52,686 bases of DNA from Archangium sp. (GTDB lineage: Bacteria; Myxococcota; Myxococcia; Myxococcales; Myxococcaceae), in NCBI GenBank assembly GCA_030695565.1, contig JAUYRZ010000020.1, positions 1 through 52,686 on the forward strand. Reading direction: 5' to 3'. A program made the translations under genes and the position numbers. The notes under the pieces are model-generated. The model was not told where the DNA came from and did not search any database. It worked only from the letters and a program-made list of their open reading frames with translations. Every line of letters begins with the position of its first letter. Position 1 is the stretch's first letter. Positions 1 to 52,686 of the stretch are shown here, piece by piece.

Positions 1-343
1 GCACGCCTTCGATCACCGAGCGAAACGCCGAGCAAGAGGGACAAAACCGCGATCAGGAACTCAGCTCGCAGAGGCGATTTACAGCCTGCATCTCCGAGTG
101 GTCGATCACGCCCGCGGGCCTCTCACCGCAGTAGTGCTAAGTGGGGGTGAGGGCCTCGTCACACCTTTGCGCTTCAAGCGCGGAGCGCCCTCAGTCCCAT
201 GAACACGGCAGTGCACATGTACGCGCTGCATACACACCACCCTAAACGCGCAGAACCAAAGCGCTCCAACCGGGTGTGCACCTTCTGCACTCCGAGGCAC
301 ATGGGTTGCTTTGTCGCACCTCGACTTCACCCGAGGAGGCGAG
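1..343. other. Left-edge region with no convincing gene
   Basis: No reading frame here has a believable start, ribosome-binding site and codon bias together. On the minus strand at about 1-75 one frame reads as a short hydrophobic stretch (roughly LIAVLSLLLGVSLG). It could be the start of a membrane protein running off the left edge, but no good in-frame start codon is visible. The stretch just before 344 carries the AGGAGG ribosome-binding site of the next gene. Confidence 0.4.
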
Positions 344-1267
344 ATGCGCGGACTCATCGCAGTGCTGGCAGTGGTGCTCACGAGCGCGGCCTCCGCGCAG
401 ACGCAAGTCGGCGGGCCGGTCGACCCGCAACGCGCTGAACGTTGCGCCGTGCGGCTCGGCATCGCGTTGACCGGCAAGAGCCCCAGCGCCGCGCTGCTCT
501 CCGCTGCCAACCCTCAACTCGAGGTCGATGCGTTGCTCGAGTCAGACGCGTTCATCGAACGCTTCGCCCGCTTCATCAACACCACCTTCAACGACACGCC
601 CGGCACCAACTCGATCGACGACGCCACCTACCACCTCGCCCGTCATCTGCTGGTCAACGGCAAGCCCTGGAAAGACCTCTTCATCGGCCCGTACGACGTG
701 GCGTTGGTCAACGGCCAGGTGCAGGTGCGCGATGACGTGAACGGGCTGGGCTTCTACCGCTCGAAGGCGTGGCTCGAGCGCTACGCGGGCAACGAAGAAG
801 ACGGCGTGAAGCTGGCCACCGCCTACCGCATCCTCAACAACACCACCGGTCTCAAGCTCAACGCGGCGGTGCAGACCCCGGGCGCTGACTTCTCCGCGAC
901 GGGGCGGCAGAACGGCGCCTGCCGCGGCTGCCACTTCGACGGCTGGTTCGCGCTCGACCGCGTGGCCAGCGTGCTGACGAAGAAGGTGCAGACCGGAGAC
1001 ACCATCACCTTCACCGCGCCCACCGCGGGCCCGCAGCAGTTGCTCGGGAAGACGGTCTCCACCGATCGCGAGCTGATGAACGCGCTGGTGAACAGTGCGG
1101 CCTTCGACTTCCGCGTCTGCCGCCTCGCTTTCCAGTTTCTGTACGGCCGCAACGAGCTCTCGTGTGAGGGCCCGTTGTTCGACCGCTGCATCGACGCGTT
1201 CCGGGCAGAGGGCACCATGCAGGCTGCGCTCGCCATTGTCGCCACCGACCCTTCGTATTGCCAGTGA
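344..1267 (+). CDS. Secreted CxxCH protein, short DUF1588/DUF1585-like
   Basis: A 307-residue exported protein. The ATG at 344 is chosen because AGGAGG lies just upstream and a typical signal peptide follows (MRGLIAVLAVVLTSAASAQ). An earlier in-frame ATG at 311 lacks both. A single CRGCH motif in mid-protein fits the CxxCH haem-attachment pattern. It is preceded by a helical part resembling the tumour-like 'planctomycete cytochrome' layout (LTGKSPSAALL, then a spacing region) and followed by a segment ending in FLYGRNELSC, like the 'GR' block of DUF1585. This looks like a shortened relative of the DUF1592-DUF1588-DUF1585 proteins that usually accompany DUF1501 proteins, and a DUF1501 gene lies two genes downstream. 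A periplasmic electron-transfer or binding role is inference; covalent haem is not proven. Confidence 0.7.
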   Translation: MRGLIAVLAVVLTSAASAQTQVGGPVDPQRAERCAVRLGIALTGKSPSAALLSAANPQLEVDALLESDAFIERFARFINTTFNDTPGTNSIDDATYHLARHLLVNGKPWKDLFIGPYDVALVNGQVQVRDDVNGLGFYRSKAWLERYAGNEEDGVKLATAYRILNNTTGLKLNAAVQTPGADFSATGRQNGACRGCHFDGWFALDRVASVLTKKVQTGDTITFTAPTAGPQQLLGKTVSTDRELMNALVNSAAFDFRVCRLAFQFLYGRNELSCEGPLFDRCIDAFRAEGTMQAALAIVATDPSYCQ

Positions 1268-1278
1268 GGAGCCACGCC

Positions 1279-1929
1279 ATGACGCGCACGAGCATCATCG
1301 TCGGAGTGCTGGTCTGCATGACCGGTTGCGAGGCGGAGATCGAAGCGGTGCAGACCTCGAAAGAAGACATTCTCCCCATCGACGCCACGCCGCTCGCGGG
1401 CGCGAAGGTCACCGCCCCGGAAGTCGCGTTGTGTGAATCGGGCCGCGCCTACGTGGGCTTCGGCGGGCAACAGCTCACCCAGGATCGCAAGGAAGCCGAC
1501 GTGGGCCTCGAGCGGGCGCGCACCAAGCCCTTCGCGGCGCTGCAGACCGAATACGTGCGCGTGCTGGGCAACACGCCTGAGCTGCTCGCCCAATCGGAGT
1601 CGACCTTCGGCCTCACGCCGGCACGCTGGTACCCCAGGACCGATCCGAACGCGGTGAGCCTGTACCAGGCGTACCGCATCGCCTTTCAGGGCTGCCTCAC
1701 GCTCACTTCCCAACCCACGCAATACGCCCAGCTGCCGACCATCGACACCGCCCGCACCGAGTGCACGACGTGGGCGAAGAAGTTCTGGGGCCGCACCGCG
1801 ATGGGGCCGGAGCTCGAGGCCTGCGCCAACGTCATCGGCATCTACTCCACCAGCGAGACGAGCGTGCGCCGCCGCTGGGCTCACGGCTGCGCGTCGGTGT
1901 TGACCGCGTCTGACTTCCTCACGTTCTGA
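1279..1929 (+). CDS. Small predicted lipoprotein
   Basis: A 216-residue protein with an N-terminal hydrophobic segment ending in MTGC, which fits a lipobox, so it is probably lipid-anchored after cleavage before Cys16. The ATG at 1279 follows GAGGAG at good spacing. The in-frame TTG at 1258 inside the previous gene is less likely. The mature part holds several cysteines (near CESGRAY, FQGCLT, TECTTW, EACANV, HGCASV) that could form disulfides. I do not recognise a family. It sits 11 bases after the CxxCH gene and 12 bases before the DUF1501 gene, so the three are almost certainly one operon and may act together at the cell surface. Confidence 0.7.
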   Translation: MTRTSIIVGVLVCMTGCEAEIEAVQTSKEDILPIDATPLAGAKVTAPEVALCESGRAYVGFGGQQLTQDRKEADVGLERARTKPFAALQTEYVRVLGNTPELLAQSESTFGLTPARWYPRTDPNAVSLYQAYRIAFQGCLTLTSQPTQYAQLPTIDTARTECTTWAKKFWGRTAMGPELEACANVIGIYSTSETSVRRRWAHGCASVLTASDFLTF

Positions 1930-1941
1930 AAGGCCCGCACC

Positions 1942-3135
1942 ATGAACCGTCTCTCCCGTCGTCAGTGGTTGCAGGGCATGGCTGGGTTGGCTGGCGCAGG
2001 CACCGCGGCGCGCCTGGGGTTGTGGCCCTCGACCGCCTTCGCGCAGGAAGCCCCGGAGAAAGCAGCGCTGCTCGTGGTGTTTCTGAACGGCGGGTACAAC
2101 GCGCTCTTCGGCAGTGCTGACAGCTTCGCCGGCGAAGGCACGTTCGGCGTCACCGGCTCCAATCAGCGCATGTTGGGAAATGGGCTGGTGGTCGACGGGC
2201 CGACGTTCGGCAACCTGCCTGCCTTCGCGCTCGAGCACATGGCCACCGTGGGCGTCCGCCACGGCATCACCGGTCACGAGGCCGCGCAGGATCACTGCTT
2301 CACCGCGGGCAACTCGAACGCGGCGATCAAACTGGCCGCCGCGATGGGCGGGGAGGGCGCCATCAAGTGCGTGCAGCTCGGAGGGCAGGGCATGCCCGGG
2401 GGCCGGGAGCCGGAGAACGGGGTGAGCCTGCAGACCATCAACGACATGAAGAGCACCATCGCCGCGCTGGGCGGCATCACCGACGCCACCGTGCCGGATC
2501 GGGGCATCGCCGAGCGCGCGATCGCCGCCTCCCGTTTCATGTCGGCCAAGACGTTGGTGAACAGCCCGCGGCTCACCAAGACCCTCGGCGAGGGTTACGG
2601 CGCGGCGGTGGAGACGCTGCAAAAACCGGTGAAGTCGTACAACTACGTCAACCTGGCCAACGCGTACGGCTTCTCGCCCACCACCACCGCGGTGACGAAC
2701 TTCACCACCCAGGTCGCCGCGGCAGAGGTGATGATCGAAGCGGGCGCCAACGTGTGCGTGGCGGTCAACGGCGGTTGGGACACGCACGGCGATCGCGACG
2801 GCTCGAACGTGCGCACCATGATGAACGATCGGATCCTCCCGTCGTTGCGCGTGTTCATCAACCGCATGGTGGCTGACAGCCGCCGCAACGTGAACGTGGT
2901 GATCATGGGTGACTTCGCGCGCAGCCTCCCGGGCTCGGATCACGCGGCTGGGGTCTCGGCGACGGTCATCGGCAAGAACGTGCGGGTGGGCACCACCGGC
3001 CGGGTCGACGCCGACGTGCGGCTCTCACCCGGTACGCCGCAGGGCCTGGGGCTCTGGGCCTACCTCGCCCGGCTCACCAACCTCCCGTTCCAGCCTTTCG
3101 GGAGCAACCCTCACACGGGGCTCGTGCTGACCTGA
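1942..3135 (+). CDS. DUF1501 family protein, Tat-exported
   Basis: A 397-residue protein of the DUF1501 family, which adopts a sulfatase/alkaline-phosphatase-like fold of mostly unknown activity. The N-terminus has a twin-arginine signal (LSRRQWLQGMAGLAGAG followed by a hydrophobic stretch and an AQE cleavage region), predicting export of a folded protein. Typical family blocks are visible: LLVVFLNGGYNALFG near the start, GGWDTHGDRDGSN in the middle and VVIMGDFARSLPGSDHA near the end, the last two carrying likely metal-binding Asp and His residues. It is the third gene of the exported trio. DUF1501 genes are commonly paired with haem-motif DUF1588/1592 or DUF1800 genes, and the first gene of this operon appears to be a short version of such a partner. 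Confidence 0.85.
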   Translation: MNRLSRRQWLQGMAGLAGAGTAARLGLWPSTAFAQEAPEKAALLVVFLNGGYNALFGSADSFAGEGTFGVTGSNQRMLGNGLVVDGPTFGNLPAFALEHMATVGVRHGITGHEAAQDHCFTAGNSNAAIKLAAAMGGEGAIKCVQLGGQGMPGGREPENGVSLQTINDMKSTIAALGGITDATVPDRGIAERAIAASRFMSAKTLVNSPRLTKTLGEGYGAAVETLQKPVKSYNYVNLANAYGFSPTTTAVTNFTTQVAAAEVMIEAGANVCVAVNGGWDTHGDRDGSNVRTMMNDRILPSLRVFINRMVADSRRNVNVVIMGDFARSLPGSDHAAGVSATVIGKNVRVGTTGRVDADVRLSPGTPQGLGLWAYLARLTNLPFQPFGSNPHTGLVLT

Positions 3136-3261
3136 TGATGTGAGGTGCTGAAGGTGATGTGGAAGAGAGTCTGCCTCGACCTCAAAGTCAGCGGCGACTC
3201 CGCTCGAGTCGACTGATCGCGCGGGGTCCGCTTCGGCCCGCCACCTGCAGCGGTCAGTGGC

Positions 3262-4428
3262 GTGCGCCGGGTGATGGTCTTGGAGTCGGATGAACAGGTG
3301 GCCGAGGGCATGCGGCGCTCTTTGCGGAGCTACGCCAACGCGTGGGAGCTCCGCCTGGTACGCGAGGCCTCGGAGGCCCTGGCGGCGGCAGAAGAAATCG
3401 ATGCGCTGATCTGTGAAGCCTCGCTTCCCGGCGTGGAGGCCTTGCTGGGAGCGTTCAAGCAACGTTTTCCCCGCGTGACCCGTACCGTGCTGGCGGCCCC
3501 CGACCTGAAGCCCGAGGTGGTGAGCCGGCTGCAAGCCCTCAGTCACCAGGTGATGCGCAAGCCGATCCTGCCCGCGCTGATCTTCGATCTGGTGGAGCGC
3601 ACGGCCACGGTGATCGACTCGTTCGCCTCCGAACGCCTCAAGGTGGTGGTCGGCCAGTTGGGTGATCTGCCCCCGTTGCCGGCGACCTATTCGAAGATCG
3701 CTGCGATGGCACAGGATCCCGAGGTCTCGATGGATTCGGTGGCCGCGGTGGTCGAGCGTGATCCCGCCATCACCGCCGCCGTGTTGCGCATCATCAACTC
3801 GGCGTACTTCGGCCTGCCCCGGCGCGTGTCTTCGGTGCGCGAGACGGTGCGCTACTTAGGCATCATGCCGCTCAAGAACCTGGTGCTCACCGTCGAGGTG
3901 TTCGAGGGCCTGGCGCGCGGCAAAAGGGCGCTGCTCCTGCAGCATGAGGCGTTGCTGCGCGCGTACGCCATGCGCGAGCTGCTGGGCCGCTCGGCGTTGG
4001 CCGAGCAGGCGTTCGTGGCGGGCATCCTGGCCGACGTGGGCCAGTTGCTGGTGATCGCCCGGTTGCCCATCGACGCCACCGCCATCGATCGCCGCACGGA
4101 AGCCGGCGTGCTCCCCTGGGTGGCTCAGGAAGAGCGGCTTGGTTGTACGGCAGCCACCATCGGGGCTCAGCTGCTCGCGCGTTGGAACCTGCCTGCCTCG
4201 TTGATCGAAGCGGTCGCCCTGAACCACTTGCCTCTCCGCGGCAGCCCAGCGGCCAACGTCACCACGGCGCTCTCCCTGGTCAGCGCCGTGGAGTGGTCGC
4301 TGCGCGCCCCTGAGCACCTGCGCCGCGAGTTCCGCCAGCAAGCCGAGCAGCTCATCGGCGTCTTCCCCTCGGCGAGCCTCGAGTCGATTGGGCGCTATTT
4401 TGGTGGCGCCGTCGAAGCGGTCGCTTAG
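3262..4428 (+). CDS. HDOD protein with degenerate receiver domain
   Basis: A 388-residue protein with a GTG start. Residues 1-110 resemble a response-regulator receiver: the acidic pair (ESD at 8-10) and the conserved Lys (MRKP, Lys100) are present. The phospho-acceptor position reads CEASLPG, with Glu52 where Asp is expected. Residues about 130-330 form an HDOD domain (LPPLPATYSKIAAMA, then RIINSAYFGLP and VRYLGIMPLKNLVL). HDOD proteins are signalling or regulatory factors that lack the metal site of HD phosphodiesterases. A Glu at the phospho-site often mimics the phosphorylated state, so the receiver may be locked on; this is inference. A small inverted repeat (3195-3211) lies upstream, after the DUF1501 gene. 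The gene precedes dnaE by about 90 bases and could be co-transcribed with it. Confidence 0.85.
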   Translation: MRRVMVLESDEQVAEGMRRSLRSYANAWELRLVREASEALAAAEEIDALICEASLPGVEALLGAFKQRFPRVTRTVLAAPDLKPEVVSRLQALSHQVMRKPILPALIFDLVERTATVIDSFASERLKVVVGQLGDLPPLPATYSKIAAMAQDPEVSMDSVAAVVERDPAITAAVLRIINSAYFGLPRRVSSVRETVRYLGIMPLKNLVLTVEVFEGLARGKRALLLQHEALLRAYAMRELLGRSALAEQAFVAGILADVGQLLVIARLPIDATAIDRRTEAGVLPWVAQEERLGCTAATIGAQLLARWNLPASLIEAVALNHLPLRGSPAANVTTALSLVSAVEWSLRAPEHLRREFRQQAEQLIGVFPSASLESIGRYFGGAVEAVA

Positions 4429-4521
4429 GGCCGAGGTCCCTCCAAATAGCCCGTTGATCCCCTCCTCAGATCGGTGGTGAAAGAGCGTTCAGCTCCTGCC
4501 GACCCGCCGAGGGGAAAATCA

Positions 4522-8109
<3,588 letters not shown>

Positions 8110-8148
8110 GCAAGGCAGCCGCAATTGTCGCCCAAGGCCGAGAGGAAA

Positions 8149-8178
8149 TGGCTCGAACTTCACGCTCGTTCCGAGCCA
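8149..8178 (+). terminator. Possible hairpin terminator after dnaE
   Basis: TGGCTCGAAC and GTTCCGAGCCA form an imperfect stem of about 10 pairs with one bulge and a loop of about 9 bases, 40 bases after the dnaE stop. No U-tract follows, so factor-independent termination is doubtful, but it may stabilise the 3' end. Confidence 0.3.
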
Positions 8179-8402
8179 AGCTCTGCTGAGCTGAGGCGCG
8201 GTCGGCCGCTCCAAGTTGGACGGTTGGACCGGGGCAGGGATATTGGGAGGTCTCTCGTCGAGTATGTCTCCTGTTGAGTTCAGATAGCATTACTTATGTT
8301 TCCCAGCTCGCGGTCACGCTCGAAGCACTGTTCGAGCTGCGTTGTGCTGGTGAGTTGTTCAGCGAACGTCGTCGCGGCTCGGTCCCTCGCCCACACCGCA
8401 GG

Positions 8403-8711
8403 CTACAGATCTTTGGCACGCCGCGATCTCCATAGCTCGACCGAAGCCTCGAGGTCGTCCTTGAGGACCTTCGACACGTACGAGATTTTTCCGCCCACCA
8501 CTCCCCACTCGGCGGAAACGACTGTTTCCTGCGTGTGCCAAACCAGATTCCAGTTGGTGACCCTTCCAGGTGTTCCGTACCTCGTGCCCAGAAGTCCAAT
8601 GAGATCGGCTGCTTTGATTTCGGGAATCGCCACCATGACCTGAGCCAGCCGCCAGCTCACAAAGAAGCACGAAACACGTGCTTCGTGATCGGCCACCGCC
8701 ATGTGAGCCAT
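8403..8711 (-). CDS. Hypothetical protein, possibly a gene fragment
   Basis: A 102-residue reading frame on the minus strand with good G/C third-position bias, which argues that it is or was coding. No family is recognised; the C-terminal half (ISYVSKVLKDDLEASVELW) looks like a compact helical domain. The start is uncertain: ATG at 8711 or the ATG three codons later, neither with a strong ribosome-binding site. A second minus-strand frame (8657-8809) overlaps its 5' end and also reads sensibly (MSLSDVAKEMNGHKRVTLEA, then SIRAQLEAAEW). The two could be one gene of about 145 codons split by a frameshift near 8700. It lies alone in the spacer between dnaE and the 9077 cluster. Confidence 0.45.
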   Translation of the reverse strand: MAHMAVADHEARVSCFFVSWRLAQVMVAIPEIKAADLIGLLGTRYGTPGRVTNWNLVWHTQETVVSAEWGVVGGKISYVSKVLKDDLEASVELWRSRRAKDL

Positions 8712-8875
8712 TCGGCTGCTTCGAGTTGAGCGCGGATGGAGTCCTGGTCGGCCTCAAGCGTCACGCGCTTGTGGCCATTCATCTCCTTGGCTACGTCGGA
8801 GAGGGACATCCCCCAACGGAGTGCTGCCAGCCTTCTTTGCGGCGCGACTCGATCGACGGTGGTCAAGGTGATGCA

Positions 8876-8895
8876 GCGCGCGCGCGCGCGCGCGC
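8876..8895. repeat. Alternating (GC)10 tract
   Basis: Twenty bases of perfect GC dinucleotide repeat. Alternating GC is the classic sequence able to form left-handed Z-DNA and is prone to slippage, so its length may vary between strains. It lies in non-coding or degraded sequence, 200 bases upstream of the 9077 gene. Confidence 0.9.
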
Positions 8896-8957
8896 CGTCA
8901 AACGGCGTCGGGCAAGAAGAGCTGTCACTCGTCGAATTCGCTTCCCGTCGTTCTTGG

Positions 8958-8993
8958 GAACTTGGGCTCGAGCAGCAGCGCGAGCCCAAGTTC
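8958..8993. repeat. Perfect 13-base inverted repeat
   Basis: GAACTTGGGCTCG and CGAGCCCAAGTTC flank a 10-base spacer (AGCAGCAGCG), able to form a stable hairpin in RNA or a cruciform in DNA. There is no T-run on either side. It may be an operator or leader hairpin for the cluster starting 84 bases downstream, or the scar of a small mobile element. Confidence 0.75.
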
Positions 8994-9076
8994 AATGACT
9001 GCAGCCACTCACCAGCACCGAAGGAAGGGCCAGTGGCCGCTATTGCCAACCTTGTCGTCTAACCGTAAACTGAGGC

Positions 9077-9595
9077 ATGGAACGCTTCGTTTCGGTTGCT
9101 AGTCTTGCTGTGTCCATGGTCGCGATTGTTCTCTCAGTTCGCGATAGACCAGATGATTCGTCTGCGTCAGCCAAGGCTCGAAATCTTTGCGAGGAGAGTG
9201 GCCGCCGAGTCAGCGAGCTTGACGCTCGCGTTCAACAACTTGAAAGGGGATTTCAAAGTCCGCTGAGCGCGCTGAGTCCGCCCACCGTTTCGCCTAACGC
9301 GCCGTCGGCACTTGTGACTGGGCGTGCTGTCGCTGCACCTGAGGCGCCGAAAAAGCCCACAGTCGTTGAGAGAGTTCGTTTCGTTCAGAAAGAAATCTCG
9401 CTTAACCCAGATCAAGAGAAGGCGTTCACAGCACGTCTCCTTGAGGAAGATGCAGTACAGGCTCGATACCTAGATGGAAAAGTCTTCTACCACAGTATTG
9501 TTGAGGAGCGTCGGAAGACAGACTTCGAGATGTCACGTATCCTCCCGGCCAGTCAACTACGGGCCTATTCTCAGATTCGGAGGCGGAGCAACTAG
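9077..9595 (+). CDS. Membrane-anchored coiled-coil protein
   Basis: A 172-residue protein of unknown function. Residues 1-22 (MERFVSVASLAVSMVAIVLS) form an uncleaved membrane anchor. Residues about 32-62 (ESGRRVSELDARVQQLERGF) look like a coiled coil. A Pro/Ala-rich linker follows, then a charged helical C-terminal part (NPDQEKAFTARLLEEDA through RILPASQLRAY) reminiscent of Spy/periplasmic heptad proteins. Many third positions are A or T, unlike dnaE upstream, so this cluster may be acquired or weakly expressed. Its TAG stop overlaps the GTG start of the next gene by one base, indicating translational coupling. Confidence 0.75.
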   Translation: MERFVSVASLAVSMVAIVLSVRDRPDDSSASAKARNLCEESGRRVSELDARVQQLERGFQSPLSALSPPTVSPNAPSALVTGRAVAAPEAPKKPTVVERVRFVQKEISLNPDQEKAFTARLLEEDAVQARYLDGKVFYHSIVEERRKTDFEMSRILPASQLRAYSQIRRRSN

Positions 9596-10986
9596 TGCAC
9601 TTTAGGACTGCGGTGATCACGACGGTTCTCGTGTTCTTGTCGTGCAGCAGCGTTTCTGTCCAACCAGTAGCCTCTAGAATCCAAGTGCGTTTGGGACTGG
9701 GTGAGTGGCTAGACTTGCATGGGGCGAAGCTTGAGGCCGCATCTCCTACAGAAGTATATTTCCGCCAACTCGGAAAATCGTCCGCGCTTCTCTCGTCACG
9801 GCTCATTCAAGGTCGTTGTGACTTCCAGTCTGAAGTGCGCGTCGAAGTCGGGGCGGATTCGGTTTCCACCTTTCGCTGCGCTGAACCTTCGGCCTTAGTG
9901 CTTGAAGCAGATGGACAAACTGGGAGGCTGTTTGTGCAAGCTGCGACCCCGTCGCCGTTCGACGGCGGCCACTTTTTGCCCTGTTCAATTTCACCAATTA
10001 ATTTCGGGCGAAGTGTTGATGCAGGATTCGCTGAGGTCGACACTACAGTGTCAGTGCGAATGTCACTGTTTCTTGAAGAGGGAAGCGAATGCGTAATCTC
10101 GCTCGATGTTGTGGACCCGGCGGGCGCATTCAGTCTCGAGTCGACCTCAACCACTACAAGCAGTGGTACGCGCTCGAGGTCTATGCCCCTCTCACCGGGA
10201 GGCATCGGTGAATTCAAACTGTCCTTCACCCCCCATGCGTTCGAACGAAGCTACCCAGCGGAGCTCGTCATCTCGGCCAATGGTACGATTATTGACCAGA
10301 TTTCGGCCATTGGCCGTTCAGCGGCTCGATGCCCGATGCGTGGTACGCAATGCCCACTGGCAAATTTAAGACAAACTTATCTGAGTACCGACTCCTCCCT
10401 GTACCTTCTCTCGGACGGCGGCTCACCCTTGAAGCTAGCTGACTTCCGCGACATTTTTCAGAGGCCCGTGAGCATGAAGGATATCGGAATACTTGGTGAC
10501 GGGAGTTTGCTAGGTGTTGGAGGTATCGGAAACGGATTGTTCCTTATCGACCCCGAGACCGGTCACGCGCGTCTGTTGCACAGCTTTTCGCAGAACTGCA
10601 ACGGGCTCGATACACTTGTGGATGGGGGCATTCTAATTGGTGGCAGTGCCACGCTCTTCCAATTTAACCTCGAAACCCAGACCGAAACTCCGCTTGCTCT
10701 CTTTGCAACGTCTGGCGACGTCGCATCTGACGGAGAAAATGTGTTTGCATCATCGCCGTCGCAAGCAGGGACTGAATTAATTCGGTGGGTGAATCTGACC
10801 TCCGGGTCGTCTGGAATAATTGTTGATACTGGGCTGCGCGATGGGTGGGGGCTGACACTGAGCTCCGGTACGTTGACGATGTTTACCGGTCGCGGCGAGT
10901 CCTTGGATGTGTCGCTGGACGCTGGTGCGATTGGGCGGGCCGCTGCTCTTCCAGGTGTCTGGACGGGTGCGGCCCGGCGTGAATAG
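9595..10986 (+). CDS. Large predicted lipoprotein, propeller-like
   Basis: A 463-residue protein starting with GTG at 9595, overlapping the previous stop. The N-terminus has a hydrophobic segment followed by FLSC, a plausible lipobox (Cys17), so it is probably an outer-membrane or periplasmic lipoprotein. The first half has no recognised domain. From about residue 255 the sequence shows repeated short beta-type blocks (YLLSDGGSPLKLADF, ILGDGSLLGVGGIGNGLFLI, TLVDGGILIGGSATLFQFN), as in a beta-propeller that reads out or binds something. Several cysteines in the middle (RCPMRGTQCP) may pair. Codon use is A/T-richer than the surrounding core genes. Function is unknown; by position it works with the 9077 and 11010 products. 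Confidence 0.7.
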   Translation: MHFRTAVITTVLVFLSCSSVSVQPVASRIQVRLGLGEWLDLHGAKLEAASPTEVYFRQLGKSSALLSSRLIQGRCDFQSEVRVEVGADSVSTFRCAEPSALVLEADGQTGRLFVQAATPSPFDGGHFLPCSISPINFGRSVDAGFAEVDTTVSVRMSLFLEEGSECVISLDVVDPAGAFSLESTSTTTSSGTRSRSMPLSPGGIGEFKLSFTPHAFERSYPAELVISANGTIIDQISAIGRSAARCPMRGTQCPLANLRQTYLSTDSSLYLLSDGGSPLKLADFRDIFQRPVSMKDIGILGDGSLLGVGGIGNGLFLIDPETGHARLLHSFSQNCNGLDTLVDGGILIGGSATLFQFNLETQTETPLALFATSGDVASDGENVFASSPSQAGTELIRWVNLTSGSSGIIVDTGLRDGWGLTLSSGTLTMFTGRGESLDVSLDAGAIGRAAALPGVWTGAARRE

Positions 10987-11009
10987 TCGCTTCTTACTCA
11001 AATGGGGAT

Positions 11010-12308
11010 GTGATCATCTTGCTAGAATCAAACAGATTTCGTGGTGCGTTGATTTCATTTTTTGTGTTGGCGGGTACTGCGCTGGCATTGCAAGTGCCCG
11101 ATTACACCAATGCTTCTAGTGTAAACACGCTCTTGCGTCTTGAAAACGTCGGCACGGGCGGCGTCGCAGCTTTCCTCGGAAACGCAAATGACGCCACGCC
11201 GCTTCTGGTTTCAAATAGCGGGACGTTTCCGGCCATCCAAGTGGCGGCAATCGGACACGGCATGGATATGCAATTTTCAAACTACGGAATGACTTTGACG
11301 GGCGAGGTGTCAAGCGGCGGGAGTGGCATCGACGTGTTTCAGCAGTGTGTCGACCCTCTTACGGATTCTTGCATCGCCGGAAAGTTTCGGGCGTTCGGCA
11401 ATAACAACAACATTGCGATTTCGGCCACTGGGTTCACAGGAATCAATGCCACAGGATACAACATGGTGAGTTCAACTGGCGTTCAAGCCGCGGGTGGAAC
11501 TGGAGTCCGGGCCATGTCTAGTTGGCCGGACGGATACGGTCTTTATGTTTACAATAATTACGGCGGCGGGTCGAGCGCAACGGGAAATGCCATCTTTGCT
11601 AGTAGCCTTAAGCAAACTGGGATTTACTCGCAATCGCAGGCAGTAAATGGCGTGACCGGTAAGTCGTATTCAAGCGGCGCAAGCGGATTGTATGGCGAAA
11701 ACTTTTCTGGCGGGTTCGGGACCGTAGGCCGGGCAAGTGGTTCCGGAACTGGCGTCATGGGCGATAATAGTAACGCATCCGGGTTCGCTGGCTTTTTTTA
11801 CGGCAATGTCCACGTCTCTGGCACGTTGTCAAAGACCTACGGCACATTCCGGATCGATCATCCTCAAGACCCTGCTAACAAGTACCTGAGTCACTCCTTT
11901 GTTGAATCTCCCGAAATGAAGAACATTTACGACGGCGTGGTGACCTTGGACGGATCCGGGCAGGCAACGGTTGTGCTTCCGGGCTACTTTGAGGCACTTA
12001 ACGCTGACTTTCGGTACCAGTTAACCCCCATCGGTGCGCCAGGGATGTTGTACATCAAGGACGAGATTTCTCATTCGAGATTTACGATTGCGGGCGGACA
12101 GCCAGGAATGCGCGTGTCCTGGCAGGTGACGGGCGTCCGGATCGATGCTGCAGCTCTTGCAAAGCCCATCATTGTCGAGGAGTTGAAGCCGGCAAGTGCA
12201 CGAGGGAAGTACCTTAATCCTGAGGTGTTCGGCCTTCCTCGAAGCGCCTCTGTAGGCCCCCAGCTCTCCGACAACGCCACGCGACCTCATGTCGACGAGG
12301 TCAAGTAA
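11010..12308 (+). CDS. Surface Gly/Ser-repeat protein, VSWQVTG C-terminal domain
   Basis: A 432-residue exported protein (GTG start, signal segment about residues 11-27 ending near ALA). The middle, about 30-275, is rich in Gly, Ser, Asn and Thr with repeating motifs (TGINATG, GVTGKSYSSGASGLYG, SGSGTGVMGDNSNASGFAG) as in beta-solenoid or fibre-like surface proteins. The C-terminal part, about 279-380, contains conserved blocks I recognise from large families in cyanobacteria and myxobacteria: KYLSHSFVESPEM, LPGYFEALNADFRYQLT and GMRVSWQVTGVR. These proteins often end with such a conserved trimer- or capping-type domain; its role is not established. It is the last gene of the 9077-12308 cluster, 23 bases after the lipoprotein gene. 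Confidence 0.75.
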   Translation: MIILLESNRFRGALISFFVLAGTALALQVPDYTNASSVNTLLRLENVGTGGVAAFLGNANDATPLLVSNSGTFPAIQVAAIGHGMDMQFSNYGMTLTGEVSSGGSGIDVFQQCVDPLTDSCIAGKFRAFGNNNNIAISATGFTGINATGYNMVSSTGVQAAGGTGVRAMSSWPDGYGLYVYNNYGGGSSATGNAIFASSLKQTGIYSQSQAVNGVTGKSYSSGASGLYGENFSGGFGTVGRASGSGTGVMGDNSNASGFAGFFYGNVHVSGTLSKTYGTFRIDHPQDPANKYLSHSFVESPEMKNIYDGVVTLDGSGQATVVLPGYFEALNADFRYQLTPIGAPGMLYIKDEISHSRFTIAGGQPGMRVSWQVTGVRIDAAALAKPIIVEELKPASARGKYLNPEVFGLPRSASVGPQLSDNATRPHVDEVK

Positions 12309-12520
12309 GTTTCCGGAGGCGGAGAGTATGAGCCCTACGGACGCGTCAGTCGGGTGCGAGCTCAACCGCTCACCCTCGCACGACAGGGGGCGAGAGCTGG
12401 GTCCTGCCTCTTCGTGAAGGCTTTCCTCAACCAACGGGGCGACCGACGACTGGCGCGAAGGCATCGCCGTCTACCGCGCACGCCTCGACTCGAGCTTCAA
12501 ACACCAGGCGGGGGCGGCTG
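12309..12520. other. Spacer with possible coding relic
   Basis: No intact gene. A frame at about 12428-12570 reads ATDDWREGIAVYRARLDSSF and further plausible residues before a stop, with good codon bias but no start. It may be the remains of a degraded gene. Confidence 0.3.
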
Positions 12521-12700
12521 ATGCAGTTCGTAATCACGCGGAAGACGGGAGAGGTGCAGAACTGCACCATCGCCAATGAGGGCATCGTGAACTTCTCGCG
12601 CGGCGCTGACGGCGCCACGGCGAGGGTTCATTTCGGCAACCAGTGCCGCCGCCGTGCGGACGATCAGACCATAGTCATCAAGATGATCTGCGCGACCTGA
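12521..12700 (+). CDS. Possible 59-residue hypothetical protein
   Basis: A short frame from ATG at 12521 to TGA at 12700, preceded by GGGGGCGG at workable spacing. The product begins MQFVITRKTGEVQNCTIANE and ends with a basic, Cys-containing tail. No family is recognised. It lies between the surface-protein gene and the IS21 relic in an area with other decayed sequences, so it may be a fragment instead of a living gene. Confidence 0.25.
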   Translation: MQFVITRKTGEVQNCTIANEGIVNFSRGADGATARVHFGNQCRRRADDQTIVIKMICAT

Positions 12701-12749
12701 CGTTCGCGGTCACCGCAGCCGTCAGAGGTCCACCGCGGACGAGGGCGCG

Positions 12750-13015
12750 ATGGGCCCGCAGCGGCCAGCGCTCCGGGGGCAACAGGCAGGGACCCGTGGC
12801 TCCACGCTCACTTGGGTTGAGACCGAGACGGGCGTACGCCGAGAGACGGCGAGCGACTACCTGAAGGCTGCAGGGCGTGGCCGTTCGAGCGCCTGGGCGG
12901 TGGGGACGGTCAAACAAAACCGGCCGATGAAGTGACCACCGACTCTGGCGACCCCGGAGAGGCAAAACCGGCCAACGAAGTGACCGCGGACCTCTTGAAA
13001 CCGGCGCAGCCATAC
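12750..13015 (+). pseudogene. istA: IS21-family istA transposase N-terminal relic
   Basis: The frame 12750-12935 contains LTWVETETGVRRETASDYLK, the helix-turn-helix segment typical of the N-terminus of one branch of IS21-type IstA transposases. After about 12905 the match shifts frame: KPADEVTTDSG and AKPANEVTADLLKP (to about 13010) correspond to the linker that follows in intact copies, here partly duplicated. The DDE catalytic domain, istB and recognisable element ends are missing. The relic therefore records a past insertion that was later truncated and frameshifted. The family assignment rests on motif memory; a similarity search would settle it. Confidence 0.65.
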
Positions 13016-13121
13016 GTGCTGCTGACGCCGTGCTGCTGACGCCGTGCTGCTGACGCCGTGCTGCTGACGCCGTGCTGCTGGCCGTGCTGCTGGCCGTGCT
13101 GCTGGCCGTGCTGCTGACGCC
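13016..13121. repeat. Minisatellite of 14- and 12-base units
   Basis: Eight tandem units: four of GTGCTGCTGACGCC (13016-13071), three of GTGCTGCTGGCC, which lack the AC (13072-13107), and one more 14-base unit (13108-13121). The mix of 14- and 12-base units shifts the reading frame along the array, so it does not encode a regular peptide repeat. It begins exactly where the istA relic stops. Confidence 0.9.
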
Positions 13122-13476
13122 GGCGAAGAGCAAGTGCGCGGCTCACGAGGAGCTTCGCAGAAGAGAATTTGACTGAGCCCTGCGTTCAGTTATCCTTAAG
13201 TCGTCCGGTATAGCAAGTAGGTTGGATAATAGTGATTATGTAGACTGGGATTTTTGCCGTACTTTGTGAATGCTCGTCGCTCACCGAGAGCCGTGGAAGT
13301 GTCGAAGAGCCTCTTTCCACCTCGTTCGTCGGCTCAGCCAGGGCGCGGAGTCAGGACGCTGAGACTCATCAAGACACCTCTTGGCTGCGAAGACTAACGC
13401 TCGCCCGCAGTGTCGTTCCCTCTTTTCTTGTCGAGCTTCAGAGCCGAATCATTCCGTGCCAGAACCCCCCGCACGC
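13122..13476. other. Gene-free spacer upstream of the 13477 gene
   Basis: No supported gene. The sequence is A/T-richer between about 13160 and 13265 than its surroundings and contains a possible promoter at 13169. In-frame sequence upstream of 13477 (from 13381) lacks coding character. Confidence 0.45.
13169..13196 (+). promoter_or_regulatory. Possible sigma-70-like promoter
   Basis: TTGACT and TATCCT are separated by 16 bases in an A/T-rich patch. The downstream gene starts about 280 bases later, which would leave a long leader, so this is a weak call. Confidence 0.25.
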
Positions 13477-14763
13477 ATGCTCAAGCGCCTCGCCTGTCTG
13501 CTCTTGCTGTTCATCTCCGTCGCAGCCGCAGCAGAAGATGCGAAGGCCAAAGCCGCGCGAGAAGAGCTCGAGCGCCAGCTCACGCAGATGGTGGGCAAGC
13601 AGCCGACCAAGGTGCGCATCGACTTCATCGGCCTCGAAGATCCCAACTACAAGATCGAAGAGGCCAGCTTCGAGCTCGACGGCCGCAGCTTGCGTACGCC
13701 GCTGCTCAGCCAACTGTCGGACGACGGCACGCACCTCATCTGGAACGGTGACGTCACGCCGGGCAAACACACCGTCAAGGTGCTGGTGGTCTTCTACAAC
13801 AACGCCAGCGTGGTCTTGAGCGACGAGGGCGGACACAAGTGGAGGGTGGGCGGCGACGTCTCCTTCGACGTGAACTCCGGCATCGAAGTGCGGGTGCAGG
13901 TCAAGCCGACGCGCGACGAAAAGCAGACCGAAGTGGCCAAACGTTTCAAGCTCGCGCTGCCCGCTCAGCCGGTGATGATCGCCACGCTCGATGACGGGAA
14001 GATGCCCGACGCGATGCCCAAGCCGGTGATCGCAGTGGTCGACGCGGGTGTCGCCGGGCCCACCGCGGAGCAGTTGGCCGAGGTCGCCGCGCAGGAGAAG
14101 ACCCAGAAGGCCGCCGCAGCCGCTGAAGCAAAGCGCCTGGCCGACGAAGCGAACAAGCAGAAGGTGGCAGACGCGCTGGAAGCCAAACGCGCGGCGGACG
14201 AAGCGAAGAAGCAGAAGGCCGCTGCAGCGCTCGAGGCCCGAGCGGCTGCTGCCGCTGCGAAGAAGGAAAAGGCGGCCGCTGCCCTCGAAGCCAAACGCGC
14301 CGCGGCTGAGGCGAAGAAGCAAGCGGCCCTCGATGCGGCCGAAGCGAAGAAGCAGAAGTCAGCTGAGGCGCTCGAAGCGAAGCGCGCCGCTGATGAAGCG
14401 AAAAGGCAGGCAGCCCTCGACGCGGCCGAAGAGAAGAGGCGCCTCGCTCAGGCCGCGCTGGACGCGAAGAACCCGCCTGCAGTGGTCGCCGTCGAACCTG
14501 CGGCCGATGCAGGCGCGGTTGCCGTAGCCGTGGCCGAGCCGACCGATGCCGGGGTCCCCGAGCCCATCGACGCGGGCGCCCCGGTTGAGGTCGTGGCGGC
14601 CCCAGTCGACGCGGGGACTCCGGCCCCAGTTGCTGCTGCGCCTGCCGCCGCAGAAGACGGCCCCCCGTGGTTGATCATCGGCGGAGCGGGTGCCCTGGCT
14701 GCGCTCATCTTCCTGATCGTGGTGGCCCGGCGCCGAGCCCGTCCACCGACCCTCGACGACTGA
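13477..14763 (+). CDS. Exported Ala/Lys-rich coiled-coil protein with C-terminal anchor
   Basis: A 428-residue protein. The ATG at 13477 gives a clean signal peptide (MLKRLACLLLLFISVAAAA); the frame is open upstream to 13381 but without coding character. Residues about 20-170 form a globular periplasmic part (VRIDFIGLEDPNYKIEEASF, HTVKVLVVFYNNASVVL). Residues about 195-360 consist of Ala/Lys/Glu repeats such as EAKRAADEAKKQKAAAALEA, predicted to form a long coiled coil. Asp-Ala-Gly motifs (PTDAGVPEPIDAGAP) follow. A final transmembrane helix (WLIIGGAGALAALIFLIVV) ends in a basic tail, so the protein is anchored in the inner membrane by its C-terminus. Function unknown. No strong ribosome-binding site is seen. 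Confidence 0.75.
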   Translation: MLKRLACLLLLFISVAAAAEDAKAKAAREELERQLTQMVGKQPTKVRIDFIGLEDPNYKIEEASFELDGRSLRTPLLSQLSDDGTHLIWNGDVTPGKHTVKVLVVFYNNASVVLSDEGGHKWRVGGDVSFDVNSGIEVRVQVKPTRDEKQTEVAKRFKLALPAQPVMIATLDDGKMPDAMPKPVIAVVDAGVAGPTAEQLAEVAAQEKTQKAAAAAEAKRLADEANKQKVADALEAKRAADEAKKQKAAAALEARAAAAAAKKEKAAAALEAKRAAAEAKKQAALDAAEAKKQKSAEALEAKRAADEAKRQAALDAAEEKRRLAQAALDAKNPPAVVAVEPAADAGAVAVAVAEPTDAGVPEPIDAGAPVEVVAAPVDAGTPAPVAAAPAAAEDGPPWLIIGGAGALAALIFLIVVARRRARPPTLDD

Positions 14764-14778
14764 TACGCTGCGCGCCTC

Positions 14779-15900
14779 ATGAAGCGCGCGGTCGTTTTGG
14801 TGTTCCTCGCCGTTGGTTCGTCCTGCAACTGCGGTCCTGAGCCGCTGCCTGATGCGGGCGCTCCCGACGCGTCGGTGGAAGATGCAGGTGTCGAGTTCGA
14901 TGCTGGTTTCGACGCGGGTGAGGTCGATGTAGGCCAACCCGACGCGGGCGCACCGGATGCTGGATTCGACGCAGGTTTGGACGCCGGTCTGGATGCCGGG
15001 TTCGACGCCGGCTTCGACGCGGGTGTGCCGGACGCCGGGTTCGACGGAGGCCCGGACTTCTGTCCCGTGCCGAGCGGCATCGGGGCCCCTTTCAGAGTGC
15101 GTGCGATGGCCGCCAACCTCACCACCGGACCCAACCAGAGCTACACGCCGGGCCACGGCATCCGAATCATGCAGGGGACCGACCCCGACATCGTGATGAT
15201 CCAGGAGTTCAACTACGGCTCGAGCTCGCCCACCGACATCAACACCATGGTGCGCACCACCTTCGACGGCGGGTTTTATTACAACCGCGGTGCGGGCGTG
15301 GGCGGCGGCGCGATCCCCAACGGGGTGATCAGCCGCTGGCCGATCATCGATCAAGGCGAGTGGACGGACACGCTCGTCTCGAATCGGAACTTCGTCTGGG
15401 CGCAGATCGACATCCCCGGAGACAACGACCTCTGGGTGATCTCAGTGCACCTGCTCACCTCGAGCGCGGGCGCGCGCAACAACGAGGCGAACAACCTGCT
15501 CGCGCTCATCCGCGCCAACATTCCCGAAAACTCGTACGTGCTGCTCGGGGGCGACTTCAACACCAACACCCGCGACGAGAACGTCGAGCCTTGCCTCACC
15601 ACCTTCGCTGCCGAGTTCGTCATCACCGGCCCTCACCCCGTGGACAATCTCGGCAACGAAGGCACCAGCGGCAACCGGAACAAGCCCTACGATCACGTGC
15701 TCGCTTCGCCGTGCCTCGCGCGTCTGCAGCGCCCCACGGTGCTGGGCACCACGACCTTCGATGCGGGGGCGGTGATCGACACGCGTGTCTACATGCCGCT
15801 CTCGGACATCGCGCCCGCGCAATACGGCGACTGTGAAACGGGGGCTCCGATCTACACGCAGCACATGGGCGTGCTGAAAGACTTCTACATCCAGCCCTGA
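14779..15900 (+). CDS. Endonuclease/exonuclease/phosphatase-fold lipoprotein
   Basis: A 373-residue protein. The N-terminus has a lipoprotein-type signal ending at GSSC or NC (Cys16 or Cys18). Next comes a spacer of about 65 residues made almost wholly of Asp-Ala-Gly type repeats (FDAGLDAGLDAGFDAG). From about residue 105 there is an EEP-superfamily catalytic domain: AANLT, MIQEF with the metal-binding Glu, VSVHLLT-like strand (VISVHLLTSS), GGDFNTNT, YDHVLAS and a terminal QHMGVL in place of the usual D/S-DH motif. Members hydrolyse phosphodiester bonds in nucleic acids or lipids; which substrate applies is unknown. It would act outside the cytoplasm. It is convergent with comEC, with only 25 bases between stops. 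Confidence 0.85.
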   Translation: MKRAVVLVFLAVGSSCNCGPEPLPDAGAPDASVEDAGVEFDAGFDAGEVDVGQPDAGAPDAGFDAGLDAGLDAGFDAGFDAGVPDAGFDGGPDFCPVPSGIGAPFRVRAMAANLTTGPNQSYTPGHGIRIMQGTDPDIVMIQEFNYGSSSPTDINTMVRTTFDGGFYYNRGAGVGGGAIPNGVISRWPIIDQGEWTDTLVSNRNFVWAQIDIPGDNDLWVISVHLLTSSAGARNNEANNLLALIRANIPENSYVLLGGDFNTNTRDENVEPCLTTFAAEFVITGPHPVDNLGNEGTSGNRNKPYDHVLASPCLARLQRPTVLGTTTFDAGAVIDTRVYMPLSDIAPAQYGDCETGAPIYTQHMGVLKDFYIQP

Positions 15901-15925
15901 GCTCCCTCTCTCCCAGGGCAGGCGC

Positions 15926-18307
15926 TCACCGAGTGAACCCACGAGCTCGACGTTCGCCAGGTGGATTGAAGGTCTCCACCGTCACGTCGCGCCCATCGCT
16001 CGTGAACGTGATCGCCCCGTCGACATCCGTGCGGTGACAGGTCGCCCCCGCCGCGCGCCATCGCCGCACCACGTCTGCCCGGGGAAAGTCGAACCGATTC
16101 CGCCGCCCCACGCAGAACACCACATGCCGAGGTGAGGTCTGCTTCACCAGCTCCTCCGTCGAGCTCGTATTGCTGCCGTGATGTGCGGCCTTCACCACCG
16201 TGACCGGGCCCACCGACAGCGCCGCTTCACCCGCCGCCTCGAGATCCCCGGTGAGCAGAAACGTCACCTCCCCGTGCCGCACCAGCAGCACGATCGATCG
16301 ATCGTTCTCGCCCTCCAGCTGTGAACGATCCAGCGGAGGCCCAAGCACCTCGAGGCGCGCCGCTCCGAGCCTGAGTGAAGCCGAACCGTTCTCCTGCTCT
16401 TCAATCTGCGCGTCACCCGCCGCCGCGATGAGCTCACTCACGAGCGGCCCTTCACCCACGTCAGCCGGAAGCCAGAGACGGGCAGCGGGCAGCTCCGCCA
16501 GCGTGCTGATCAGACCGAGCGCGTGATCCGGATGTGCATGAGAGAGCACGGCGAGATCGAGCTGGGTAATCCGTTGCTGCCTCAGGAACGGCAAGACGAA
16601 CCGTCGGCCGGTGTCGTGACCATTGGGTACACCACCTCCGTCGATCAGCGCATGGTGTCCTTGTGAGCTGAGCACCACTGCATCGCCATGCCCGACGGCG
16701 AGGAACGTCACGGTGAGCGCATCACTGCGAGGCGGCCCGGCCAGATGCATCACCAACGCCGCAGGAGCCGCGAGCGCCAACCACCGCCAGCGCCCCTTCA
16801 GGAAGACCAGCGCGAGCAGCCCCAACCACCACGCCGCCAGCAGCACGCCCGTGGCAGCCGGCAACGCGGCCGTCGAACCTGGCAACTCCGCGAAGGTATG
16901 CGCGATGAACACGAACACCTTCGAGAGCTGAATACCCACCCACAACACCGGCGCGGCGATCACCGGCGACGCGATGTGCAGGGCAGCGCCGCCCGCGGCG
17001 ACGATGGTGAGCACGCCCGACAGCGGCAAGGTGACGACGTTGGAGACCAGCCCGGCCAGGCTCACCCGCTGAAACGCCGCCAACACCAGCGGCGCGGTGG
17101 TCAAGGTGACCGCGAGGCTGGCAGCGAAGGTCTGCAGCGCGGCTTCTCTCCACCGGGAGAGCCGCAGCGACAAGCCCGTCTGCGTGGCAGGTGAGGGAGG
17201 CGCCAGCGGAATCGCCGCGCGGAGGGTGGGCGACAACAACACCAGCGCTGCCACAGCGAGGAACGAGAGCTGGGTGGAGAGATCGAACGGCGCCGCCGGA
17301 TCGATCACCAGCATCACCAACGCCGCGAGTGCCACGGCGTTGAGCGGGTCGCTCCGGCGCCGCACCAGCCACGCCCCGAGCACCAGGCAACACATCAACG
17401 CCGAGCGCACCGCGGGCCCCTGCCACCCGGTGAACAACACGTAGGCCCACACCACCGGCAAGGCGAGCGGCACCGCGTACGCGCGCGGATCCGTCATGCG
17501 CAGCCGCGTCTGCATTCTGCGGGTGAGCAACCAGCGCAGCGCCCCGAAGAGCGAGAACGCCAGCACCGCCACGTGAAGCCCGCTCACCGAGAGCACGTGC
17601 GCCAGCCCACTGCGCGCGAACGCATCTTCCAGCTCGTCGCCCAGCTCAGCGCGTTGACCTGCCGAGAGCGTGAGCAGCAACGCCGCCGCGGTCGCGTCTT
17701 CCGTCAGCGCGTGCGTGTCGTGAGAAAGGGCCGCGTGTTCTTCGGCCAGCCAGCGCCGCCAACGAGCAGGCGGGGTGAGCACCACCAGCCGGACAGGGGA
17801 GAAGCTCCCGGTGACGGGCTGCCCCCGACGCCACGACCACTCGCTGCGATTCCACTCGCCCGGGTTGGCGGCTTCCTGAAGGGGCTTGAGCTTCGCTTCC
17901 ACCCGAACGAACTGCCCCGCCAGCAGCGCGGGCGTGCGATCCGATGAGAGCGCCACCCGGAAGCGCAGCGGAACAGCGTCGACCTGCGTGACGTTGAGCG
18001 TGAAGCCATGCGCGCCGACCGTCTCCACCTGACCTTCCAGCGAGACCTTCGTGCCCGTGGGCGGCAAGGGCACGTCAGCGGTGAGCTCGCCCAGCCCTGC
18101 GCCCAGACTCAGCGCCGCGAGCAGGCCCGCGACCACGCCACCGGCGCGTGCCCCTCGAACCCAGGCCGCGACGAGCGCGAGTGCGCACAGCACCAGCCAC
18201 GAAAACCACGGCAGCTCGGCGAGCGGTCCGAAGACCACGCCCACCAGACCTGCCAACACGGGAAACACGGCCGGGCGATTGCCCAGCGCCCACCACGACC
18301 AGCCCAT
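15926..18307 (-). CDS. comEC: ComEC/Rec2 DNA-uptake channel protein
   Basis: A 793-residue inner-membrane protein of normal length for ComEC. It forms the channel that takes single-stranded DNA into the cytoplasm during transformation. The first 60 residues contain two or three membrane helices. A soluble OB-like DUF4131 region follows (SLEGQVETVGAHGFTLNV). The Competence domain comes next with many helices (LSVSGLHVAVLAF is the typical core motif). The C-terminal metallo-beta-lactamase domain starts near residue 530 and includes FLAVGHGDAVVL, DGGG, LSHAHPDHALG and KAAHHGSNTSS. The His/Asp set looks complete, so the nuclease domain is probably active. GGGGGTGGG precedes the ATG. It is transcribed divergently from cdnL. 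Confidence 0.92.
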   Translation of the reverse strand: MGWSWWALGNRPAVFPVLAGLVGVVFGPLAELPWFSWLVLCALALVAAWVRGARAGGVVAGLLAALSLGAGLGELTADVPLPPTGTKVSLEGQVETVGAHGFTLNVTQVDAVPLRFRVALSSDRTPALLAGQFVRVEAKLKPLQEAANPGEWNRSEWSWRRGQPVTGSFSPVRLVVLTPPARWRRWLAEEHAALSHDTHALTEDATAAALLLTLSAGQRAELGDELEDAFARSGLAHVLSVSGLHVAVLAFSLFGALRWLLTRRMQTRLRMTDPRAYAVPLALPVVWAYVLFTGWQGPAVRSALMCCLVLGAWLVRRRSDPLNAVALAALVMLVIDPAAPFDLSTQLSFLAVAALVLLSPTLRAAIPLAPPSPATQTGLSLRLSRWREAALQTFAASLAVTLTTAPLVLAAFQRVSLAGLVSNVVTLPLSGVLTIVAAGGAALHIASPVIAAPVLWVGIQLSKVFVFIAHTFAELPGSTAALPAATGVLLAAWWLGLLALVFLKGRWRWLALAAPAALVMHLAGPPRSDALTVTFLAVGHGDAVVLSSQGHHALIDGGGVPNGHDTGRRFVLPFLRQQRITQLDLAVLSHAHPDHALGLISTLAELPAARLWLPADVGEGPLVSELIAAAGDAQIEEQENGSASLRLGAARLEVLGPPLDRSQLEGENDRSIVLLVRHGEVTFLLTGDLEAAGEAALSVGPVTVVKAAHHGSNTSSTEELVKQTSPRHVVFCVGRRNRFDFPRADVVRRWRAAGATCHRTDVDGAITFTSDGRDVTVETFNPPGERRARGFTR

Positions 18308-18361
18308 TACCCACCCCCATCACGCCACACACCCGCTCGGGAGCGTCGTGGATGTGAGCTT

Positions 18362-18390
18362 TTGTAGTCAACCCCCAGATGTGATAAAGA
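18362..18390 (+). promoter_or_regulatory. Possible cdnL promoter
   Basis: TTGTAG and TAAAGA are 17 bases apart, about 60 bases before the cdnL start, in the comEC-cdnL divergent spacer. The boxes are imperfect, so this is a candidate only. Confidence 0.3.
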
Positions 18391-18452
18391 GGTCTCCGCG
18401 CTCGGCCTGAAGCATCAAAAAGCCGAGTGCTTTCCCGTAGTTAGAGGTGAAG

Positions 18453-19025
18453 ATGTTTAAGCCAGGCGACAAGGCGGTCTATCCGGGGCACGGCGTGGGC
18501 GAGGTAGTGGGCATCGAGCACACGGAGGTGGCCGGCCAGCGCCAGTCCTTCTACGTGCTCAAGATGCTCGAGAAGAACGGCGGGCGGTTCCTCATCCCCA
18601 TCAACAAGATCGGCCAGGTCGGGCTGCGCGAGATCATCTCCGAGGACGACGTGCGTCAGGTCTACGCAATCCTCAAAGAGAAGGACATCTCGGTGGACTC
18701 CACCACGTGGAACCGGCGCTACCGGGAGTACATGGAGAAGATCAAGACGGGCTCCGTGTTCGAGATCGCCGAAGTGCTTCGCGATCTGTACCTGCTCAAG
18801 GGCGACAAGGACCTCTCGTTCGGCGAGCGCAAGATGCTCGACACCGCGCGTTCGCTGCTCATCAAAGAGCTCGCCTTCGCGAAGGGCGTGACCGAGCAGG
18901 ACATCGAGAACGACCTGAAGAAGATCTTCAACATCCCGGAGAACCCTCCCAAGATGTCGGAGATCACCGAGAAGCCGGACAAGAAGAAGAAGGTCGTCGA
19001 AGAGCCCAAGAAGCTCGTGGAGTGA
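18453..19025 (+). CDS. cdnL: CdnL/CarD-type RNA polymerase-binding regulator
   Basis: A 190-residue CarD_CdnL_TRCF family protein. In myxobacteria CdnL is essential and stabilises open complexes at rRNA and other promoters by binding the polymerase beta subunit. The N-terminal Tudor-like domain (FKPGDKAVYPGHGVGEV, IEHTEVAGQRQSFYVLK) and the helical C-terminal domain (DSTTWNRRYREYMEKIKTG, FGERKMLDTARSLL) closely match the Myxococcus protein as I know it. Beyond the usual end near FNIPE there is an extra tail of about 30 residues rich in Lys and Glu (EKPDKKKKVVEEPKKLVE). The ATG at 18453 is preferred to the GTG at 18447 because AGAGG sits five bases upstream of it. A clear terminator follows at 19051. 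Confidence 0.95.
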   Translation: MFKPGDKAVYPGHGVGEVVGIEHTEVAGQRQSFYVLKMLEKNGGRFLIPINKIGQVGLREIISEDDVRQVYAILKEKDISVDSTTWNRRYREYMEKIKTGSVFEIAEVLRDLYLLKGDKDLSFGERKMLDTARSLLIKELAFAKGVTEQDIENDLKKIFNIPENPPKMSEITEKPDKKKKVVEEPKKLVE

Positions 19026-19050
19026 GCTGAAGTCTCTTCACGCTTCAACG

Positions 19051-19084
19051 ACCCCGGTTGCGCGGAATGCGCTGCCGGGGTTTT
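19051..19084 (+). terminator. Intrinsic terminator after cdnL
   Basis: ACCCCGG pairs with CCGGGGT, with an inner GCGC/GCGC pairing and a GGAAT loop, followed by TTTT. It lies 26 bases after the cdnL stop and just before the next gene, separating the two transcription units. Confidence 0.85.
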
Positions 19085-19097
19085 CCATGTGAGCGCC

Positions 19098-19724
19098 ATG
19101 CCCAACGAACTCAGCGACGACCGAGACAAGCTCATCGCCCAGATGGAACGTGATCTGAACCGCCCGCGCGTGGGCTTGCTGCCGCCGGTGGCTGCGTTGG
19201 CCTTCGTGGCCGCGCTCACGCTCGCCTGGTGGATGAAGGAAGACGCGGCGTACTTCTTCTCGTCGCGTACGCCCATCGAGCTGGGGGCCGAAGGCGACTA
19301 CCACCTCGATCGCGCCCTCTCGAATCGCTACGCGCAGGTGCACGGCATTCCCACCGCGCGTGGGTGGTACGTGCAGGACAACGACGGCAGCTTCGTGGTG
19401 CTGGGCTTGAACGACACCAACCTGCTGGTGAAGCGGGTCACCTTCGAAGACGAGAACCGGCGCCTGCCCGATGGCAAGCGGCCTCAGCCGAGGCAGAACC
19501 CGTTCTTCGCGCGCGGCCGGTTGCTGTCACGTGAAGACGCAGAGAAGTACCAGGACGTCTTCAAGGAACACGAGGCGTGGAGTGGGGCGAGCGCGAAGTG
19601 GTTGTTGATGGCCGAAGAGCCGCCCGGGAAGGACTTCGGGGCGGTCTCGATGTTCGCCTTCGTGCTGCTCTTCGCCGCGGTGAACGCGTGGCTCTTCGTG
19701 CGAGGTCTCACGGTCAAACGCTGA
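19098..19724 (+). CDS. Two-helix membrane protein of unknown function
   Basis: A 208-residue protein. The ATG at 19098 or the GTG at 19089 could be used; the latter is within a few bases of the terminator, so ATG is preferred. A first membrane helix lies at about 27-45 (LPPVAALAFVAALTLAWW) and a second at the C-terminus (FAFVLLFAAVNAWLFVRGL). The loop between them, about 140 residues, is hydrophilic (GWYVQDNDGSFVVLGLNDTN) and probably periplasmic. No family is recognised. The stop codon is two bases before a copy of the GC-rich palindromic repeat, which fills the space to the convergent FHA gene. Confidence 0.7.
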   Translation: MPNELSDDRDKLIAQMERDLNRPRVGLLPPVAALAFVAALTLAWWMKEDAAYFFSSRTPIELGAEGDYHLDRALSNRYAQVHGIPTARGWYVQDNDGSFVVLGLNDTNLLVKRVTFEDENRRLPDGKRPQPRQNPFFARGRLLSREDAEKYQDVFKEHEAWSGASAKWLLMAEEPPGKDFGAVSMFAFVLLFAAVNAWLFVRGLTVKR

Positions 19725-19726
19725 GT

Positions 19727-19780
19727 GGCCCCTCACCCCGACCACCCCGACCCTCTCCCCGCTTCGCAGGGCGAGGGGGA
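19727..19780 (+). repeat. GC-rich palindromic repeat, copy A
   Basis: Begins GGCCCCTCACCCCGACC and ends GCTTCGCAGGGCGAGGGGGA. It contains a small internal duplication (ACCACCCCG) absent from the other copies. The half CCCTCTCCCC pairs with GGGCGAGGGG around GCTTCGCA. It occupies essentially the whole spacer between two convergent stop codons and may act as a terminator for both. Confidence 0.85.
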
Positions 19781-19782
19781 CT

Positions 19783-21387
19783 TCAGTCGCCGAAGGCGTC
19801 GTCGATCGAAGTCGCGGCCTTCTTCTTCGCAGCCGGCTTCGCCGCAGGCTCATCCTCGAACGCGTCATCCGCAGACTTCGCGGCCGCCGGAGTCAACTTG
19901 GCGATCTGCGCCTTCGCGCGCTGATTGTTCGGGTCGTGCTTGAGCGCACCCTGGAACGCCTGCTTGGCCTTCTCCGGATCGCCGTTGGAAACGAACTGCA
20001 ACCCGACCAGCACGTACAGGTTCGAGAGCTGCCGGCGAATCTCCGCGCCGTACTTGCCCCAGCCGCTCGACAGCCCTTCATCGAGCTGCAGCGCCTTCTG
20101 GAAGTTGGCGATCGCCGCCGAGCCGTTGTTCGACATCATCGCGTCGTTCGCTGCGTCATACGCCGCGATGAAGCGAGACAGCTTGTCGCTCAGCTCCTTG
20201 TCGCCGGCCTTCTTCGCCGCATCGAGAGAAGCCTCTGCGTTGCCCTTCTCGTACGCCGCGAGGATCTGACCTCGCTTGTTGCCGCCCTTCGCGGCCGGAG
20301 CCTCTTCCTCTTCGTCTTCTTCGGCTGCCGCGGCCGCCTTCGCAGCAGGGGCCTTCCTGGGGCTGGCCGCCGCGATGCGGGGCGCAGCGCTCACCACCGG
20401 CGCCTTCGCGACGCTGGGGGCCCGGGGCTGCTCCTTCACGGTCACCGCGTCATCCGACTCGACGACGTCTTCCTCCTGGGCCTTCTGAGGAACCGGCGTC
20501 ACCTTCGGCTGCTCCGCCATCTTCCGCTTGATGGCGTCGTCGATGAGCTTCGACTTGTCGGTCTTGTCGGCCGTCACCGCCGCCGTGGTGGTGTTCGCCG
20601 CAGGCGTCTTGTCGCCCGACATGGTCTTGACCAGCGCGAACGCGAGTACCGCCGCGAGGCTGAACCCGACCGCGCCTGCGAAGACCGCGATCTTGAGGGC
20701 CGTGCTGCTGGGCGCCGCCGGAGTGGGCTCGGGGCGAGCCACGACGGCCGTGCTGATTCGCGCCTTGGTGGCCTTCTCTTTGTCCGTCGCGACGGGCCGC
20801 TTCTCTTCCTTCACCTTCTCGGGAACCGGAGCAGGGGCAGGCTGGCCGGGCAGACGTTCACCCTTTGCCAGCGGCCCCCGCAGGCGGAGCAGGGCGTTGC
20901 CCATGGCGATCGAATCGCCCGGCTTCACCTCGACCTCATTGCCGATGCGCGTCTTGTTGACGAAGGTTCCGTTCTGCGAACCCAGGTCCTTCACGAAGAA
21001 CTGCTCACCGACGCGCTTGATCTGCGTGTGGCGGCGGGAAATCGAGGGGTGCTGCAACCGCAGATCGCTGACCGACGCGCGACCGACGACCACAGTGCCC
21101 TGCTTCACCTCGAGGAGCTGACCCGCCCCCGGCCCTCGCTCCACGTAGAGGAACGCCGGCTTCAACTCTGAACCCTGGACACCGTACTCAGCCTGCATCT
21201 CTTGGTCTGCCTCGGTATCGAAGATCGACGTGGGGATGTGCTCTTCAACCTTCTTTACGACCCGCCGGCCACCCGCACTGTTGCTAGGCAACTGAGTGAC
21301 CCGTTGAGGTCTGGGATCGTCGGCCTGCAACACCTGCTCGTCCGTGATCGGCTCCTTATAGGAGGGACGCTTGGGGTTGGGGGGCAT
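19783..21387 (-). CDS. FHA-domain membrane protein with TPR-like C-terminus
   Basis: A 534-residue protein preceded by GGAG. An FHA domain spans about residues 80-170, with the phosphothreonine-binding signature residues GRASVSDLRLQHPSISRRH and DLGSQNGTFVN intact. FHA domains bind phosphothreonine peptides, so it may read the output of Ser/Thr kinases such as those encoded at 24542 and 47484. A Pro/Lys linker is followed by one membrane helix at about 230-250 (IAVFAGAVGFSLAAVLAFAL), which puts FHA in the cytoplasm. An Ala-rich low-complexity stretch follows, and then TPR-like helices at about 400-510 (GSAAIANFQKALQLDEGLS, KAKQAFQGALKHDPNNQRA) outside. No kinase domain is present. Transcribed divergently from cysS. 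Confidence 0.87.
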   Translation of the reverse strand: MPPNPKRPSYKEPITDEQVLQADDPRPQRVTQLPSNSAGGRRVVKKVEEHIPTSIFDTEADQEMQAEYGVQGSELKPAFLYVERGPGAGQLLEVKQGTVVVGRASVSDLRLQHPSISRRHTQIKRVGEQFFVKDLGSQNGTFVNKTRIGNEVEVKPGDSIAMGNALLRLRGPLAKGERLPGQPAPAPVPEKVKEEKRPVATDKEKATKARISTAVVARPEPTPAAPSSTALKIAVFAGAVGFSLAAVLAFALVKTMSGDKTPAANTTTAAVTADKTDKSKLIDDAIKRKMAEQPKVTPVPQKAQEEDVVESDDAVTVKEQPRAPSVAKAPVVSAAPRIAAASPRKAPAAKAAAAAEEDEEEEAPAAKGGNKRGQILAAYEKGNAEASLDAAKKAGDKELSDKLSRFIAAYDAANDAMMSNNGSAAIANFQKALQLDEGLSSGWGKYGAEIRRQLSNLYVLVGLQFVSNGDPEKAKQAFQGALKHDPNNQRAKAQIAKLTPAAAKSADDAFEDEPAAKPAAKKKAATSIDDAFGD

Positions 21388-21475
21388 GGACGGGCTCCTT
21401 TATGCGGCTGCTGTAAGTGTCGAAGTATCGCACATCTGACACCAATGGTTGCCTGTGGGTAAAGTGCCGCCCCCA

Positions 21476-22957
21476 ATGGGTGCCCCTGAGATTCGCGTCT
21501 TCAACACGTTGCAGCAGGCCAAGGTTCCGCTCCAGCCCCTAACCCCGGGAAAACTGGGCATCTACGTCTGCGGCCCGACGGTCTACAGCTTCGTTCACAT
21601 CGGCAACGCGCGCACGTTCACGTCGTTCGACACGGTGGTGCGCTACCTGCGCTACCGCGGCTTCGAGGTTCGGTACGTGCGCAACTACACCGACGTCGAC
21701 GACAAGATCATCAAGGCCGCGGCGGCCACGGGTGAAGACGCGATCGCGTTGGCGGCGCGTTTCGTTCGCGAGTTCGAAGCAGATGCGGCGCGGCTGCGGC
21801 TGCTCCCGCCTGATGTGTCGCCCAAAGTTTCGGAGACGATCCCGGAGATCGTGGCGATCATCGAGAAGCTCGTCGCGCGCGGCGCGGCGTATCAGTCGGG
21901 CGGCGACGTCTACTTCGAGGTGCGCAAGTACCCCGAGTACCTGAAGCTCTCGAAGCGCAACCTCGACGATCTGATCGCGGGTGCGGGTGAACGTGAGCTG
22001 GTCGGCGAAGCGAAGCGTGATCCGCTCGACTTCGCGTTGTGGAAGGCGGCCAAACCCGGCGAGCCGTCGTGGCCTTCGCCTTGGGGCGCGGGCCGGCCGG
22101 GCTGGCACATCGAGTGCTCGGCGATGAGCGCGAAGTACCTGGGAGAGACCTTCGATCTCCACGGCGGTGGGCTCGATCTGATCTTCCCGCATCACGAAAA
22201 CGAGATCGCCCAGTCGGAAGCGGCGAGCGGCAAGACGCTCTGCAATTCGTGGATGCACGGCGGCTTCCTCGATCTCGAGGGCGCGAAGATGAGCAAGTCG
22301 CTGGGCAACGTGGTCCGCCTTCGTGACGCGCTGGAGAAGGTCGACGCCGAGGCCCTGCGCTACTTCTTCTTGAGCACGCATTACCGCCAGCAGCTCGCCT
22401 TTAGCGACAAGTCGCTGGCCGATGCCGAGACGCGCATGGAGTACTTCTACGAGACGCTGAAGAAGGTCGACGAGCGCATCGCCGGCAAAGACTTCGGCAC
22501 GGGTCCCCTGCACGGAGATCCGCAGCGGTTCCTCGCTGAGTTCGATGAGCAGATGAGCGACGACTTCAACTTCCCCGGCGGGCTGGGGGCGTTGTCGGCG
22601 TTGTTCACCGAGTTCAACCTGCTGACTGATCCCAAGTCTCCGGTGAAGGACAAGAACCTGGCGGGGCGGACGCTGGTGGCGCTGCGTGAGGTCGCGAGGA
22701 AGATCGCTGGTGCGCTCGGGCTCTTCGAACTCGAGCCGGCCGCATGGCTGCTGGCGCGGCGGGATCGGCAGGTCATCGCGCGCGGCATCGACGCGAAGAA
22801 GGTGCAGGAGATGGTCGCCGCCCGTGACGCTGCCCGCGCCGCCAAGAACCCCGCAGGCTACGCGGAGTCGGATCGCATCCGCGCCGAGGCCAGGGCGATG
22901 GGCGTGGAGCTGATGGACTCGCCCGCCGGCACCACCTGGAAGATCGCGGCGGTGTGA
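21476..22957 (+). CDS. cysS: Cysteinyl-tRNA synthetase
   Basis: A class I aminoacyl-tRNA synthetase that charges tRNA-Cys, 493 residues. The ATG at 21476 gives a normal N-terminus (IRVFNTLQQ); in-frame TTG and GTG codons further up are possible but add unconserved residues. Zinc and active-site motifs are clear: [16 protein letters not shown] (HIGH motif), [27 protein letters not shown] and AKMSKSLGN (KMSKS). The anticodon-binding helical region is at the C-terminus. No T-box or other leader is seen in the 88-base spacer to the divergent FHA gene. It overlaps the following peptidase gene by one base, so the two are probably co-transcribed. Confidence 0.96.
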
Positions 22958-24552
22958 TGCTCGCGGTCGCGCTCTCCTTGCTCGCTGCGGTACCGGCTGT
23001 GAAGCCGATGACGGCTGGTGAGTTGCGCGGCCACATCAGCTTCCTCGCCTCGGATCTGCTCGAGGGCCGAGGCCCTGCGACCGCGGGAGATCGACTCGCA
23101 CAGCAGTACATCGCGTCGCAGTTCGAGGCGATGGGTCTGGAGCCGGGCGCTCCGGATGGCGGCTGGATTCAGCAGGTCGAGCTGGTCGGCGTGAACGGGC
23201 ACCCGGACAAGATGAAAGTGCAGGGCAAAGCCGCGGCGCTCGAGCTCGCCTTCAAAGACGACTTCATCGTGGTCTCCGGTCATCAGGAGAAGACCTCGGT
23301 GGTCGCGTCGGCCGAGCTGGTGTTCGTCGGCTACGGCATCACCGCCCCCGAATACAAATGGGACGATCTCAAAGGCGTCGACCTCAAGGGCAAGGTGTTG
23401 GTCGTGATGAACAGCGACCCCGAAGACGATCCTTCGATCTTCGCGGGCCGCGCGCGGCTCTATTACGGGCGCTGGGCGTACAAGTTCGAGCAGGCGCAGA
23501 AGCTGGGCGCGGTGGGGTGCCTCATCATCCACACCACGCCGTCGGCAGGGTACCCGTGGCAGGTGGTGCAGACCTCGTGGTCGGGAGAGCAGTTCGATCT
23601 CCCCACCAGCGGCGGTCCTCAGCTGCAGCTCAAGGGGTGGATCACCGAAGCGGTGACGAAGAAGCTCTTCGCGCTCGCCGGTAAGGATCTCGATCAGCTG
23701 CGCGCGCTGGCGAATACGAGGCGATTTTCGCCCGTGCGGTTGGGCCTGACGCTCTCCACCTCGTTCAACAACGTCGTCGCCCGCAAGGTGAGCGGCAACG
23801 TGCTCGGCCTGCTGCGTGGATCCGACCCGCAGCTGAAGAGTGAAGTGGTGGTCTACACGGCCCACCACGATCACCTCGGCAAGAAGGAGGGCGGCGCTCC
23901 GGGTGAAGACGTCATCTACAACGGCGCGGTCGACAACGCGTCGGGCGTGGCGGCCATGCTGGCGATCGCGCGGTCGTTGAGGTCGCACACCGTGAAGCGC
24001 AGCATCTTGTTCGCGGCGGTGGCGGCAGAAGAACAGGGCCTGCTCGGCTCGCAGTTCCTCGTCGAGCACCCTCCGTTTCCGCCCAGTCGCATGGCGGCCA
24101 ACCTCAACCTCGACGGCCTCAACATCTGGGGGCGTACGCGCGACCTCAGCGTGATCGGCCTGGGCAAGTCTTCTCTCGACGGGTTGATCGTGGAGCTGGC
24201 GAAGCAGCAGGGCCGCACGGTGAAGCCCGATGCCTTGTCAGATCGCGGTTTCTTCTACCGGTCCGACCAGTTCAACTTCGCCAAGGCGGGCGTTCCGTCT
24301 GCGTACTTCTCCAGTGGGCAGGACTTCATCGGCCGCCCGGAAAACTGGGGCCGGGAGCAGCGGGACAAATGGGAGTCGGTCCACTACCACCAGCCTTCCG
24401 ACGAGCTGCGTGACACCTGGGACTTCTCGGGCGCGCTGGAAGACGTGCGGCTCTTTCACGATCTCGGTCTCTCAGTGGCCAACGGCGCCAGCATGCCGAC
24501 GTGGACGAAGGGTGATGAGTTCGAGGCCGCACGAACCGGGCTCAGGCGGTGA
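22957..24552 (+). CDS. M28-family metallopeptidase with PA domain
   Basis: A 531-residue secreted aminopeptidase-like protein. The start ATG at 22957 overlaps the cysS stop (TGATG). A short signal peptide ([16 protein letters not shown]) predicts export. An N-terminal segment (LRGHISFLASDLLEGRGPAT) is typical of the family. A protease-associated domain spans about 110-250. The M28 catalytic domain has all metal ligands of the di-zinc site: YTAHHDHLG (His), NGAVDNASGVAAML (Asp), AAEEQGLLGS (Glu pair), NLDGLN (Asp) and VHYHQPSDE (His). It probably cleaves amino acids from peptides in the periplasm or outside. Its end overlaps the convergent kinase gene by about 11 bases. Confidence 0.92.
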   Translation: MLAVALSLLAAVPAVKPMTAGELRGHISFLASDLLEGRGPATAGDRLAQQYIASQFEAMGLEPGAPDGGWIQQVELVGVNGHPDKMKVQGKAAALELAFKDDFIVVSGHQEKTSVVASAELVFVGYGITAPEYKWDDLKGVDLKGKVLVVMNSDPEDDPSIFAGRARLYYGRWAYKFEQAQKLGAVGCLIIHTTPSAGYPWQVVQTSWSGEQFDLPTSGGPQLQLKGWITEAVTKKLFALAGKDLDQLRALANTRRFSPVRLGLTLSTSFNNVVARKVSGNVLGLLRGSDPQLKSEVVVYTAHHDHLGKKEGGAPGEDVIYNGAVDNASGVAAMLAIARSLRSHTVKRSILFAAVAAEEQGLLGSQFLVEHPPFPPSRMAANLNLDGLNIWGRTRDLSVIGLGKSSLDGLIVELAKQQGRTVKPDALSDRGFFYRSDQFNFAKAGVPSAYFSSGQDFIGRPENWGREQRDKWESVHYHQPSDELRDTWDFSGALEDVRLFHDLGLSVANGASMPTWTKGDEFEAARTGLRR

Positions 24553-26167
24553 GCACCGTCACCAGCTCCGCGGCGAGCGGCCGTTGGGCTGGGGTCTCGC
24601 TCAGGCAACGCTGAAGCAGTAACGCGAGCTCTCCTGATCCCAGCTCAAGCAACGGCGCCGGCTCGGGTGGCTGGTTGGCCATCGCGCGAAGCACGGCCGG
24701 CGTCGAAAAGGCAGGCGACCCCTTCAGCAGCTCGTGGGCGATCAGACCCAGCGCGAAGAGATCGGCTGGCGGCCCCACGTGTTGCGCGCCCGACGCGGCT
24801 TCGGGCGCCATGTAGAGGGGGGTGCCCATCAATGCGCCGGTGCGGGTCAGCACGAGCTCAGGCGGCGTGTCCGGAGCGAGCGTCTTCGCCAGCGCTGCGC
24901 CCTCGTCGGAGGTCACCTCGAAGCGCGAAATGCCGAAGTCGGAGATGCGCGCATCGGGGGCGCCTTCCGACCGCGCGAGCAGCACGTTGGCCGGCTTGAG
25001 GTCGCGGTGCACCACGCCCGCGGCGTGCAGCGCGGCCAGCCCTTCGGCGAGTTGGCGCAGAATCGTCAGGGCCCAGGGGCGATCGCCGAAGCGGGCTCGT
25101 TGCGTTTCCAGCGATTCTCCGCGGACCAGCTCCATCACCAGGAAGGGCGTGCCTTCGCTCACCCCGATGTCGACGATCGACACCAGCCTGCGGTGCCGCA
25201 ACCGGGCGCCGATCTCGGCCTCCCGTGCGAAGCGGGCCAGGGCCGCGCCCGACACCGTGCCTTTGGCGACCTTGAGCGCGAAGCGTTGGCCGTCAGACAG
25301 CCGCTCCACCTCGTAGACGGCGCCCATCGCACCCGAGCCCAGCGTGGCGTCGATGCGGTAGCGGCCCAGCACGGTCGCTCCGAGAAACGGCAGCCGGGCT
25401 TCGCGCGCATCCGCCTTCGCCAACGCCGTGCCGATCTCTCGCGAGCGCGCCGCCACCTGGTACCGCACCTCGTCGTGCAACAGCTGCTCGATGCGGGCGC
25501 GCTCGGTCTCGATGGTGCGTTGCTGCGCTTCGATGATCCGATCCTGCGCGAACCACCTGCGCGCTGCCGCGTCTCCCACGAGCGCCGTGAGCAGCCCGAA
25601 GCCGAAGCACATGACCAAGCCCAGGCACTCTCCCAGCGCCGTGCTCGTGGAGAGCTGTCGTGCCGCCGCGGTGTCGAGCAGGTACCAGGCCTCGCCCCCG
25701 AAGTAGCTCACGACCGGAAGGGGGATGAGCCGGAGCGGGGTGAAGTTGGTGGTGAATTGAAACTGCACGAGGCTCAGCATGAACAGGCCACCGAAGGTCG
25801 CCGTCGGCGCTCGGAGCACCAGGTTCCCAATGAGCACCACCGTCCACCCGGCGAGCGCGCTGTGCACCAGGTTCGTCAGGCCCATCGCCCGCACCGGAAG
25901 CCGCGGGGACCGGGCGATGGCCAGCATGGCGCCGAGTGAAAGCAGGGTGGCGCCCAGCAGCGGCAGGAACGGCGTGATGCGCTCAGGCTGCAGCCCGATG
26001 AAGAGCGCGCACAGCAACACCCACAGCAGCAACGCAGCGGCGCTCACCCGCGCGTTGGTGGTGCGATTTCGCTCGTAGTTCCATGCCCGATACGCCCGCT
26101 CGGTCGCTTCGGCGGCGAAGGAGGTACCCCAGCGAGAGAGCGCCAGCTCAGGGGGAATGGCGTGCAT
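24542..26167 (-). CDS. Ser/Thr protein kinase with N-terminal membrane module
   Basis: A 541-residue protein. The ATG at 26167 is preferred; an in-frame start at 26194 would add nine residues. The first 210 residues contain about six hydrophobic helices (LLLWVLLCALFIGL, LLGATLLSLGAMLAIA, TVVLIGNLVL, GLFMLSLVQF, LGLVMCFGFGLLTALVG). A coiled-coil linker follows (QQRTIETERARIEQLLHDEV). The kinase domain starts near 268 (LGSGAMGAVYEVER), with the ATP-binding Lys in RFALKVAK, catalytic HRDLKPANVLL, metal-binding SDFGIS and APE-type MAPEAAS. All catalytic residues are present. Membrane helices before the kinase domain, rather than after it, suggest a sensor-first layout. It is convergent with the M28 gene and 30 bases downstream of the 26198 gene. 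Confidence 0.92.
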   Translation of the reverse strand: MHAIPPELALSRWGTSFAAEATERAYRAWNYERNRTTNARVSAAALLLWVLLCALFIGLQPERITPFLPLLGATLLSLGAMLAIARSPRLPVRAMGLTNLVHSALAGWTVVLIGNLVLRAPTATFGGLFMLSLVQFQFTTNFTPLRLIPLPVVSYFGGEAWYLLDTAAARQLSTSTALGECLGLVMCFGFGLLTALVGDAAARRWFAQDRIIEAQQRTIETERARIEQLLHDEVRYQVAARSREIGTALAKADAREARLPFLGATVLGRYRIDATLGSGAMGAVYEVERLSDGQRFALKVAKGTVSGAALARFAREAEIGARLRHRRLVSIVDIGVSEGTPFLVMELVRGESLETQRARFGDRPWALTILRQLAEGLAALHAAGVVHRDLKPANVLLARSEGAPDARISDFGISRFEVTSDEGAALAKTLAPDTPPELVLTRTGALMGTPLYMAPEAASGAQHVGPPADLFALGLIAHELLKGSPAFSTPAVLRAMANQPPEPAPLLELGSGELALLLQRCLSETPAQRPLAAELVTVLTA

Positions 26168-26197
26168 CAGCCCGGAGCGTACCGCCCGCCGCACTTC

Positions 26198-27373
26198 TCA
26201 GGGGCACTTCTGCAGCCGCATCGCGCCGAAGGTGAAGTGCGGCGCCGCGTAGTTGCCTCCCCCTGAGTACGTCTCGTGCGAGGTGAACTCGCGGTACTCG
26301 CACCACTTGCCCGAACCCTTCGCGAGCAGGGCACCGGTGCGGTAGCGCTCGGTGGGAATGCCCAAGCCGTTCTTCGCGATGGTGGCGTCGGCGTAGAGCA
26401 TGCCGGTCTTGATCGCCGAGCGGCCCTTGAAGGTCGTGGCGAACGCCTTCTTCGCCGCCGACTCCGTCTTGTCGTCGTTCTTGTTCGCCTCGAAGGTCCA
26501 GGTCGGCGCGAGGCGATCGATCTCCGCCGCGAAGGCGTCGAGCTTCTCGTCGAGCGGCTTGAAGAAGTCGGGCGGCATGGTCTGGCCCACCGCCTTCATG
26601 GCGGGCTCCAACTTCGCAGCGAGCGCGGCTTTGCCCCCGGCGCGATCGAGCAGCAGCGTGTACGGCTGGCCCTCAGCGTTGATGAGCCCGTGATTGGGCG
26701 CGAGCTTGGCGGTGGCTTCACCGACCGCCGCGACCAGGCCTCCGAGCGAGTTGGTGATCGCGTTCTTGATGGCCCCATCGAAGATCGTCTGCCGCCGCGC
26801 GGCCACGTCGCACCAGGTGCCCGGTGAAATGTTCAGGGCGAAGGACAGCTTCGGGTCGTCCTGGATGCCGGGGTACTTGCTCTTGCAGAGCGCATCGAGC
26901 TTTTCGAGTTTGGCCACGGCGGCCTTCACGTCGCTCATCGCGCCGTGCGCGCCGTTCTGAAAGGCAGAGACCACGCCCGCGTATTCCTTCGTCTCTTCGC
27001 GGAAGGCGCGGAACTGCGCGTCGTTGGCGGAGCTCTGCGCGGCCGCTCCGTCGATGGCCTTCTCGAGGTCGGCCTTGAAGGCGGCGAACTCCTCCAGGGT
27101 CTTGCTCAGCTCGACCACGTTCTCGTCGCCGCTGTCCGCGGGCGGCACGCTCTCCAGCGCGCGTTTGCCGCGGCTCAAGGCGGAGTCGAGATCGCGCAGC
27201 AGGTTCTTCGCCGTCTGCATCTTCGCGGAGGGAATCGGTCCCTTGCGCAGCTCAGGGAGCAGCTCGACGCTGTTGACCGCGGTCTGGATGCTGTTGACCG
27301 CTCGCTGAGTGGCAGGCGCGATCGCGAAAGCGAATGCCGAGGAGAGAATCACGAACGAGCAGAGCAGGCGCAT
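26198..27373 (-). CDS. Exported helical protein of unknown function
   Basis: A 391-residue protein. The ATG at 27373 yields a signal peptide (MRLLCSFVILSSAFAFAIA); the frame is open to 27409 but the extra residues are basic and unlikely. The first 150 mature residues are helical and charged (LLRDLDSALSRGKRALESV, VVELSKTLEEFAAFKADLEK). The rest has Cys residues (ALCKSKYPG, GTWCDVA, GKWCEYREFTSHE, LQKCP) that may form disulfides. It ends with a Gly-rich, aromatic segment. I do not recognise a family. It is upstream of, and likely co-transcribed with, the membrane kinase gene, so it could be an extracytoplasmic partner of that kinase; this is inference from position. Confidence 0.7.
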   Translation of the reverse strand: MRLLCSFVILSSAFAFAIAPATQRAVNSIQTAVNSVELLPELRKGPIPSAKMQTAKNLLRDLDSALSRGKRALESVPPADSGDENVVELSKTLEEFAAFKADLEKAIDGAAAQSSANDAQFRAFREETKEYAGVVSAFQNGAHGAMSDVKAAVAKLEKLDALCKSKYPGIQDDPKLSFALNISPGTWCDVAARRQTIFDGAIKNAITNSLGGLVAAVGEATAKLAPNHGLINAEGQPYTLLLDRAGGKAALAAKLEPAMKAVGQTMPPDFFKPLDEKLDAFAAEIDRLAPTWTFEANKNDDKTESAAKKAFATTFKGRSAIKTGMLYADATIAKNGLGIPTERYRTGALLAKGSGKWCEYREFTSHETYSGGGNYAAPHFTFGAMRLQKCP

Positions 27374-27417
27374 CTTGAAGTGTGCGCGCCGCGCGGGCCT
27401 CGCCGCCACTCAAAGAA

Positions 27418-27439
27418 GAGCGTCAATTCACTGACGCTC
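27418..27439. promoter_or_regulatory. 8-base inverted repeat in divergent spacer
   Basis: GAGCGTCA and TGACGCTC flank a 6-base spacer, between the 27373 gene (minus) and the 27471 gene (plus). The symmetry and location fit an operator or a leader hairpin; no regulator is known. Confidence 0.4.
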
Positions 27440-27470
27440 CGCGCGCCGTTGAATCATTCTGCGCGACGAC

Positions 27471-27902
27471 TTGAAGACACTCGTCATCAGCCATGCCGCG
27501 GTCACCTGGTTCCTCTGTGGGCTCATCTGGACCATTCAGCTCGTGCACTACCCGGCGTTCGCCGACGTGAGCCGGGATGGGTTCTCGACGTTTCACCAGG
27601 CGCACGTGCAGCGCATCACGGCCCTGGTGGCGTTGCCGATGCTGGTCGAGTTGGTGACGGCCGGGCTCATCGTGCTCATCGCTCCGGTTCCTCGCGTGAG
27701 CGCCGTCGTGGGCCTGGTGCTGTTGATCGTCATCTGGGGCGCGACCGCCTTCGTTCAGGTTCCGCTGCATGACGCACTGGCGCGCGGGGCAGACAGCGCG
27801 ACCATCAGCCGCCTCGTCGAGACCAATTGGGTGCGCACCGTGGCCTGGACCCTGCGCGCCGGGCTGGCCGGGTGGTGGGTCGCGCGTTTGGGGGGGCCCT
27901 GA
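27471..27902 (+). CDS. Small four-helix membrane protein
   Basis: A 143-residue integral membrane protein. The likely start is TTG at 27471, since the coding character begins there and no ATG is available nearby. Four hydrophobic segments are visible: ISHAAVTWFLCGLIWTIQLV, ITALVALPMLVELVTAGLIV, VSAVVGLVLLIVIWGATAFV and TVAWTLRAGLAGWWVARL. The motif VHYPAF and conserved His residues (FHQAHVQRIT, PLHDALA) resemble a small bacterial family of unknown function. It ends 45 bases before uvrB and could be transcribed with it. Confidence 0.65.
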   Translation: MKTLVISHAAVTWFLCGLIWTIQLVHYPAFADVSRDGFSTFHQAHVQRITALVALPMLVELVTAGLIVLIAPVPRVSAVVGLVLLIVIWGATAFVQVPLHDALARGADSATISRLVETNWVRTVAWTLRAGLAGWWVARLGGP

Positions 27903-27908
27903 CAACCC

Positions 27909-27924
27909 TGACAGCCAGCTGTCA
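27909..27924. promoter_or_regulatory. Palindrome upstream of uvrB
   Basis: TGACAGC-CA-GCTGTCA, a 16-base inverted repeat with perfect 7-base arms, 22 bases before the uvrB start codon. It could be an operator. It does not resemble the LexA boxes I know from Myxococcus, E. coli or Bacillus. Confidence 0.45.
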
Positions 27925-27946
27925 CAGCCCGGGTTAAAAGGGCCGC

Positions 27947-30037
27947 ATGGCGGAGTTCAAGCTGGTCAGCGAGTACATACCCCGGGGCGATCAACCCACG
28001 GCGATCAAGGAACTCACCGAGGGGGTCAACCGCGGTGACGGTCACCAGGTGCTCCTGGGCGTCACCGGGTCAGGCAAGACGTTCACCATCGCCAACGTGA
28101 TCGCGAACACCGGCAGGCCTGCGCTGGTGATCGCCCACAACAAGACCCTCGCAGCTCAGCTCTACGGGGAGTTCAAGCAGCTCTTCCCCCAGAGCGCCGT
28201 CGAGTACTTCGTCAGCTACTACGACTACTACCAGCCCGAGGCGTACGTGCCGTCGTCGGAAACGTACATCGAGAAGGATTCGTCGATCAACGAGCAGATC
28301 GAGCGGATGCGCCACTCGGCCACGCACTCGCTGCACACCCGCGATGACGTGATCATCGTCGCCTCGGTCAGCTGCATCTACGGCCTCGGTACGGCGCGCG
28401 CGTACGTGGGCATGGCGGTGAAGCTGGTGAAGGGCGCTGAGCTGGGCCGCGATGCGCTCATGAAGCAGCTGGTCGATTGTCAGTACGAGCGCAACGACAT
28501 GGATTTCCACCGCGGCACGTTCCGGGTTCGCGGAGACACGGTGGAGATCTTCCCCATCTACGAAGAGGAACGCGCCGTTCGCGTGGAGTTCTTCGGCGAC
28601 ACCGTGGAGCGCATCAGCGAGTTCGACCCGCTGCGTGGCGTGACCCTGGGTGACGTGGCGAAGATGACCATCTTCCCGGGCAGCCACTACGTCACCGAGC
28701 CCGATCAACGGAACATCGCCATCAAGCAGATCCGCGTGGAGCTGCAGGAGCGGCTGGCGGAGCTCAAAGGGCTGAACAAGCTCGTCGAAGCGCAGCGCCT
28801 CGAGCAGCGCACCATGTTCGATCTCGAGATGATGGAGCAGCTGGGGTTCTCCAACGGCATCGAGAACTACTCGCGGCACCTTTCAGGGCGCGCGCCGGGT
28901 GAGCCGCCGCCGTGTCTGCTGGATTATTTCCCCCAGAACTTCCTGGTGATCGTCGACGAGTCACACCAGTCGATTCCGCAGATCGGCGCGATGTATCGCG
29001 GTGACCGCAGCCGCAAGGAGACCCTGGTCGACTTCGGCTTCCGCCTGCCCAGCGCGATGGACAACCGGCCGCTCAAGTTCACCGAGTGGGAGCAGTTCGA
29101 AAAGCAGATCGTCTACGTGTCGGCGACTCCGTCGGAGTACGAGATCAACAAGGCGCGCGGGGTGGTGGTCGAGCAGGTCATTCGGCCCACCGGGCTGCTC
29201 GACCCGATCATCGAGATCCGCAAAGCGGGCAACCAGGTCGACGACCTGCTCGAAGAGATCCGCGTTCGCGCGAAGAAGAACGAGCGGGTGCTGGTCACCA
29301 CCCTCACCAAGCGCATGGCGGAGGATCTGACCGAGTACTACGCGGAGGTCGGCGTGAAGGTGCGCTACCTGCACGCGGACATCGACGCGATCGAGCGGAC
29401 GGCGATCATCCGCGATCTGCGCAAGGGCGTGTTCGACGTGCTGGTGGGGATCAACCTGCTGCGTGAAGGCCTCGACATTCCCGAGACGTCCCTGGTGGCG
29501 ATCCTGGATGCCGACAAGGAAGGGTACCTGCGTTCGCACGTCTCGCTCATTCAGACGATGGGGCGCGCGGCTCGGCATCTGGAGGGCAGGGCGATCCTGT
29601 ATTCGGACTCGATCACCGACTCGATGAAGAAGGCGATCGAGGAGACCGAGCGGCGGCGCGTGATTCAGCACGCTCACAATCTGAAGCACGGGATCACGCC
29701 GACGCAGATCAAGAAGGCCATCACTGATCTGAGTCAGTTTCTGTACGACGGTGATGCGATGGCGTTGCCGATGGCGGCGGATGCCGGCGCGGTGGTGTTG
29801 TCGAAGGATGAGATCGCGTCGCTTATCAAAAAGAGCGAGGCGAGCATGATGGCCTTCGCGGATGAGATGGAGTTCGAGAAGGCGGCGGTGGAGCGGGATC
29901 GGTTGATCGTGCTCAAGGACATGGATCTGGGGCTCAAGCCGGCGCTGAGATCGTTGCTGTCTGAGTCGAACGAGGGCGATGTCGAGCGCGGAAATCAGCG
30001 CAAGAAGCAGCCCAGGAAGTACCGGCGGAAACGCTAG
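27947..30037 (+). CDS. uvrB: Excinuclease ABC subunit B
   Basis: The damage-verifying helicase-like subunit of nucleotide excision repair, 696 residues. It starts with [17 protein letters not shown] and has Walker [15 protein letters not shown]. The beta-hairpin region reads [19 protein letters not shown]. Walker B is [12 protein letters not shown], and further helicase motifs are [19 protein letters not shown] and [11 protein letters not shown]-terminal UVR domain ([20 protein letters not shown]) binds UvrC. Everything expected is present. The TAG stop at 30035-30037 is immediately followed by the DUF559 element, beyond which uvrC starts. Confidence 0.97.
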
Positions 30038-30426
30038 CCCCCCTCTCCCTGCGAAGCGGGGAGAGGGTCGGGGTGAGGGGCCACCTGCAGTGCCGACCAG
30101 ATCACCTGCAACACCGCTTCAAACTCGAACCAGATCTCGAAGTTCCAGAACCGAAGGACCCGCCATCCATGTCGTCTGAGCCACGCATCACGCCTGAGGT
30201 CGCGCGCACGCGTGTCAGGATCCGCGTGCCCTCCGCCATCGACCTCGACGACGACCTTTCGAGCCGGGCAGGCGAGGTCGGCGATCCAGGGGCCTATTTG
30301 GTGTTGCCGACGGAAGCGGAATCCGGTCGCTCCGTTTCGAAAGACCGTCCACAGGGTCTCTTCTTCTTCGGTCTGGTTGCGGCGAAGGGCTCGGGAATAC
30401 TCGACGTTCTTTCGGTTGCGGCGCAT
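30034..30426 (-). CDS. DUF559 endonuclease-like protein
   Basis: A 130-residue protein of the DUF559 family, related to very-short-patch repair and other PD-(D/E)XK nucleases. Motifs typical of the family are [33 protein letters not shown] with the metal-binding Asp, [10 protein letters not shown] with the Glu/Asp pair, and [15 protein letters not shown]. Its last 15 residues ([15 protein letters not shown]) are translated from the palindromic repeat, and its stop overlaps the uvrB stop on the opposite strand. The gene is antisense to the uvr genes and enclosed by inverted repeat copies. Function is unknown: a role in moving the element is possible but not shown. Confidence 0.8.
30038..30082 (-). 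repeat. GC-rich palindromic repeat, copy B (left end)
   Basis: Reverse complement of the common form: starts CCCCCTCTCCCTGCGAAGCG on the plus strand and ends GGTGAGGGGCC. It forms the left end of the DUF559 unit and encodes that protein's C-terminus. Confidence 0.85.
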
Positions 30427-30459
30427 GCCTCGACGGATTTGCAGGTGGTGTGCCTGGTG

Positions 30460-30504
30460 GGCCCCTCACCCCGGCCCTCTCCCCGCTGGCGCAGGGAGAG
30501 GGAG
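30460..30504 (+). repeat. GC-rich palindromic repeat, copy C (right end)
   Basis: GGCCCCTCACCCCGGCCCTC then CCCCGCTGGCGCAGGGAGAG and GGAG. The loop differs from copies A, B and D (CTGGCGCA instead of CTTCGCA). Its GGGAGAGGGAG end lies at Shine-Dalgarno distance from the uvrC start at 30510. Confidence 0.85.
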
Positions 30505-30509
30505 CGAAG

Positions 30510-32426
30510 ATGACGATCCTCGAGGAAAAAATCGACGCACTGCCGAACCAGCCCGGCGTGTACCTGATGAAGGATCGCGCCGGTCGGATCATCTACGTCG
30601 GCAAGGCGGTCAACCTCCGCAACCGCGTACGCAGCTACTTCAACCGCGGCTCCTCCGACTCGCGCGCCTTCGTTCAACTGCTCGACCGCGTGCTCGTCGA
30701 CCTCGAGACCGTCGTCGTGCGCAACGAGAAGGAAGCGCTCCTCCTCGAAAACGAGCTGATCAAGAAGCACCGCCCGCGCTTCAACATCCAGCTGCGCGAC
30801 GACAAGCAGTACCTTTGCCTGCGCCTCGACACCTCACATGAATACCCGCGCCTGGAGACGGTGCGCAGGCCCCACCGCGACGGCGCGCGCTACTTCGGCC
30901 CGTACTCCTCGGCCTCGTCGATCCGCGAAACGTTGCGCGTGGTGAACCGGTTCTTTCAACTGCGCACCTGCACCGATCACTCCCTGGAGACCCGCAAACG
31001 CCCTTGTCTGCTTCACCAGATCGGCCGCTGCCCCGCCCCCTGCGTCTTCCCGGTGCCCGTCGACGACTACCGCCGCAACGTCGAGTCGGTGACCCTCTTC
31101 CTCGAAGGCCGCAGCGGGCCCCTGGTCGAACAACTGCGCGAACGCATGAAGGCGTCGGCGAAGAAGCTCGAGTTCGAAGACGCCGCCCGGCTGCGTGACC
31201 AGGTCATCGCCCTCGAACGCAGCCTCGAGCGCCAGACGATCGCCACCACCGACACCATCGATCAAGACATCTTCGGCCTCTTCCGCGAAGCCGATCGCAT
31301 CTGCATCTACATCCTCTACGTGCGCGGTGGCCGCATCACCGGAGGCCGGCCGCTGCACTTCACCAGCGACTTCCCCATCGACGAGCTCATCGAGTCACTG
31401 GTCAACCAGTACTACGCCGACGAGAACTTCGTGCCCAAGGAGGTGCTGCTCCCCGCGGCGCCCAACGAGCCCGAGGCGCTGGCCGAGCTGCTCTCCGAAC
31501 AGAAGGGCGAGAAGGTGCGCGTCTTCGTGCCCCAGCGCGGAGACAAGGTGGAGCTGCTGGCCATGGCCTCCCGCAACGCCGAACGTTCGTTCAGCGAACG
31601 CACCCGCACCCGCGAAGAGATCGAGCAGGTGCTGGAGCGGCTCAAAGAACGTCTCCACCTCACCAGGCTGCCGCGCCGCATGGAGTGTTTCGACATCTCG
31701 CACTCCTCGGGCACCTCCATCGTCGCAAGCCAGGTGGCCAGCGTGGACACCGAGCCCGACACCTCGAACTACCGCCGCTACAAGCTCAAGACGGTCACCC
31801 AGAACGACGACTTCGCCTCGATGCACGAGATCCTCTCGCGCCGGTTTCGCCGCGGGCTGGAAGACGGCGATCTGCCCGACCTGATCGTCATCGACGGCGG
31901 CAAGGGTCAGCTGGCCGCCGCGTACGCCGCCATGCGCGATCTCAAGGTCGAGGGCGTCGACATGGTGGCGCTCGCCAAGAGCCACGAGCTCGACACCCTG
32001 CTGCCCGACGAAGGCACCAAACGCAGCCCGGAGCGCGTCTTCCTGCTCGACCGCAAGGATCCCATCGTCTTGCCCCAGACCTCGCCCGAGCTCTTCGCGT
32101 TGACCCGGCTGCGCGACGAGGCCCACCGCTTCGCCATCACCTTCCAGCGCAAGCTCTCGCGAAGGCGCGGCCTGCAGTCGCAGCTCGATTCAGTACCCGG
32201 AGTGGGGGAGACCAGAAGAAAAGCCCTGCTCACCCACTTCGGGAGCCTCAAACGCATCAAAGAGGCCACCGTCACCGAGATCGCCGCGGTGGAGTCGATC
32301 GGGCCCGCCGTGGCCGCGCGGCTCCATGCCTTTCTGCACGCGCCACTCAAGACCGAAGTTGATGAAGATGATTCCGATGACCCCGTGCGTGCGGCATCTT
32401 TGGAGGATGCCGTTCCCAAACCGTGA
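30510..32426 (+). CDS. uvrC: Excinuclease ABC subunit C
   Basis: The dual-incision nuclease of excision repair, 638 residues. The ATG at 30510 gives the standard start ([20 protein letters not shown]); the frame is open to 30450 but that part is only repeat sequence. The GIY-YIG nuclease domain comes first ([20 protein letters not shown]). The Cys-containing region ([16 protein letters not shown]) and UVR motif ([18 protein letters not shown]) that contacts UvrB follow. The RNase-H-like second nuclease has [12 protein letters not shown] and [10 protein letters not shown]-terminal helix-hairpin-helix motifs include [20 protein letters not shown]. The ribosome-binding site GGGAGAGGGAG appears to come from the repeat immediately upstream. 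Confidence 0.97.
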
Positions 32427-32448
32427 CGGCAGTGTCAGGGAGTCTCTG

Positions 32449-32476
32449 GAAAAATCGCGGGTTTGCGGCATTTTTC
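32449..32476 (+). terminator. Possible weak terminator after uvrC
   Basis: GAAAAAT and ATTTTTC flank a G/C-rich centre 22 bases after the uvrC stop, so the transcript would form a short hairpin whose 3' arm is U-rich. The stem is A/U-rich and interrupted, so termination may be partial. Confidence 0.3.
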
Positions 32477-32548
32477 GTTGCGGGTCTGAAGGGCGCTGGC
32501 ATACACCTTGGCCGCTTCCAGTCCGACTCGAAGAGAGGCGAACACACC

Positions 32549-33067
32549 ATGAGGTTGTACCCCAAGCTCGTTCCCATCATCGCTCGAGAGGTCGTGCAGC
32601 GCCTCGCGGCGGAGCACGACATCGAGGTGGAAGCCATCAGGGCGTCTGACGCCGAGATGGATCTGTCAGCCATCATGCGGGAGTACCTCGCCAACGAGGA
32701 GCGCGTGAATCAGGCAACCCGAGAGGCGCTCGAGCGCCGCGGGTATGACTTCTCGAAGTTCACCCAGGTCAAGCGCGAGATGGCTGACGTGCGCGGCTTC
32801 CAACTCGGGGAGGAAGGCATCGAGTTCGTCATCAACCAGATGCTCGAATTCCTCCTGGTCTCGCGAAACGTCGAGGAAGTGTTCTCGGACGATCAAGCGA
32901 TGCGCCCCAAGATTCTTCAGGTCATGAAGAAGCACCTCGACATCGAAGACGACATCGACCGCGAAGCCCGCGGCCGCCTCAAGCACCTCGAAGAGGGCAC
33001 CGGGGCGTTCGAGATCGAGTACCAGAAGGTCGTCGACCAGATCCGCCGCGCTCGCGGTTTGATCTGA
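32549..33067 (+). CDS. DUF507 family protein
   Basis: A 172-residue cytoplasmic helical protein of the DUF507 family, common in Myxococcota and relatives. Family blocks include MRLYPKLVPIIAREVVQRL at the start and IEFVINQMLEFLLVSRNVEE, ILQVMKKHLDIEDDIDREAR later. The ATG at 32549 follows GAGAGGCG; upstream in-frame sequence to 32423 lacks coding bias. No biochemical role is known. It lies alone between uvrC and a small unassigned gene. Confidence 0.85.
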   Translation: MRLYPKLVPIIAREVVQRLAAEHDIEVEAIRASDAEMDLSAIMREYLANEERVNQATREALERRGYDFSKFTQVKREMADVRGFQLGEEGIEFVINQMLEFLLVSRNVEEVFSDDQAMRPKILQVMKKHLDIEDDIDREARGRLKHLEEGTGAFEIEYQKVVDQIRRARGLI

Positions 33068-33181
33068 TTCGGATCGACTGAGGGTGACGGGCGGGGAGGA
33101 CCACGAGTCCTTTCCGCCCTTTGTCTGTCTGCAGGATCCCAGAAAATTGACCGGCTCGATCACGCCTGTAGCGTGATGTTC

Positions 33182-33538
33182 ATGTCGATGATCCAGACCG
33201 CCACCGCGTACCCGCTCTCGAAGTCCGTTGATGCGATCCGTGACTCCGTCGATCGCCTCGAGCGCCTGTTGCCCGACCGGGAAGATTCGGCCGTGGTGCT
33301 CGACTTCATCGAGGACGATCTGCGTGAAGGGCTCGACGCGATCTCCGAGGTCGAGGCTCACTTCACGGACATTCTCGATACCCTGCGCGCCGACAAGGTG
33401 ACGCCCATCAAGCTGCTCGACGCCGCGGAAGATTTCCGCGTGCTCAACCGCATCGAGTACCTGATGGTGGTGGTCGCGCAGCTGCGCCGTCGTTTGAGCC
33501 AGGCCGCGGGCAAGATGCGAGAGCGAGCGCCGCGGTAA
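33182..33538 (+). CDS. Small helical protein of unknown function
   Basis: A protein of about 118 residues, acidic and helical (SVDAIRDSVDRLERLLPDRE, FIEDDLREGLDAISEVEAHF, RIEYLMVVVAQLRRRLSQA). No family is recognised. There are in-frame starts at 33173 (GTG), 33176, 33182 and 33188; none has a strong ribosome-binding site. Just upstream, TTGACC at 33147 and TAGCGT at 33169 might be a promoter, and ATCACG/CGTGAT (33159-33177) form an inverted repeat over the possible start, suggesting regulation or a short leader. Its end is 18 bases before repeat copy D. Confidence 0.6.
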   Translation: MSMIQTATAYPLSKSVDAIRDSVDRLERLLPDREDSAVVLDFIEDDLREGLDAISEVEAHFTDILDTLRADKVTPIKLLDAAEDFRVLNRIEYLMVVVAQLRRRLSQAAGKMRERAPR

Positions 33539-33556
33539 CGAAACGAGAGGAACGGC

Positions 33557-33600
33557 GCCCCTCACCCCGACCCTCTCCCCGCTTCGCAGGGAGAGGGGGA
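33557..33600 (+). repeat. GC-rich palindromic repeat, copy D
   Basis: GCCCCTCACCCCGACCCTCT then CCCCGCTTCGCAGGGAGAGG and GGGA. Nearly identical to the reverse of copy B. It lies between two convergent stop codons (33538 plus, 33609 minus). Confidence 0.88.
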
Positions 33601-33608
33601 CCAACGTG

Positions 33609-34490
33609 TCACCACTTGATGTTGGCCTTGTTCTCCGCCCGGTTGCTCTTCTCGCCCGGCCGGCTGAACGCCTTCATGGTGGCGCGCACCGCCCCGAAAT
33701 CCATCACGCCCATCGCCGCCAGCGGCAATCGGCGCGCGTCATCGCTGATCCACACGTGCATCTCGCGCCGGGCGTCGGGCAGGTTGATCGGCGCCGCTTC
33801 ACCCGCGAGGTGCCAGGTGTCGAACTCACCGACCGGCATCGAGACGTGCTCGCGCGGCATCACGGTGCCCCACACCCGCCAGATGCGCCGGATGCCGTAG
33901 ACGTCGAAGCAGAGGAACTGACCCTCCTTCATGGGGATCGCGCGCAGCAGGTGAATCGCGCCGGCCACGTCGCTCACGTCGTTGCCCCAGCGCAGGTCTT
34001 CCATCCACGTCTGGCCGTTGATGGTGCTCACCAGCTTCGCCGTCTTGTTCTTCTTGAAGGTGACGTCGGCGATGCGGTGCACCTCGTTCTCGAACGCGTC
34101 TTCGTAGTAGCGCACCGGGCGCAAGGTCTTGGGCGAGAGCTCGGTCTTCGCGGTGCCCTTCACCCGCCGCACCTTGCTGAAGAAGGTGTTGGTCTCCACG
34201 GCGACCTCCAGGGGCATCACCCCATCGCGGATGGGCAGGGTCTGCATGGTCATGGTGCCCGCGCGGGCGCCCAGCGCGTCGATGTCGAACTCCAGCGTCT
34301 CCCCGGGGCCGAAAGGAATCGGCGTCATCACCGAGCCCAGGGCCTGGCACTGCGCTTCGGTGGGGAAGGGCGACCGCTGCCCTGGCTGCGGCCTGGCCAC
34401 CTTCACCACCGAGCCGCGCGGCGCGGGCGCAGGGCCGTTGGCGGCCAGCACCGAAGTCGAGAGCAGACACCACCAGAGGAACCGCATCAT
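33609..34490 (-). CDS. DUF3108-type periplasmic protein, second copy
   Basis: A 293-residue exported protein. The ATG at 34490 overlaps the stop of the preceding gene in an ATGA arrangement, and a signal peptide follows (MRFLWWCLLSTSVLAANG). Family-like blocks are FGPGETLEFDIDALGARAG, TNTFFSKVRRVKG, VRYYEDAFENEVHRIADVTF and MHVWISDDARRLPLAAMGV. DUF3108 proteins have a beta-rich, lipocalin-like fold reminiscent of LolA/LolB-like lipid carriers; their function is not established. It shares this layout with the gene upstream, so the pair arose by duplication or work as partners. Confidence 0.82.
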   Translation of the reverse strand: MMRFLWWCLLSTSVLAANGPAPAPRGSVVKVARPQPGQRSPFPTEAQCQALGSVMTPIPFGPGETLEFDIDALGARAGTMTMQTLPIRDGVMPLEVAVETNTFFSKVRRVKGTAKTELSPKTLRPVRYYEDAFENEVHRIADVTFKKNKTAKLVSTINGQTWMEDLRWGNDVSDVAGAIHLLRAIPMKEGQFLCFDVYGIRRIWRVWGTVMPREHVSMPVGEFDTWHLAGEAAPINLPDARREMHVWISDDARRLPLAAMGVMDFGAVRATMKAFSRPGEKSNRAENKANIKW

Positions 34491-35260
34491 TCGGCTCCCG
34501 TGTAGCGGCGGCCCGGCTCGTATTTCACCGCCTCGACTTTGACGGACCCCAGCATGAGCTTCGCTTCGGCGCGCACGGGAAGCTGCTTCTCGTCGGCCGT
34601 GTAGAACAGGGTCATCAGCCCCTGGGTGGCGAGTTTGCCGGTGAAATCGCCGTTGACGGTCACCCGGTAGACCTCCAGGTTTCCCAGGCCCGTGCGGATC
34701 GACTCGCGACCCACCACCGTCGCCTTCATCTTGTAGAACTTGGCGCCCGTGAAGATGGGCAAGTCGTGCACCGCACCCACCATCAGGGGGACATTGCGCA
34801 AACTGAAGCCGGCCGCGGCGAGATCGAGCGTGCCCTGTTCGATGGAGTAGGTCTTTTCGGTGGTCGGCCAGCCCGGCGACTCGCGGGTGACGGTCACTTC
34901 GTTCGCCTCGAAGTCGTACTTGAAGCGCGATTTCGCGCGGTGTTTGTCTTCGTGCACGAAGAAGTCGGCGCCCACCGAGCTGCGGGTCAGCGGGTCCCAG
35001 TAGCTGATGAACCGATCTTTTACCGGGAAGACCGCGGCCATCTGGGTGGTCTCGCCCACGCAGACCAGGGGCCAGACGTCGCGGCCGAACTGCTCCATCT
35101 TCCAGCCGACGGTGATCTCTGCGCGGCCCGCGGTGAGCCCCATGTAGCTGACGTCGTACGTGGTCTGTTCGCCGGGCCCGAAGACGCTGATCAGTTTCTG
35201 CGGGCTCTCGGCGAGCGCCGAGCCTGCGACCAACATCAACCAGCCCATGTGTCGCAGCAT
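34487..35260 (-). CDS. DUF3108 family periplasmic protein, first copy
   Basis: A 257-residue exported protein with a signal peptide (MGWLMLVAGSALAES) and a strong GGGAGG ribosome-binding site. Its start is FGPGEQTTYDVSYMGLTAGR, which is typical for DUF3108, with RFISYWDPLTRSS, DFEANEVTVTRES and FYTADEKQLPVRAEAKLMLG further on. It is translationally coupled to the second DUF3108 gene. The region upstream to the divergent 35382 gene is about 120 bases and presumably holds both promoters. Confidence 0.87.
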   Translation of the reverse strand: MLRHMGWLMLVAGSALAESPQKLISVFGPGEQTTYDVSYMGLTAGRAEITVGWKMEQFGRDVWPLVCVGETTQMAAVFPVKDRFISYWDPLTRSSVGADFFVHEDKHRAKSRFKYDFEANEVTVTRESPGWPTTEKTYSIEQGTLDLAAAGFSLRNVPLMVGAVHDLPIFTGAKFYKMKATVVGRESIRTGLGNLEVYRVTVNGDFTGKLATQGLMTLFYTADEKQLPVRAEAKLMLGSVKVEAVKYEPGRRYTGAE

Positions 35261-35381
35261 TGTGTGTGACCTCCCGCCCCGACAGTGATGTCGCGGCGCG
35301 CATGACTCGACTGTCAGGTGCCCTCGCTATTCACCCGTGAAATTCCTACATTCGGGCAGCCCCCACTCAGGAGTCACCCCA

Positions 35382-37517
35382 GTGCGTCTTCCGCTCGCGG
35401 CGATCACCGCTGCCTCGATTTTCGTCTCGTGCTCGCCGAAGCCGGTGGAGCCGCCGCCGCCTGAGCCCACGAAGATTCGCACCACGTACCGCGTGTTGGG
35501 GGGCGTCTCAATGGGGGCCATCGGCGGCATGGCCCTCGCTTCGAGCAACCCGGAGAAGATCGACGGGGTGGCTTCTCTGGGTGGGCCCATCGATGCCGCG
35601 TTTTTCCAGCGGTTCATCGACGACTTCGTGGCCGGCGGTTTCTGCTCGAAGGAAGAACTCGAAACCATCATGGCGCAGGACCCCGTTCGCCTGAATGATC
35701 CCACGGTCATCGACGTGTGCGCGACCCCCCGAAGGGCCGTGCCTGGCAAGTGGGAACACCCCAACGACTTCAACCACCTGCACATCACCAACAACGGCGG
35801 CACCTTCGATCGCGAGAGCTACCTCGAGATGATGGGCGATCTCATGTTGGCGTACGGTAACTTCTTCACGAACAACCCCGACTCGCCCATCGCGCCCCCG
35901 GGCATCGACGCCGAGGTGGTGCGCCACCCGCCTGCAGACATCTGCAGCAATCCGCGCCGGGTGCAGGGGCTCAAGAACGCCGAGTACAACCCCGCGGGCA
36001 CCTACTCCGCGATCACCTTCTGTGACGGCAAGCAGCGGCTGTATTTCTGCTCGACCGGCAAGGAGAAGGTGAACTTCTGCTCCGACCCCGCGAACGTGGC
36101 GAGCCCGTTGCCCGTCGCCCGGGAGGCCGCGTTCGCAGCGCAGTACTGCCTCAACAAGGGCGGCGCGGTGGAGGCCACCAAGGACACCGAGATCCTCTAC
36201 TGGCTGCAGAACGCAGGCACCGTCGACCCCTGTCGGCAGCGAGACCTGGCCGCGCCGATCCTCCTGGCGTGGGACTACAACGGCAACGGGCGGCGCGATT
36301 ACGGCGAGCCCATCGTGAACAACTCGCACGAGCGTTGGGATGACGTGGGCATCGATGGGTGTGCCGACGCGTTCGAGAACGGCAGCGGTGGTTGCAATCC
36401 GGCCGCGAGCACCACCCCCACCGACGCGAATCGCGACAACTACGATCCCGACCAGAACCCCGATGGCACCGAGCAGAGCTGGCGCTACGACCTGGGTGAA
36501 CCGTTTCGCGACTTCGGCCTCGACGGCGTGGCGGGCTCGGTGGACACGGGTGAAGGCAACGGCGTGTACGACGAGGTGGAAGGGCGCAAGCGGCTCTTCG
36601 CGCTCGACGGGCGCACGAACTTCAAGAAGCTCGAGCCCAGCGCGATGGCCCGCTTGCACGTGCTGCTCGATGGCGGCATCCGCGACATCTTCAACCTGGG
36701 GCTCAATGCGCGGCACCTCTTCACCGCGGTCAAGAGCGCGCGGCAGGGGCTGGTCGGCGAGTACCGCAACTTCACCGACATTCCCGGCATGAAGGATCGG
36801 GTCACCGGCAACTTCAACCCCTGGAACCGCTCGTGGAAGTCGGTGCCCAAAGATCTGATCACGCTCTACGGCAACGAGACGCGCACCGACGCGGAAGTCA
36901 TCGCGGGCGCGGGTGATCACGTGGGCACCGCGGGCGAGGCCGCCAGCCGCTTTCAGATCGTCTTCAACTGGGTGGCGTACATGTGGCCCAACGCACCCAA
37001 GCCGCAGGCGGTGTTCGGGGAGAGCACCGCGGCCGACTACCGCACCGAGACGTACCAATCGACCGCCCTGGGGGCGAAGTGGGAGTACGCGATCGCCCTG
37101 CCTCCCGGGTACGGCGATGCCGCCAACGCGCAGGCCCGGTACCCGGTGGCGTACCTGCTTCATGGCTACGGGATGGACCCGTCTGACTTCGTGGCCGCGG
37201 CCATCATCGCCAACAACTTCGTGGTCGACCCCGCGCTTCAGCTGCGCCCGGTCATCTATGTTTTCCCCAACGGCCGCTGCTGCTTCGTCAACTCGGTGAC
37301 GGGTGCCCGCGACTGTCGGAATACAGACGACACCGGGATGAACATCGATCGCCTCCCGAACTGGGAGCGCGAGTGCAACTCGGGCACCTTCTGGGTCAAC
37401 CGGAAGGGCTACAGTTCGACCGACGGGACGCCGTACGGCGATGCGCTCTTCGAGTTGATGGGCCACATCGATACCCAGTACCGCACGCTTCCCGCGGCGG
37501 AGGTCGAAGCACGGTGA
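35382..37517 (+). CDS. Esterase-like lipoprotein with reordered hydrolase motifs
   Basis: A 711-residue predicted lipoprotein. The GTG at 35382 follows AGGAG and gives a lipoprotein signal ending at Cys17 (AAITAASIFVSC). The nucleophile elbow GGVSMGAIGG (Ser43) lies near the N-terminus, followed by VASLGGPID. A central Asp/Asn-rich section, about 300-390, has calcium-loop-like motifs (DYNGNGRRDYGEP, DANRDNYDPDQNPDG). The oxyanion strand YPVAYLLHGYG appears only near residue 590, followed by VIYVFPNGRCCF and ELMGHIDTQYRTLP at the end. In ordinary esterase-D proteins HGYG comes before the GxSxG motif, so the order is reversed. I have the impression that related myxobacterial lipoproteins share this layout. 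Substrate unknown. Confidence 0.75.
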   Translation: MRLPLAAITAASIFVSCSPKPVEPPPPEPTKIRTTYRVLGGVSMGAIGGMALASSNPEKIDGVASLGGPIDAAFFQRFIDDFVAGGFCSKEELETIMAQDPVRLNDPTVIDVCATPRRAVPGKWEHPNDFNHLHITNNGGTFDRESYLEMMGDLMLAYGNFFTNNPDSPIAPPGIDAEVVRHPPADICSNPRRVQGLKNAEYNPAGTYSAITFCDGKQRLYFCSTGKEKVNFCSDPANVASPLPVAREAAFAAQYCLNKGGAVEATKDTEILYWLQNAGTVDPCRQRDLAAPILLAWDYNGNGRRDYGEPIVNNSHERWDDVGIDGCADAFENGSGGCNPAASTTPTDANRDNYDPDQNPDGTEQSWRYDLGEPFRDFGLDGVAGSVDTGEGNGVYDEVEGRKRLFALDGRTNFKKLEPSAMARLHVLLDGGIRDIFNLGLNARHLFTAVKSARQGLVGEYRNFTDIPGMKDRVTGNFNPWNRSWKSVPKDLITLYGNETRTDAEVIAGAGDHVGTAGEAASRFQIVFNWVAYMWPNAPKPQAVFGESTAADYRTETYQSTALGAKWEYAIALPPGYGDAANAQARYPVAYLLHGYGMDPSDFVAAAIIANNFVVDPALQLRPVIYVFPNGRCCFVNSVTGARDCRNTDDTGMNIDRLPNWERECNSGTFWVNRKGYSSTDGTPYGDALFELMGHIDTQYRTLPAAEVEAR

Positions 37518-38011
37518 GCGGCAATGTCCCGGTGGTGAAGGTCGAACTCAAGCGCGCCAACGCCGCTGAGCTCGTTGCCTCGAGGCCGGAGCTGAGCGGC
37601 GCGCCGTTGATCAAAGCGCTGGGCGCCGCGGCTCCAACGATGTTGAGCAGCGCGGTGATCCGCCGCTTTCCCGACAAGGTGGTGTTGATGCAGCAGGGCG
37701 AGTCGGGTGGCTCGTTGTTCTTCGTGCTCGCAGGCGACGTGCGGCTCTTCGCGCGGCGCGACACCGATTCGGCAGAGCTGGGCGTGGCGAAGACGGGTGA
37801 CGTGCTGGGTGAGGGTGAGGTGCTGGCGGGGCAGGGCGGCCGAAGGTGTTCTGCCGTCGCCCAGGGGCAGGTCGATGTGCTCGAGCTGCCGCGCGAAGCA
37901 TTGCTGGTCGGTGGGAAGCTGCCGCCGGCGCTGGTGACCCTGCTCGAGGCCGTGGAGCAGCGCCGCATGAAGGCGCTCGATGAGATGAGCGATTTTCTCA
38001 ACCGCTGGTGA
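37514..38011 (+). CDS. Cyclic-nucleotide-binding domain protein
   Basis: A 165-residue cytoplasmic protein. The GTG at 37514 overlaps the preceding stop by four bases (GTGA), so it is translationally coupled to the esterase gene. A single cNMP-binding beta-barrel spans about 45-140: VIRRFPDKVVLMQQGESGGS, LFFVLAGDVRLFARR, TGDVLGEGEVLAGQG. The phosphate-binding cassette is only loosely conserved, so ligand binding is uncertain. There is no DNA-binding or enzymatic domain, unlike CRP-type regulators, so it probably works through a partner. Confidence 0.82.
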   Translation: MSGNVPVVKVELKRANAAELVASRPELSGAPLIKALGAAAPTMLSSAVIRRFPDKVVLMQQGESGGSLFFVLAGDVRLFARRDTDSAELGVAKTGDVLGEGEVLAGQGGRRCSAVAQGQVDVLELPREALLVGGKLPPALVTLLEAVEQRRMKALDEMSDFLNRW

Positions 38012-38019
38012 GGTGACGG

Positions 38020-38229
38020 ATGTCTGGTCATTCCTACGACGACGACGATGACAAGCCGGATGAGGGGAAGAAGAAGAAGTTCGATGAGTTCGATTGCCCG
38101 TCGTGCAACGCGAACAACCCCTGGCCGGATGGGCTTCACGAGGCCGAGGAGATTCACTGTCACTATTGCGGCACGTCGTACGTGGTGCGCTTCACCGACG
38201 AGGGCCGGCTGAAGTTGAAGGAGATCTAG
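38020..38229 (+). CDS. Small zinc-ribbon protein
   Basis: A 69-residue protein starting eight bases after the cNMP-binding gene. An acidic then basic N-terminal tail (DDDDDKPDEGKKKK) precedes a zinc-ribbon with CPSC and CHYC knuckles, the four cysteines of a Zn site, and a Tyr-Val-Val-Arg strand. Such proteins are usually small adaptors; no partner is known. Confidence 0.75.
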   Translation: MSGHSYDDDDDKPDEGKKKKFDEFDCPSCNANNPWPDGLHEAEEIHCHYCGTSYVVRFTDEGRLKLKEI

Positions 38230-38253
38230 GTCCCAAAGTTCCAGTGTCGCAGT

Positions 38254-38284
38254 GGCCCCCTCTCCCCGAGGGAGAGGGCAGGAG
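38254..38284 (+). repeat. Short relative of the palindromic repeat, copy F
   Basis: GGCCCCCTCTCCCCGAGGGA then GAGGGCAGGAG. It lacks the TCACCCCGAC head and has a shorter loop, but keeps the CCCTCTCCC/GGGAGAGGG palindrome. It follows the zinc-ribbon gene and could end its transcript. Confidence 0.65.
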
Positions 38285-38311
38285 CCCGTGAGGCCGAGGG
38301 CCGAAACGGAA

Positions 38312-38359
38312 GAGGGTCTTCTCAACTCATCTCCTCAGCCTGAGTTGAAGATGCCCCTC
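38312..38359. terminator. Imperfect long hairpin in intergenic spacer
   Basis: CAACTCA (38323-38329) and TGAGTTG (38341-38347) form a perfect core, extended outwards by GAGGG.CTTC and GAAGAT.CCCCTC with a few mismatches. It lies between the plus-strand zinc-ribbon gene and the minus-strand yggS gene. It may be a terminator or structured RNA; no T-run is present. The rest of 38230-38498 holds nothing I recognise. Confidence 0.35.
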
Positions 38360-38498
38360 GCTTCGGAGCACCACGAGTGCACCAGGCTCCTCGGAGAAGC
38401 AGTCAGCCAACCTTCGCTTTGTCATCAGAATCACCAAGCCCGCACCTCCCCGGGGACGGTGTGACCCTCAGGAGCAATGTTTACAAAGCGCGACTTAG

Positions 38499-39176
38499 CT
38501 ACGTCGGGCGGTGACCGAAGATCGCCGTGCCCACGCGAACCAGCGTGGCGCCTTCTTCAATCGCCACCTCGAAGTCTCCGGTGGTGCCCATCGAGAGCTG
38601 GCTGATCCCGTGCTGTGAGGCGAGTTCACGAAGCGCTTTGAAGTGAGGCCGCGACGCTTCGGGATCTTCACTGATGGGAGGCATCGCGGTGAGACCGACG
38701 ACCTCGAGCTGCGGCAACGCCCGCACTGCCTCGATGAACGCCGCCAACTCCGTCGGAGCGATGCCCGCCTTCGACGCTTCACCCGCCACGTTCACTTCGA
38801 TCAAACACTTCAGCGGCGCACCCACGCGGCGCTTCGAGAGCTCCTGCGCGACCTCGAGCCGCTCCAGCGCGTGAAACAGAAACGCCGCCTTCGCCACGTA
38901 CTTCGCGTTCTTCGGCTGCACCGGACCAATCGCATGCCATCGCAGCCCCGCGCACTCCGCGAGCCCCGCGTGCTTGTCCCGCAGCTCCTGTGCGTAATTC
39001 TCGCCGAAGTCGCGCTGGCCCAGCTCCCAGCCCAGGCGGATCACTTCAGACGGATGCAGCTTGCTCACCGCGATGAGCGTCACCGACTCGCGCGGCCGAC
39101 CCGCTTTCAAACACGCGGCGGCCACCCGGCCTTCCACGGCAGTGAAGTTCGCCTGCAGGCTCGCCCTGTCGATCAT
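38499..39176 (-). CDS. yggS: YggS-family PLP-homeostasis protein
   Basis: A 225-residue member of the YggS/PROSC family, which binds pyridoxal phosphate and keeps free PLP and amino-acid pools balanced. The PLP Lys is in LIAVSKLHP. Other family blocks are RDFGENYAQELRDK, LRWHAIGPVQPKNAKYV, LIEVNVAGEASKAGI, LTAMPPI and ISQLSMGTTGDFEVAIEEGA, with VRVGTAIFGHR at the end. Its ATG overlaps the maf stop by four bases (ATGA), so both are translated from one message. Confidence 0.94.
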   Translation of the reverse strand: MIDRASLQANFTAVEGRVAAACLKAGRPRESVTLIAVSKLHPSEVIRLGWELGQRDFGENYAQELRDKHAGLAECAGLRWHAIGPVQPKNAKYVAKAAFLFHALERLEVAQELSKRRVGAPLKCLIEVNVAGEASKAGIAPTELAAFIEAVRALPQLEVVGLTAMPPISEDPEASRPHFKALRELASQHGISQLSMGTTGDFEVAIEEGATLVRVGTAIFGHRPT

Positions 39177-39736
39177 GCGCCATCCATGGGCAATCGCAGG
39201 CCAGCGGCGCGCAGCAGCTCGACCGTGTCTGCCAGCGGGAGGCCGATCACGTTGCTGGGGCTGCCCACCACCGAGGTGATGAAGGTGCCCGCGCGCCCCT
39301 GCAGCGCGTAGCCGCCCGCCTTGTCAGCGCCTTCGCCGGTGCTCACGTACCAGGCGATCTCTGCTTCGCTCAGCTTTCGGAAGTGCACTTCGGAGATCAC
39401 CACTCGGGAGACGATTCCTTGCGGGCTCGAGACCGCGATGCCCGTCATCACTTGATGGGCTCGGCCTGCGAGGCGGCGGAGCATGGTGGCTCCCAACGCG
39501 GCGTCGTGACCCGGTTTGCCCAGGACTTCGTCGTCGATCACCACCGACGTGTCCGCGGCCAGACGCAGGCCTTCGCCTGCAGCCTTCGCTCTCGCGAGGC
39601 GCTCGACGTAGGCCGCTGCGTGTTCTCCGGGGTGAAGCGATTCGTCGAGATCCGCGGGCACGACCTCGAAGGGAACTCCGAGGTGACCCAGCAGCTCACG
39701 ACGACGGGGTGAAGCAGAGGCGAGGATTAGGTTCAA
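39173..39736 (-). CDS. maf: Maf-like nucleotide pyrophosphatase
   Basis: A 187-residue Maf/HAM1-like house-cleaning enzyme that hydrolyses modified or non-canonical nucleoside triphosphates. The TTG at 39736 gives the conserved start NLILASASPRRRELL, and GAGGGG four bases upstream serves as ribosome-binding site; this GAGGGG lies in repeat copy E. A GTG at 39748 inside the repeat would add four unconserved residues. Other motifs are LAADTSVVIDDEVLGKP with the catalytic Asp, GADKAGGYALQG and SVVGSPSNVIGLPL. It follows the PpiD-like gene and is coupled to yggS. Confidence 0.93.
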   Translation of the reverse strand: MNLILASASPRRRELLGHLGVPFEVVPADLDESLHPGEHAAAYVERLARAKAAGEGLRLAADTSVVIDDEVLGKPGHDAALGATMLRRLAGRAHQVMTGIAVSSPQGIVSRVVISEVHFRKLSEAEIAWYVSTGEGADKAGGYALQGRAGTFITSVVGSPSNVIGLPLADTVELLRAAGLRLPMDGA

Positions 39737-39738
39737 TT

Positions 39739-39780
39739 GGCCCCTCACCCCGACCCTCTCCCCAGCGGGGAGAGGGGGAC
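39739..39780 (+). repeat. GC-rich palindromic repeat, copy E
   Basis: GGCCCCTCACCCCGACCCTC then TCCCCAGCGGGGAGAGGGGG and AC. The loop is shortened (AG instead of GCTTCGCA), giving a near-perfect stem. It lies between ppiD-like and maf, both on the minus strand, and its head supplies the probable maf Shine-Dalgarno sequence. Confidence 0.85.
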
Positions 39781-39786
39781 AGTGAA

Positions 39787-41355
39787 TCAGCTGTCGCTGA
39801 TGATCTTGTCGATGGCCGAGTCGTTGGTGACGACCGTGCCGACCTGCTTGAGCGACTTGAGGAAACCCTCGCGCACTTCGAACTGCTTGCCCTTGACCGC
39901 TTCGGTCTTGAGCTGCGTCTTCTGGGTCTCGAAGTCCGGATCGCTGGGCGACTTGCGCTCGTCGACCACGGCCACCACGAGGGTGTCGCCGACGGTCAAC
40001 ACCTGCTCGATGGTCCCCGCTGCCTTCATGTCGAAGATCAGCTTCTTCACAGCGGGCTCCTTGCCCAGCTGCGGGATGTCTTCCGCGGCCGAGTTGAACG
40101 AACCCGTCTCCTTGGCCTCGGGCTTCGTCTCCGCCGCGAACGCGAAGGGGTTCGAACCACCCTCGCTCTTGGCCGCAGGGAACAAGTCGACGAGCTTCTT
40201 CCCGGCCTTCACCTCGGCCAGCGCCTTCTCGGCATCGGCCCTGGCGAGCGCCTTCGCCTTCTCCTTCACGAACAACTGCGCGGCGATCTCCTTGCGCACG
40301 GTGTCGAGGGGGCGCTGCTCCGGGGCCTTCTTCTCCACCACGGTGCCGATGAACCAGCCCATAGGGGTCTCGACGGGCGCGGTGACTTCGCCCGGCTTGA
40401 GCGCGAACAACATGTCGGCGAACGCACCGGGGAGCGCCAGCCGCTCCACGAAACCCAGATCGCCACCCTTCGCGCGCGTCTCCAAATCCTCAGACACGGC
40501 CTTGGCGATCTCGGAGAAGTCCTTCTTGTTGTCGACGATGTCTTTGCGCACGTTCTCGGCGCGCGTCTTGATCTCGGCCTTCTTGGCCTCGTCGGCGTCG
40601 GGCGCGACCTTGAGGAGGATCTGCTTCGCGCTGACCTTCTCGGGCTGGAAGAAGCTGAACTTGTTCTTCTCGTAGTAGTCCGCGATGGCGGCTTCGTTCG
40701 CCTTGGTCCACGCGTCGAGCTCTGCCGGCTTCGGCGTGCCGACCTTCTCGGAGTACATGGTGGGGCTGAAGCGCACGAACGTGAGGTTCGCGACGTCGCC
40801 TTCCTTCAGGTACTTCGCCTTGACCTCTTCATCGCTCACCGCGACGGAAGACTCGACCAGCTCGAGCAGCTTCTGCGCGGCGAGCTGCCGGCGGAGCTTG
40901 TCCTCGAAGAAGATCTCGGTGGTGCCTTCGACCTGGCGCACGTACTCGAGGTACGACTCCTTGTTGAACTTGCCGTCTTTCTGGAAGGCAGGAGCCTCCT
41001 TGAGCACCTTGGCGAGATCTTCGTTGCTGGTGGTCAGCCCGCGCGCTTCGGCGGCCTGAGACAGCAGCTCGGTGTTCACCAGCTGGTCGATGACCTGCTT
41101 GTGAATTCCGAATTGCTTCATCAGATCGGCGGGTACCCCCTGCCGACGGAAGTTGTCAGACTGCTGCGCGTATGAACGAGCAAAGTCCTTCAAGGGGATG
41201 GGCTTGCCATTGACCGTCGCAGCGGTCTCGGCGTCCTGGATGCGCGTGTCGCAGCCCTGGGAACCGGGGCCCCACTGCAGCGCGAAGAGGATGGCGAGCG
41301 CGGCGATGAAGAAATAGGAGCCGTAGCGGCGGGTGTTTTCGGAGGAATTGCTCAT
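39787..41355 (-). CDS. PpiD/SurA-like peptidyl-prolyl isomerase
   Basis: A 522-residue membrane-anchored folding factor. A single N-terminal helix (GSYFFIAALAILFALQWGPG) anchors it in the inner membrane with the rest in the periplasm. A SurA-N-type helical domain follows (VNGKPIPLKDFARSYAQQ, IDQLVNTELLSQAAEARGL). The parvulin rotamase domain is at about 245-345, with AKQILLKVAPDADEAKK, GGDLGFVERL, LKPGEVTAPVETPMGWFI. A further C-terminal domain resembles that of PpiD. It assists folding of outer-membrane or periplasmic proteins. Transcribed divergently from the mreC operon, 83 bases apart. Confidence 0.88.
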   Translation of the reverse strand: MSNSSENTRRYGSYFFIAALAILFALQWGPGSQGCDTRIQDAETAATVNGKPIPLKDFARSYAQQSDNFRRQGVPADLMKQFGIHKQVIDQLVNTELLSQAAEARGLTTSNEDLAKVLKEAPAFQKDGKFNKESYLEYVRQVEGTTEIFFEDKLRRQLAAQKLLELVESSVAVSDEEVKAKYLKEGDVANLTFVRFSPTMYSEKVGTPKPAELDAWTKANEAAIADYYEKNKFSFFQPEKVSAKQILLKVAPDADEAKKAEIKTRAENVRKDIVDNKKDFSEIAKAVSEDLETRAKGGDLGFVERLALPGAFADMLFALKPGEVTAPVETPMGWFIGTVVEKKAPEQRPLDTVRKEIAAQLFVKEKAKALARADAEKALAEVKAGKKLVDLFPAAKSEGGSNPFAFAAETKPEAKETGSFNSAAEDIPQLGKEPAVKKLIFDMKAAGTIEQVLTVGDTLVVAVVDERKSPSDPDFETQKTQLKTEAVKGKQFEVREGFLKSLKQVGTVVTNDSAIDKIISDS

Positions 41356-41438
41356 GGGTTTCCAACAGTTGGCGGGGCGAAGCGGGGACCTGTAGGATCG
41401 GTGCCCACAACATGCAAGCGGTTTGGTGGCGAGCCTAG

Positions 41439-42299
41439 ATGTTCTCTTTCTTCCAGCGTTACAGGGAGTTGCTCACGGTGGGCACGCTCCTGCTTGCCCC
41501 TTTGGTCAGCTATCTGTGGACCGGGCACCGTGGCAGAGAGCCCAACATCGTGGATCGTGCGGTGCTCTTCGTGTCGGCCCCGGTTCAATCGGTACTCACC
41601 AGCGCCATCGATGGCGTGAGCAGCATGGGCAGCGGTTACCTCGCCCTGCGCGGCGCTCATGAAGAAGCGCTCGAGTGCCGCACGGGCCTCGCCATGGCCC
41701 ACGCCGAGTTGAACTCGTTGCGCGAAGCCGAGGCCGAGAACGCGCGGCTCAAGGCGTTGCTCAGCTACGTGGAAGACACGGTCGACCAGGAGATCGTCGC
41801 GCGGGTGATCGGCCTCAACGCCTCGGCTCAGTTTCAATCCATCCGCATCAATCGGGGCGAAGACGACGGCGTGCGGTTCGGCATGCCGGTGGTGACCGCG
41901 GAAGGCGCCGTGGGTCAGATCGTGCGTTCGGTGGGCGGCTCCTCCGACGTGATGCTCTTGACCGATCCCTCCTCGCACATCGGCGGCGTGATTCAGCGCA
42001 CGCGCGTTCGCGTGACGGTCTCGGGTTCGGGTGGCGGCCGGCCGCTGCTGCTCGACGTGGTGCGCCGCGAAGACGACGCGCGTGATGGCGACGTGGTGGT
42101 GACCGCCGGCAGCGACGGCATCTTTCCCCGCGGTGTTCCGCTGGGCATCGTGCGTTCACCCACCAGGCCGAGCGTCGGCATGTTCCTCAAGGGCACCCTC
42201 GAGCCCTCCGTCGAGCTCGATCGGGTCGAAGAGGTCCTGGTGATTCCCGTGATGATGGGCATTCCTTCTTCCGACCTGGGCAAGGGGGCGCTCAAGTGA
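41439..42299 (+). CDS. mreC: Rod shape-determining protein MreC
   Basis: A 286-residue bitopic protein of the elongasome, linking MreB in the cytoplasm to the cell-wall synthases outside. It has an N-terminal membrane helix (YRELLTVGTLLLAPLVSYLW), a coiled coil at about 70-110 (HAELNSLREAEAENARLKAL) and a two-barrel periplasmic domain (ARVIGLNASAQFQSIRINRG, GMPVVTAEGAVGQIVRSVGG). MreB itself is not encoded upstream; the neighbour is the divergent ppiD-like gene. Its stop overlaps the mreD start by four bases. Confidence 0.93.
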   Translation: MFSFFQRYRELLTVGTLLLAPLVSYLWTGHRGREPNIVDRAVLFVSAPVQSVLTSAIDGVSSMGSGYLALRGAHEEALECRTGLAMAHAELNSLREAEAENARLKALLSYVEDTVDQEIVARVIGLNASAQFQSIRINRGEDDGVRFGMPVVTAEGAVGQIVRSVGGSSDVMLLTDPSSHIGGVIQRTRVRVTVSGSGGGRPLLLDVVRREDDARDGDVVVTAGSDGIFPRGVPLGIVRSPTRPSVGMFLKGTLEPSVELDRVEEVLVIPVMMGIPSSDLGKGALK

Positions 42300-42799
42300 A
42301 GTTCCTCGCCTTCTCCACCCTCGCGCTCTTGTTGCTCTCCGTGGAAGCCGTGCTCGTGAAGACCTTCGGCTTCGAGGTCACGCGCATCGACGTCGGCCTC
42401 GCCCTGGTGGTCTACGCGGCGCTGCGCTGCACCACCGTCGAAGGCGCGTTCTCTGCGTTCTCCGTCGGCTACCTGCTCGACGTCTTCACCGGCAGACCCA
42501 CGGGGCTCTACCCGGCGCTCGCGGTGTTGGTCTTCTTGCTGGTGCGCGGCGCGGGCGTGGTGGTCGACACGCGCAGCCGCGGCCCGTACGCGCTGTTCAT
42601 CGCCGTGGCGACCGCGGGCCACGCCGTGTTCGCCGTCTTCTTCAGCTGGCTCACCTCGGCCGCGGGCAGTGGGCACGTGTTCTCGCTCTCCGGCGTGCCG
42701 CTGCAGGTGGTGCTCACCACGCTTGCGGGCCTGGCGATGTGGCCGCTGCTCAAGAAGATCGAACCGGGCGAGCGCCCTGAGCCGGGGCTGCTGCGATGA
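42296..42799 (+). CDS. mreD: Rod shape-determining protein MreD
   Basis: A 167-residue inner-membrane protein with about five helices (FLAFSTLALLLLSVEAVLV, VGLALVVYAALRC, YPALAVLVFLLVRGAGVVV, LFIAVATAGHAVFAVFF and a last one near 145). MreD works with MreC in stimulating the PBP2-RodA pair. Assignment rests on topology and position, since MreD sequences diverge. It overlaps both neighbours by four bases, giving tight coupling. Confidence 0.87.
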   Translation: MKFLAFSTLALLLLSVEAVLVKTFGFEVTRIDVGLALVVYAALRCTTVEGAFSAFSVGYLLDVFTGRPTGLYPALAVLVFLLVRGAGVVVDTRSRGPYALFIAVATAGHAVFAVFFSWLTSAAGSGHVFSLSGVPLQVVLTTLAGLAMWPLLKKIEPGERPEPGLLR

Positions 42800-44940
42800 A
42801 GATTGGCCTCGGCACCACTCGCGAACCCAAGGAGCTGCGCCCGCGCGTCTTCATGGTGGGTGGCTTCTTCCTGCTCGGGCTGCTGGTGCTGGCGGTCAAC
42901 CTCTACCGGTTGATGGTGGTGCGGTACGAAGAGTTCCTCGCGCTGTCGGTCGACAACGAGTTCAAAGACACCCGCGTGCGTTCGACCCGCGGTCTCATTC
43001 GCGATCGCCGCGGCGAAGTGCTCGTCGACGCGCGCCCCAGCCTCGACGTGTTCATCACGCCCGCGTTCTGCCAACGCTGCGTGGCCGAGGTGATCCCCCG
43101 GCTGCAAGCGATGCTCGCGTGGGATGACGAGCAGCTGCAGCACGTGGTGGAGATGGTGAAGTCGGCGCGAGGGCCGCAGCGCTACCAGCAGATCGTGGTG
43201 CAGGTGGATCTGACGCGCGACGAGTTCGACCTGGTGAACGCGCACCGGTTTCAGCTGCCCGGCGTGGATCTCGAGGCCGTGCCGCACCGCCACTACCGCT
43301 CGGGTGCCGCGTTGGCGCACGTGCTCGGCTACATGAACGAGGTCACCTCCGACGAGCTGGCCAAGCTCAACGGCGGGCCGACCCTCGAGCGGCCGCCCTA
43401 CGCGATGGGCGACTACACCGGCCGCCGCGGAGTGGAGCGCGCGTACGAGCAGGTGCTGCGGGGCCGCGATGGGTGGGTGAAAGAAGTGGTCAACGCGCGC
43501 GGCGAGGTGATGCGCGACGCGAACGGCAACGTGCTCAAGCGTGACGAAGTACCGCCGCAGCCCGGCCGCAACGTGATCTTGTCCATCGACGCGCGGCTCC
43601 AGGCGGAAGCCGAGTTCGCGTTCCCCGGCACCGCCGGTTCGATCGTGGTGCTCGACGCCAAGACCGGCTTCGTGCGCGCGATGGTGAGCCGGCCTTCGTT
43701 CGATCCCAACGAGATGACCGGCCGCGTCTCCCCGGCGCGGCTGGCGGCGCTGAACAAAGATCCGCTGCAGCCCATGGTCTTCCGCGCGGGCGCCGAGCAC
43801 TACAGCCCGGGCTCCACCTTCAAGGTGATCACCCTGCTGGCGGCTCTCCAGTCGGGCGCCTTCACGGCCAATTCTTCCGTCACCTGCGGCGGCGGGTATC
43901 AGCTCGGCTCACGCCGCTGGCGGTGCCACAAGGAGAGCGGCCACGGGCTGGTGCACGCGCATCAAGCGATGCAGTGGAGCTGCGACACGTATTTCTACAA
44001 GGTGTCCGACGTCATCGGCATCGATGCCATCGCCAGCGTCGGGAAGTCGTTGGGTCTGGGCAGCGTCACCAGCCTCGGCGTGGCGGGCGAAGTGCCCGGC
44101 GTGATGCCCGACACCGCCTACCACAACCGGGTCACCCCCGGCGGCTACACCAAGGGCATGGCCCTCAACACGGCCATCGGGCAGGGCGACGTGAACGTGA
44201 CGCCGCTGCAGCTCGCGGTGGTCTACGCGGCCATCGGCAACGGTGGCCGGGTGTACCAACCGCAGGTCGTCGAGCGCGTGGAGACGCCGGAAGGTGAGGT
44301 GGTCGAACAGTTCGGCCCCAGGCTGGTGCGGGAGATCGAGATGACGCCCGAGCAGCACGCGGTGTTGATGGACGCGCTCAAGGCGGTGGTGAACGAGCCT
44401 GGAGGCACCGCGTTCCGCAGCCGGTTGGCCGACGTGACGGTGGCGGGCAAGACGGGGACAGCCCAGGTCTCCCGGCTCGGTGCGGTGCGCCTCAAGAAAG
44501 AACAGATGTCGTACTGGGAGCGCGATCACGCCTGGTTCACCGCCTTCGCGCCCGCGGAGGATCCTGAGATCGCGGTGGTCGTGCTCAATGAACACGGCGG
44601 TCACGGCGGCTCTGACGCGGCCCCGGCGGCGATGGCGGTGATCAAGAAGTACTTCGAGCTCAAGCGCATCGACGGTGAAGCGTTCGGCCTCGATTACACG
44701 CCTCCCAAGCCCGCGCCGGCGGTGAAGGCGCCCATTCTGGTGCCTCCGCTGGCGCCGCCGCGTGAACCTGGGGGCAACGGGCTCGCCGCCACGCCGGTCC
44801 AGGACACCGGTGCCGGCATCGAGCGTGATCCCAATCCGGAGATCGCTTCGACCCCCGCGCCACCGCTGCCCGATGTGGCGCCGGAGCGCGTGGCGCCCGA
44901 CGAACCTGCAGCGCCGCCGTCTGAAGAAGGGGGCCGATAG
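42796..44940 (+). CDS. mrdA: Penicillin-binding protein 2, class B transpeptidase
   Basis: A 714-residue peptidoglycan transpeptidase that cross-links the lateral wall with RodA as glycosyltransferase. An N-terminal membrane helix (FMVGGFFLLGLLVLAVNLY) precedes the pedestal domain (STRGLIRDRRGEVL). Active-site motifs are complete: YSPGSTFKVI (SxxK, Ser near 337), SCDTYFYKV (the SxN-type motif near 395) and AGKTGTAQ (KTG near 552). After about residue 630 there is a Pro/Ala-rich tail (PPKPAPAVKAPILVPPLAPP) of about 80 residues, not usual in PBP2. Confidence 0.94.
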   Translation: MKIGLGTTREPKELRPRVFMVGGFFLLGLLVLAVNLYRLMVVRYEEFLALSVDNEFKDTRVRSTRGLIRDRRGEVLVDARPSLDVFITPAFCQRCVAEVIPRLQAMLAWDDEQLQHVVEMVKSARGPQRYQQIVVQVDLTRDEFDLVNAHRFQLPGVDLEAVPHRHYRSGAALAHVLGYMNEVTSDELAKLNGGPTLERPPYAMGDYTGRRGVERAYEQVLRGRDGWVKEVVNARGEVMRDANGNVLKRDEVPPQPGRNVILSIDARLQAEAEFAFPGTAGSIVVLDAKTGFVRAMVSRPSFDPNEMTGRVSPARLAALNKDPLQPMVFRAGAEHYSPGSTFKVITLLAALQSGAFTANSSVTCGGGYQLGSRRWRCHKESGHGLVHAHQAMQWSCDTYFYKVSDVIGIDAIASVGKSLGLGSVTSLGVAGEVPGVMPDTAYHNRVTPGGYTKGMALNTAIGQGDVNVTPLQLAVVYAAIGNGGRVYQPQVVERVETPEGEVVEQFGPRLVREIEMTPEQHAVLMDALKAVVNEPGGTAFRSRLADVTVAGKTGTAQVSRLGAVRLKKEQMSYWERDHAWFTAFAPAEDPEIAVVVLNEHGGHGGSDAAPAAMAVIKKYFELKRIDGEAFGLDYTPPKPAPAVKAPILVPPLAPPREPGGNGLAATPVQDTGAGIERDPNPEIASTPAPPLPDVAPERVAPDEPAAPPSEEGGR

Positions 44941-46097
44941 TGGAACTCCGCGTCGAACCTCGCGCGACCGCGCACGTGCCCTGGGTGCTGGTCATCGGCG
45001 TGCTGATGACCGCGGCCGTGGGCATCTACAACCTCGCGTCTGCATCGCGCCCTCCGAGCTCGCCGGTGTGGACGAGCCAGCTGCTCTATCTGGGCGTGGG
45101 CATCGCGCTGGTGGTGGTGATCGCGCTGGTCGATTACCGGCTCATTCAGCGGGCCACCGTGCCGCTCTACCTGCTCAACATCGGCGCGCTCATCGCGCTC
45201 AAGTGGTTCGGCCACACGGCGAAGGGCGCCGAGAGCTGGTTCGTGCTCGGCCCGTTCCGCGTTCAGCCCGCCGAGTTCATGAAGCTGACGATGGTGTTGA
45301 TGCTGGCCAAGTATTTCCACGACGACGACCGGCCCAATCAACCCGCGCAGGGCTTCTTGCGGCTGATCCCCGCCGGCGCGATCTCCCTGATCCCCATTGG
45401 CCTCGTGCTGGTGCAGCCTGACCTGGGCACTGCGCTGATGATGGTGTTCACCGCGGTCACCATCATCTTGTTCAGCAAGCCCACCTTGCCGGTCTCCATC
45501 GCCTTCGGGCTCATCTGCGCGATCAGCTTCGGGGTGTTGTGGAACGACTACGTGCGCGAGCAGCCCGAGCCTCGTTTCACTGTGCTGCGGCACAAGCTCA
45601 AGAAGCACCAGGACGCGCGCATCTCCGGCTGGCTCGACCCCACCAGCGATCTGAAGGGCACCGGGTACCACGCGATGCAGTCGAAGATCGCCGTGGGCAG
45701 CGGCGGCTGGGGCGGCAAGGGGTGGAAAGAAGGCACCCAGACCGGCCTGCGTTACCTGCCTGAACAACACACCGACTTCATCTTCAGCGTCTTCGCGGAA
45801 GAACAGGGCTTCGGGCGGTGCCTGATGCTGTTGATCTTGTACGGCGTGCTGTTGCTCGGAGGTCTGGGCGTCGCGCTCAACGCGAAGGAGCGGTACGGCG
45901 CGTTCGTCGCCATCGGCATCTGCGCGATGATCTTCTGGCAGGTGTTCGAGAACATCGGGATGGTGACCGGCCTGTTGCCCATCACCGGCATCACCTTGCC
46001 GTTGATGAGCTACGGCGGCAGCTCGATGGTCAGCGTGATGATCGGGGTGGGGTTGCTGGTGAACGTCTCGATGCGAAGGCAGATGTTCCGCGCATGA
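44940..46097 (+). CDS. rodA: Peptidoglycan glycosyltransferase RodA
   Basis: A 385-residue SEDS-family membrane protein that polymerises lipid II during elongation. It begins with GTG at 44940, overlapping the mrdA stop by one base. About ten hydrophobic helices are visible. The conserved large loop has WLDPTSDLKGTGYHAMQSK, AVGSGGWGGKGWKEGTQT and LPEQHTDFIFSVFAEEQGF, with the catalytic Asp in LDP. The helix near the end has PLMSYGGSSMVSVMIGVGLL. It pairs with the PBP2 encoded just upstream. Confidence 0.95.
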   Translation: MELRVEPRATAHVPWVLVIGVLMTAAVGIYNLASASRPPSSPVWTSQLLYLGVGIALVVVIALVDYRLIQRATVPLYLLNIGALIALKWFGHTAKGAESWFVLGPFRVQPAEFMKLTMVLMLAKYFHDDDRPNQPAQGFLRLIPAGAISLIPIGLVLVQPDLGTALMMVFTAVTIILFSKPTLPVSIAFGLICAISFGVLWNDYVREQPEPRFTVLRHKLKKHQDARISGWLDPTSDLKGTGYHAMQSKIAVGSGGWGGKGWKEGTQTGLRYLPEQHTDFIFSVFAEEQGFGRCLMLLILYGVLLLGGLGVALNAKERYGAFVAIGICAMIFWQVFENIGMVTGLLPITGITLPLMSYGGSSMVSVMIGVGLLVNVSMRRQMFRA

Positions 46098-46119
46098 GCC
46101 GTGCTACACGCACCGCGTC

Positions 46120-46824
46120 ATGAATCCGGCGCTCGTCATCATTCCCACGTACAACGAACTCGACAACCTCGGCCCCATCACGGCGGCCGTCTTGAAGGCC
46201 GACCCCCGGGTCGACATTCTGGTGGTCGACGACAACAGCCCCGACGGTACGGGAAAGCTGGCCGACGAGCTCGCCGCGAAAGAGCCGCGCATCAAGGTGC
46301 TCCACCGCGAGAAGAAGCAGGGCCTGGGCCGCGCCTACCTGCACGCCTTCCGCTGGGCGCTCGAGCACGAGTACCAGTACGTGATCGAGATGGACGCCGA
46401 CTTCAGCCACGATCCCCGCTACCTGACTGGGCTCATCGACACGGCCGTCAACGGCGCCGACATCGCGCTGGGCAGCCGCTACGTCGAAGGCGGCGGCACG
46501 GTGAACTGGGGCGTCAGCCGCCAGCTGATCAGCCAGGGCGGTTCGCTCTACGCACGCACCATTCTGGGCGTGAAGGTGAGGGACCTCACCGGCGGCTTCA
46601 AGTGCTTCAACCGCCGCGTGCTCGAGTCGATCGATCTCGATGCCGTGCAGTCGAGCGGCTACGCGTTCCAGATCGAGCTGACCTTCCGCGCGCTCAAGAA
46701 GGGCTTCACCGTGAAGGAAGTGCCCATCGTGTTCGAAGACCGCCGGGTGGGTCAGTCGAAGATGAGCCGGAAGATCTTCCTCGAGGCCGTCACGATGGTG
46801 TGGAAGCTCCGTTTCACCGTGTGA
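46120..46824 (+). CDS. Polyprenol-phosphate mannosyltransferase (Dpm1-like)
   Basis: A 234-residue GT2-family glycosyltransferase without membrane anchor. It probably transfers mannose or another sugar from a nucleotide donor to a polyprenyl phosphate. Motifs are VIIPTYNELDNL, VVDDNSPDGTG, REKKQGLGRAYLHAF, MDADFSHDP (DxD metal site), LGSRYVEGG and DLTGGFKCFNRRVL, with QIELTFRALKKGF and GQSKMSRKIF near the end. All are typical of Dpm1-like enzymes. It follows rodA by 22 bases; its stop overlaps the marC start. Its product could feed glycan or glycoprotein synthesis. Confidence 0.9.
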   Translation: MNPALVIIPTYNELDNLGPITAAVLKADPRVDILVVDDNSPDGTGKLADELAAKEPRIKVLHREKKQGLGRAYLHAFRWALEHEYQYVIEMDADFSHDPRYLTGLIDTAVNGADIALGSRYVEGGGTVNWGVSRQLISQGGSLYARTILGVKVRDLTGGFKCFNRRVLESIDLDAVQSSGYAFQIELTFRALKKGFTVKEVPIVFEDRRVGQSKMSRKIFLEAVTMVWKLRFTV

Positions 46825-47453
46825 CCTCGATGCTCGCCACGTTCGCCCTCGCGTTTCCGGCGGTGCTCTTCATCGTCGACCCGATCGGCGTGGTGCCGTT
46901 GTTCGTGGCGATGACGGCGAAAGACTCGCCCGAGAAGTGCCGGGCCATGGCGCTGCGGGCGTGCGTGACGGCTGCCTCGATCCTCTGCTTCTTCGCGCTC
47001 TTCGGCACCCTCATCTTCCAGGTCTTCGGCGTGACGCTGGCCGCCTTCCGGGTTGCGGGCGGGCTGCTGCTGATGCTGACCGCGCTCGACATGCTGCGCG
47101 CGCAGCACCCTGGCACCAAGACCAGCGCGGCCGAGACCGCGGAAGGCAGCGCGCAGGAAGACATCGCGATCGTACCGCTGGCCATGCCCCTGCTCGCCGG
47201 GCCCGGAGCGATCGCCACGGTGATGGTGTTGATGGCGAAAGAAGGCCCGCGTCACGAGGTGGCGCTGGTGGTGCTCGCGTCGGTGTTGATCACCATGGGG
47301 CTGGCGTACCTGACCTTGCGCAGCGCGCACTTGATCAAGCGCGTGCTCAAGCAGACCGGCATCGCGATCCTCGAGCGCATCTTCGGCCTCATCCTCGCGG
47401 CGATCGCCGTGCAGTTCGTCTTCGAAGGCGGGCGGGAGTTGTTGAGGGGCTGA
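46821..47453 (+). CDS. MarC-family integral membrane protein
   Basis: A protein of about 210 residues with six hydrophobic helices, of the MarC family. The first helix reads ATFALAFPAVLFIVDPIGVVPLFVAMTA, quoted here only in its key part DPIGVVPLF, the family hallmark. IAIVPLAMPLLAGPGAIATV is the second conserved block. The start is GTG at 46821, overlapping the previous stop (GTGA), or the ATG at 46830. MarC proteins were first linked to multiple resistance but their transport function is unproven. Confidence 0.88.
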   Translation: MTSMLATFALAFPAVLFIVDPIGVVPLFVAMTAKDSPEKCRAMALRACVTAASILCFFALFGTLIFQVFGVTLAAFRVAGGLLLMLTALDMLRAQHPGTKTSAAETAEGSAQEDIAIVPLAMPLLAGPGAIATVMVLMAKEGPRHEVALVVLASVLITMGLAYLTLRSAHLIKRVLKQTGIAILERIFGLILAAIAVQFVFEGGRELLRG

Positions 47454-47483
47454 TCCATTCGACGTGGTAGTCAGAAGGAACTC

Positions 47484-49301
47484 ATGCCCACGCAGTTCGG
47501 GAAGTACACGCTCGAGAAGAAGATCGGCGCTGGCGGCATGGCCGACGTCTGGCTCGCGCAAGGTCCCAACGGCGTGTGCGTGCTCAAGTGCCCGCACCCG
47601 CACCTGTGCGGCAACGCCGACTTCGTGCGCATGTTCCTCGACGAGGCGTCGCTGCTGGCGCAGCTGCACCACCCGGGCATCGCGCAGATCTCCGACCTGG
47701 GTCAGGTCAAGGGCGTCTACTTCCTGGCCATGGAGTACGTGGCGGGCTTCGACTTGATGACGGTCAGCCTGGAGCACGAGCGTCACGGCGAGCTGATGGG
47801 CCCCGAGCTGTGCGCGCGCATCGTGGCCGACGCGGCCGCCGCGCTGCACTACGCGCACGAGGCGTTGGGGAAGAACGGGCTGCCGCTCCACATCGTTCAT
47901 CGCGACGTCACGCCGCACAACATCCTCCTGTCGCGGCAGGGCGTGGTGAAGCTGATCGACTTCGGCGTGGCCAAGGCCGCGAGCACGATGCACCGCACGC
48001 AAGCGGGCTTCGTGAAGGGCAAGTACCCGTACATGTCGCCCGAGCAGATCACCGGCCAGGTGATCGATCGCCGCGTCGACGTCTACGCGTTGGGCCTGGT
48101 GCTCTACGAGCTGCTCACCAACGTGCGCGCGATCCCCGGCAACACGGAGGTCGAGCAGATCGACGCCGCGCGTTCGGGCCGCATTCGCCCCATCGAGCAG
48201 CTCCGGCCCAACGTGCCGGTGCCGCTGCGCCAGATTCTCGGCGGCTGCCTGCACATGGACGTCGAGGGGCGCTACCCCACGGCGCAGGCGCTCAAGGTAG
48301 ACCTGGAGAAGTTCCTCACGCTCGAGCGGCAGGTGGTGGGGCAGGACGATCTGCTGCGTCTGTTCCGCGTGGTGGCCGCCGATGTCGGCGAGGTGCCCGG
48401 CCCCGAAGCGCGGCCCACTGAGTTGGATCAGCCGGTCAGTGCCTCGGGCGTGGTGGTGCTCCCCGACCGGCAGGCGGACGCCGCGAAGGTCGACGAGCTC
48501 GGGTACTCCTCGACGCTGCCCAGCATGAAGTCGCTGGAAGGCGCGCAGGCTGAACCCCGATCAGCTTCGGGCACCGGGCGCATCGAGGCGCACACCGACG
48601 ACCACAGGGTTCCCCCTTCGAAGGCGCCGATGATCGTGCTCGCGGTGCTGTCGGTCACCATCATCGGGTTGGTGCTGCTGTTGTGGCAGCCGTGGGTGAC
48701 GCCCGTTGGGCCCGTCGCGGTGGTCGATGCCGGCGGCACCATCCCCGGGAAGATCGAAGCGTTCGTCTTTCCTCCCATCGATGCGGGGAAAGAGGTGGCC
48801 GAGGTGATCGACGCGGGTGCACCCGCCGTCACGATGGAAGTGAAGGGCGCTGTGGTGAACGTGATGTCGGTGATCGAGGCCGACGTGCTGGTCGATGGGA
48901 AGAAGTTCGGCCGCACTCCGCAGGAACTCGAGCTGATGCCCGGCCCGCATACGATCATCGTGCGCAACACCGCCGAGGGTGTGGAGAAGAAGGTGCAGTG
49001 GAAGCTGAAGGCGGGTGAGACGAAGACGCTCTCCGTGCCTGCGCCGTCAGCTGCGCCGGTGGTGGTGATGAAGGGCCACCTGCACGTCAACGCGCCGCCG
49101 TTCTGTGCGCTGAGCATCGATGGGAAACGCCAGGCGGGTGCCCCGGTCGCGGTGTGGGAGGTGGATCTCACTGAGGGCAAACACAGCATCTCGTGCACGC
49201 TGGAAGATCCCTCGTTGCCCAGGCCGAGGGTGAAGACGCAGTCGGTGGTGATCACTGCAGATCAAGACTCGAGGTTGGCGTTCGACATGATGTCGCCGTG
49301 A
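47484..49301 (+). CDS. Ser/Thr protein kinase with C-terminal PEGA-like region
   Basis: A 605-residue protein preceded by AGAAGGAACTC. The kinase domain covers about 8-280: IGAGGMADVWLA, ATP Lys35 in VLKCPHPH, Glu54, HRDVTPHNILL (139-149) and DFG at 159-161. The usual Lys two residues after the catalytic Asp is Thr143. This HRDx(S/T)P pattern is frequent in myxobacterial kinases and may still allow catalysis. A variable linker follows, then one membrane helix at about 377-395 (APMIVLAVLSVTIIGLVLLL). Outside, DAG motifs (VVDAGG, PIDAGKE, VIDAGAP) and two PEGA-like repeats (ADVLVDGKKFGRTPQELEL and the last 70 residues) may contact the envelope. It is the last gene of the mre operon and may tune wall growth; this is inference. 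Confidence 0.92.
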   Translation: MPTQFGKYTLEKKIGAGGMADVWLAQGPNGVCVLKCPHPHLCGNADFVRMFLDEASLLAQLHHPGIAQISDLGQVKGVYFLAMEYVAGFDLMTVSLEHERHGELMGPELCARIVADAAAALHYAHEALGKNGLPLHIVHRDVTPHNILLSRQGVVKLIDFGVAKAASTMHRTQAGFVKGKYPYMSPEQITGQVIDRRVDVYALGLVLYELLTNVRAIPGNTEVEQIDAARSGRIRPIEQLRPNVPVPLRQILGGCLHMDVEGRYPTAQALKVDLEKFLTLERQVVGQDDLLRLFRVVAADVGEVPGPEARPTELDQPVSASGVVVLPDRQADAAKVDELGYSSTLPSMKSLEGAQAEPRSASGTGRIEAHTDDHRVPPSKAPMIVLAVLSVTIIGLVLLLWQPWVTPVGPVAVVDAGGTIPGKIEAFVFPPIDAGKEVAEVIDAGAPAVTMEVKGAVVNVMSVIEADVLVDGKKFGRTPQELELMPGPHTIIVRNTAEGVEKKVQWKLKAGETKTLSVPAPSAAPVVVMKGHLHVNAPPFCALSIDGKRQAGAPVAVWEVDLTEGKHSISCTLEDPSLPRPRVKTQSVVITADQDSRLAFDMMSP

Positions 49302-49612
49302 GGACGTCAGTCGGCCTTGAAGGGCGTGGCCAGTTCGGTTCTCTCGCTTGGGCGCTCATCGCCAACGGGCCCCGCGGCATGCGCTTTTTGTGACTCACTG
49401 ATGATGGCTTCGACGCCGATGTCTCTTCTTCGCGTCGCTGCCGTTGTTACGCGATAACACCAAAAAACTGGGGTTATTGCGTGTCGGTGGTAGCTGGCTC
49501 GCAAGCGAGGCCAGCGGGTCCCGTGCGGATCTCGAGTGCGGAGCGAGAGGCCTGCCGGGTTTGCGCACGAACGAGACCCATCACCCGCTCCGTCTCGCTT
49601 GTGCCGCCGGAC
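49302..49612. other. Spacer between convergent kinase and lpxB genes
   Basis: No convincing gene. A minus-strand frame 49307-49504 ends in AAGPVGDERPSERTELATPF, which looks coding at its 3' end but lacks a good start, so it may be a gene fragment. An imperfect hairpin (49450-49481: CGCGATAACACC and GGGGTTATTGCG around AAAAAACT) may serve as terminator for one or both flanking genes. This hairpin is A/T-richer than the surroundings. Confidence 0.4.
49450..49481. terminator. Imperfect hairpin between convergent genes
   Basis: Twelve-base arms with two mismatches around an A-rich loop. It lies about 150 bases after the kinase stop and about 130 bases after the lpxB stop on the other strand. No U-tract follows, so termination is only a possibility. 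Confidence 0.3.
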
Positions 49613-50737
49613 TCATTGGCAGAGTTCGAGCACCGTCTTTGCGACGCGGATCGAGGCCCCACCTGTGCCGAGTTTTTCACGCAGCAGCTCGAGACCGGCG
49701 AGGCACTCTTCACGCGCAGGCCCGGCCCACAACGGCTCGAGCGCCTCGACGATGCGATCCACCGTCATGTCGCCCTGCAGCAGCTCGGGCACCACCTTCT
49801 TCCCCACCAGCAGGTTCACCAGGCAGAAGAACGGAACGCGCACCAGCATCTTGCCGATGGCGTAGCTCAGCCCGTTCACCCGGTAGACCGCGACGAGCGG
49901 CCGGCGCATCAAGCCTGCTTCGAGCGTGGCAGTGCCCGAAGCCACCAGCGCCACGTCACACGCGCCCACCACTTCAGCCGCGCGGCCATCGACCAGCACC
50001 GGCGTCACGCCCGCCGCGAGAAAGGGCGCTTCGACGAACTCACGAGGCAGCCCCGGTGCGACGGGCACCACCACGCGCGTGCCGGGACGTTGAGCTACCA
50101 CCTTCGCGGCGACGGCGGCGAGGGTGGGGCCCAACCGGGAGATCTCCGAGCGGCGGCTGCCGGGCAGCACCGCGAACACCGGCGCTTCCACGGTGAGGCC
50201 CAGCGCCTGGCGGAACTCGTTCGGGGTGGCCGGCGCAGGCAGCTGATCGATCACCGGGTTTCCCACGTACGTCGCGTTCACGCCGCGGGTGCGAAAGAAC
50301 GCCTCTTCGAACGGCAGAATGCACAGCAGCCGATCCACCCGCGCGGCGATGGTCTTGGTGCGGCTCTCCCGCCAGGCCCAGGCCATCGGAGCGACGTAGT
50401 ACGCGATGGGCACGCCCAACGCCTTGAGCCGCTTGGCCAACCGCAGGTTGAAGTCGGGTACGTCGACCAGCAACGCGACCGCGGGCTTGCGCTCCTTCGC
50501 CGCCTTCTCGAGATCGCCCAGCACCCGCCAGATGCGCGGGATCTTCGGGACCACCTCGACGATGCCCATCACCGAGATCTCATGCGCGCCGTGAATGAGC
50601 TCCACGCCCTGGGCGGCGAGCCTGGGGCCACCCATGCCGAAGAACCGCAGGTCAGGGCGGAGCAGCTTGAGCGCGGCGACCACGTCGGCGGCATGTTGAT
50701 CGCCCGAGGCTTCACCGGCGACGACGAGGACGTCCAT
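49613..50737 (-). CDS. lpxB: Lipid-A-disaccharide synthase
   Basis: A 374-residue GT19 enzyme that joins UDP-2,3-diacylglucosamine and lipid X to make the lipid A disaccharide at the inner face of the inner membrane. Motifs are VVAGEASGDQHAADVV, FFGMGGPRLAAQGVEL, SVMGIVEVVPKIPRI, VDVPDFNLRLAK, YYVAPMAWAWRESR, LPFEEAFF, YVGNPVID, VLPGSRRSEISRL and ASGTATLEAGLM. All expected blocks are present. The usual lpxD-fabZ-lpxA neighbours are absent, but the divergent gene encodes an MsbA-type lipid A flippase. Confidence 0.95.
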   Translation of the reverse strand: MDVLVVAGEASGDQHAADVVAALKLLRPDLRFFGMGGPRLAAQGVELIHGAHEISVMGIVEVVPKIPRIWRVLGDLEKAAKERKPAVALLVDVPDFNLRLAKRLKALGVPIAYYVAPMAWAWRESRTKTIAARVDRLLCILPFEEAFFRTRGVNATYVGNPVIDQLPAPATPNEFRQALGLTVEAPVFAVLPGSRRSEISRLGPTLAAVAAKVVAQRPGTRVVVPVAPGLPREFVEAPFLAAGVTPVLVDGRAAEVVGACDVALVASGTATLEAGLMRRPLVAVYRVNGLSYAIGKMLVRVPFFCLVNLLVGKKVVPELLQGDMTVDRIVEALEPLWAGPAREECLAGLELLREKLGTGGASIRVAKTVLELCQ

Positions 50738-50778
50738 CCGCCGCGAGTAGCGGACGCAGGGGGCACCGTCAAATCAAC

Positions 50779-50797
50779 ACGAGTTCCACGAACTCGT
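50779..50797. promoter_or_regulatory. Palindrome in the lpxB-msbA divergent spacer
   Basis: ACGAGTTC-CAC-GAACTCGT, perfect 8-base arms with a 3-base spacer. Its place between two divergent lipid A genes, 42 bases from the lpxB start, fits a shared operator. Confidence 0.5.
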
Positions 50798-50903
50798 CAG
50801 AGCCCCCGCTTCAGGGGCAGTGCTCGAGGGCTCGACCTTTCCCGCAACTGCTTGACGCGGATCTCGAATTTCATGCGACGTCTTTAGAGGTAGACAGGCC
50901 GCG

Positions 50904-52664
50904 ATGGCGTCACCCCTCCTCAATGCGATGCGCCGGCTCCTGGGGCTCGGGCGCCCGCATTCCCCGCTTCTGGCGAGCGCGTTCGGGTGCATGGCCCTGG
51001 TGGCGATCACCACGGGTGCCTACGCGTTCTTGATGGGGCCGGCGCTCCAGTTCCTCCTGAGCGGCGGAGAAGCGGGGCTCACCCGGGTGTTCTCGGTCTT
51101 TCCCGGCCTGCGCGATCTGGAGAAGTCGCAGACGCTCTACGTGTTGCCGCTGTTGGTGTTGATCGTCGGCGCGTTCAAGGGCGTGGGGTACCTGGGCCAG
51201 TTCTATTTCGTCGGCCTGTTCGGTCAGCGGGTGGTGATCGAGCTGCGCCGGCGCATCTTTCAGAAGCTGCTCTCGTTGTCGGTGCAGCAGCGCACCACGC
51301 GGCTGTCGGGCGATCTGCTGAGCCGGTTCACCTCTGACGTGGCGGCGGTGGAGCAGGCGGCGACGTACACGGTGGCGAGCTGGCTGCGCGACACGCTGCA
51401 GATCGGGGTGCTTTCGGCCGTGGCGATCTCGTTGTCGTGGAAGCTGGCGCTGGTGACGTTGTTGGTGGTGCCGATCGCCGTCTTTCCGGCGGCGCGCCTG
51501 ACCGCGGCGTTGATGCGCCGCACCCGCGAAGGGCAGGCGGCGCTGGGCAGCATCGCGGGGCAGGTGCAGGAAGGCCTCGGCGCGCTGCGTACGATTCAAG
51601 CCTTCAATGCCGAGACCGCCGAGCTGGATCGGTTTCACCGGCGCACCGCCGCGGTGGAGACGGCGCTCACCCGCGCTGCGTGGGCCCGGGCCGGCGTACC
51701 GGGGATCATGGAGATCCTCGCGTCGTGTGCGATCGGTGGCGCGTTGGCGTGGGCGCTCTCGACGCGCGCGGTGGAGCCAGATGCCCTGGTGTCGTTCCTG
51801 GGCGCGTTGTTGCTGGTGTATCAGCCGGCAAAAGATCTCGGACGGGTGAGCCAGTTCGCCATCGGCGCGGCGGCGGCGTTGGAGCGCATCGAAGCGGTGC
51901 TGCACCTGCCTGAGCTGGATCACCGCGGTCAAGACACGCTCGCTCCGTTGCGAGAGTCGATCACGCTCGAAGACGTTGCGTTCTCGTGGGGACAACGGGT
52001 GGCGCTCGATGGCGTCACGCTCACCATTCCGATGGGCAAAGTCACCGCGGTGGTGGGCGAGAGCGGGAGCGGGAAGAGCACGCTCGCTTCGTTGCTGCTG
52101 CGCTTCGAGGTGCCAGGGCGTGGGGTGGTGCGTTTCGACGGGGTCGATGTCGCGCGCGGAACCCTGGCGTCGATTCGATCGCAGTTCGCGTTGGTGACGC
52201 AGGACCCGTTGCTGTTCTCTGCCTCGGTGAAGGAGAACCTGCTGGTCGCGAGGCCAACGGCGAGCGCCGGCGAAATCGAAGCCGCGTGCCGGGTCGCGGC
52301 GGCGTGGGAGTTCATCAACGCGCTGCCCCAGGGGCTCGAGACGCAGCTGGGTGAACGTGGCGTGACGTTGTCAGGTGGGCAACGGCAGCGGTTGTGCCTG
52401 GCGCGGGCGGTCTTGGCCGACGCTCCGGTGTTGATCCTCGATGAGGCGACTTCGAACCTGGATCCCGACAGTGAGCGGGAAGTGCAGGCGGCCCTCGAGA
52501 AGGTGCTCGTTGGGCGCACGGCGATCGTGATCGCGCATCGGCTCGCCAGTGTTCAGGGCGCAGCGCAGATCGTGGTGATGGAGCGTGGCAAGGTCATGGA
52601 GCAGGGGACGCATGGCGATCTGCTCGAGCGCAAGGGCCGGTATGCGGCCCTTTGGAATGCCTGA
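50904..52664 (+). CDS. msbA: MsbA-type ABC exporter
   Basis: A 586-residue half-transporter with fused membrane and ATPase domains. The membrane domain has about six helices up to residue 320, with the intracellular loops typical of the MsbA/lipid exporter group (LLSRFTSDVAAVEQA, LGALRTIQAFNAETAELDRF). The ATPase domain has Walker A GESGSGKST, the Q-loop VTQDPLLFSASVKENLL, signature LSGGQRQR, Walker B VLILDEATSNLD and the H-loop IVIAHRLASV. It is complete. Being divergent from lpxB, it most likely flips lipid A-core across the inner membrane, but other substrates are possible for this family. Confidence 0.88.
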   Translation: MASPLLNAMRRLLGLGRPHSPLLASAFGCMALVAITTGAYAFLMGPALQFLLSGGEAGLTRVFSVFPGLRDLEKSQTLYVLPLLVLIVGAFKGVGYLGQFYFVGLFGQRVVIELRRRIFQKLLSLSVQQRTTRLSGDLLSRFTSDVAAVEQAATYTVASWLRDTLQIGVLSAVAISLSWKLALVTLLVVPIAVFPAARLTAALMRRTREGQAALGSIAGQVQEGLGALRTIQAFNAETAELDRFHRRTAAVETALTRAAWARAGVPGIMEILASCAIGGALAWALSTRAVEPDALVSFLGALLLVYQPAKDLGRVSQFAIGAAAALERIEAVLHLPELDHRGQDTLAPLRESITLEDVAFSWGQRVALDGVTLTIPMGKVTAVVGESGSGKSTLASLLLRFEVPGRGVVRFDGVDVARGTLASIRSQFALVTQDPLLFSASVKENLLVARPTASAGEIEAACRVAAAWEFINALPQGLETQLGERGVTLSGGQRQRLCLARAVLADAPVLILDEATSNLDPDSEREVQAALEKVLVGRTAIVIAHRLASVQGAAQIVVMERGKVMEQGTHGDLLERKGRYAALWNA

Positions 52665-52686
52665 GTGAGGCCCCGCACCCCCCGCA

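Follow-up and report, generated by a model that had tools for sequence, protein, structure and literature searches.

What lets ribosomes start on uvrC in this stretch of DNA, 52,686 nucleotides of an Archangium sp. contig that are referred to here as the window? The initial annotation had noted that the only purine-rich sequence ahead of the uvrC start codon is the end of a repeat copy, and had proposed that translation of a core repair gene depends on an inserted repeat. Reading of the sequence bore out the observation: GGGAGAGGGAG (30494-30504) is the sole purine-rich tract just upstream of the ATG at 30510, and it terminates a repeat copy. The term repeat copy was incomplete, since the copy is one end of a cassette that bears a nuclease gene. 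Comparison of sequences makes it probable that this end belongs to a mobile cassette that rewired the uvrC start, and the pairing of the repeat with the nuclease is more important than the uvrC leader itself.

Organization of the uvrB-uvrC junction

The cassette is ∼460 bp long and fills the exact space from the uvrB stop to the uvrC start. Its parts (TM, the repeat identified below; SD, Shine-Dalgarno) and its neighbors are as follows.

27947 to 30037, plus strand: uvrB, 696 amino acids, with UvrB_inter, UvrB, and helicase domains; its TAG stop (30035-30037) directly abuts the cassette
30034 to 30426, minus strand: DUF559/YcjD-like nuclease gene, 130 amino acids, antisense to uvrBC (PF04480, E = 8.8e-32)
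30041 to 30080, minus strand: left TM repeat, with the hairpin CCCTCTCCC-TGCGAAGCG-GGGAGAGGG beside the uvrB stop; TCG follows, and after it the head GGGGTGAGGG(G), toward the DUF559 gene
30450 to 30452, plus strand: alternative in-frame GTG start, giving 20 extra residues that read through the TM; without support from the UvrC family model
30461 to 30502, plus strand: right TM repeat, in inverted orientation to the left copy, with the head CCCCTCACCCC, a short linker, and the hairpin CCCTCTCCC-CGCTGGCGCA-GGGAGAGGG, whose end points toward uvrC
30494 to 30504, plus strand: SD-like tract GGGAGAGGGAG, composed of the 3' arm of the right TM hairpin and two further bases, 5 nt from the ATG
30510 to 32426, plus strand: uvrC, 638 amino acids from the ATG at 30510; the start overlaps the TGA (30511-30513) that closes an open frame through the TM

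The last residues of the DUF559 protein are encoded by the left TM, and CTAG at 30034-30037 is a shared stop, providing TAG on the plus strand for uvrB and TAG on the minus strand for the antisense DUF559 gene. TTAA plays the same double role in two relatives (G003 and G005). Because one 4-nt site stops both genes, the cassette gene borrows the stop of the host junction. The repeat search of the window had recorded the right copy as family D5 plus the inverted pair I5 (30055-30082 and 30460-30487, 96%). The uvrC start is preceded by CCCTCACCCCGGCCCTCTCCCCGCTGGCGCAGGGAGAGGG and then AGCGAAG-ATG, or, in longer form, by GGCCCCTCACCCCGGCCCTCTCCCCGCTGGCGCAGGGAGAGGGAGCGAAG-ATG. In a protein started at the ATG at 30510, UvrC family model TIGR00194 aligns from residue 4 onward, so this start fits the family, and the UvrC domains also agree with it. 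The only Rfam match in 29950-30650 was below the cut-off and due to chance.

Identity and genomic distribution of the repeat

The repeat is the known G/C-rich intrastrand-triplex motif (TM or PIT motif; Holder et al. 2015, PMC4666352), with the three parts CCCTCTCCC, GGGAGAGGG, and GGGGTGAGGGG present in both uvrC-side copies. Set against Table 1 of that paper, as far as its available text goes, both copies contain CCCTC[TG]CCC, GGGAGAGGG, a short second loop, and GGGGTGAGGG. The TM-ECO motif described in the same available text has the plan CCCTCTCCC-loop-GGGAGAGGG-NNN-GGGGTGAGGGG, is intergenic, and forms some inverted pairs; likewise, the window genome has the repeat in high copy number, in intergenic positions, and with some copies in inverted pairs. 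The biophysics of single-stranded-DNA triplexes in PMC4666352, in its available part, is confined to the motif of E. coli. Palindromes of Enterobacter sp. 638, CCCTCTCCCXX(X)GGGAGAGGG (PMC2869309), form the same hairpin and number 100 copies there, often at the 3' ends of genes; unlike the window cassette, they have no link to a nuclease gene described in the accessible portion of that report. The CGTC-tagged REPs were also considered and rejected as an identity; their stems, in the accessible description (PMC3733652), start with AT, and the window repeat does not.

Exact matches to the repeat core numbered 327 in the window genome, versus 0 for the reversed control pattern; a loose pattern gave 552 matches against 243 for its reversed control, which is not independent. 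The 221 bases around the repeat matched 51 places in the genome, and besides the query itself only the repeat and at most ∼25 nt of flank were covered. Gene context was scored in a 1.25-Mb sample in which genes were called by a simple in-house, SD-weighted method, with the 923 better-scoring of 1037 calls kept. The sample held 93 full TM copies, 73 of them between two genes by these crude calls: 40 were in convergent gaps, although such gaps make up 12% of the intergenic space, 27 were between co-directed genes, and 6 were in divergent gaps. A further 19 lay within called genes, and 1 was unassigned.

Of the 27 co-directed copies, 16 were within 15 nt of the upstream stop codon, and 21 had the hairpin on that side. 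The uvrC copy is oriented opposite to these usual co-directed copies, with its hairpin toward the start codon. The exact 11-mer GGGAGAGGGAG was within 22 nt of 2 of the 923 predicted starts, uvrC included, and a TM-type purine arm was at most 22 nt from the called start in 10, 7 of which are GTG or TTG starts that are possibly miscalled. A general rule that TMs supply ribosome-binding sites is unsupported by these 10 genes in 923, and, because co-directed TMs hug the upstream stop codon, supply of an SD sequence is not a general habit of the repeat.

More TM copies, some of them partial, are present in the window at 19743-19782, 33557-33597, 38250-38276, and 39738-39776. Two other repeats, a tandem one of 14 nt (CGTGCTGCTGACGC) and a spaced one of 54 nt, lie at 13015-13084 and 14086-14432.

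The enzyme encoded by the cassette

The antisense gene product matched PF04480 (DUF559) with 109.7 bits, versus a cut-off of 20.6. Its matches to PRK09767 (5.5e-26) and Vsr (9e-7) were both under their cut-offs, and its score with the Vsr mismatch endonuclease model TIGR00632 was 29.2 bits, versus a curated cut-off of 97.85. A fold model (pLDDT 83.5) resembled NGO0050 (Z 15.8), the homing endonuclease domain of I-Bth0305I (Z 13.3), and Vsr (Z 11.2), so that the protein as modeled has a Vsr/EDxHD-like endonuclease fold. The fold alignment (A2) took in 59 of the 80 DUF559 loci (best 80 of 552 relatives); of the rest, seven were excluded because the match contained a stop and 14 were not entered. 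E22, D50, E61, D63, and H67, which we take to be the EDxHD residues, are among its invariant columns (60 sequences).

The Vsr-like protein VsrA of Caulobacter (CCNA_02930; PMC12907096) has the same DUF559 domain and belongs to the PD-(D/E)XK superfamily. According to the available text, VsrA is responsible for the SOS response in cells lacking a cytosine methyltransferase and is proposed to be a mismatch-repair enzyme; unlike the window protein, it has no repeat association described there.

Comparison with relatives at the uvrB-uvrC site

Counting the window genome itself, 59 of 60 genomes gave a uvrC match, and 30 uvrC loci, the window locus among them, were read. The cassette is present between uvrB and uvrC in four of the five same-genus genomes with a uvrC match (the window genome, G000, together with G003, G004, and G005), in a gap of 454-472 nt, and the cassettes have diverged. 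In the fifth (G002) there is no cassette and uvrC begins 6 nt past the uvrB stop; a further genome of the genus (G001, 79% complete) gave no uvrC match. Of the 26 non-cassette loci, 20 had a measurable gap, which was at most 17 nt in 18. The exceptions were G022 (35 nt) and G015, in which the gap is 542 nt because an unrelated stretch, without a TM and with its own AAGGAGAGGG, lies there. These junctions confirm the part of the initial annotation according to which the repeat is an insertion. A TM-like hairpin was found at most 600 nt upstream of uvrC in 5 of the 30 loci. The G022 locus (L018), in another genus, has a lone CCCTCTTCCCCTGGGGAGAGGG palindrome between uvrB and uvrC, with the leader GGGGAGAGGGAG before the ATG, and is apparently an independent case.

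UvrC is 87-92% identical among the cassette carriers, including 91-92% for G004 versus G000 and G003. In contrast, the DUF559 protein of the G004 cassette is 38-45% identical to those of the other three carriers and 72% identical to a second DUF559 protein of its own genome, which marks the G004 cassette, by sequence identity, as one exchanged at the same site. At the level of sequence, comparison of the relatives thus establishes that an insertion took place, that the junction exists in an empty form, that TMs form the ends of the cassette, and that G004 has a very different cassette at the same site.

A comparable site exists in genus g8, where six genomes share one position beside an Hsp70 gene (for G062, it falls on two contig ends). 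It is occupied by DUF559 cassettes of two highly dissimilar kinds (L051-L053 and L045-L047); the flanks, aligned separately, are 92-97% identical, and the DUF559 proteins of G060 and G032 are 60% identical. The gene on the other side of this site resembles clpX by eye. In G012, the DUF559 frame is interrupted by a stop and both TMs are kept. A TM-DUF559-TM cassette in G017 (L049) lies near a gene resembling RadA by eye, another repair gene.

The shortness of the non-cassette junctions suggests that coupling of uvrC to uvrB translation was likely the ancestral state and was lost through the insertion. Any signal in the last codons of uvrB is now ∼470 nt from uvrC owing to the insertion.

The putative uvrC start signal

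Leaders of cassette-free relatives were compared, in line with the comparison that the initial annotation had proposed. Besides their short junctions, they had mostly weaker pairing with the anti-SD sequence: 23 of 26 were weaker than -9.2 kcal/mol, versus -9.2 to -11.4 kcal/mol in the four cassette leaders, with the anti-SD taken as the usual 16S tail, which may differ from that of the window genome. The best pairing lies 7 nt from the start in G000, 4 nt in G004, 3 nt in G005, and 0 nt in G003, where it reaches the start codon. In the sequence, the outward arm of the right TM hairpin occupies the SD position of uvrC.

The same tract is, in fold predictions, the 3' arm of the repeat's own hairpin. 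Opening the region from -18 to +4 was predicted to cost 19.8-23.3 kcal/mol in the four cassette leaders and 21.7 kcal/mol in G022, versus a median of 9.6 kcal/mol in the 26 non-cassette leaders, G022 among them (P = 0.0003, uncorrected for relatedness), and the four cassette leaders were among the five highest predicted costs of 30. With the 5' arm held, the cost was 7.8 (G000), 8.5 (G003), 9.9 (G004), and 16.7 (G005) kcal/mol. The stability of the hairpin is not exceptional for its composition, as 15 of 200 shuffles fold as well as 30460-30540; for the G005 leader, whose arm differs by one base and whose best fold departs from the simple hairpin, 184 of 200 do. Because the tract is an arm of a hairpin that is costly to open, it is probably shut unless melted. 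The outer arm of the repeat thus looks like a start signal for uvrC yet is predicted to fold that signal shut.

Dependence of uvrC translation on the repeat, the central proposal of the initial annotation, is plausible from the sequence but only partly supported. An inserted origin, the position of the tract as the only SD-like stretch, and good anti-SD pairing speak for it, and sequestration in a hairpin with a high predicted opening cost speaks against it. Dependence on an SD sequence as such is weakened further, since GGAG, GAGG, or AGGA occurs in the SD window of 365 of the 923 predicted genes in the window genome sample, so that an SD may not be required, and since the in-frame GTG at 30450 and coupling through the ATGA overlap offer other routes. 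The C-strand of the TM is free of stops. Of the frames that cross it, one closes on a TGA that overlaps the start of uvrC (ATGA or GTGA) in each of the four cassette carriers, and another reads in frame into uvrC, which makes either coupling or an N-terminal extension possible. For G004, the 180 nt ahead of the TM offer only TTG starts in these two frames, so coupling would be weak there. RNA unfolding is one of two models for translational coupling in the available text of PMC12548453.

If UvrC were extended from the GTG at 30450, upstream of the repeat, GGGAGAGGGAG would be coding sequence rather than a ribosome-binding site. All four cassette genomes keep an open reading frame across the TM, in register with uvrC, and a GTG is found at -60 in G000, -54 in G003, and -54 and -60 in G005; SD-like pairing before these codons was -8.5, -9.9, and -10.7 and -6.7 kcal/mol, respectively, and opening costs of 12.3, 14.6, and 12.5 and 20.1 kcal/mol were mostly below those at the annotated start. 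Several points make such an extension quite unlikely. The UvrC family profile matches from residue 4 of the product of the ATG at 30510; the spacing at the GTG codons is poor in G000 and G005 (0-1 nt), although it is 8 nt in G003; and G004 has only a TTG at -99 that is almost without an SD (-1.1). Open frames are, moreover, common in GC-rich DNA, and the TM C-strand is without stops.

It is also unlikely, if less strongly so, that the purine tract is incidental, with the hairpin silencing uvrC or with uvrC relying on leaderless-like initiation, helicases, or an internal promoter. As predicted, the hairpin would be a strong obstacle to initiation and could leave the tract nonfunctional: opening costs of 20-23 kcal/mol, which together with that of G022 rank at the top of the 30 leaders, would fit a shut-off of uvrC, and the scarcity of SD motifs among genes of the window genome would fit an incidental tract. 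However, uvrC is intact and 87-92% identical among cassette carriers, so it is probably expressed, and the anti-SD pairing leaves a spacing to the start codon of 7 nt in G000, 4 nt in G004, and 3 nt in G005, though 0 nt in G003.

The TM-DUF559-TM arrangement across bacteria

Fourteen strong DUF559 loci were found in the family (E of 2.2e-28 or better). Inverted TMs flank the gene on both sides in 11, the window locus included; two of the others are at contig ends with one visible TM, and one has no TM near. In a scan of one genome per species, the best 80 of 552 relatives, from many phyla, were taken as DUF559 loci (L160 is the G003 cassette itself); four with flanks of <250 nt were dropped and 76 were analyzed. 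Among these, pyrimidine/purine hairpins were present on both sides in 39 of 76 loci and on at least one side in 62, versus 1 and 14, respectively, among 213 control windows displaced from these genes. The head pointed toward the gene in 27 of the 51 upstream hairpins and away in 4, and toward the gene in 24 of the 50 downstream hairpins and away in 5, the rest being unclassified. In an alignment test of the same 76 loci, inverted matches exceeded the 99% control level in 54; direct-orientation matches did so in 40, being also frequent because the repeats are palindromes. Left and right repeats of one locus matched in subtype, being far more alike than shuffled pairs (23.9 versus 14.5; 0 of 2000). 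TM-like repeats of another subtype (CCTTCCCC...GGGGAAGG, the head being, for example, GGGATGGGGG) were seen in matched pairs around DUF559 in L168, L179, L195, and L219.

Abundance of the repeat also follows the enzyme. Among 96 family genomes, all 12 strong DUF559 carriers had at least 93 TM cores, whereas 3 of the 84 others had at least 20 (Fisher, 7e-13); G096 (46 bits, partial match, 0 TM) was counted as a noncarrier in this comparison, and counting it as a carrier gives 12 of 13 versus 3 of 83. By genus, 3 of 3 carriers and 3 of 23 others were TM rich (P = 0.008). In 82 further genomes of the phylum, the median hairpin count was 3.5 in DUF559 carriers versus 0 (P = 1e-4, one-sided), and at least 3 hairpins were present in 9 of 16 carriers versus 10 of 66 others (P = 0.001), both values being uncorrected for relatedness. 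G013, G008, G015, and G154 are TM rich without a strong DUF559 match, and G038, G129, G175, and G177 have DUF559 without TM hairpins.

That TMs merely pile up near stop codons and DUF559 genes by chance, with no element involved, is very improbable. Such accumulation would fit the preference of TMs for convergent gaps and the surroundings of stop codons, as well as the frequent reading of DUF559 C termini into a Pro-rich, TM-like tail, but it does not account for hairpins on both sides in 39 of 76 loci (best 80 of 552 relatives) versus 1 of 213 controls, mostly with heads inward and with left and right subtypes matched, or for the genome-level association within and outside the family.

The best reading of the arrangement is a TM-DUF559-TM element that resembles a REPtron with another enzyme, its mobility being inferred from sequence. 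In REPtrons, REP repeats flank a RAYT transposase (Di Nocera et al. 2013, PMC3733652). The window element shares with them, as they appear in the available text, high-copy hairpins, inverted flanks of an enzyme gene (at the window locus and 10 further of the 14 family loci), and closeness to stop codons; unlike them, it has a Vsr/EDxHD-like enzyme rather than a Y1 HUH transposase beside the repeats, and no GTAG tag. As a mobilizer, a Y1 transposase was rejected: the window genome has no match to PF01797 at E ≤ 0.001, and matches occurred in 5 of 15 TM-rich family genomes, four of the five being weak, and in 8 of 81 others, with Y1_Tnp not found in 10 of the 15 TM-rich genomes.

A candidate mobile element and its proposed effect on uvrC

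Taking the evidence as a whole, we favor, with moderate confidence, insertion of a TM-DUF559-TM element at uvrB/uvrC, with the TM arm acting as a hairpin-gated start and DUF559 helping TM cassettes move. An element of ∼460 bp (TM, DUF559 gene, and inverted TM) would have inserted precisely between the uvrB stop and the uvrC start, in an operon whose uvrC probably relied until then on reinitiation or on coupling from uvrB for its translation. The arm that pairs well with the anti-SD is, by energy prediction, sequestered in its hairpin; initiation at the ATG at 30510 would use it once the hairpin is melted, and uvrC output would otherwise be low. Melting would most simply be achieved by ribosomes translating the stop-free TM frames, one of which ends on the ATGA/GTGA overlap. 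The DUF559 enzyme may help to copy or move TM-ended cassettes through a nick or break at TM-containing DNA and gene conversion, and such elements could be a source of dispersed TM repeats.

A broader proposal, which we put forward tentatively and at somewhat less than even confidence, concerns TM/PIT repeats as a widespread class of dispersed bacterial repeats for which the literature covered names no mobilizer. They would form the two ends of a mobile element of a new class, powered by a Vsr/EDxHD-type nuclease (DUF559) and copied from one TM site to another. With the outward GGGAGAGGG arm that is part of every TM hairpin, such an element, on landing between operon genes, could leave the downstream gene a ready-made, hairpin-gated ribosome-binding site, as proposed for uvrC. 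Many TM copies here bracket a DUF559 nuclease gene and one forms an SD-like tract, features that differ from TM-ECO as presented in the available part of PMC4666352, in which mobility functions are stated never to have been found in the gene contexts of the E. coli motif copies. The spread of TM/PIT motifs is an open question in that text; a repeat-nuclease-repeat arrangement that recurs in many kinds of bacteria may explain it, and the subtype-matched pairing with one nuclease family gives a testable candidate. In a literature search that mostly lay outside subscription papers, no paper joined DUF559 with inverted repeats, and the pairing appears to be unreported within the literature covered.

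Free-standing homing endonuclease genes of T4-like phages, such as mobE between nrdA and nrdB (PMC2988022), likewise place a nuclease gene between neighbors, and the accessible text describes hairpins that sequester ribosome-binding sites and overlapping stop/start arrangements there, as at the window locus. The mobE-type hairpin controls the endonuclease gene; here, the putative control is of the downstream host gene, and the nuclease is antisense. The one trait of homing elements seen here is polymorphism of the site (empty in G002, a distant cassette in G004). At the uvrC site, a tight operon junction, the cell may have tolerated a parasitic insertion because the element, while taking away the likely coupling of a core repair gene to uvrB translation, would also supply a substitute start signal, at the cost of a hairpin gate.

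For annotation, the Pro-rich tails of DUF559 proteins may be treated as read-through into TM repeats. YcjD of E. coli K-12, a DUF559 protein, ends in SPSP, like TM-encoded tails elsewhere. At its locus (L256), one TM lies ∼165 nt downstream with the head away and the 67-nt upstream gap has none, a weak case that was not counted; ycjD is possibly a decayed cassette.
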